Made by a program: the position numbers and the translations under genes. Shown piece after piece: positions 1 to 32,468 of a stretch of 32,468 bases of DNA. The stretch spans positions 1 through 32,468 of the forward strand of contig JAIKZH010000057.1 in assembly GCA_024682395.1 (NCBI GenBank), read 5' to 3'. The notes beneath the pieces were generated by a model. The model was not told the origin of the DNA. It saw only the letters and a program-made list of their open reading frames with translations, and ran no database searches. How positions within the stretch are numbered: the stretch's first letter is position 1; each line of letters starts with the position of its first letter. Origin of the DNA: Bacteroidaceae bacterium (lineage in GTDB: Bacteria; Bacteroidota; Bacteroidia; Bacteroidales; Bacteroidaceae).

Positions 1-829
1 TATTCAATTGCCATACGGATACAAACTTACAGATAGAAGAATATATATATATGATTATGAGAATCATGAAGAAACACTTGCCTTTGATTTCTGTCTTGAT
101 GTAGGCGACCATTTCACTACTTTTAACGGAATGGAATGGGTCGTTGAATCAGCTAAGGATACTCTTGTAAATATTTCACATTGCGGATTAGGCGAGAGTG
201 TTTCAAAGAAACTTTTGACAGTTAAATCGCTTGATGGCACACTTACAGACCAATGGCTTGAGGATTTCGGATCGTTTACCAATCATTTCATGATTAACAG
301 TCTTGATAATGTGAAATATTCTCATACATTATGGATGGAGTATGATTTTGGGGAATATCTTGCACGTGAAATCAATGCCGATCCGATTTATGCCCATGAT
401 TCTGGTTGGATGGACGGACATCATAATCCCGATGCAAAAGAAACAGATGTACGCACTAATTGTTATTTTGAAAACGGGCAGGTCGTGTTTGAATGTATTC
501 AAAGGTCGTGGCCTCATCGTGATTACTCATGTTTTTATCGAGATGGAGATGATATTTACAGGGTGTATTGGGTAAATTTAGATCCACTGGTTGACGGAGG
601 AACTTCAACACTTTTAAAAGATGTTGCTACTTTCAAGGGACTTCCAGCTCCTACGAGTGGTAAATATAAAGTCCATGTAGGGGATGATGTGTATTCTACT
701 GTCATAAACAACGTTAGAATATCTTCACAATCAGAAGGCAAAATGTTTGACCTTCAGGGTCGAAAACTATCGTCAGAGCCATCACAAGGATTGTATATCA
801 AAGATGGACAGAAAGTGTATAAGAAATAA
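1..829 (+). CDS. Secreted or surface protein, 3' part only (5' end outside window)
   Basis: The reading frame is open to the left edge, and the first possible start inside the window is only a TTG at position 8, so I treat this as the C-terminal part of a longer gene. About 275 residues are visible. The body is rich in aromatic and acidic residues with no motif I recognise. The last 35 residues (MFDLQGRKL then GLYIKDGQKVYKK) match the short C-terminal tail common on extracellular Prevotella and Bacteroides proteins, which resembles type IX secretion sorting tails. I infer an exported protein of unknown function. The gene is followed at 51 bp by a small secreted-protein gene on the same strand. 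No promoter is seen between the two, so they may be co-transcribed. Confidence 0.75.
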   Translation, partial: IQLPYGYKLTDRRIYIYDYENHEETLAFDFCLDVGDHFTTFNGMEWVVESAKDTLVNISHCGLGESVSKKLLTVKSLDGTLTDQWLEDFGSFTNHFMINSLDNVKYSHTLWMEYDFGEYLAREINADPIYAHDSGWMDGHHNPDAKETDVRTNCYFENGQVVFECIQRSWPHRDYSCFYRDGDDIYRVYWVNLDPLVDGGTSTLLKDVATFKGLPAPTSGKYKVHVGDDVYSTVINNVRISSQSEGKMFDLQGRKLSSEPSQGLYIKDGQKVYKK

Positions 830-879
830 TACTAAAACGAATAATATATAATATTTTTAAATCTACATGTTACAGGCAA

Positions 880-1128
880 ATGAAAAAAGTTCTTTCAATT
901 CTTGCAGTTTTTGCTTTTGTAGCAAATAATGCAAATGCACAATGTTCAGTCTATTCAAATGGTAATGTAGAAAGTGCTACATCGAGTATCTCTGCGTCAA
1001 CCTTATCAGTGAGAGATAATACAGGATATGATGTTTCAATTAATGGAACATCACAGGGCTTATATGCAATGTCCAAGGATCATTTTATTAGCCGTCTATG
1101 GCCAAGACGTCCTAGAAAAAAGAAATAG
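880..1128 (+). CDS. Small secreted protein with basic C-terminus, unknown function
   Basis: An 82-residue ORF. Residues 1-20 form a clear signal peptide: two lysines, a hydrophobic core (VLSILAVFAFVA) and a cleavage site after ANA. The mature part is about 62 residues, Ser/Thr/Asn-rich with one cysteine (residue 22), and ends in a strongly basic segment, RLWPRRPRKKK. No family is recognised. The gene lies between the secreted-protein gene ending at 829 and a terminator at 1208-1250. The single Cys right after the signal peptide is preceded by Gln rather than sitting in a normal lipobox, so I do not call it a lipoprotein. The signal peptide makes a real gene likely; the function is unknown. 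Confidence 0.6.
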   Translation: MKKVLSILAVFAFVANNANAQCSVYSNGNVESATSSISASTLSVRDNTGYDVSINGTSQGLYAMSKDHFISRLWPRRPRKKK

Positions 1129-1207
1129 CAGTTCCGCAGAATCTAATTTGGAACAATAGGAAATGCTTTTTAGGTTACTTGACAGTTAGAATCAATAACA
1201 ACTAAAA

Positions 1208-1257
1208 AAGGTGTATCTACATGGTCGATTACGACTCTGAGATACACCTTATTTTTA
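1208..1257. terminator. Two-way terminator between the small secreted gene and ftsZ
   Basis: A perfect 11-bp inverted repeat (AAGGTGTATCT at 1208-1218, AGATACACCTT at 1240-1250) carries a smaller GTCG/CGAC stem (1224-1227/1232-1235) in its loop. On the plus strand ATTTTTAT follows. On the minus strand the stem is followed by a run of six T (complement of 1204-1209, partly in the stem). It lies between two convergent genes and can end both transcripts. Confidence 0.8.
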
Positions 1258-1270
1258 TATGATGTTTTAT

Positions 1271-2569
1271 TTAGAATGCAAATGGTGAGGATTGTTGATG
1301 TACAGCAAATGAACGTTCATCAATAAGGCGTATGTCGTCACGTCTGCGGCGGTATGTAGGTGATGACTCAACCATACTGATTACATCGTCGTTGTCTAAA
1401 TCCTCATCCTTGAATATGTAAGCAAAGGTTGGACGGTGTTTAAGTCCTCCATCACCTTCGTTTCCATATATCTTGATGCGTCGTCTTTCGTTTTCTATTT
1501 CTTTAGCAGAGAGTTCTACCTGACGTTGGCGTTCTTCTTCAGTCTGTTTCTTGATTCTTGCATCCATATCCTCGGAGTTGATATCCTGAACCCCGAATCC
1601 TGTAGCAAGAATTGTAACCTTAACCTTGTCTCCAAGACTAGGGTCGATACTAAGTCCCCATTTAGTTTCAACGATGTCGCTTGTTTTCATCTTATCCATG
1701 AATTCATGGATTTCGTTCATTTCTTCCATCATGAGACTTTGTGACTCTTTGTTTTCGTCTCCGCAGAATGAGATGTGAAGAAGCAACTTCTTTGAGTTGT
1801 AAACATCATTGTTGTTGAGTAAAGGAGAATGCAGAGCATCTTCAATTGCTTTTGTGATACGGTAATCTCCACTACCGTAACCACTACTCATGATAGCAAC
1901 ACCACCATTTGTAAGAACGGTTTTTACGTCCTTAAAGTCGAGGTTGATTATACCATGCATTGTTATGATTTCAGCGATACTTCGTGCCGCATTGCATAAT
2001 GTGTCATCTGCCTTAGCGAACGCATTCATTACAGATAGTTCTGGATAGATTTCGCGAAGACGTTCGTTGTTTATGACGAGTAGGGCATCAACATTCTTGC
2101 TCATCTCTTCTACACCGTCAAGGGCTTGGTCGATTTTCTTGTTACCCTCCCATCTGAATGGGATAGTAACGATACCGACAGTAAGTATATCTAATTCTTT
2201 TGCAACTTTTGCTATTACAGGGGCTGCACCAGTACCGGTTCCTCCTCCCATGCCGGCTGTGATGAATACCATCTTAGTACCATCGTTAAGCATGGATTTT
2301 ATTTCGTTGATAGATTCCTCGGCAGCTTGTTTACCTGCTTCTGGCTTGTTCCCAGCACCAAGTCCGTCTTTTCCTAATTGTAATTTATTAGGAACTTGGG
2401 AATCACCAAGGGCTTTTCCGTCGGTGTTGCAAACAACAAATGCAACATCGTGGATTCCTTTGTTATACATACTGTTTACAGCGTTACAACCACCACCACC
2501 AACACCGATAACCTTGATAATGTTGGTTTTTACAGAGGCGAATGTGCAAATATCTTCTACGTTTAGCAT
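1271..2569 (-). CDS. ftsZ: Cell division GTPase FtsZ
   Basis: The tubulin-like GTPase that polymerises into the Z-ring at midcell and recruits the divisome. Its 432 residues are normal for Bacteroidetes. Visible motifs are the N-terminal nucleotide loop GVGGGGCNAVN (22-32), the tubulin signature GMGGGTGTGAAP (106-117), and the catalytic T7 loop NLDFKD (209-214). The globular core ends near residue 340 and is followed by a charged linker. A VESSPTYRRRR segment looks like the usual C-terminal FtsA-binding peptide, but here about 20 more residues follow it. It is the last gene of the dcw operon, 32 bp after ftsA, with a terminator just downstream. The start at 2569 gives a short N-terminal tail before the conserved IIKVIGVG strand. 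Confidence 0.97.
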   Translation of the reverse strand: MLNVEDICTFASVKTNIIKVIGVGGGGCNAVNSMYNKGIHDVAFVVCNTDGKALGDSQVPNKLQLGKDGLGAGNKPEAGKQAAEESINEIKSMLNDGTKMVFITAGMGGGTGTGAAPVIAKVAKELDILTVGIVTIPFRWEGNKKIDQALDGVEEMSKNVDALLVINNERLREIYPELSVMNAFAKADDTLCNAARSIAEIITMHGIINLDFKDVKTVLTNGGVAIMSSGYGSGDYRITKAIEDALHSPLLNNNDVYNSKKLLLHISFCGDENKESQSLMMEEMNEIHEFMDKMKTSDIVETKWGLSIDPSLGDKVKVTILATGFGVQDINSEDMDARIKKQTEEERQRQVELSAKEIENERRRIKIYGNEGDGGLKHRPTFAYIFKDEDLDNDDVISMVESSPTYRRRRDDIRLIDERSFAVHQQSSPFAF

Positions 2570-2601
2570 ATTAAAATATTTTTGTATGAAGATTAGTACT
2601 T

Positions 2602-4230
2602 TTATTCATTATTAAGAAGGTCGTTGAAGAACCCTGATATTTTGCCGAACAGACTGTTCTTCTTTTCTGCATCGGCAGAGAGTTCTTGAAGTTGCAAGCG
2701 TGTAGCCTCAAGTTTTGAGATAAGATCCTCAGCTTCACGTATAACCTGTCTGTACTTGTCTTTTCCAGATAATATAAGCATGTTTTTCTGGAAATCGTCT
2801 TCGCTTAATACCTCATCACTATTAGCGATAAGATCTTTAGCAGTGTTCCAATGTCTTTTTATTGTTGGATCTTCCTCAATGTCTTTCTGACAATGCTGCA
2901 TCTTGATTATCAATTCTCTCAGATAATTCTTTCTATCTTCAATGTTTGATACTGCAGTATCTTCTTCTTTTTGATTCTCGGCAGCTGCTGCTTTGTTTGC
3001 TTCAATCTGTTTCTCGCGGTCTTGAATACCGAAGATGTCTGGATCTTTATATGCATCGTCTCCAACGCAGTTCTCGCTTCCTGACAGCAAGAGTGAGATG
3101 ATGGCAGTATTGGCAGGACTCTCTATGTTAAGATTAGTCAGTGTGCTGTTTTTAACAATAGGAGTGATGACCTTCTTGGCAATACGTACCTTATCAACAT
3201 TCAAAGCTTTTATACATGCTTTGTCTATATTCTTCATGTTAGCACCTCCACCAGCAAGAACCACACCACCGATTAGTTGTTCAGAGAAATCAGTCTTACC
3301 AAATTGTGCTTTCACGTTTTGCATGATTTCATTAAATCGTGCATAAATGATATGTCGGATATTTGGTGCTGAAATCTCCAGACCATCAATGGTTGTATAG
3401 ATTTCAGGATTATCTCCGTCGTAGTCGGCATCTTCGATTATAGCGTTGCCATATTTTTCAAGAAGTTCTTCGGCTTCGCTCTCTTGCATTTGTTCGGCAC
3501 ATAAGTCTTGTATTATGTTGTTTGTACCGAGAGGTATAGTCACAATTTGTCTTACTATATTGCTTTTCAGTAAGACTATAGTAGTTGTACCAGCTCCAAA
3601 ATCAATCATAGCACATCCTGAACGTTTTTCTGTGTCGCTCAAGATACTGTTTGCCATTTCGAATGCAGTGAGTTTGTAATCAGCAATATCAATACCTACA
3701 TTTTCGAATGTAGTGTTGACATTGAGTTTGAGTCGTCGGTTGGCAATTATATTAAGGAACTTACCTTCTATGTTTGTTCCCATAATACCAACAGGGTCGG
3801 TAACAGCCGCATTAGTATCTACAACGAAATCCTGTGTGAAGTATGCAATAAGTTCACAGTCGTCGAAAGAAATCTCATGACTTTCATCTGTGATGGAGTC
3901 GATATGAGATTGGTTAATATATGTCGGAGTTATCATATTGCGTCGTACAACGGTGTTGATGGAGCGTACAGACTGACCTCCAAGTCCAATGTAAACGCAT
4001 GATACGTTCATCTTTAGTGTAGATTCGATTTTAGAAATGACATTGCGTATGCTTTGTGTAGTCTTTTCAATGTTATAGACTATACCACGTTTTACGCAGT
4101 CTGTTGTCTTTTCTTCGGCGTACGCAATAATTTGCATAGTACCATCCTTCATTTTGCCGGCAATACCTGCAATTCTGGATGAGCCAAGTTCGATAGCTAC
4201 TATTATAACTTCTTTATTATTCTCGTTCAT
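2602..4230 (-). CDS. ftsA: Cell division protein FtsA
   Basis: Actin-like ATPase that anchors FtsZ to the inner membrane. The N-terminal phosphate-1 region is VAIELGSSRIAGIAG (about residues 11-25); phosphate-2 and adenosine motifs follow (IDFGAGTTTIVLL near 209-221; GGVVLAGGGANMKNI near 321-335). At 542 residues it is about 120 longer than proteobacterial FtsA. The extra part (about 400-525) is charged and predicted coiled-coil or helical, containing EANKAAAAENQKEED. The protein ends in an amphipathic helix, LFGKISGFFNDLLNNE, typical of the FtsA membrane-targeting sequence. It sits 12 bp after ftsQ and just before ftsZ, as in most dcw clusters. Confidence 0.95.
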   Translation of the reverse strand: MNENNKEVIIVAIELGSSRIAGIAGKMKDGTMQIIAYAEEKTTDCVKRGIVYNIEKTTQSIRNVISKIESTLKMNVSCVYIGLGGQSVRSINTVVRRNMITPTYINQSHIDSITDESHEISFDDCELIAYFTQDFVVDTNAAVTDPVGIMGTNIEGKFLNIIANRRLKLNVNTTFENVGIDIADYKLTAFEMANSILSDTEKRSGCAMIDFGAGTTTIVLLKSNIVRQIVTIPLGTNNIIQDLCAEQMQESEAEELLEKYGNAIIEDADYDGDNPEIYTTIDGLEISAPNIRHIIYARFNEIMQNVKAQFGKTDFSEQLIGGVVLAGGGANMKNIDKACIKALNVDKVRIAKKVITPIVKNSTLTNLNIESPANTAIISLLLSGSENCVGDDAYKDPDIFGIQDREKQIEANKAAAAENQKEEDTAVSNIEDRKNYLRELIIKMQHCQKDIEEDPTIKRHWNTAKDLIANSDEVLSEDDFQKNMLILSGKDKYRQVIREAEDLISKLEATRLQLQELSADAEKKNSLFGKISGFFNDLLNNE

Positions 4231-4242
4231 ATATTTGGACTG

Positions 4243-5004
4243 TTAATTTGATTTTTTACAGATAATTTGATTGTCGTACTCAAGGTTTATGGATGAGTAT
4301 TTGTTCCATCCGATGGAAGTAATCGCCTTTTTGTAGAAGATACTAAGGCGTTCAAGTTTCTTCTGGAAATTATTAATAGAACCCAGATGTATCTTTTGTT
4401 GTCCCACACGTGGCACAAGATCGATGGAGTATCTTTTCTCGTGGTTGATACTTACATATATTTGTTCAATCTGGTTGTTCCAGAACGGATTTTCAGCGAG
4501 ATACGAACCTAACAACGCAAGACAACTGGATGCATATTTCTGACTGATACATCCTGTTGCAACTGGCAGGTTTATCGGATAATCGGTATTTCTGATAATC
4601 TCCCCATTTGCATCAATATAGTATCCGTCTTGATTGTCGGGTAGGATATATAATACAGGGGTACGTTGATGTATATTTATTGTTACCTTTCCGTTAGCTG
4701 TCTTATAGCATTGAACATTATCAATAAATTGATCTTGTTTGAGTACTTGTTCTATTCTGCGGACATTAATGTCCTTTAATAACTCTCCTTTTATGTAGAT
4801 GTTATTATTGTGAAGCAGTTTCTCTACGCTTTCACGATTTATGAAATCAGCATTCTCGGCATCTTCAATATTTAGGACAAGGTCTTTGCATTTCTCTTCC
4901 TTGTCGCCATCCGACATGGCTGCCATGGCATACACTATATAGGCAACAATACCCAAAAAGAGTACTGCAACCAACGATAACTGTATGCTTTTGCTAAATT
5001 TCAT
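4243..5004 (-). CDS. ftsQ: Cell division protein FtsQ
   Basis: A bitopic divisome protein: a short cytoplasmic N-terminus, one membrane helix at about residues 8-30 (LSLVAVLFLGIVAYIVYAMA), then a periplasmic POTRA-like domain (about 47-115, FINRESVEKLLHNNNIYIKG to VTINIHQRTPVLYI) and a beta-rich FtsQ domain. Its 253 residues fit the family. Sequence identity in FtsQ is always low, so the call rests on topology, the POTRA pattern (INIHQRTPVLYI resembles the usual V.ERxPVA segment) and its fixed place between murC and ftsA. In other bacteria FtsQ links FtsL/FtsB with the septal synthase FtsWI; no ftsB gene is seen in this cluster. Confidence 0.9.
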   Translation of the reverse strand: MKFSKSIQLSLVAVLFLGIVAYIVYAMAAMSDGDKEEKCKDLVLNIEDAENADFINRESVEKLLHNNNIYIKGELLKDINVRRIEQVLKQDQFIDNVQCYKTANGKVTINIHQRTPVLYILPDNQDGYYIDANGEIIRNTDYPINLPVATGCISQKYASSCLALLGSYLAENPFWNNQIEQIYVSINHEKRYSIDLVPRVGQQKIHLGSINNFQKKLERLSIFYKKAITSIGWNKYSSINLEYDNQIICKKSN

Positions 5005-5013
5005 AATTGTATA

Positions 5014-6387
5014 TTATCTTTTCTTTAAGATCTCTGTAATTTGTGGTACAAAGTTTTCTATGTCGCCGGCACCAAGTGTAATCAACACATCGAAATCTCC
5101 ATGTTCCACATAGTCGAGAATCTGACTCTTATTTATGAGTTTTTTGTTTATGCCCGGACGAAGATTATCGTAAATCAGTTTACTTGTGACACCTTCTATA
5201 GGCAATTCTCTTGCAGGGTATATATCGCATAGAGCCACCTCGTCTAACAACGACAGGCTTTGTGCGAATTCCTTATAGAAATCACGAGTGCGAGTGTATA
5301 GGTGAGGTTGGAAAATAGCTGCTATTTTCTTGTCCTTGTAGATGTCACGAATACTTCTTACACTTTGTTCTATTTCTTTTGGATGGTGTGCATAGTCACT
5401 GAGATATGCTATCTTTTCATTCTTTACCTTGAAGTCGAAACGGCGGTCAACTCCGGCAAATGATTTCATACCTGCCTTTATACATTCGTCATCCACACCA
5501 TTGAGCCATGCAATTGCCATTGCAGCAATACCATTGTCAATATTGATACTTACAGGCACTCCAAGTTGTATGTCACATATCTTTGATTCTGGCGTTACGA
5601 AGTCGAAGACAATCTCGCCATTTCCGATTCTTATGTTTTCGGCGTGGAAATCACCCTCTTCACGTGAGTATTCATACACTCTTACTCCTTCTTGTACATC
5701 GGCTTTCATCTCAAGACCTTTATGTATGATAAGAGCACCACCTGGTTTAATCAATGTGGTATAGTGTCGGAATGATTCAAGATATGCTTCTTTAGTTCCG
5801 TAGATATCAAGGTGGTCAGGGTCGGTAGAAGTGATAACGCTCATGTATGGACGAAGATGATGGAATGAACGATCGAATTCGTCGGCTTCTATAACCACAA
5901 ACTCACTTGACTCAGATAAGATATAGTTTGTTCCGTAGTTCTTTGATATACCTCCAAGAAAGGCATTACAATCAAATTTTGATTGATGCATCAGATGTGC
6001 AGCCATAGTGGATGTGGTGGTTTTTCCGTGAGTTCCAGCCACGCATAATCCTTTGAGTTGGTTGGTTAATAATCCCAATACTTGTGCACGTTTCTGAATG
6101 TCGAATTTATTATCCTGAAAATATTTGAATTCTGATAAATCAGTAGGGATTGCCGGTGTATAAACGATTAATGTGGTTTGAGGGTCCTTGAAGCAGTCTT
6201 GAATCAAATTCACATCGTCCTCGAAATGTATCAGAGCTCCTTCTTCAATAAGTTTTGATGTAAGCTCAGATGGTGTCTTGTCGTATCCACCGACATTATA
6301 TCCTTTTTGCAGGAAATAGCGCAGAATGGCACTCATACCTATGCCTCCTGCACCTAAGAAATATACTGATTTTAATTTATTGTCCAC
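5014..6387 (-). CDS. murC: UDP-N-acetylmuramate--L-alanine ligase MurC
   Basis: Cytoplasmic ATP-dependent ligase that adds the first amino acid, L-alanine, to UDP-MurNAc. The N-terminal nucleotide-binding domain begins with YFLGAGGIGMSAI (9-21). The Mur-ligase P-loop is GTHGKTTTS (118-126). EADEFDRSFHHLRP (about 168-181) and STDPDHLDIYG are typical MurC central-domain motifs, and the C-terminal domain contains DYAHHPKEI. Length (457) is normal. It lies 9 bp upstream of ftsQ and 98 bp downstream of murG. The murB and ddl genes that follow murC in proteobacteria are absent, as is usual in Bacteroidetes. Confidence 0.97.
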   Translation of the reverse strand: MDNKLKSVYFLGAGGIGMSAILRYFLQKGYNVGGYDKTPSELTSKLIEEGALIHFEDDVNLIQDCFKDPQTTLIVYTPAIPTDLSEFKYFQDNKFDIQKRAQVLGLLTNQLKGLCVAGTHGKTTTSTMAAHLMHQSKFDCNAFLGGISKNYGTNYILSESSEFVVIEADEFDRSFHHLRPYMSVITSTDPDHLDIYGTKEAYLESFRHYTTLIKPGGALIIHKGLEMKADVQEGVRVYEYSREEGDFHAENIRIGNGEIVFDFVTPESKICDIQLGVPVSINIDNGIAAMAIAWLNGVDDECIKAGMKSFAGVDRRFDFKVKNEKIAYLSDYAHHPKEIEQSVRSIRDIYKDKKIAAIFQPHLYTRTRDFYKEFAQSLSLLDEVALCDIYPARELPIEGVTSKLIYDNLRPGINKKLINKSQILDYVEHGDFDVLITLGAGDIENFVPQITEILKKR

Positions 6388-6485
6388 GTTCTTTGATTTT
6401 TAGTTCATGATGTTTTAAGTAAGCATCATGTTGTATTTTATGGCATTTGCTGTAATCACAGTTTATGCCTCCGTTTATTTAGTTT

Positions 6486-7592
6486 TTAGAATCCAGCAAG
6501 TTTTATCACCTCTTTAGCTATAATATTTGCAGAATCTGGCAATGCCAATTTCTTAATGTTATGACTAAGTGATGATAGTTTGCATTCGTTGTTGACTGTC
6601 TCAATGGCGAGATTAATCAATGTGTCCTTAGCATCGATATCGCGAACGAACAATGCAGCCTCTTTGGTTGACAACGCCATCGCATTTTTTGTTTGGTGGT
6701 CTTCTGCTACATTTGGTGAAGGTACCAATATGCAAGGTTTGCCTAACAAACATAATTCACTGATGCTACTTGCTCCTGCACGTGATATAACGAGATCTGC
6801 AGCTGCATATGCTTCGTCCATATTCTTTATGAAGTCGGTAACTATCATGTTTGGTACGGCTTCGTTTGCAGACAACACCTCTTGGATTTGTTTGCTGTAA
6901 TATTTACCGGTTTGCCAGATGAATTGAATTTCGCTGTTGCGTATTTCATCCAAATGGCTCAACACACTTTCGTTAAGAGTTCTTGCTCCTAAACTACCTC
7001 CAATCATAAGTATTGTTGGACGTTGTGGGTCGAGACCGAATGACTTGATTGCAGAATCGTGTGTGATTGAGTTTTGTAGTAATGACTGGCGTACAGGATT
7101 ACCTGTCATCAGTATCTTTTCTTTTGGGAAGAATCTTTCCATTCCTTCGTATGCCACACAGATTCTTTTTGCAGTCTTAGCTAAGAGTTTGTTTGTAACT
7201 CCCGCATAAGAGTTTTGCTCTTGAATCAAGGTTGGAATGCCCATCTTTGCTGCCATCTTCAGTGTAGGACCGCTTGCGTATCCTCCAACTCCCACAACTG
7301 CATGTGGTTTGAAAGAACGTATTATTTGTTTAGCCATACGTTGGCTTTTCAGAATCTTGAAAAGTACCTTTATGTTTGCAAAAGGATTTTTTCTGTTGAA
7401 GCCAGCGATAGGGAGCCCTTTTATAGGGTAACCTGCATCGGGCACACGTTGCATTTCCATTCTTCCTTCTGCTCCTACAAATAAGATGTTAGCATCAGGG
7501 TGTAATTCCTTGATGGCATTCGCAATTGAAATAGCAGGGAATATATGCCCTCCTGTTCCACCACCGCTTATTATGATTCTGATTTGTTCCAT
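6486..7592 (-). CDS. murG: UDP-GlcNAc:undecaprenyl-PP-MurNAc-pentapeptide transferase MurG
   Basis: Inner-face membrane-associated GT28 glycosyltransferase that turns lipid I into lipid II. The hallmark glycine-rich loop GGGTGGHIFPAI is at residues 10-21. A second glycine motif (MIGGSLGARTLNE) and the UDP-sugar site SRAGASSISELCLLGKPCILVPSP in the C-terminal half include the conserved Glu, and HQTKNAMAL follows. Length (368) is typical. It lies between ftsW and murC. The 98 bp after its stop hold only a weak 7-bp inverted repeat (CATGATG 6406-6412, CATCATG 6424-6430) without a T-run. Confidence 0.97.
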   Translation of the reverse strand: MEQIRIIISGGGTGGHIFPAISIANAIKELHPDANILFVGAEGRMEMQRVPDAGYPIKGLPIAGFNRKNPFANIKVLFKILKSQRMAKQIIRSFKPHAVVGVGGYASGPTLKMAAKMGIPTLIQEQNSYAGVTNKLLAKTAKRICVAYEGMERFFPKEKILMTGNPVRQSLLQNSITHDSAIKSFGLDPQRPTILMIGGSLGARTLNESVLSHLDEIRNSEIQFIWQTGKYYSKQIQEVLSANEAVPNMIVTDFIKNMDEAYAAADLVISRAGASSISELCLLGKPCILVPSPNVAEDHQTKNAMALSTKEAALFVRDIDAKDTLINLAIETVNNECKLSSLSHNIKKLALPDSANIIAKEVIKLAGF

Positions 7593-7695
7593 ATTTGTGC
7601 AAATTTACAATATTTATTGATATCTTGCAAGTTGTTTGTCTTTTTTCTTTGTCGAATGTTCTGCATTTTTTATAGCATGACATCCTTCGAAATTC

Positions 7696-8988
7696 TCAAT
7701 CCATTCCTGTTGTACTGTAATACTCATTTGTTTCTCCGTTGCTTATTGCTTCGGCTGGTTCTTCCTTGGTCTCGCTTACTTTTTCTGCATAGCGACTAAT
7801 GCTGAGGATTATACCGAAATAACAACATGTGATGAGTATTGATGTACCTCCCTTACTGATAAGAGGAAGTGGCTGACCGGTTACAGGGAAAAGACCTACG
7901 GCAACTCCCATATTTATCATGGCTTGTAGCACCATGATCGTGGTTATTCCCATGACTAAAAACGCAGGGAAGAATCTATCGCATTTCTGGGCAATCTTGC
8001 TCGCTCGGATAAGTAGGATTAAGTAAAGGAATATCACAAAGATTCCACCACCAATACCTAATTCCTCGATAATGATTGAATAGATGAAGTCTGATTCAGC
8101 ATGTGAAAGGAAGTCTCTCTGTATTGAGTTACCTGGACCTAATCCTATTATGTTTGAGTTGGCAATTGCTATATTTGCGTTATCAACCTGCCAGTTGTCT
8201 TCAATGCTATATTTTTTGTTTTTGTTACTTTCCTCACCGATATTGAGTTTGTTCTCTATACGGTGTTTCCATGTTAACGGACGACCTCCTACTTTTGAGA
8301 GTATAGAGTCGGGGGTTATTAAGAGTAATGAAAGACTTACCGCAACGGCTACTCCGATAGCCAGCACACCCTTTATCATGAGGTCGATAGGGATGTTGCC
8401 TATAAACATCATTATGAGTGCTACAGTGAACAGAATGGCTGCTGTAGAGAAGTTTTCTGTTACTATAAGCGCACATATGATAATGGTAAGGATGCTACAT
8501 ATCTTGAATGGTAGCGCATGTCCTCCCTTCGTGGCTGTAACTATTTGTTTTGTACCCTTACGTGTGGTTACTTGCTCTTTGTTTTGTGTCATTGACAATA
8601 CTGCTGCCAGCGACATAATCAAAGCACCTTTAGCAATCTCTGATGGCTGAAATGAGAATGTTCCCAGTTCAATCCATCTGCTACCTCCGTTGATGCTGCC
8701 TCCGAATATCAATACGTATAACAGCAGAAGGATGGCTACTGGATATGCTATGAATGGTACCAGTTTGAAATACTTGCAAGGTATGCGTGTGATAATCAAT
8801 ATTAAGATAAAACCCACAATCAAGAATCCTGCTTGTTTAAACATTGGATCCCAGTGATTACCTTGTTGATATGTTAAAGAACTTGATGCACTATAGATCT
8901 CAACTAATGAAATCATGCACAGAAAGAAGAATATCATCCATACGACTTTATCTCCTTTGAAAAGGTTATTGCTAATTGTCTTCAGCAT
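7696..8988 (-). CDS. ftsW: Septal peptidoglycan polymerase FtsW (SEDS family)
   Basis: Polytopic SEDS-family glycosyltransferase that polymerises lipid II during septation with FtsI. About ten hydrophobic segments are visible. SEDS landmarks include INGGSRWIELGTFSFQPSEIAK (about residues 97-118), AESDFIYSIIIEELG (about 302-316), and the C-terminal GLFPVTGQPLPLISKGGTS signature. Length 430 is normal. A long polar loop, KVGGRPLTWKHRIENKLNI and following, separates two membrane bundles. The C-terminus is a charged cytoplasmic tail. It lies between murD and murG; FtsW rather than RodA is chosen because of the dcw position. Confidence 0.95.
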   Translation of the reverse strand: MLKTISNNLFKGDKVVWMIFFFLCMISLVEIYSASSSLTYQQGNHWDPMFKQAGFLIVGFILILIITRIPCKYFKLVPFIAYPVAILLLLYVLIFGGSINGGSRWIELGTFSFQPSEIAKGALIMSLAAVLSMTQNKEQVTTRKGTKQIVTATKGGHALPFKICSILTIIICALIVTENFSTAAILFTVALIMMFIGNIPIDLMIKGVLAIGVAVAVSLSLLLITPDSILSKVGGRPLTWKHRIENKLNIGEESNKNKKYSIEDNWQVDNANIAIANSNIIGLGPGNSIQRDFLSHAESDFIYSIIIEELGIGGGIFVIFLYLILLIRASKIAQKCDRFFPAFLVMGITTIMVLQAMINMGVAVGLFPVTGQPLPLISKGGTSILITCCYFGIILSISRYAEKVSETKEEPAEAISNGETNEYYSTTGMD

Positions 8989-9095
8989 ATTAGTCTGTAG
9001 AGTTTAAAGGTTATTAAGTCTAATTATTCAAGTTCATAACTAAAGAGAGCAAAATTGCTTGAGTCTTCCAACATCAGAGTCTTGGCTGCTATTCC

Positions 9096-10427
9096 TTATA
9101 GTTCCTTGATGTATTGCTTGAATTGTTCACCTCTGTCTTCCATGTTTTTGAAGAGGTCAAAGCTGGCGCAACAAGGACTGAGAAGCACTGCACTGCCTTC
9201 TTTTGCCATCTTGTAGCATTCTTTTACGCAGTCTTTCATGCTTTGTACGTCAACAATAGGAATACCGAATCCATCGAAGTTTTCGTGTAATTTCTTGTTG
9301 TAAACTCCAAGGAATACCAGTCCGATACATTTCTCACGAACAAGGTCATATATTTCGCTATAGTCATTACCTTTGTCGATACCTCCTAAGATAAGAACTG
9401 TAGGTTTAGTCATACTTTCCATTGCATACCAACATGCGTTTACGTTGGTTGCTTTTGAGTCATTGATAAATTCCACTCCATTTACTGTTCCCGCCTTCTC
9501 AAGTCGGTGTTCAACACCAGCAAAAGTGGTGAGTCCTTTCTCAACTTCTTCATTGCTTATTCCGGCAGCAAGAGCAGCGATTCCAGCAGCAAGTGAGTTA
9601 TACAAGTTATGTTTTCCTTTAATTGCAAGGTTGTCTTGTTTCATGCTGAAAGACTTAGGAGTCTCAATTATATATTCTCCATTGTCGGCATAAGCTACAG
9701 CTCCGTTCCCCTTGAATTCTGAGAAAGGTAAGAGTTTGGCCTTTATGTCATATTTCTTTAATTCTTTTGTGACGATAGGGTCGTCGTTCCAAAAGATGAA
9801 TGCATCGTTTTCAGTCTGATTTCTGATAATTCTCATCTTAGAATCCACATAGTTCTGCATCTTGAAATCGTAACGGTCAAGATGGTCAGGTGTGATATTC
9901 ATTAAGATGGCGATATCTGCTTTGAAGTCATACATGTTGTCTAACTGGAAACTACTAAGTTCGATAACATAAGTGTCAAAGTCCTTAGTTGCAACTTGTA
10001 ATGCCAAACTATTACCAATATTTCCGGCAAGACCTACATTACATCCTGCATTCTTTAAGATGTGGTAAATGAGTGATGTGGTTGTAGTTTTACCGTTGGA
10101 ACCAGTAATGCAAATCATTTTGGCATTGGTATATCTTCCTGCAAATTCTATTTCTGAGATAATAGGAGTGTTCTGTTCTCTTAATTTCTGTATAATAGGA
10201 GCTTTGTCAGGTATCCCTGGGCTTTTTATAATTTCATCAGCATTGAGAATTTTCTCTATTGTGTGCTGATTTTCTTCCCATGGAATCTGATACTCATCAA
10301 GTAAACTCTTGTATTTGCTTTTAATTGATGACATATCGGATACGAATACATCGAATCCTTTTGTTTTAGCAAGAACTGCTGCTCCTGCACCACTTTCTGC
10401 GGCTCCTAATATTACTATTCGTTTCAT
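9096..10427 (-). CDS. murD: UDP-N-acetylmuramoylalanine--D-glutamate ligase MurD
   Basis: Cytoplasmic ligase that adds D-glutamate to UDP-MurNAc-L-Ala. The N-terminal Rossmann-like domain starts RIVILGAAESGAGAA (3-17). The ATP P-loop is CITGSNGKTTTT (106-117). ITPDHLDRY and the substrate segment INDSKATNVNA (with the MurD-specific DSKATN) follow, and the C-terminal domain contains LILGGIDKGNDY and LLSPCCASFDLF, both MurD-typical. Length (443) is normal. There is a 107-bp gap to ftsW with no clear signal in it. Confidence 0.97.
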   Translation of the reverse strand: MKRIVILGAAESGAGAAVLAKTKGFDVFVSDMSSIKSKYKSLLDEYQIPWEENQHTIEKILNADEIIKSPGIPDKAPIIQKLREQNTPIISEIEFAGRYTNAKMICITGSNGKTTTTSLIYHILKNAGCNVGLAGNIGNSLALQVATKDFDTYVIELSSFQLDNMYDFKADIAILMNITPDHLDRYDFKMQNYVDSKMRIIRNQTENDAFIFWNDDPIVTKELKKYDIKAKLLPFSEFKGNGAVAYADNGEYIIETPKSFSMKQDNLAIKGKHNLYNSLAAGIAALAAGISNEEVEKGLTTFAGVEHRLEKAGTVNGVEFINDSKATNVNACWYAMESMTKPTVLILGGIDKGNDYSEIYDLVREKCIGLVFLGVYNKKLHENFDGFGIPIVDVQSMKDCVKECYKMAKEGSAVLLSPCCASFDLFKNMEDRGEQFKQYIKEL

Positions 10428-10481
10428 TTACCTCACTATTTTTTTATATATTATAGACTGATTGATTTTACTATTTTAGAA

Positions 10482-11750
10482 TTATCGGATCTTCAACGTG
10501 ATGATTGTTGCTGCGGCAAGGAATATCGTTATGATCCAGAAGCGTATTGTAATCATGTTCTCATGAAGAACGGTTGTTGGCCACTTAATCAGATATTTGG
10601 CATCTGGTATCAGTTGGCTTCTTAATACACGGAAATGGTCGTGGATTGGTGTACGTTTGAATACGCGACATTTAATGCCTTTTTTGTTTCCTTTCTTTGC
10701 GTACCACACTTGTATCATAACCGACAGACTTTCGATAAGGAAAATTCCGCAGAGGATTGGTACAAGTAATTCTTTGTGTATGATTACGGCTGTAACGGCA
10801 ATAACTCCTCCGATAGAAAGGCTTCCTGTGTCGCCCATGAATATCTTGGCTGGATATGTGTTATACCATAAGAACCCGATGAGGGCACCGATAAATGCGA
10901 ACAGATACACTACAACCTCTTCCGTTCCAGGTATATACATCACATTCAAATAACTTGAATAGTGTATGTTACTTGACACGTAGGCAAGTATTCCCAAGGC
11001 GACTCCGATAATTGCCGAATTACCTGCACACATGCCGTCCATACCGTCGTTTAGGTTTGCTCCGTTGGATACAGCTGTGATGACGAATGTGGTAACCAAA
11101 ATGAACAGAATCCAACCGCATGCGCGTTGGGTCTTACCATTTTTAATCCAGCTGAATGCTTCATAATAGTCAAGGTTGTTGTTTTTTATGAATGGTACGG
11201 TTGTTACCGTTGATTTTCGAGCCTCACTCTTATGATATACAACTGTTGTGCTACCTTTTATTTGTTCAACGTTTTCTCTTACAACTGCTTGTGGACTGAG
11301 CCATAGGGCAACTCCAACAACGGTTCCTAAAAGTAATTGTCCTATAATCTTATATCTTGGTTTTAGACCATCTTTGTTACCTCTTAATTTTATGAAGTCA
11401 TCGAGGAATCCAAGAAGTCCGAACCATAAGATAGTGATTAAGAGAAGGATCGTATAAATATTGTCGAGTCTTCCTAATAATAATACAGGTATGACCACTG
11501 CAGCCACAATGATAACACCCCCCATGGATGGAGTGTCCTTCTTCTGAACTCCGTATGGGTCAATCTCTGCATCTCTCGCTTTCTCTATATGACGCTTACG
11601 CTTCATGTAAGTGATGAACTTCTTTCCTGCGACCATCATGATGATGAGCGATAACATGAGTGCCAGTATCGAACGGAATGAGATATAACCGAACATTCCA
11701 GCTCCTGGTATGTTTAACTCGTTTAAATATTTTGTTAAATAATATAACAT
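10482..11750 (-). CDS. mraY: Phospho-MurNAc-pentapeptide transferase MraY
   Basis: Integral membrane enzyme making lipid I from UDP-MurNAc-pentapeptide and undecaprenyl phosphate. Conserved aspartate motifs are FLDDFIKL (115-122), NLNDGMDG (232-239), and the NTYPAKIFMGDTGSLSIGG segment. At 422 residues it is about 60 longer than E. coli MraY; the extra length is mainly a polar insertion at about 155-205 between membrane segments, which I recall as a Bacteroidetes trait. The usual HHH motif near the C-terminus reads TPIHDHF here, i.e. a His-to-Asp change in the middle position; I believe other Bacteroidales share it, but could not check. It sits between murE and murD. Confidence 0.96.
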   Translation of the reverse strand: MLYYLTKYLNELNIPGAGMFGYISFRSILALMLSLIIMMVAGKKFITYMKRKRHIEKARDAEIDPYGVQKKDTPSMGGVIIVAAVVIPVLLLGRLDNIYTILLLITILWFGLLGFLDDFIKLRGNKDGLKPRYKIIGQLLLGTVVGVALWLSPQAVVRENVEQIKGSTTVVYHKSEARKSTVTTVPFIKNNNLDYYEAFSWIKNGKTQRACGWILFILVTTFVITAVSNGANLNDGMDGMCAGNSAIIGVALGILAYVSSNIHYSSYLNVMYIPGTEEVVVYLFAFIGALIGFLWYNTYPAKIFMGDTGSLSIGGVIAVTAVIIHKELLVPILCGIFLIESLSVMIQVWYAKKGNKKGIKCRVFKRTPIHDHFRVLRSQLIPDAKYLIKWPTTVLHENMITIRFWIITIFLAAATIITLKIR

Positions 11751-11850
11751 AGCTATTATATCTATTCTTTATTATATTGTTAAATCTTTATTGAGTCTTA
11801 TGTCTTCTTTTTTATAAGAATTACTTGTTCTTTAATATTAAAAAGTTGGG

Positions 11851-13299
11851 TCAGAAACACTTTGCCACTTCTTCCTTGTCATCAAAATGGTGCTTAACAC
11901 CTTTTACATCCTGATAGTCCTCGTGACCCTTTCCTGCAATTAATATAACATCGCCTTTTTGTGCTAACATACATGCTGTGCGTATAGCCTCACGACGGTC
12001 AACAATTGTGATGACCTTACGTTTCTGTTGATCGTCAAGTCCAGCCATCATATCGTTGATGATGTCTTGTGGCTCTTCAAATCGTGGATTATCACTTGTT
12101 ATAATCACCTTGTCGCTTTGTCTTACTGCTTCGCGTGCCATAAGAGGACGCTTTCCTTTATCACGGTTTCCTCCTGCACCACAAACAGTTATGATCTGTC
12201 CTTCTTTGTTGTTGAGAACCTCATGTATTGCATTAAGCACATTCTCGAGTGCATCTGGAGTGTGTGCATAATCCACAATAGCAGTATATCCTGATGGTGA
12301 ACGCATTGATTCAAAACGTCCGCTTACAGGCTTCATCATACTTAGTGCCACTAATACGTCATGTGCTGGTTTTCCGAGCATTACGGCAGCACCATAAACG
12401 GCAAGTAAGTTAGATACGTTGAATTTACCAATAAACTGCACTCCGACATCTTCTCCGTTGATATTCAGATACATGCCTTCGAAATGACATTCAATGAGTT
12501 TTGCCTTGAAGTCAGCAGTCTTGAGCATAGAATAGGTCTTAACCTCAGCTTTTGTGTTTTGTACCATAACCATACCGTTCTTGTCGTCGATATTGGTAAT
12601 GGCAAAAGCATCGGCAGGCAATTGATCAAAGAACTGCTTTTTAGCTTTCAAGTAGTTCTCGAATGTCTTGTGGTAATCAAGGTGATCACGTGTTATGTTG
12701 GTGAATAAACCACCAGCAAATTGCAATCCACCGATTCTGTTCTGTACTATTGAGTGCGAACTAACCTCCATGAAAACATATTCACAACCAGCATCTGCCA
12801 TTTGTTTGAGCAAGCAGTTCAGTGTGATTGGATCTGGAGTAGTGTGCTCTGTATGTATGTCTTTGCCATCTATGCAGTTTACTACGGTTGATAATAAACC
12901 TGCATGATGTCCCATTTGTCTGAACAGATTATATAATGTAGTGGCAATGGTTGTCTTACCATTAGTACCAGTAACTCCCACAAGGTGTAGTTTCTGTGAT
13001 GGATTGCCGTAGAAAGTAGTTGCAACTTGTCCAACATTACTTTCTGTATTCTCTATCTTGATATATGTTACATTAGGGTCGATATCTTGTGGAAGAACTT
13101 CACACAAGATGGCTTTCGCACCTTTTTCAATCGCAGTCTTTATGTATGTATGTCCATCGGCTTGAGTTCCTTTTACAGCAATGAACATGTGTCCGTCTTC
13201 TATAAGTCTGGAGTCGATGTTTACGCCTTTGATATCTATGTCGGTATTACCGATAATCTCAATAGCGTTCAATTCTTTTATGAGTAAATTCAGTTTCAT
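11851..13299 (-). CDS. murE: UDP-MurNAc-tripeptide synthetase MurE (meso-DAP type)
   Basis: Cytoplasmic ligase adding the third stem residue. The N-terminal domain contains the uracil-binding region ([18 protein letters not shown], 27-44). The P-loop is [11 protein letters not shown] (109-119), and [13 protein letters not shown] and TRDHLDYH follow. The motif DNPRFEEP (403-410) is the DNPR signature of enzymes that use meso-diaminopimelate, so a DAP-type wall is inferred. Length 482 fits. It lies between ftsI and mraY. The 100 bp after its stop are AT-rich and featureless. No murF is present in the cluster. Confidence 0.96.
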
Positions 13300-13343
13300 A
13301 TATTTGTTGTTTTGTTAGTCTTAATGAATTTAGTACGATACAG

Positions 13344-15542
13344 TTATTCGAGTTCAAGGAATATAACCTTTCCTCTTTGAACTTTACTTCCAGGGGCAAT
13401 GGATTGCTTCTTTACGGTACCCATACCTTTGATACGGGCTTTCATCTTTCTTTTCTCAATCATATATACAGCATCTCTGGCTCCCAATCCTGTTAAATCA
13501 GGAACAAGAGTGTCAGAATATGCATGGATATTGAAAGTGACTGATGTGCCGTTTATAACTGGAGTTCCGTATTCCTTTCCCATGTATGAACCGCCACGCA
13601 TTGGAACTTTCAACTCTCCAAGTACTCTACGTGCAGCTGTGATGTCTCCTTTGCGTACTTCAGGAACAAATTGCGACAACGAGTCTTTAGCTCTTAAAAG
13701 ATCTGTTGTGACATCTTTTGCATACACATTTTCTGCAATCTTTTTGAATACAGGACCGGCCTGACCACCTCCTGATGCAGCACCTGATACAAGACGAATG
13801 GCAACGATACATGTGTATTTAGGATCTTCATAAGGGTAGAAGCCACAGAAACTAACAAGGTGTCCACCTCCTTTGTAACCGCTTTTTCCACCAATCTGAG
13901 CAGTACCTGTTTTACCAGCAATAGTGAAATAGTTGCTTTTAACTTTCTTTCCCACACCTTCGCTTACCACTCTTCTCAACATGTCTTTTATTTGATCAAG
14001 CGACTGTTGCTTGCATATTTTCTCACGGATTACATTAACAGGAAATTCCTCGATGATTTCGCCGTTACGTTGTATGGCTTTGGCAAATCTTGGTTGAACC
14101 ATTTTTCCTCCGTTGGCAATGGCATTATAGAATGTGCAAGTGGAAATAGGTGGAATCTGAGTCTCGTAACCTATTGACATCCATGCTAATGCAGTGTTTG
14201 ACCAGTTGCTTCTGTCTGGCTTAGGCATTCTAATCACAGGATTTGCAGCGCCTACAAATGGGAGATTTAGTTTTTCGCCTATACCAATGCGTTTTAGTCC
14301 CTCGACAAATTTCTCTGGTTTGTTGTGGTAATGTGCGTCAATAAGTCGGCTAACTCCGATGTTTGATGAATACATCAGTGTGTGTGCCACATCCATATCG
14401 CCATATCCACCTCTGTGCCAGTTATGGTCTTTCATGAGTGAACCATACATGTTGTAAACTCCTCCGTTACCATTGACATGGTCGTCGGGAGTAATCACTC
14501 CGTCGTCGAGTGCAACCAACAATGAAGCTGTTTTGAACGTAGAACCTGGCTCCATAAGTGCAGCCAGGGCAAAATTACGTGCTTCATAGAAGTTTCCGTC
14601 GTCATATCGTGTGAGGTTTACTATGGCCTTTACGTCTCCAGTTTTAACCTCCATAAGAACAACAACCCCCATGTCGGCATCGAGTAGAGCAAGTTCTTCT
14701 CTCAGCGCATTCTCGCAAATGTCCTGCATTGTGATGTCGATAGTTGAAACAATATCGGAACCATTAACAGGTTTTTTGTCGATGATATCGATGTATTTGT
14801 TAAGAACTTTTCTGCGGTGACTTATTCCTGATTCGCCTCTTAGGATTGAGTCGTAAGCCAATTCAAGTCCTGAGCGTGCTGAGTCTTTTGCACCGAACAT
14901 ATCACCAAGTGTACGTCGTGCGAGTGAACCGAATGGTTTCTTTCTGTTGTTTCTCTCGTCGATATTCAAACCGATAAGATACTTGTGCTTCTTGTATTCT
15001 TTGAAGAAAGGCAATTTGAGCAAGTCGTTAAACTGGATATAGTCAAGTAGTTGTCCTTGACAGATCTCGTAGTATCTTCTGTGCTCTTTCCATCCTTTAG
15101 CCAGATGCTCTTTGTATTGTTTTGCGTTTTTCTTCGGACAGATTTTTTCTAATCCGTTACATATTGAATCCAGTTCGCGCGCGTAAGAGTCACCTAAACC
15201 GAGGAAAAGAGAGTCTTTTTGGTTGTAGATGATGGAATCTTGGTGTGAGAACTGGCTATATTTTACAGCATCAAGCGACAAACCCGACATGAAATCGATA
15301 TAAACCTTGTAGTCTGGTAAACTGCTGGCCATGAGCTGCCCATCGTCAGAGAGGATGTTTCCGCGTACAGGTTTTACTTCAAGACTGTCTTTCTCGAAGT
15401 TTTTTGTACGTATTTCCTCCCATTTCTCTTTGTCTGCAACCATTGTCTTTATCATAAATCCAATGATTCCTACTGCAGTACAAAAAGCAACTCCTACTAC
15501 GAAAGGAAACTTACCAGATATATATTTCTTGTCGAATTTCAT
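13344..15542 (-). CDS. ftsI: Septal transpeptidase FtsI (PBP3) with C-terminal PASTA domain
   Basis: Class B penicillin-binding protein that cross-links septal peptidoglycan in the periplasm. One N-terminal membrane anchor spans about residues 12-34. A dimerisation/pedestal domain follows (RGNILSDDGQLMAS, 60-73). The transpeptidase domain has all three active-site motifs: S334TFK337 (in EPGSTFKTAS), SSN (392-394), and KTG (544-546). The last 60 residues (VPDLTGLGARDAVYMIEKRK onward) form one PASTA domain. Its 732 residues are longer than E. coli FtsI because of the PASTA part and a larger N-terminal region (about 85-200). It is placed between ftsL and murE as in other dcw clusters. Confidence 0.96.
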   Translation of the reverse strand: MKFDKKYISGKFPFVVGVAFCTAVGIIGFMIKTMVADKEKWEEIRTKNFEKDSLEVKPVRGNILSDDGQLMASSLPDYKVYIDFMSGLSLDAVKYSQFSHQDSIIYNQKDSLFLGLGDSYARELDSICNGLEKICPKKNAKQYKEHLAKGWKEHRRYYEICQGQLLDYIQFNDLLKLPFFKEYKKHKYLIGLNIDERNNRKKPFGSLARRTLGDMFGAKDSARSGLELAYDSILRGESGISHRRKVLNKYIDIIDKKPVNGSDIVSTIDITMQDICENALREELALLDADMGVVVLMEVKTGDVKAIVNLTRYDDGNFYEARNFALAALMEPGSTFKTASLLVALDDGVITPDDHVNGNGGVYNMYGSLMKDHNWHRGGYGDMDVAHTLMYSSNIGVSRLIDAHYHNKPEKFVEGLKRIGIGEKLNLPFVGAANPVIRMPKPDRSNWSNTALAWMSIGYETQIPPISTCTFYNAIANGGKMVQPRFAKAIQRNGEIIEEFPVNVIREKICKQQSLDQIKDMLRRVVSEGVGKKVKSNYFTIAGKTGTAQIGGKSGYKGGGHLVSFCGFYPYEDPKYTCIVAIRLVSGAASGGGQAGPVFKKIAENVYAKDVTTDLLRAKDSLSQFVPEVRKGDITAARRVLGELKVPMRGGSYMGKEYGTPVINGTSVTFNIHAYSDTLVPDLTGLGARDAVYMIEKRKMKARIKGMGTVKKQSIAPGSKVQRGKVIFLELE

Positions 15543-15622
15543 TGTTTATTCAAATTTTTCAAATCCATTAATTAATGAAAACAATTTGTTTTGATTTTGT
15601 TTACATTTCTCAGTAGCTATGC

Positions 15623-16078
15623 CTATTCCTCGTTTTCTTCTTCGTTTCTGATTGCAAATGGTGGAGCTGCTGGATTTGTTAACAATGAGTCACCGTTATT
15701 TTTAAGTAGGGTTTCGATTTTAGACTGTCTGCTGATATTCAGCAAGTCTCCTTCGATGGTCAATACTTTGTATTGCTGCTCTTGAAGCTGAATCTTCAAA
15801 CTATCAATTAACAGAGCATCTTGTTGACTTGAATATCTGTTTGCAGTGTAAATGAGCATTAGAAGAACTACGAACATACAGAAAACAACTTGATGGAGGA
15901 CGAATTTGCTTTGAAGGATGTCACCTCCCAAAATCGTCTTCCATGAAATATCGCCCATGTCGTTTTCATCCTCAGTCTCCTCTTCTTCGGCGAATTTCTT
16001 AATAGCTTCTATGGCTTCCGCTTTATCTGTTTCGTATTCCTGTTCAGATTGCAGAAACTCTCGTTCTTCCTCGTTCAT
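15623..16078 (-). CDS. ftsL: FtsL-like divisome protein
   Basis: A 151-residue bitopic protein. It has an unusually acidic cytoplasmic N-terminus (residues 1-55, many Glu), one membrane helix at about 59-79 (VLHQVVFCMFVVLLMLIYT), then a heptad-like periplasmic stretch (ALLIDSLKIQLQEQQYKVLT) consistent with a short coiled coil. The C-terminus is Pro- and Glu-rich. This matches the Bacteroidetes FtsL-type proteins found between rsmH and ftsI. The family is poorly conserved, so topology, size and position carry the call. Expected role: bridging FtsQ and FtsWI. Confidence 0.85.
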   Translation of the reverse strand: MNEEEREFLQSEQEYETDKAEAIEAIKKFAEEEETEDENDMGDISWKTILGGDILQSKFVLHQVVFCMFVVLLMLIYTANRYSSQQDALLIDSLKIQLQEQQYKVLTIEGDLLNISRQSKIETLLKNNGDSLLTNPAAPPFAIRNEEENEE

Positions 16079-16155
16079 AAATAAAAACTTAAAATTATAG
16101 ACAAATAATAGTTTAAAAACCAGTTCTTTAGATTGATTCTGGTCAGTTAGTGTTT

Positions 16156-17106
16156 TTAGCCTTTCTTCTGTGCAACTCTTAATTTAGCACTTCGGGAACG
16201 AGGATTAACTTGTTGCTCCTCGTCTGACGGAAGAATTGGGCGTCTTGTGATAACGACATATGGTGTGTCCACACGTCCAAAGAAGTCTTTTTGTTCTTTT
16301 CCCTCAGTGTTTCCAGTCTTCATGATGTTCTTCACCAATCGGTCTTCCAGTGAGTGATAAGTAATCACAACTAATCGTCCATCAGGTTTTAGAAGTTGAG
16401 TTGCAGACCGTAGCATTTCTTCCAAAGCTTGCATTTCGTGGTTCACTTCTATTCTGAGTGCTTGAAATGCTTTGGCCATTTCCTTCTTTTCTCTGTCTTT
16501 AGGGAAAAAAGGTTGAAGAAGGTTAATAAGATCTCCGATGGTTTTTAGTGTTCTCGTTGATCTTGCTTTAATTATCGCAGAGGCTATCTGTCGACTTTGG
16601 CGTAATTCTCCGTAGAGATAGAAGATGTCTGCAATTCTTTGCTGGTCATACGTGTTAAGAATGTCGGCAGCAGTAAGTCTTGCTTTCTGGTTCATTCTCA
16701 TATCCAATGGTGAGTCAGGAAATCTAAAAGAAAAACCTCGTGATTCATCGTCGAAATGATGCGATGAAACTCCAAGGTCGGCAAGTATTGCATCCACGCC
16801 TTCTTCTTCACCATGATACAGCATGAAATTTTTTATATATCTGAAATTGCTTCTAACGAAACAAAATGGCTTGTTGCCATTTTTGTTGAATTCTTTATTT
16901 AGAATTTCAGCATTCACAATTGCATCTTCATCCTGGTCAAAACTATATAATCTGCTATTTAGATGTTTCTCTGTAAACGTTTTTAAAATTTCTCGGCTAT
17001 GTCCACCACCTCCAAAAGTTACGTCGATATAGACCCCATTGTCCTTAAGCATCATTGCGTCGATGCTTTCTTGAAGTAATACTGGAATGTGGTATGCATC
17101 GCTCAT
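16156..17106 (-). CDS. rsmH: 16S rRNA m4C1402 methyltransferase RsmH (MraW)
   Basis: SAM-dependent N4-methyltransferase acting on C1402 of 16S rRNA in the 30S subunit. The N-terminus HIPVLLQESIDAM (6-18) and SAM motif VTFGGGGHSREIL (29-41) are diagnostic. ADLGVSSHHFDDESRGFSFR and the catalytic-region VITYHSLEDRLVKN also match. Length 316 is normal. Its start codon abuts the mraZ stop codon with no bases between, which suggests translational coupling. Confidence 0.97.
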   Translation of the reverse strand: MSDAYHIPVLLQESIDAMMLKDNGVYIDVTFGGGGHSREILKTFTEKHLNSRLYSFDQDEDAIVNAEILNKEFNKNGNKPFCFVRSNFRYIKNFMLYHGEEEGVDAILADLGVSSHHFDDESRGFSFRFPDSPLDMRMNQKARLTAADILNTYDQQRIADIFYLYGELRQSRQIASAIIKARSTRTLKTIGDLINLLQPFFPKDREKKEMAKAFQALRIEVNHEMQALEEMLRSATQLLKPDGRLVVITYHSLEDRLVKNIMKTGNTEGKEQKDFFGRVDTPYVVITRRPILPSDEEQQVNPRSRSAKLRVAQKKG

Positions 17107-17559
17107 TTAAAGCCCTCCCATTAAATCTTCAATATCTTTTCCGAGTGTACCAGCTGATTGCTCAAGCACTTGCTCGAGTGTGGTCTTGTCCCATATCTCA
17201 ATGTGGTCATCAACCGCAAGGAATCTTACGTCTGATGTGATATGTGCGAATTCTAATTTTCTTTTGTTTATCAAGATGCGACCATTGCTGTCCAACTCTA
17301 TAGTGTCGGCATCGGCGAGGAACTGACGGAGAACCTGCTGGTGCTGTCCGTTCCATCTGTTCAGTTTGGTCTTAAGTTCATCAAGCATTGATTCCCATAA
17401 TTCCAAAGGGTAGAGCACAAGGCATGACTGGAATAAGTCAACTCGCAACACCAAACTATTGCAGTTGGCTGTCTCGAGGACTTTTCTCATCTGGGCAGGT
17501 AAAAATACTCTGCCTTTAGAATCCGTCTTTGCTGTGTAATCGCCTGTAAATCGCATCAA
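17107..17559 (-). CDS. mraZ: Transcriptional regulator MraZ
   Basis: DNA-binding protein that controls the dcw operon from its first gene. Two SpoVT/AbrB-like repeats are visible: DSKGRVFLPAQMR (13-25) and DSNGRILINKRKL (90-102), each with the conserved D..GR core. Its 150 residues are normal. The family binds tandem TGGGN boxes with 5-bp spacers in its own promoter (repressor in E. coli, activator in Mycoplasma). Two such boxes are present 55-70 bp upstream of this start codon, so autoregulation is well supported. The first codons are ATG ATG; either may serve. Confidence 0.96.
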   Translation of the reverse strand: MMRFTGDYTAKTDSKGRVFLPAQMRKVLETANCNSLVLRVDLFQSCLVLYPLELWESMLDELKTKLNRWNGQHQQVLRQFLADADTIELDSNGRILINKRKLEFAHITSDVRFLAVDDHIEIWDKTTLEQVLEQSAGTLGKDIEDLMGGL

Positions 17560-17586
17560 TCCTTACTTGGTTTTAGTTTTCGTTTG

Positions 17587-17594
17587 CAAATGTA
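17587..17594 (-). promoter_or_regulatory. -7 promoter element of mraZ/dcw operon
   Basis: On the minus strand the sequence reads TACATTTG, a match to the Bacteroidetes -7 consensus TAnnTTTG. It lies 28 bp upstream of the mraZ ATG, giving a leader of about 20 nt. No TTTG -33 element is found at the usual 17-23 bp distance; the MraZ boxes occupy that place. Confidence 0.65.
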
Positions 17595-17614
17595 ATAAAA
17601 CTTTTTTATATTTT

Positions 17615-17629
17615 CCCCACATTTCCCCA
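17615..17629 (-). promoter_or_regulatory. MraZ operator: two TGGGG boxes, 10-bp period
   Basis: On the minus strand a TGTGGGGAAA unit occurs twice in direct tandem. This gives TGGGG at 17625-17629 and 17615-17619 with exactly 5 bp between, which is the known TGGGN-N5-TGGGN MraZ pattern. The boxes are centred about 35-50 bp upstream of the expected transcription start, covering the -33 position. Confidence 0.8.
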
Positions 17630-17936
17630 CAATTTTTTTATTCTTTTTGAAAAAAAGTTTTTTACGTTCTGTAACTAATTGAAAATCAATACTTATTCGT
17701 GGTGGAGTAAATATCGTTATAATATTTCCCTTTTTCCTTGTTTTTTACTGAAAAATTTTATATAATTTAGGACGAAATTTCCGCCTTTTCATATCCCTTT
17801 ATTCTTGCAATTGCCTTAAAAAAGCAGTACACAATTTTAAATTATACAGTACAGCAAAAAATAGAAAGCAGTACACCAAATCTATATATAAATTATACTT
17901 ATCGGCATGTATAAAATAAAAACATAGGATTAACTA

Positions 17937-17966
17937 TTGTTGTTTATGAATAAATTATTACCTTTG
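17937..17966 (+). promoter_or_regulatory. Promoter of the outer-membrane barrel gene
   Basis: TTG at 17937-17939, a 19-bp spacer, then TACCTTTG at 17959-17966 (consensus TAnnTTTG). This is a good Bacteroidetes sigma-ABfr promoter. Expected transcription start is near 17973, giving a leader of about 50 nt with an A-rich stretch before the ATG. Confidence 0.7.
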
Positions 17967-18024
17967 CCGATATCGAATAGCATAAATGAAATATAATTAT
18001 TAACTGAAAAATTAATAACAACGT

Positions 18025-18597
18025 ATGAAAAACTATTTATCAATTGTAGTAATAGCATTAACCATGTTATTATGTGTGCCTTCTCAGGCGCAAGTTAAGT
18101 TTGGTTTGAAAGCTGGTGCAAACGTGTCTAAACTTTCTTTCAGTAAAGATGTGTTCAATGTAGATAACCGTTCTGGTTTCTTTGTAGGTCCTATGGTAGA
18201 ATTCACTGTTCCTATTGTGGGATTGGGCTTTGATGCAGCCTTGCTTTATGATCAAAAAGGTGCCAAGGTTCAGAATGAAACCGAAACGTTTAATTATGTT
18301 GATATTCCTATTAATTTGAAGTACACTATCGGATTGGGCGATATGGCTGGTGTCTTTTTAACAACAGGTCCTCAGTTCTCTTTCAATGTAGGTGATAAGG
18401 ATATATTCAAGAATACTTTTACTCTGAAAAGTAGTCAGTTCTATTGGAATGTAGGTGCTGGAGTTAAGTTGATAAAGCATCTGCAGATTGGTTATAATTA
18501 TAATATTGCACTTGGAAAGACAGGTGAGAAACCTGACGTTAAAGAGTTTAATTTTAAGAATAATACTCATCAGGTGTCAGTAGCATATATGTTCTGA
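18025..18597 (+). CDS. Outer-membrane beta-barrel protein (PorT/OMP_b-brl type)
   Basis: 190 residues with a clean signal peptide (residues 1-22, cleavage after SQA before QVKFGLKAG). The mature part shows alternating hydrophobic/polar strands, starting FGLKAGANVSKLSF and ending in QVSVAYMF with a C-terminal aromatic residue, as expected for a small eight-strand-like barrel of the outer-membrane beta-barrel families abundant in Bacteroidetes. The PVIGLGFDAALLYDQKGA-type strand and DIPINLKYTIGL are typical of this group. It stands alone, with its own promoter and terminator, divergent from mraZ. The specific role is unknown; a structural or transport part is possible. Confidence 0.8.
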   Translation: MKNYLSIVVIALTMLLCVPSQAQVKFGLKAGANVSKLSFSKDVFNVDNRSGFFVGPMVEFTVPIVGLGFDAALLYDQKGAKVQNETETFNYVDIPINLKYTIGLGDMAGVFLTTGPQFSFNVGDKDIFKNTFTLKSSQFYWNVGAGVKLIKHLQIGYNYNIALGKTGEKPDVKEFNFKNNTHQVSVAYMF

Positions 18598-18634
18598 TAT
18601 TTAAGTGTGTAAATTATTAAATTTGTTTTTATAT

Positions 18635-18675
18635 ATCCGCAGTGTCTGATCATATGACATTGCGGATAATTTATT
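18635..18675 (+). terminator. Terminator of the barrel gene
   Basis: A 12-bp stem with one G-U pair (ATCCGCAGTGTC 18635-18646, GACATTGCGGAT 18656-18667), a 9-nt loop, then AATTTATT. It lies 38 bp after the barrel stop codon and separates that gene from the island promoter. Confidence 0.75.
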
Positions 18676-18781
18676 ATATAGTTTTATTGATTCGTGTTTA
18701 GAATTTATATTTTGAAATGTTTTTTTGTTTATTAGGTTGCACTGGTTTTTACATGTGACCTGAAAAAAGTTACTATTTTAT

Positions 18782-18812
18782 TTTGAGATATTCTTACTTA
18801 ATCGTAACTTTG
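18782..18812 (+). promoter_or_regulatory. Promoter opening the restriction island
   Basis: TTTG at 18782-18785, a 19-bp spacer, then TAACTTTG at 18805-18812, followed by CA. This is a full match to the Bacteroidetes TTTG-N19-TAnnTTTG promoter and the best one in the window. Expected start is near 18819. The first good ORF begins more than 340 nt downstream, after a terminator-like hairpin. Confidence 0.75.
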
Positions 18813-18818
18813 CAATTG

Positions 18819-19146
18819 CATCTTCCTATATGATGCACTCAATTAATGAGTCAATATCATAGGGTAGAGCGCTACATATTGAAAGGCGTTACTGACGCTT
18901 TGTTTTTGGTTGTTCAAAACTTCCACAATCGAACGGTAATTCAAAAACAAATGCTGGGGTGACCCCACGGGGTGTATCATATACTACTCCGTAGTGTGCT
19001 GTGAGGGTACTTTGTGCCCTCTATGCACACATTACGGATGTACTATATACTTTTACGTGGGTGTTTCTCTGTCTGTTTAATTACCAAGGCTGTGGAAGGC
19101 TATGAACAACGAACAGGCAGATGTAAACACCCGCGCTTTTTATTTT
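18819..19146 (+). ncRNA. Structured RNA, about 325 nt, upstream of restriction operon (unknown family)
   Basis: A segment with its own promoter and terminator-like end and no convincing ORF. Hairpins read by eye: a GCGT/ACGC stem at about 18886-18898; a perfect 10-bp pairing TTTGTTTTTG (18899-18908) with CAAAAACAAA (18942-18951) enclosing a TGTTC/GAACG stem; GGGGT/ACCCC near 18956-18966; a long imperfect stem-loop at about 18974-19049 (TCCGTA with TACGGA, an inner GAGGGTA/TGCCCTC); and the terminal 11+10-bp hairpin at 19056-19135. It does not begin like tmRNA and I do not recognise 6S, RNase P or SRP features. It could be a stand-alone RNA or a long regulatory leader for the downstream genes. 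Confidence 0.5.
19056..19146 (+). terminator. Terminator-like hairpin ending the structured RNA
   Basis: Outer stem of 11 bp (CGTGGGTGTTT 19056-19066 with AAACACCCGCG 19125-19135, one G-U), a small internal loop, then a 10-bp stem (19068-19077 with 19112-19121, one G-U) and a large apical loop of about 34 nt. A CTTTTTATTTT tract follows directly. The unusually large loop could also take part in other pairings. Confidence 0.65.
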
Positions 19147-19160
19147 GTAGTTAGCCAAAA

Positions 19161-19475
19161 TTGTATACCCAGTTCGCACAGGGTGTTTGCGAACAGCTCT
19201 TGAATGTGATGGCTAAGTACACTCAAGACTCACATATCACTACAACAGAAGAGGTGAAAAGCTTCTTCCACCACATCGTGTATGACCTTGACATTAATTT
19301 TCATCCTGACGATGATTTCAAGGATTATGTCAGTTACAAGACTGGCGAAAGGACAATGGATGATGAACAGGCGGAACTCTATAATCGACTGATGGACGAG
19401 TCTTTTGACGTTTGTGGCGAAAAAGTGTATGAGATTGGTAGTGACTTACTATTTAAAAGATTCCAAATAGAGTAA
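19161..19475 (+). CDS. Small acidic protein of unknown family in the restriction island
   Basis: 104 residues if it starts at the TTG 19161; the frame is closed by a TAG at 19152-19154, so the only other choice is ATG 19209 (88 residues). I prefer the TTG because the first residues (YTQFAQGVCEQLLNVMAKY) read as a normal amphipathic helix, but this is not certain. The protein is acidic (HPDDDFKDY, TMDDEQAELYNRLMDE), probably mostly helical, with no signal peptide, membrane helix or recognisable DNA-binding motif. A 7-bp inverted repeat (GTTCGCA 19172-19178, TGCGAAC 19188-19194) lies inside its first codons. It sits between two folded RNA segments and before the methyltransferase. A control or accessory protein for the operon is possible, not shown. 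Confidence 0.55.
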   Translation: MYTQFAQGVCEQLLNVMAKYTQDSHITTTEEVKSFFHHIVYDLDINFHPDDDFKDYVSYKTGERTMDDEQAELYNRLMDESFDVCGEKVYEIGSDLLFKRFQIE

Positions 19476-19515
19476 ATGAAATGAAGTAAAGGAAATATAG
19501 AGATTTTGACATCAT

Positions 19516-19694
19516 TGGTTGACTGATTAACCAGAATTACGACCTCAGGGAACACATCAGTTAGACAAGCAATTGGATGTTTGCGCTCATACGGGCGTGG
19601 ACAGTTAGATTGTTGTCTGATGTGGGCCGTCGTAAGCCTTGGTTAAACACATCTTCTTCCACGCCCCCTTTTCGAAACGAAGAGAGGGCTTTTT
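19516..19694 (+). promoter_or_regulatory. Folded leader with competing hairpins before the methyltransferase
   Basis: A 120-nt hairpin spans 19527-19646 through stacked stems: TTAACCA/TGGTTAA (19527-19533/19640-19646), TTACGAC/GTCGTAA (19537-19543/19629-19635), CACATCAG/CTGATGTG (19553-19560/19617-19624), ACAA/TTGT, CAAT/ATTG and a wobble-rich apical stem. Two alternatives compete. TGGTT (19516-19520) can pair with AACCA (19529-19533), breaking the base of the long hairpin. GGGCGTGGA (19593-19601) is perfectly complementary to TCCACGCCC (19658-19666), which overlaps the left arm of the terminator-like hairpin at 19663. This is the layout of an attenuator. No ligand class is recognised. Confidence 0.5.
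19663..19694 (+). terminator. Terminator-like hairpin immediately before methyltransferase ATG
   Basis: Left arm 19663-19673 (GCCCCCTTTTC), loop GAAAC, right arm 19679-19689 (GAAGAGAGGGC): 11 positions with one mismatch (C-A) and one G-U pair. Five T (19690-19694) follow, and the ATG is at 19696. It may end transcription just before the gene, or hide the translation start. Its left arm can instead pair with 19593-19601. Confidence 0.55.
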
Positions 19695-19695
19695 C

Positions 19696-20811
19696 ATGTC
19701 AAAGAAGAAATTTACATTCATAGACTTGTTTGCTGGTATTGGTGGATTTCATACAGCCATGCATAGCGTTGGTGGAAAATGCGTTTATGCAAGTGAATGG
19801 GACAAGAATGCCAGAATATCATACGAAGCAAACTACAAAAATATAGAACCCAAGCTATTTACAAAAGATAAAGAGGGGCGATACCTCTATTTCAACGAAG
19901 ACATCAACGATGCTCTTCCTTCGGAGATTCCCGATTTTGACATCTGTTGTGGAGGATTCCCTTGTCAGCCCTTTTCTGTCGCAGGCCTAAAGCGTGGTTT
20001 TGATGATACGAGAGGAACGCTATTCTTTAACATCGTAAACATCGTGAGAGAGAAAATAAATGCTGGTGTTCCACCAAGAGTATTGTTCCTTGAAAACGTG
20101 AGAGGTCTAAAGAATCACGACAAAGGAAAAACGTTAAAAGTGATTCTGGCAACCCTTGAAGAACTTGGGTATGACTGTTCATATGAAGTTCTTAATGCCA
20201 AATATTTTGGCGTTCCCCAAAATAGAGAGCGTTTGTTCATCATTGCTTGGTATAAAAAGCTGGTCAATGTCGATGGATTCCGTTTTCCATGGGGTATTTC
20301 TCCTAGCGGAAAGACAATTTTTGACAAAGAGAAGCAGAAAGAGGGTACGATGCCGACGAAAATTTCAGACATCTTTGAACCAAGTGACACAATAGATCCT
20401 AAGTTCACTATCTCTGACCGTATGTGGGTAGGTCATCAGAACCGCAAAGAACGAAATAAACAAAACGGCAAAGGCTTTGGCTATTCGTTATTCAATGCTG
20501 ACAGTCCATATACAAGTACAATCTCAGCACGTTATTGGAAAGACGGCAGCGAGATACTGATTGACCAGTCAGATAAAGGTCTTAACCCTCGAACGCTGAC
20601 TCCTGTTGAGGCAGGACGATTACAGGGATATAGAATCATTGGTAATGGCTGGGAGCATCCTGAGTGTGCCAACAATCAGAACTATAACGCATCTAACCTA
20701 GAGTTCAAAATTGTTGTTTCTAAGAAAGAGGCTTACCATCAGTTTGGAAACAGTGTAGCGATACCTGTCATTAAGAGACTAGCAGAAGAAATAGTAAAAC
20801 AATTGATGTAA
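19696..20811 (+). CDS. DNA (cytosine-5) methyltransferase of a restriction-modification system
   Basis: SAM-dependent enzyme that methylates cytosine C5 in a specific DNA site, protecting host DNA from the partner nuclease. With the ATG at 19696 it has 371 residues; an in-frame extension to 19639 exists but would run through the hairpin. Motifs appear in standard order: I FIDLFAGIGGFHTA (8-21), IV GGFPCQPFS with catalytic Cys90, VI ENV (133-135), VIII QNRERLF (175-181), a target-recognition region (about 190-295), IX LTPVEAGRLQGY (301-312), X YHQFGNSVAIPVI (347-359). It is followed at 17 bp by the McrB-like gene. The recognition sequence cannot be read from the sequence; TISARYWKDGSEILI in the target region may help a homology search. 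Confidence 0.95.
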   Translation: MSKKKFTFIDLFAGIGGFHTAMHSVGGKCVYASEWDKNARISYEANYKNIEPKLFTKDKEGRYLYFNEDINDALPSEIPDFDICCGGFPCQPFSVAGLKRGFDDTRGTLFFNIVNIVREKINAGVPPRVLFLENVRGLKNHDKGKTLKVILATLEELGYDCSYEVLNAKYFGVPQNRERLFIIAWYKKLVNVDGFRFPWGISPSGKTIFDKEKQKEGTMPTKISDIFEPSDTIDPKFTISDRMWVGHQNRKERNKQNGKGFGYSLFNADSPYTSTISARYWKDGSEILIDQSDKGLNPRTLTPVEAGRLQGYRIIGNGWEHPECANNQNYNASNLEFKIVVSKKEAYHQFGNSVAIPVIKRLAEEIVKQLM

Positions 20812-20828
20812 CATAATTATTGCCAGAT

Positions 20829-22874
20829 ATGGAACTAAAAAACTTAAATGAACTTAAAACAGAAATCGAATCAAAGTATCAAAACAGTTTCTCGTTTGGA
20901 GAAAGACGATTGCCCAAGTCGTTTAAGGAGTTGATAACACAATTTGATAATGATCGTATCACTTATAACGAATTCTCGTTCATAGTCCAACGTACTTCTG
21001 AAGGAAAAATTGTAGCTCCTAACCAATGGCTATATATTGCAGCGTTTTACTCATCCTACTATAAAGAGTTACTTGAATATAAGGAGGAATTGTACAATCA
21101 CCTTCTGCCAAAGTATGACAACAAAAAAGGGGCTTTAGAAGAACCTATTAAAGCCTGCTGTGACAATTTGGAAAATGCTAAATCATTATTAGAACAATAT
21201 CCTGATGGTCAAAACAAGGATTATTTAATTCGGTTTCTTTCCGATTATAAGTGGTGGGGAGGAGCCAAAACTATTGATAGGTCTGATTTCTGTGCGTCGG
21301 CAATTCTTTCAAGTGCCGGATTGGTAAATGTTGCTCAGGGATATGTCACAGATATTTGTAAATTTTTGGCGAACAATCCGGAAGCAGAAAACATTCTATT
21401 GACAGAGTCAATATCAAAAGAAGATAATTATATAACACTCTCAAAAGAAGAATTATTCCGCCAGATATCTGCCGCAACTTTCCTAAAAAAAGCATTGAGA
21501 ATCGTTATTGAAGAGGACCCCAACCTTTCCAAATTGGAAGCTCTTGGCAAATACAAAGAAACGAATAAGCAATTGAAAATTAATGGCTTCAATCTTTGGA
21601 GAAAAAAAGATGAATTACCCTCAAGGTTAGAAGACGTATATCAAGACATTGAAATAGTACACAAAGGTCAGAATTATGTTATGTACCTTGAGTGGACTCC
21701 TGCAAATATGGAGAATTTGTTCTTCCCTTTATTTAATAATGCCTATGCTGACATGTTCAAAATGGGAAAGGAAGGAAACGAATATGTTCTATATAAGTTA
21801 AGTAAAACTAAAAGAGCTAGTAAGGCTGTCGGATCTCTCCAGCAAATCTTCTACGGCGCACCAGGTACTGGTAAGTCAAATACTATTAAAAGAGAGGTGG
21901 ATGACAAAGGAAAACTAAACTTCCGTACGACATTCCATCCTGATAGCGACTACTCTACTTTTGTCGGTTGTTATAAGCCAAAGATGAAACGGAGCACCAT
22001 TACTAAAGATGGTGTAACAACAACAGAGGAGAAGATCGTTTATAGTTTTGAGCCACAGGCATTCACTAATGCATACGTACAAGCATGGAAAACCAAAGAT
22101 GATGTGTATCTAATTATCGAAGAGATTAACAGAGGTAATTGTGCTCAGATATTCGGGGATTTATTCCAGTTGCTTGACCGCAAGAATGGCGAATCTGAAT
22201 ACCCAGTGATTGCAGACTCTTCTCTTGCTGATTATCTAAAAACCGCATTGGTGGATAGTGAGCGTGATGATATTCCTGCTGATGTGAAGAACGGAAGAAA
22301 ACTAAAACTACCTTCAAATCTCTATATTTGGGTCACGATGAACACAAGTGACCAAAGCCTTTTCCCTATTGACTCTGCTTTCAAGCGCCGCTGGGAATGG
22401 AAATATATGAAGATAAAGGACGAGGGCAAAGAATGGAAGATAGACGTAAAAATAAAAGATGCCAACGGAGAGGAAAAGCAGGTTGACTGGTGGAATTTTA
22501 TCCGTAAGGTCAACGAAATAATCGCTTCTATGACATCAAGTGCTGATAAGCAATTGGGATACTTCTTCTGCAAGGCAGACAAGAAAACACCTGAAAGGGC
22601 AAGTGATCCGAATGGCGAAAACGACCTTATTTCTTTAGATACGTTTGTTAGCAAGGTGCTGTTCTATCTTTGGAATGATGTGTTCAAAGATTATGGCTTC
22701 GAGGATGCTTCATTGTTCCAATACATCAAAACGGAAGACGGGAAGGAAACTAAAAAGGATCTTACCTTTCCTGATTTCTACAAGGAAGATAGCAACGAGG
22801 TAAACTCTACAATGGTAAGCGACTTCGTTCAGAAAGTAATGAACTGGAAAAAGAAGGAAGAAGAAAAGAACTGA
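20829..22874 (+). CDS. McrB-like AAA+ NTPase (LlaJI/McrBC-type restriction subunit)
   Basis: Predicted nucleotide-driven motor and DNA-recognition subunit of the restriction complex. A TTG three codons upstream (20820) is possible, but the ATG at 20829 is preferred (681 residues). The first 330 residues are a mostly helical domain I do not recognise. The AAA+ domain then shows Walker A GAPGTGKS (343-350), Walker B LIIEEINRG (428-436), the McrB-family MNTSDQS motif (504-510, the counterpart of MNTAD in GTP-using McrB), and FKRRWEW (518-524) as a likely arginine-finger region. Nucleotide preference (GTP by analogy with McrB) is inference. Its stop overlaps the start of the nuclease gene by one base (TGATG), implying coupled translation and a complex of the two. 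Confidence 0.9.
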   Translation: MELKNLNELKTEIESKYQNSFSFGERRLPKSFKELITQFDNDRITYNEFSFIVQRTSEGKIVAPNQWLYIAAFYSSYYKELLEYKEELYNHLLPKYDNKKGALEEPIKACCDNLENAKSLLEQYPDGQNKDYLIRFLSDYKWWGGAKTIDRSDFCASAILSSAGLVNVAQGYVTDICKFLANNPEAENILLTESISKEDNYITLSKEELFRQISAATFLKKALRIVIEEDPNLSKLEALGKYKETNKQLKINGFNLWRKKDELPSRLEDVYQDIEIVHKGQNYVMYLEWTPANMENLFFPLFNNAYADMFKMGKEGNEYVLYKLSKTKRASKAVGSLQQIFYGAPGTGKSNTIKREVDDKGKLNFRTTFHPDSDYSTFVGCYKPKMKRSTITKDGVTTTEEKIVYSFEPQAFTNAYVQAWKTKDDVYLIIEEINRGNCAQIFGDLFQLLDRKNGESEYPVIADSSLADYLKTALVDSERDDIPADVKNGRKLKLPSNLYIWVTMNTSDQSLFPIDSAFKRRWEWKYMKIKDEGKEWKIDVKIKDANGEEKQVDWWNFIRKVNEIIASMTSSADKQLGYFFCKADKKTPERASDPNGENDLISLDTFVSKVLFYLWNDVFKDYGFEDASLFQYIKTEDGKETKKDLTFPDFYKEDSNEVNSTMVSDFVQKVMNWKKKEEEKN

Positions 22875-25219
22875 TGTATATCCTATTTGAAGAACACCAG
22901 TACGAAAGTTCCCGTGTAGAGAAGATTCTGAAGGATATCTATGCTCTACAAGATGTTGACAAGCGGGTATGTGTACAATATGTGGGTTATTTCTACAATC
23001 CGCATCTGCACGACTGTGTGTTTATACTACCTAAGGTGTTGCTTACAGAACAAGAAACATTGGTAGGAGTAAAACAGGAGTCAGGCGAACCAGTAACACC
23101 TGAAATGGTACTGGAACCGAAAGGTCAGGAAAAGCTAAGCAAGGAGTACAGAAAGTTCATTTACGAGTTCTCGGTGTGGATTTACAGAGCCTTGAATGTG
23201 TTCTACAAAGCCAATCCCAAGAGTAAGGCTATTCTTTACAAGCACCTTCCGCAAGCAGGTAAAGGTCGTAGGCATCAGGCGAAAACATATCTGGACATAG
23301 TGCTGTCGCTCATCAACTTTAATCAGGAGAATCGCGACTTCGTACTTTTCACAATCAAGAACCTACACAGAGGGAATAACAAAATCAACTGGATGCGTAC
23401 TATCTCGCATTCACAGGCTTTCGTACAGGATAAGGATGTCGTCTATTTGAATCCTGTAAACAAGAAGCGTATCGTAAACTATGAAGAAGAGTTATTCGTC
23501 ATCTTCTATAGTATTTTGAATTATCTGAACGGTGCATATGGTTTTCATACCCCCATCAATATTCAATACGAACTGATTACTGGCAAGCAGTTCAAACAGT
23601 ACATGCACGGGATGGGCAAGACGAGACTTATGCAGATTAAGTACAAGTATTTCTCGGATAAGGCTCTTCAGTTATGGGATTTGTGCTATGCCTTCTTCGA
23701 AAATTCATATCGGATTGCCATCAACACAAATACACAGGAATATCTTCTGACCAAGAACTTCAATATCGTGTTCGAGGCAATGATAGACGAACTGATAGGA
23801 ACACCACATCATAATATCCCTAAAGGACTTGCAGATCAAGACGATGGCAAGCGAGTGGATCATATGTACACAGATCTCGCATTAACATCAGCAGAGGCAC
23901 AAACGAACAGAGAGGTCTATTATATCGGTGACAGTAAGTACTATAAGAGTGGGCATCCGCTGACATCGGAGTCTATCTATAAGCAATACACGTATGCAAA
24001 GAACGTCATACAATGGAATGTCAATCTTTTCTTGTCGGACGATACTGCATATGATGAACTCGACAAACATAAAAGACAGGCAGATAAAGACCGTTTCGGC
24101 AACATACGCTTACAAGATGCATCGGTGACAGAGGGCTACGATGTGATTCCAAACTTCTTTATCAGCGCCTTTGTCAATAATGACCTAAAGTATAACGTTA
24201 AGGAAAATATACGGCCACATAAGGATAAGAACGAGGAACATTGCACCAAGATTTCGTATCAATTTCCAGATCGTTTGTTTGACAGGGATACATTGTTCTT
24301 GTCTCAATATGATGTAAACTTCCTATATGTGCTCTTCTTGTATGCTCGTAATAAGACTAACGAGAAAATACAATGGAAAGAACTCGTGAGAAAGAAGTTT
24401 CGTGACGAGATAAGGGCTGTTATTCAGAAAAAATTCATGATCTATGCGATGCGGGCCCGTTTGGGCGTGGATGGCGCATTGTACCTGCAGCAACACTTCT
24501 ACGAACTGAACGGAAGAGTTTTCCAACCATACGGAGAGGAACGAATGACATATTTTGCATATGCTCGTCCTACAAAGAATATGGAGAATACTCAGACACA
24601 ATATGATGACTTGTCACGATACTTTATTATTGAAAAATGCGGCATGGGACAAGACCCGCATGAAGTGCTTAAATCCGCTATAGAACAGGAACTACAGAAA
24701 CCTATCGCACATTCGCAATGGCTGACGCTGCATTATCTGGAACGATACACGAACAAAGGTATTCTGGTGGGTTACTACAAGGATGAGGAGCATCTAAAAT
24801 GGATTCTTGGTCATAACGATAAAGGCTCATTGGTTTACAATGTACGTTTACAAGTAAAAGGCGAAGAACAAAGAGCAGGTGCGCATACTTCCGGATTCTA
24901 CAGCAAGAAGAATGTTCAGTTCGTTATACTCTATACAGACAACGTAGAACAAACGAGTGAATATCGCGTCTTTCACGTAAAGGATACTGCTAGCAAGGTT
25001 ACAGAAGAAAGAATGCGTGATACATGGTATCCATTTGATGTTAAAGGTTCTCATTTCTTCTTCCGATTCGATGAAGAGGTGACACTTGGAAAATTAATAA
25101 TTACTGAATTGATTAAACGTCTGAAGAAAAATCATTTGGCGGAGTTTGGGGAGTACACTCAACATGAGCCCCTTTTTACGACTGCTGAGGAAGTCCTTGA
25201 GTTTCGTATGAGTTTGTAA
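22874..25219 (+). CDS. LlaJI/McrC-like restriction endonuclease subunit
   Basis: Predicted nuclease partner of the McrB-like NTPase. A PD-(D/E)xK core is visible: an acidic helix residue Glu301 (VFEAMIDEL), Asp329 in VDHMYTDLAL, then YYIGDSKYYK with Asp353-x-Lys355 and a following Gln371 in IYKQYTYAK. The N-terminal 280 residues precede the nuclease, as in McrC and LlaJI-family proteins where this part contacts the NTPase ring. At 781 residues it is clearly longer than McrC (about 350) or, as I recall, LlaJI-type subunits; the extra C-terminal part (about 560-781) includes a beta-rich stretch (VQFVILYTDNV to SHFFFRFDEE) that could be a separate DNA- or base-reading domain. It overlaps the NTPase gene by one base and is followed by two hairpins. 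Confidence 0.85.
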   Translation: MYILFEEHQYESSRVEKILKDIYALQDVDKRVCVQYVGYFYNPHLHDCVFILPKVLLTEQETLVGVKQESGEPVTPEMVLEPKGQEKLSKEYRKFIYEFSVWIYRALNVFYKANPKSKAILYKHLPQAGKGRRHQAKTYLDIVLSLINFNQENRDFVLFTIKNLHRGNNKINWMRTISHSQAFVQDKDVVYLNPVNKKRIVNYEEELFVIFYSILNYLNGAYGFHTPINIQYELITGKQFKQYMHGMGKTRLMQIKYKYFSDKALQLWDLCYAFFENSYRIAINTNTQEYLLTKNFNIVFEAMIDELIGTPHHNIPKGLADQDDGKRVDHMYTDLALTSAEAQTNREVYYIGDSKYYKSGHPLTSESIYKQYTYAKNVIQWNVNLFLSDDTAYDELDKHKRQADKDRFGNIRLQDASVTEGYDVIPNFFISAFVNNDLKYNVKENIRPHKDKNEEHCTKISYQFPDRLFDRDTLFLSQYDVNFLYVLFLYARNKTNEKIQWKELVRKKFRDEIRAVIQKKFMIYAMRARLGVDGALYLQQHFYELNGRVFQPYGEERMTYFAYARPTKNMENTQTQYDDLSRYFIIEKCGMGQDPHEVLKSAIEQELQKPIAHSQWLTLHYLERYTNKGILVGYYKDEEHLKWILGHNDKGSLVYNVRLQVKGEEQRAGAHTSGFYSKKNVQFVILYTDNVEQTSEYRVFHVKDTASKVTEERMRDTWYPFDVKGSHFFFRFDEEVTLGKLIITELIKRLKKNHLAEFGEYTQHEPLFTTAEEVLEFRMSL

Positions 25220-25234
25220 ACTCACATTAAATAA

Positions 25235-25269
25235 GAAATGAGCCAGATCATAACAATCTGGCTCATTTC
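25235..25269. terminator. Strong hairpin between nuclease and xylanase genes
   Basis: A perfect 13-bp inverted repeat (GAAATGAGCCAGA 25235-25247, TCTGGCTCATTTC 25257-25269) with a 9-nt loop. It lies 15 bp after the nuclease stop and 62 bp after the end of the oppositely oriented xylanase gene. T-tracts are weak on both sides, but the stem is strong and may serve both genes. Confidence 0.7.
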
Positions 25270-25280
25270 ATTATGGATTA

Positions 25281-25313
25281 TATGAAAATACGTTTTAACG
25301 TTTCATATTTTTT
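25281..25313 (+). terminator. Second terminator on the plus strand
   Basis: TATGAAA (25281-25287) pairs with TTTCATA (25301-25307), with an inner CGT/ACG stem and a 3-nt bulge, followed by six T (25308-25313). It backs up the stronger hairpin just upstream and stops island transcription from entering the xylanase gene in antisense. Confidence 0.6.
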
Positions 25314-25331
25314 GATCTTAAAATCGTGGTA

Positions 25332-28300
25332 TTATTTTACTAATACTTTCTTGACACTTCCGTCAGACATTCTGATGATGTTGATACCCTTTTGTAGGTT
25401 GCTGACAGGAGCTCCGGAGATATTGAATATTCCGTTGATTGTAGAGTTACCAACAGCTGGTGTTTCTTCTATTGCGTTAGCATCGCCAGATGCAACAATC
25501 TGATTGATTGCCTTCACTACAGATGAAGTAGCACCCTTAGTCATGTAAGCATGTAATGGGTAAGCATAGAGGTTGTCGTTAGAATTAGTTTCCTGGAATG
25601 CCACACCATTAGCTCCACTGATGTTGACGAACAGATATGAACCTGATTCTGGTTTTGTCTTGTTTGTAACACCGACGAGGGTTCCGTTGGTCATGTTGCC
25701 TGTAGTAGCCTGTAATGTAACGTTAGATGCACTGAATTCAGCACTGCCTTTTCCGCAGAGTAATACTGGTTTGTTAGGATAGAGTCTTGTTACCTTGTTG
25801 ATAACATTACTACTATTAGTGTTGATGATATCATATGCATCGAAACCATATGGTAAGTTACATTCGAATGGTATCCATGTTGGTGAGAATGTGTTTACAT
25901 TGATTGAACATGTGATATTGTTTACATAGATGTTGTATGGTGAGTAGAATGGATAGAATGTGTTGCTGCCACCTGTAACGAGATACATGTCGCTGAGAGT
26001 AACACGTCCTGAATTATTGATACCGTACAGACTTACTGTCTTGAGTGATGATCTTCTATTGCTTACGTTATTCTTAGCGAAGAGTGAGTCAATGTTAATC
26101 TCTTTGATCATGTTGTTTGAATTTTGTCCATTCCAATATCCTTGTTCTGTAATTAAGTTTCCGCCATCGTCATAGAATCTTACACCCCATGGGCTTGTGA
26201 ATTCAGTAGTCTTGATGACAAGGTAGTTCTGAGTCTTTCCTGCGAGGTTGTGGAATATTTCTACAGAACCATTTGATTCAGACCATGAGAATGTGTAGTC
26301 TTCGTTGTTTGCTTCATACCATTGAGCACTTCCTGAAGTTGATGCCCATGGGAAACCAGCTCTTGCGATATCGTCTAATGATGCTCCGCCATCAGCAAGT
26401 GTGATCTTAGATGCAGTGTAATTGTTACCATTCTTTATTACCACATTGCGTGTGTTGGTAAGCTTGTTGTTGCTTGTTGCATAAATCAGACAGTTCTTGT
26501 TTGCTGGTGTAAGTGTGATTTCTTTCTCATTGTTCAATCCGAATACATTGATATTTGTTGCATTTGGATCTGCGAGAGCATTGATTGCACTTTCATCAAG
26601 TTCACCATTACCTGACAGATAGTAGTCTATTGGTGTGTTTGGATCGTTTACATAAATTGCACTGATCAAACCTGATGCAGAACCCCATCCTGTCTTGATT
26701 GCATTCAAGTGAACATATGAACCAACTTCACTGAGGTTGATTTCGAATTTACCATTTGAAATTTCACCTGCCTTTTCAACATAATCGTTTCCTGTTGCAG
26801 TCTGACGGTTGAAGAGAGCTCTTACGCTCATTCCGTCTGTACCTTTTATAGTAAGTTTAGTGCATCCTGTAAGGTCGGCATACTTGAGGTTGCTTACTTC
26901 GTTGTCTCCGTATAAGAGTGCACCACCGTCAACTCGTTCACCACCACCATAGTTGTTGCTGATGATACCAGTAGATGAAGCATTTGCAGATGGACTATTC
27001 CATGACTTGAAGTCAACTGCAGCGAGGTTCACTTCTTTCTTTTCACCACTTACAATCTTGTTTGCATTTTGATTTACGATTTGTGGCATTGAACCATAAT
27101 CTGCGCTGTAGTTGTCACCACTTGTGAAACCAGAATATCTTTCGTATTTGCTACCGTCAGTTGCATAAACAACGGCTTTGATTGTATAGTAAGCTGAATT
27201 TGTTGGTCTGTAGATTGCAGCATATGGTGTGTTTGTCATTGTACTAATCAATGAGTTGTTTACGTAAAGTTCGATACGATCGATTTTCTTAGTTCTAAGA
27301 CTTGCTCTTACGTAAATAGGCACATCTGTGTTACGTTTAACTTTTGTTGCACCTGCATTAACATATACTGATGCTTCCTTAACCATCTTAGGGAATGGAC
27401 TCTTAGCAGTTCTTGCATTGTAACTATTCATGTATTCGCGTAACCATTTCATTGCAGGGCGTTCATTGCCAGCACTTCTGATGATACCTGAGTTGCCATT
27501 TTCTGTCCATGTACATCCGTAGTAATGTCCCCAGAGTGTTACACCAGCACAATAATCAGCTTCCCACATTACAGGGAATTGTTCTTGGTAGCGTTGTTTC
27601 TGATAATTGTCATCGTAAGTACCAATGTCATATTCAGTAATGTACATAGGGATCTTAAGAGCGTTCTGGAGTTTATTCATCGAATTCTTGAACGTATTTA
27701 AGCTACAGTCTGTCAAGTCGTGTGACTGACATCCGTATGCGTCGATAGGAGCACCTGCATCGCGAAGTGTTTGTACAAGTTCGATGTATTGGTCTGTATT
27801 CCATTGGAATGTATTGAAGTCGTTATAGATAAGGATTGCGTTAGGCCAGCGTTCGTATGCTAGTTCAAAAGCTTTTATAAGCCAATCCCAACCAGTCTTA
27901 CCACCTCCACCAAGTGCTTCGATGAAGTATTTAGTACCATTCTGGTGTCCTGCAACACACTCGTTGGCAACGTCGATAAGTTGAAGGTTTGGATATTTGT
28001 TCTTCACGGCATCCATCCATTGTACAATCTCATTATAGCGCTGACTTGCACTTTGGCGTTCAATCCAAGAAGGGTATTGTGCACCCCAAATCAGAGCATG
28101 GAATTTAAATGGGAAATTGTGGTTCTTAGCGTAGTTGTAAGCATTATCACAACCCCACCAGTTGAAACTGTTGTTATTACCTTCGATAGAACCCCATTTG
28201 GATTCATTCTCGCAAGTAATCTGATTCCAGAGTGAAGAGAAGTTGACACCATTGTAGTCAACACTTCCTCTTGTTGTAATACTTCCTAAAAACTTGTCTG

Positions 28301-28427
28301 GGTTTGATGACAACTGGGCATAGACCTTGTTGCTGAAAAGACCTGCCGTCATTAGCAAACCTAAACAGATACCACTCTTTACTTTACTTAGTTGGTGCAT
28401 GTTACACCAAACGTTGATTTTCTTCAT
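25332..28427 (-). CDS. Secreted multidomain endo-1,4-beta-xylanase (GH10)
   Basis: 1031 residues. A signal peptide covers about residues 1-37 (core CLGLLMTAGLF, cleavage after VYA); M10 at 28400 would give a more usual-length signal. The GH10 catalytic domain (about 39-335) has the acid/base Glu156 in IDVANECV and the nucleophile Glu265 in YITEYDIG, plus FHALIWGAQYPSW (a variant of the usual GHTLVWH segment). Then come an Ig-like module (about 345-440), a carbohydrate-binding-like beta-sandwich (about 465-595), a short beta module (about 600-680), a second sandwich (about 682-820) and a beta-rich region (about 825-970). The C-terminus (INGIFNISG then GINIIRMSDGSVKKVLVK) is a type IX-like sorting tail. 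Expected role: extracellular breakdown of plant xylan. No SusC/SusD genes are adjacent. A leader of several hundred bases lies upstream. Confidence 0.92.
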   Translation of the reverse strand: MKKINVWCNMHQLSKVKSGICLGLLMTAGLFSNKVYAQLSSNPDKFLGSITTRGSVDYNGVNFSSLWNQITCENESKWGSIEGNNNSFNWWGCDNAYNYAKNHNFPFKFHALIWGAQYPSWIERQSASQRYNEIVQWMDAVKNKYPNLQLIDVANECVAGHQNGTKYFIEALGGGGKTGWDWLIKAFELAYERWPNAILIYNDFNTFQWNTDQYIELVQTLRDAGAPIDAYGCQSHDLTDCSLNTFKNSMNKLQNALKIPMYITEYDIGTYDDNYQKQRYQEQFPVMWEADYCAGVTLWGHYYGCTWTENGNSGIIRSAGNERPAMKWLREYMNSYNARTAKSPFPKMVKEASVYVNAGATKVKRNTDVPIYVRASLRTKKIDRIELYVNNSLISTMTNTPYAAIYRPTNSAYYTIKAVVYATDGSKYERYSGFTSGDNYSADYGSMPQIVNQNANKIVSGEKKEVNLAAVDFKSWNSPSANASSTGIISNNYGGGERVDGGALLYGDNEVSNLKYADLTGCTKLTIKGTDGMSVRALFNRQTATGNDYVEKAGEISNGKFEINLSEVGSYVHLNAIKTGWGSASGLISAIYVNDPNTPIDYYLSGNGELDESAINALADPNATNINVFGLNNEKEITLTPANKNCLIYATSNNKLTNTRNVVIKNGNNYTASKITLADGGASLDDIARAGFPWASTSGSAQWYEANNEDYTFSWSESNGSVEIFHNLAGKTQNYLVIKTTEFTSPWGVRFYDDGGNLITEQGYWNGQNSNNMIKEINIDSLFAKNNVSNRRSSLKTVSLYGINNSGRVTLSDMYLVTGGSNTFYPFYSPYNIYVNNITCSINVNTFSPTWIPFECNLPYGFDAYDIINTNSSNVINKVTRLYPNKPVLLCGKGSAEFSASNVTLQATTGNMTNGTLVGVTNKTKPESGSYLFVNISGANGVAFQETNSNDNLYAYPLHAYMTKGATSSVVKAINQIVASGDANAIEETPAVGNSTINGIFNISGAPVSNLQKGINIIRMSDGSVKKVLVK

Positions 28428-28500
28428 AAGGTGTTGTTTTAGATTGGTGAATTTTTTTAGATATTATTTTGATTTATTTATGATTGTATCAGATGTTTTT

Positions 28501-28517
28501 TAAGTTGATTTAACTTA
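28501..28517. promoter_or_regulatory. Interrupted palindrome TAAGTT-N5-AACTTA
   Basis: A perfect 6+6 inverted repeat with 5-bp spacer, 74 bp upstream of the xylanase start and 3 bp from the tandem repeat. The form suits a dimeric regulator's binding site; chance is possible in such AT-rich DNA. Confidence 0.35.
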
Positions 28518-28520
28518 GGT

Positions 28521-28557
28521 CGTTTACCCTTCGCTCGTTTACCCTTCGCTCGTTTAC
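28521..28557. repeat. 15-bp tandem repeat, 2.5 copies, upstream of xylanase
   Basis: The unit CGTTTACCCTTCGCT is present twice in direct tandem, followed by a partial third copy, CGTTTAC. It lies about 95-130 bp upstream of the xylanase start codon and directly beside the 17-bp palindrome at 28501-28517. It is more GC-rich than its surroundings. Confidence 0.85.
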
Positions 28558-28832
28558 AAATCTCCTATTTGCTGTCATTCTTTATGAAACACGCTAAAAT
28601 AAGGGATATGCTGTTGGTGTAACAGATGTCCTTTAGTATTAGTAATTTTTCATAATTTGTGCATAGCAGATAGAATAAATGTTTCCAGGCTTAGTTTATT
28701 AAACTTGCAGCACATATCATCAAAGCATATAAATGCAAAACTTATTTTTAAGTTCACAAAACTACAACCTTTTTATATAAATAAGAGAATTAAAAGTGTT
28801 AATAATAGTTAAATTATAAATTTGTTACACGA

Positions 28833-28864
28833 TTTGTATCATTTTTATTATTCTCGTAAATTTG
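28833..28864 (+). promoter_or_regulatory. Candidate promoter for GT8-priA (distal)
   Basis: TTTG at 28833-28836, a 20-bp spacer, then TAAATTTG at 28857-28864: a full match to the Bacteroidetes promoter form. It would give a leader of about 140 nt for the GT8 gene. Confidence 0.5.
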
Positions 28865-28967
28865 TAAGCATAGAATATCTCACTTTAGTAAATTATAGTG
28901 AGGAATTTTTCATGAAATGTGTATATGTTTTTTATAAAAAACATTATTACTTGTGGAACAAAAATTG

Positions 28968-28975
28968 TATCTTTG
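28968..28975 (+). promoter_or_regulatory. Candidate -7 element for GT8-priA (proximal)
   Basis: TATCTTTG followed by CA, a strong -7 match, 36 bp upstream of the ATG. The only nearby TTG (28951-28953) is 14 bp upstream, shorter than the normal 17-23, so -33 support is weak. Confidence 0.5.
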
Positions 28976-29011
28976 CAATGTTTTTAATGAACGAAATCAA
29001 CTTATGATGTT

Positions 29012-29944
29012 ATGGATGACAAGATAAATATATTATGTAGTATCGATGCGGTTTATGATCGCCATTTGCTTACTATGTTGGCTTCTTTATTTGAAAACAA
29101 TAAGGATGAATCCTTTCGTATATATCTCGTGGGGCAGAAATTGGATAATAACCAAGTGGATACAATAACAGCGTTTGTAAACAAATATAGAAACGAACTG
29201 ATATATATCGAAGCTGACGAACGTTTGCTGGAGGGACTACCAGAATTTAAGTTTGATTTCATTTCAATCATAGCATATATAAGGTGCTTTATGACTGAAT
29301 ATCTACCGATTGATATTCATAAAATCATATATCTGGATTGTGATTTGTTGGTTTTGCGTCCTATTCGTCCATTGTGGGAAACCAATGTCGATGATGTGGC
29401 TGTAGCGGTAGTGGAAGATATGTGGGCTATGCAGGGAGCTGGTGAAAGACTTGGTTATGACGACTCTGTTTATTCTTACTTCAATTCAGGGGTTTTGTTG
29501 GTTAATTTGGATTATTGGCGAAGTTATAAAGTGACCGACCAAGTGTCTGATTTCCTCGATGAAAACAGGGAAAAACTGCTTTTTGCAGATCAAGATATCT
29601 TAAACGGAATCTTTTACGATAAGAAAAAATGGTTGAGTCCTCAATACAATATGCAAGATGGTTTTTATCGTCGCCGTCGTAGAAAAATGTCTTTGGAATT
29701 GCAGAAGACTGTTGATCAATATCTTGCCTCTCCTGTGATTCTTCACTACACCGGTTCGCATAAACCTTGGCAATTCAAGTGTTATCATCCTTTGAAGAAT
29801 GAATATACTAAATATCGTAAGATGATACCATATGCTGTGGAAAAACCTGATTTTGTGTTTAAAGACTGGTTGGAGATGAAGGTTAACGGAATATTGTATG
29901 CGTTGCACCTTCTAAAAAGAAAGTATCGTGTAATCAAGAAGTGA
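29012..29944 (+). CDS. Glycosyltransferase family 8 protein
   Basis: A 310-residue retaining sugar transferase using a nucleotide-sugar donor, probably acting at the inner membrane face on lipopolysaccharide or another surface glycan. The GT8 features are the N-terminal donor-binding strand INILCSIDAVYDRHL (5-19), the metal-binding DxD in YLDCDLLVL (Asp109-Cys-Asp111), YFNSGVLLVNLDYWR, FADQDILNGIF, and the C-terminal HYTGSHKPWQF. It resembles the LPS glucosyl/galactosyltransferase (RfaJ/WaaO) group; donor and acceptor cannot be told. The C-terminus is basic with a hydrophobic patch (LYALHLLKRKYRVIKK), consistent with membrane contact. priA starts 6 bp after its stop codon, so the two are likely co-transcribed. 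Confidence 0.9.
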   Translation: MDDKINILCSIDAVYDRHLLTMLASLFENNKDESFRIYLVGQKLDNNQVDTITAFVNKYRNELIYIEADERLLEGLPEFKFDFISIIAYIRCFMTEYLPIDIHKIIYLDCDLLVLRPIRPLWETNVDDVAVAVVEDMWAMQGAGERLGYDDSVYSYFNSGVLLVNLDYWRSYKVTDQVSDFLDENREKLLFADQDILNGIFYDKKKWLSPQYNMQDGFYRRRRRKMSLELQKTVDQYLASPVILHYTGSHKPWQFKCYHPLKNEYTKYRKMIPYAVEKPDFVFKDWLEMKVNGILYALHLLKRKYRVIKK

Positions 29945-29950
29945 TATAAT

Positions 29951-32029
29951 ATGAAATTTGCAGATATAATAATACCTGTACCTTTAGACGACTCTTACAC
30001 CTATCTCGTCCCCAAAGAAATGGAGAAGGATATTGTTGTGGGATGTCGTGTGCAAGTGGGTTTTGGACGTTCCAAGACCTATGTGGGTATTGTTGTACGT
30101 TTGCACGATGACAAACCTGATGGCTTTGACCTAAAACCAATATTAAAACTGATTGACAGCGTGCCTGTGGTCAATTCTCGTCAGTTGGAATTTTGGCGTT
30201 GGATTGCTCAGTATTACATCTGTCCTTTGGGCGACGTGTATAATGCGGCATTACCGGCTAAGATGAAGAAGACGGTTAACGAGTCTAAGCGAAAACGTAA
30301 GTCTGCTGCAACAGATAATTCAGATACACAACTTGCAATACAGTCTTCTACGGTTATTTCTGACCTCACTCCGGCGCAACAGACTGCCTACGATGAGATA
30401 TGTGCAAGTTTTGAGTCTAAAGACATCACCCTGCTTCATGGTGTCACTTCATCGGGTAAGACCGAAATATATATACATATAATAAATAAATATATAAGCG
30501 AGGGTAAACAGGTTCTTTATCTTTTGCCTGAGATTGCATTGACCACTCAGATAACAGAACGTTTGCAACGTGTCTTTGGCGACGATATGGGTGTGTATCA
30601 TTCTATGTTTACCGATGCACAACGTTCAAAAGTATACCAGCGTCAGTTGTCTGACAATCCTTATAAACTGATTCTGGGTGTGAGATCTTCGGTTTTCATG
30701 CCTTTTCAGAATTTAGGTCTTGTGATTGTCGATGAAGAACATGAAACTTCGTATAAACAGCAAGATCCAGCTCCACGTTATCATGCACGGTCGGCTGCCG
30801 TCATGCTCGCTCGTATGTTTGGGGCAAAAACACTTCTTGGAACTGCTACCCCAAGCATTGAGACATATAACCTCGCGACATCGGGTAGATATGGGTATGT
30901 TAATATGACACAACGCTACGGCGATGTCAGTTTACCTTCTATAGAAGTGGTTGATATTGCACGATTGCGTTTTCAGCATCGTATGAAAGGCGCATTCTCT
31001 CCATTACTGCTTGAAGCTATAGGCGATGCCCTAAATGCAGGTGGACAAGTTATATTGTTTCATAACCGTCGTGGATATTCCAACTTGTTGGAGTGTAAAA
31101 CATGTGGTTGGATTCCGCGATGCTCTCATTGCGATGTCAGTCTGACATACCATGTGAGTAGGTCGAAAGCACAATCAGGTGACGGAGAAAAGAAAGAACC
31201 AGCATCGAGAGGCTTTCTCGTATGTCATTATTGTGGTAAGGTATATAACGTGCCGGATAAGTGTCCAAACTGTGAAGGCACAGTCTTCTCTCGTAAAGGT
31301 AACGGAACAGAGAGAATTGAAGACCAGATTTCTAATTATTTCCCTACAGCTCGTGTCCTGAGAATGGATACTGATACAGCCCATACCCGCATGGCCTATG
31401 AACAGATAATATCTGATTTCTCCGTACATAAATATGATATATTGGTGGGCACTCAGATGGTTTCAAAGGGCTTAGACTTTGGTGGGGTGACCGTTGTGGG
31501 TATTTTGGATGCCGATGTGATGCTTAATCAACCTGATTTCAGAAGTTATGAACGTTCTTTTCATATGTTGACGCAAGTCGCAGGACGGGCAGGACGTAAA
31601 GAAGGCAAAGGACGTGTTATCCTTCAGACCAGAAGTAAAGATTGTGATATTATATCTCATGTCGTCTCGTCTGATTATCGTTCAATGTATGACGAACAGA
31701 TCGAAGAACGTAAGTTGTTTAGGTATCCGCCATTCTATCGACTTATATACATCTATATGAAGCATCCGGATAATGTGCGTCTTGATATGGCTGCAAACGA
31801 GATGCAACGTTTGCTCATTGCTGCTTTTGGTAGTGAACGTGTACTGGGACCAGATCGTCCACCAGTCGCTCGTATTCATTCTATGTATATAAGAAAGTTT
31901 ATTTTGAAGATAGAACCAACTTTTGCTTATCATGAGGTACGTCAACAACTCCAAAAGATACGCCAACAAATTATCTCTACATCTGTAATGTCAGGACTTA
32001 CAATATATTACGATGTTGATCCGATGTAG
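29951..32029 (+). CDS. priA: Primosomal replication-restart helicase PriA, lacking the winged-helix region
   Basis: Superfamily 2 DNA helicase that loads the replisome at stalled forks. The N-terminal 3'-DNA-binding domain is present (residues 1-103: ADIIIPVPLDDSYTYLVP, VGCRVQVGFGR). The helicase core has Walker A GVTSSGKT (164-171), DEEH (261-264), LLGTATPS, TQMVSKGLDF and QVAGRAGR. Eight zinc-binding cysteines (382, 385, 391, 394, 425, 428, 438, 441) are present, with a polar insert at about 404-422 between them. Between ALPAK (101-104) and the helicase start (DLTPAQQ, 138) there is only a 35-residue basic/Ser-rich linker. In other Bacteroidales PriA proteins, which I recall as about 800 or more residues, this place holds a winged-helix-bearing region of well over 100 residues. 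Confidence 0.95.
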   Translation: MKFADIIIPVPLDDSYTYLVPKEMEKDIVVGCRVQVGFGRSKTYVGIVVRLHDDKPDGFDLKPILKLIDSVPVVNSRQLEFWRWIAQYYICPLGDVYNAALPAKMKKTVNESKRKRKSAATDNSDTQLAIQSSTVISDLTPAQQTAYDEICASFESKDITLLHGVTSSGKTEIYIHIINKYISEGKQVLYLLPEIALTTQITERLQRVFGDDMGVYHSMFTDAQRSKVYQRQLSDNPYKLILGVRSSVFMPFQNLGLVIVDEEHETSYKQQDPAPRYHARSAAVMLARMFGAKTLLGTATPSIETYNLATSGRYGYVNMTQRYGDVSLPSIEVVDIARLRFQHRMKGAFSPLLLEAIGDALNAGGQVILFHNRRGYSNLLECKTCGWIPRCSHCDVSLTYHVSRSKAQSGDGEKKEPASRGFLVCHYCGKVYNVPDKCPNCEGTVFSRKGNGTERIEDQISNYFPTARVLRMDTDTAHTRMAYEQIISDFSVHKYDILVGTQMVSKGLDFGGVTVVGILDADVMLNQPDFRSYERSFHMLTQVAGRAGRKEGKGRVILQTRSKDCDIISHVVSSDYRSMYDEQIEERKLFRYPPFYRLIYIYMKHPDNVRLDMAANEMQRLLIAAFGSERVLGPDRPPVARIHSMYIRKFILKIEPTFAYHEVRQQLQKIRQQIISTSVMSGLTIYYDVDPM

Positions 32030-32468
32030 TCTTGTGTTAGCGAGTAATGATACAATAAAGACTTTTTACCTATTTTCATGAATCAATATCATATATTTGT
32101 TTGCAGCAAGGTTGCAAACTTGAAAGGCTGACAAGACCACAGACTTTAGCCTTCATCATTATTGGATTCATCTTTTTCTCTACAACTCAATACTCATTTT
32201 CTTGTAAATGCAACAGCTCTTCTTCATTCCCGAAAAAGTTTATCTTTTGTGCTTATTTTTCCCCCTCGTATATGTCAAAAACGTCATTTTTTTATAAAAA
32301 TATAATGTTTTTTGCATTTTTTTGTCGAAAAATTTGGAAAGCTGTTTTTTTTTTTTTGATTTGTATGCGATTTGCGCAAATCTGGTGCAATCGCCTGTGT
32401 ACATCAAGGATTTATGCACACAGCGGAACGACACAGCAAATCATCGGTATGTCTTATCCTATCACCTT
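32030..32468. other. Non-coding tail of the window with palindrome and T-run
   Basis: 439 bp after priA with no credible gene. It holds a 7-bp inverted repeat (GTTTGCA 32099-32105, TGCAAAC 32113-32119, no T-run, possibly a weak priA terminator), a 13-T run (32345-32357) and a perfect 14-bp palindrome GATTTGCGCAAATC (32369-32382). The stretch 32270-32360 is extremely AT-rich. A frame opening at 32414 runs off the right edge, too short to judge. Confidence 0.6.
32369..32382. promoter_or_regulatory. Perfect 14-bp palindrome
   Basis: GATTTGCGCAAATC equals its own reverse complement. It lies 11 bp after a 13-T run, in a region that probably precedes a gene beyond the right edge. A binding site for a dimeric regulator is plausible. 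Confidence 0.4.

Follow-up and report, generated by a model that had tools for sequence, protein, structure and literature searches.

A co-varying 5′ leader RNA family of the Bacteroidales, predicted to act as a two-state transcription attenuator ahead of restriction-modification and other operons

Introduction

Transcription attenuators and terminator-type riboswitches are built on a common layout, in which a promoter is followed by a leader, an intrinsic-terminator-like hairpin and a rival pairing that breaks this hairpin. In Bacteroides, UpxY-dependent capsule leaders bring about premature termination ahead of horizontally varied operons, the first gene of which encodes a NusG paralogue. 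Processive antitermination elements such as EAR and put are sizeable, pseudoknotted leaders that stand at the head of operons with unrelated cargo and stay with RNA polymerase through the operon's terminators; to our knowledge, such elements have no conserved terminator upstream of their last helix. We know of few restriction-modification systems that are under the control of an RNA switch.

Two Rfam leaders, epsC/EAR (RF01735) and JUMPstart (RF01707), are covered by the RNA table and the epsC account of PMC2864571, and the same table holds Bacteroides-1, Bacteroidales-1 and other Bacteroidetes RNAs. Among restriction-modification systems, LlaJI is described in the relevant section of PMC1459862 as two methyltransferase genes together with the McrB-like R1 and R2, and a title cited there names a "dichotomous epigenetic mechanism" for its control.

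Here, we analysed 32,468 nucleotides of DNA from a Bacteroidaceae bacterium (the window), in which an initial annotation had placed a stand-alone structured RNA at the head of a restriction-modification operon. In our reading, to which we assign a probability of roughly 0.55, positions 18819–19194 (this and all following features lie on the + strand) are predicted to form a two-state cis-acting leader, namely a transcription attenuator with a read-through fold. The leader has the layout of attenuators and terminator-type riboswitches and differs from them in having no known aptamer and no conserved leader peptide that we noticed, in the unrelatedness of its cargo, which offers no hint of a metabolite as a riboswitch would suggest, and in a helix (K) formed after the terminator. 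With the UpxY-dependent leaders it shares a predicted premature termination ahead of varied operons; a NusG-type family is not among the 25 most frequent of the 44 Pfam families found in 102 first-gene proteins. Like epsC/EAR and JUMPstart, as far as the table and epsC account describe them, it is re-used before operons that include surface-polysaccharide genes, but those leaders belong to other phyla and the cargo here often consists of methyltransferases and acyltransferases. Bacteroides-1 and Bacteroidales-1 are, by the same table, structured RNAs of the same phylum; they gave no cmscan match here, a comparison that covers the motifs entered in Rfam, of which Bacteroides-2, for example, is not one. 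LlaJI, as described in that section, shares with the window's cassette the methyltransferase(s), a subunit with a McrB-like GTPase domain and a partner, and the section holds no counterpart of the leader or of a second structured element of the window (RNA2).

Materials and methods

Relatives were sought by blastn and with a covariance model of an 88-position core built from 14 copies. From the matches listed by the covariance search of the family, 120 loci were chosen by us; 20 of these lacked a clear 3′ end and a further 4 were short or too close to an end, which left 96 loci plus the window, and 92 loci after removal of near-duplicates. A repeat sample of 119 loci gave 76 new loci once 24 without a clear end or near an edge and 19 overlapping ones were set aside. 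The next gene was counted when it had about 80 codons or more, and 102 of 106 first-gene proteins were scanned for families, the very long ones of L110, L128, L143 and L162 being left out.

Co-variation was assessed by an alignment-free test that compares the pairing energy of two strands from the same locus (cis) with that of strands from different loci (trans). We relied on this test because 98 of the 140 top column pairs in a G-test list were not complementary in 70% of the sequences.

Results and discussion

The conserved stretch spans about 380 bases (18819–19194) between the predicted promoter and the first gene of the operon. The TTTG-N19-TAACTTTG promoter described by the initial annotation is present at 18782–18812, with TTTG at 18782–18785, a 19-nt spacer and TAACTTTG at 18805–18812, an arrangement that we take to be of the Bacteroidota type, and 93 of 119 relatives carry a TAnnTTTG box 35–85 nt ahead of the conserved core, where shuffling leads one to expect 3.5. 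Transcription is predicted to start near 18819. The dense self-complementarity that had been remarked on is likewise borne out, with a minimum free energy (MFE) of -122 kcal/mol as compared with -81.4 ± 4.65 kcal/mol for 100 dinucleotide shuffles (z -8.7), as is the two-part hairpin in front of a U-run, in which 19056–19077 pair with 19112–19135 (-38.3 kcal/mol in the local fold of 19048–19146) and C-TTTTT-A-TTTT follows up to 19146. Position 19146 had been taken as the end of the RNA, which does not hold: conserved sequence continues with GUAGU (19147–19151) and then a hairpin at 19172–19194. Inverted repeats of at least 11 were found in 4 of 119 upstream regions (0.45 expected), and we rejected an invertible promoter as a general feature.

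The initial annotation had recognised no standard RNA family in the element and, from its 5′ end, had not taken it for a tmRNA, and we concur with both. The window had no match to Rfam 15 at gathering score, the region 18600–19700 gave chance-level matches only up to E 5, cmscan of 35 loci (two of which cover one copy) returned only tRNAs, and a tRNA/tmRNA search of the window was empty. A search of open-licence literature yielded nothing that we recognised as this RNA, and the passages of PMC2864571, PMC8040213 and PMC7366714 that were consulted contain no fitting description. Judged by its sequence, this is a new RNA family of a known kind with no match in Rfam 15.

Co-variation in homologues, a check named by the initial annotation, is present and was repeated on further loci. 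In the 92 loci, the strongest signal came from helix H3, with a pairing energy of -23.9 kcal/mol in cis and -11.4 kcal/mol in trans (z -35.5), and H3 was also the strongest among the complementary column pairs listed by the G-test. Its 5′ strand (GGUUGUUC and CUUCCACA) occupies 18908–18927 and its 3′ strand (UGUGGAAG and GAACAAC) 19091–19110, within the terminator loop, so that H3 links the loop of an upstream hairpin to that of the terminator. Cis/trans z-scores were -13.3 for K, -9.3 for H1, -7.7 for the terminator stem (T), -4.6 for P1 and -2.3 for H2, with control regions at -0.1 and -1.1; the 76 new loci gave -28.4 for H3, -11.7 for K, -10.3 for H1/H2 and -7.6 for T, with controls at 1.1 and -0.1. 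When permutation was confined to similarity clusters, six helices weakened yet stayed below the permutations, with z-scores over 25 clusters of -13.8 for H3, -6.9 for the upper terminator stem, -5.9 for a helix that we call rod-mid, -5.3 for K, -4.8 for H1/H2 and -2.9 for T (controls -0.4 and 0.6). A consensus from nine full copies folds into one long closed structure of 90 pairs; for 28 of these, one or more copies have both bases exchanged and the pairing preserved.

Along the leader, the fold begins with the 5′ hairpin P1 (18817–18871), near the predicted transcription start. The closing helix H1/H2 (joint z -12.4) has its 5′ strand (GCUACAUAUUGAAAGGCG) at 18871–18888 and its 3′ strand (CGCUUUUUAUUUUGUAGU) at 19134–19151, the latter extending beyond the U-run. 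As an alternative to H1/H2, the second half of the 5′ strand can pair locally with ACGCUUU, up to 18901, to form P2; the strand GAAAGGCG thus has as its partner either this ACGCUUU or the foot of the terminator together with the U-run. P2 is near-invariant and without co-variation (z 0.1, 92 loci), and since it hardly varies only its presence is known. The 5′ strand of rod-mid (18942–18956, z -12.8) is followed by the central hairpin P5 (18965–19060), which is part of the consensus fold and pairs CCACG (18965–18969) with CGUGG (19056–19060) around an inner helix GUGUGC/GCACAC, the inner part having a z-score of -16.5. The 5′ arm of the terminator, CGUGGGUGUUU with the upper stem CUCUGUCUGUUU, lies at 19056–19078, and the 3′ arm (AACAGGCAG...AAACACCCGCG) with the U-run at 19112–19146; the stem is present in the local MFE fold of 77 of 92 loci, and at least six U in 8 nt were counted in 88 of 92. 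The downstream hairpin (19172–19194, 7 bp by folding) lies before the next start codon, and its loop strand GGGUGUU (19181–19187) can pair with AACACCC (19126–19132), the pairing termed K. Of 97 loci, 73 have a K of at least -9 kcal/mol in strength, as compared with an expectation of 13.2, and by a rule-based count its site lies within a loop closed by at least 4 bp in 39 of these 73.

Two strands co-vary with two partners each. Positions 19067–19078 do so with 18942–18956 in rod-mid, which retains z-scores of -5.9 to -10.2 under within-cluster permutation, and with 19112–19120 in the upper terminator stem (z -11.2), two pairings that compete for the same bases. Positions 19125–19132 co-vary with the terminator 5′ arm in T and with the downstream loop in K. 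Among the less regular copies, two short variants (L008 1307–1467 and L010 1439–1643) appear on visual inspection to have lost the central hairpin along with the terminator 5′ arm, whereas their closing strands, U-run and downstream hairpin are retained. In another genome (G325, contig C14), two copies (L115 and L116) lie about 10 kb apart on opposite strands, and here the 5′ hairpin looks different and the K pairing is not clear.

Relatives of the element are widespread in the Bacteroidales. Matches to the covariance model occur in 236 of 399 genomes of the family (E ≤ 0.01, source genomes of the model included), a threshold at which about 4 of the 399 could be chance, and the E-values of the model are rough; blastn matched 11 of 101 genomes, own genome included. 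At E ≤ 1e-4, the model matched 11 of 246 other genomes of the order and none of 197 other genomes of the phylum. A pattern scan found, among the matches listed, Prevotella, Bacteroides, Parabacteroides, Muribaculaceae, Paludibacteraceae, Lentimicrobiaceae, Tidjanibacter and others. This large co-varying RNA thus recurs in over half of the genomes sampled from a bacterial family of the gut. The window's own 2.6-Mb genome (G000), which its relatives suggest to be Prevotella-like Bacteroidaceae, carries a second, diverged copy (contig C26, 19114–19207; L002, L106), which precedes a 944-aa protein of lectin/transglutaminase type.

In these relatives the element lies consistently upstream of, and on the same strand as, a gene. 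At the 120 loci, the next gene was on the same strand in 104, on the opposite strand in 7 and not found within 1 kb in 9, while the upstream genes were divided 42 to 39 between the strands. From this strand bias, and from co-varying pairing that runs past the U-run to just before the start codon, it follows that the element is a structured 5′ leader and not the stand-alone unit that had been proposed. The broader claim of a regulatory RNA before a restriction-modification operon survives in part: the RNA is of a regulatory type, co-varies and is linked to the cassette, and it is not separate from the gene behind it. The short terminated RNA would be one of the leader's two predicted products.

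From the co-varying sequence and from its place and strand relative to genes, we infer transcription, termination, switching and a signal as follows. An intrinsic-terminator-like hairpin with a U-run lies between the promoter and the first gene, and conserved rival pairings of the strands 19067–19078 and 19125–19132 exclude this hairpin; two strands with two rival partners each fit a leader that alternates between a rod and a terminator fold. In the OFF state, the leader would adopt local P2 together with the terminator hairpin, and transcription would end at the U-run near 19146 with the release of a short RNA, about 325 nt in length. In the ON state, the 5′ and 3′ halves of the leader would pair with each other in a long rod made up of H1/H2, H3 and rod-mid, which would deprive the terminator of its strands and allow RNA polymerase to pass; after a further 50 nt of transcription, K would form between the downstream hairpin's loop and the terminator 3′ arm and lock the ON fold beside the start codon. 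Some signal would set the switch. Attenuation with a self-locking read-through fold would account for most of the conserved pairings, and compensatory mutations in the strands that have two rival partners offer a direct test of the mechanism.

The two folds of the window are close in energy (-129.4 kcal/mol for the rod and -125.4 kcal/mol with the terminator enforced). Across 92 loci, the MFE of the full-length RNA favoured the rod in 67 and the terminator in 16, with no majority in 9, and for RNA cut at the U-run the corresponding counts were 61, 17 and 14. Since most loci favour the rod even for the cut RNA, termination would need to be under kinetic control, and the RNA by itself may spend most of its time in the ON fold. 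Strict per-locus thresholds were passed by T in 59 of 92 loci, by K in 60, by T and K jointly in 41, and by P2, H1/H2, T and K all together in 20. Against the switch we count that P2 is without co-variation, that the rod segment H3ext shows complementarity no better than shuffles, that T falls to z -2.9 over the 25 clusters, and that neither the centre nor the terminator 5′ arm is present in the two short variants. Moreover, the terminator stem and H3 cross as a pseudoknot and might form together.

H1 and K are completed only after the U-run has been passed and therefore cannot alter that one termination event. Since both exist only in read-through RNA, the main rival is a translational role: a leader acting on translation or mRNA stability, in which a pseudoknotted RNA beside the start codon controls ribosome access and the apparent terminator stem is merely structural. 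H1 and K co-vary strongly, and where the K hairpin is clear (39 loci) the called start codon lies a median of 17 nt away, at 0–40 nt in 17 cases, both of which favour such a role. So do the short variants, which dispense with the terminator 5′ arm, and with them a K of -21.4 kcal/mol in L086. We nonetheless consider a purely translational leader somewhat unlikely, given that the terminator stem co-varies in its own right and that the U-run, at its frequency in the 92 loci, appears to contain more U than are required for pairing with GAAAG.

A processive antitermination element like EAR or put, staying with RNA polymerase through the terminators of the operon, would fit the size, the pseudoknots, the position at the head of operons and the unrelated cargo, as well as the conservation of structure beyond the terminator. 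The terminator that is conserved here upstream of the last helix sets the leader apart from those elements as we know them, and the epsC (RF01735) and JUMPstart models had no match in the window or in 18600–19700, which makes this explanation unlikely. Less probable again is an RNA gene ending at 19146 and acting in trans or as part of a defence system; its own predicted promoter and strong terminator-like end would suit it, while 104 of the 111 loci with a gene within 1 kb have that gene on the same strand and co-variation extends about 40 nt past the U-run. We regard as highly implausible a DNA element, such as a MITE-like mobile palindrome or a recombination site spreading with its cargo, which the many copies (11 covariance-model matches in one genome, G057) and varied cargo might suggest, and we reject a mobile DNA hairpin, since the promoter spacing is fixed, the strand is biased to the downstream gene, two-rival-partner co-variation is present, and a single contig of a viral collection matched the pattern while phage and plasmid records gave no blastn match.

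Returning to the attenuator, the same leader family recurs before unrelated defence and surface genes. The 102 first-gene proteins that were scanned comprised 21 C5 methyltransferases, 9 of the acyltransferase-3 family, 4 BspA-type LRR proteins, 3 MBOAT, 3 N6-methylases and others. With 2 to 6 C5-methyltransferase matches in each of ten genomes, the window's included, 21 of 102 represents a large excess. A wider reading, which we offer tentatively, is that of a transferable bistable RNA switch across the Bacteroidales, through which a shared trans signal, perhaps phage or envelope stress, could reach dozens of unrelated operons; its cargo, with equal reserve, would be restriction, acyltransferase and surface-protein operons. 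Such a switch would work by strand exchange on both sides of the terminator, and the read-through RNA would lock itself open via a kissing loop. The leader family offers a testable handle on when Bacteroidales turn on defence and surface genes.

In the window, the leader is followed by an 88-aa ORF (19209–19475), which the initial annotation had noted and which is real, as it belongs to a conserved protein family with 137 homologues; neither Pfam nor PADLOC returned a match for it. An antitoxin-like control of this ORF by the RNA had also been considered and finds no support here, given that outside the window just two of the 240 loci fetched (L232 and L260) have the ORF behind the RNA. In L232, translations show the RNA, the ORF, a methyltransferase and a McrB-like protein in the same order as in the window. 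Next comes RNA2 (19500–19695, z -4.9), directly before the start codon of the methyltransferase, which ends in a GC-rich hairpin and five U just before the ATG. RNA2 is 82–97% identical in 14 of the 120 loci, 12 of which have a member of the methyltransferase cluster as their first called gene; by blastn it matched 3 of 101 genomes of relatives, own genome included.

The cassette itself comprises a C5-cytosine DNA methyltransferase (19696–20811; PF00145, E 7.9e-83, frame from 19639), a McrB-like AAA/GTPase restriction subunit (20820–22874; PDB 6ut3, E 1.5e-10; PADLOC REase_II, E 3.5e-43) and a 781-aa protein (22874–25219), the predicted partner subunit, for which Pfam, PADLOC and PDB sequences gave no match and which has 8 homologues among the downstream genes of the fetched loci; this is the composition of a LlaJI-like restriction-modification system. 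All 7 homologues of the McrB-like subunit and all 8 of the partner lie in loci that begin with a gene of the methyltransferase cluster. Sequence comparison thus indicates that the window's subtype goes with a LlaJI-like 5mC-methyltransferase/McrB-like cassette: in subtype A, which has a terminator arm resembling AAGCACCC, 17 of 21 loci encode a C5 methyltransferase in one of their first two genes, as compared with 0 of 69 loci of the other subtypes, a difference whose p value of 6e-15 is post hoc, the grouping having been set after the table was seen.
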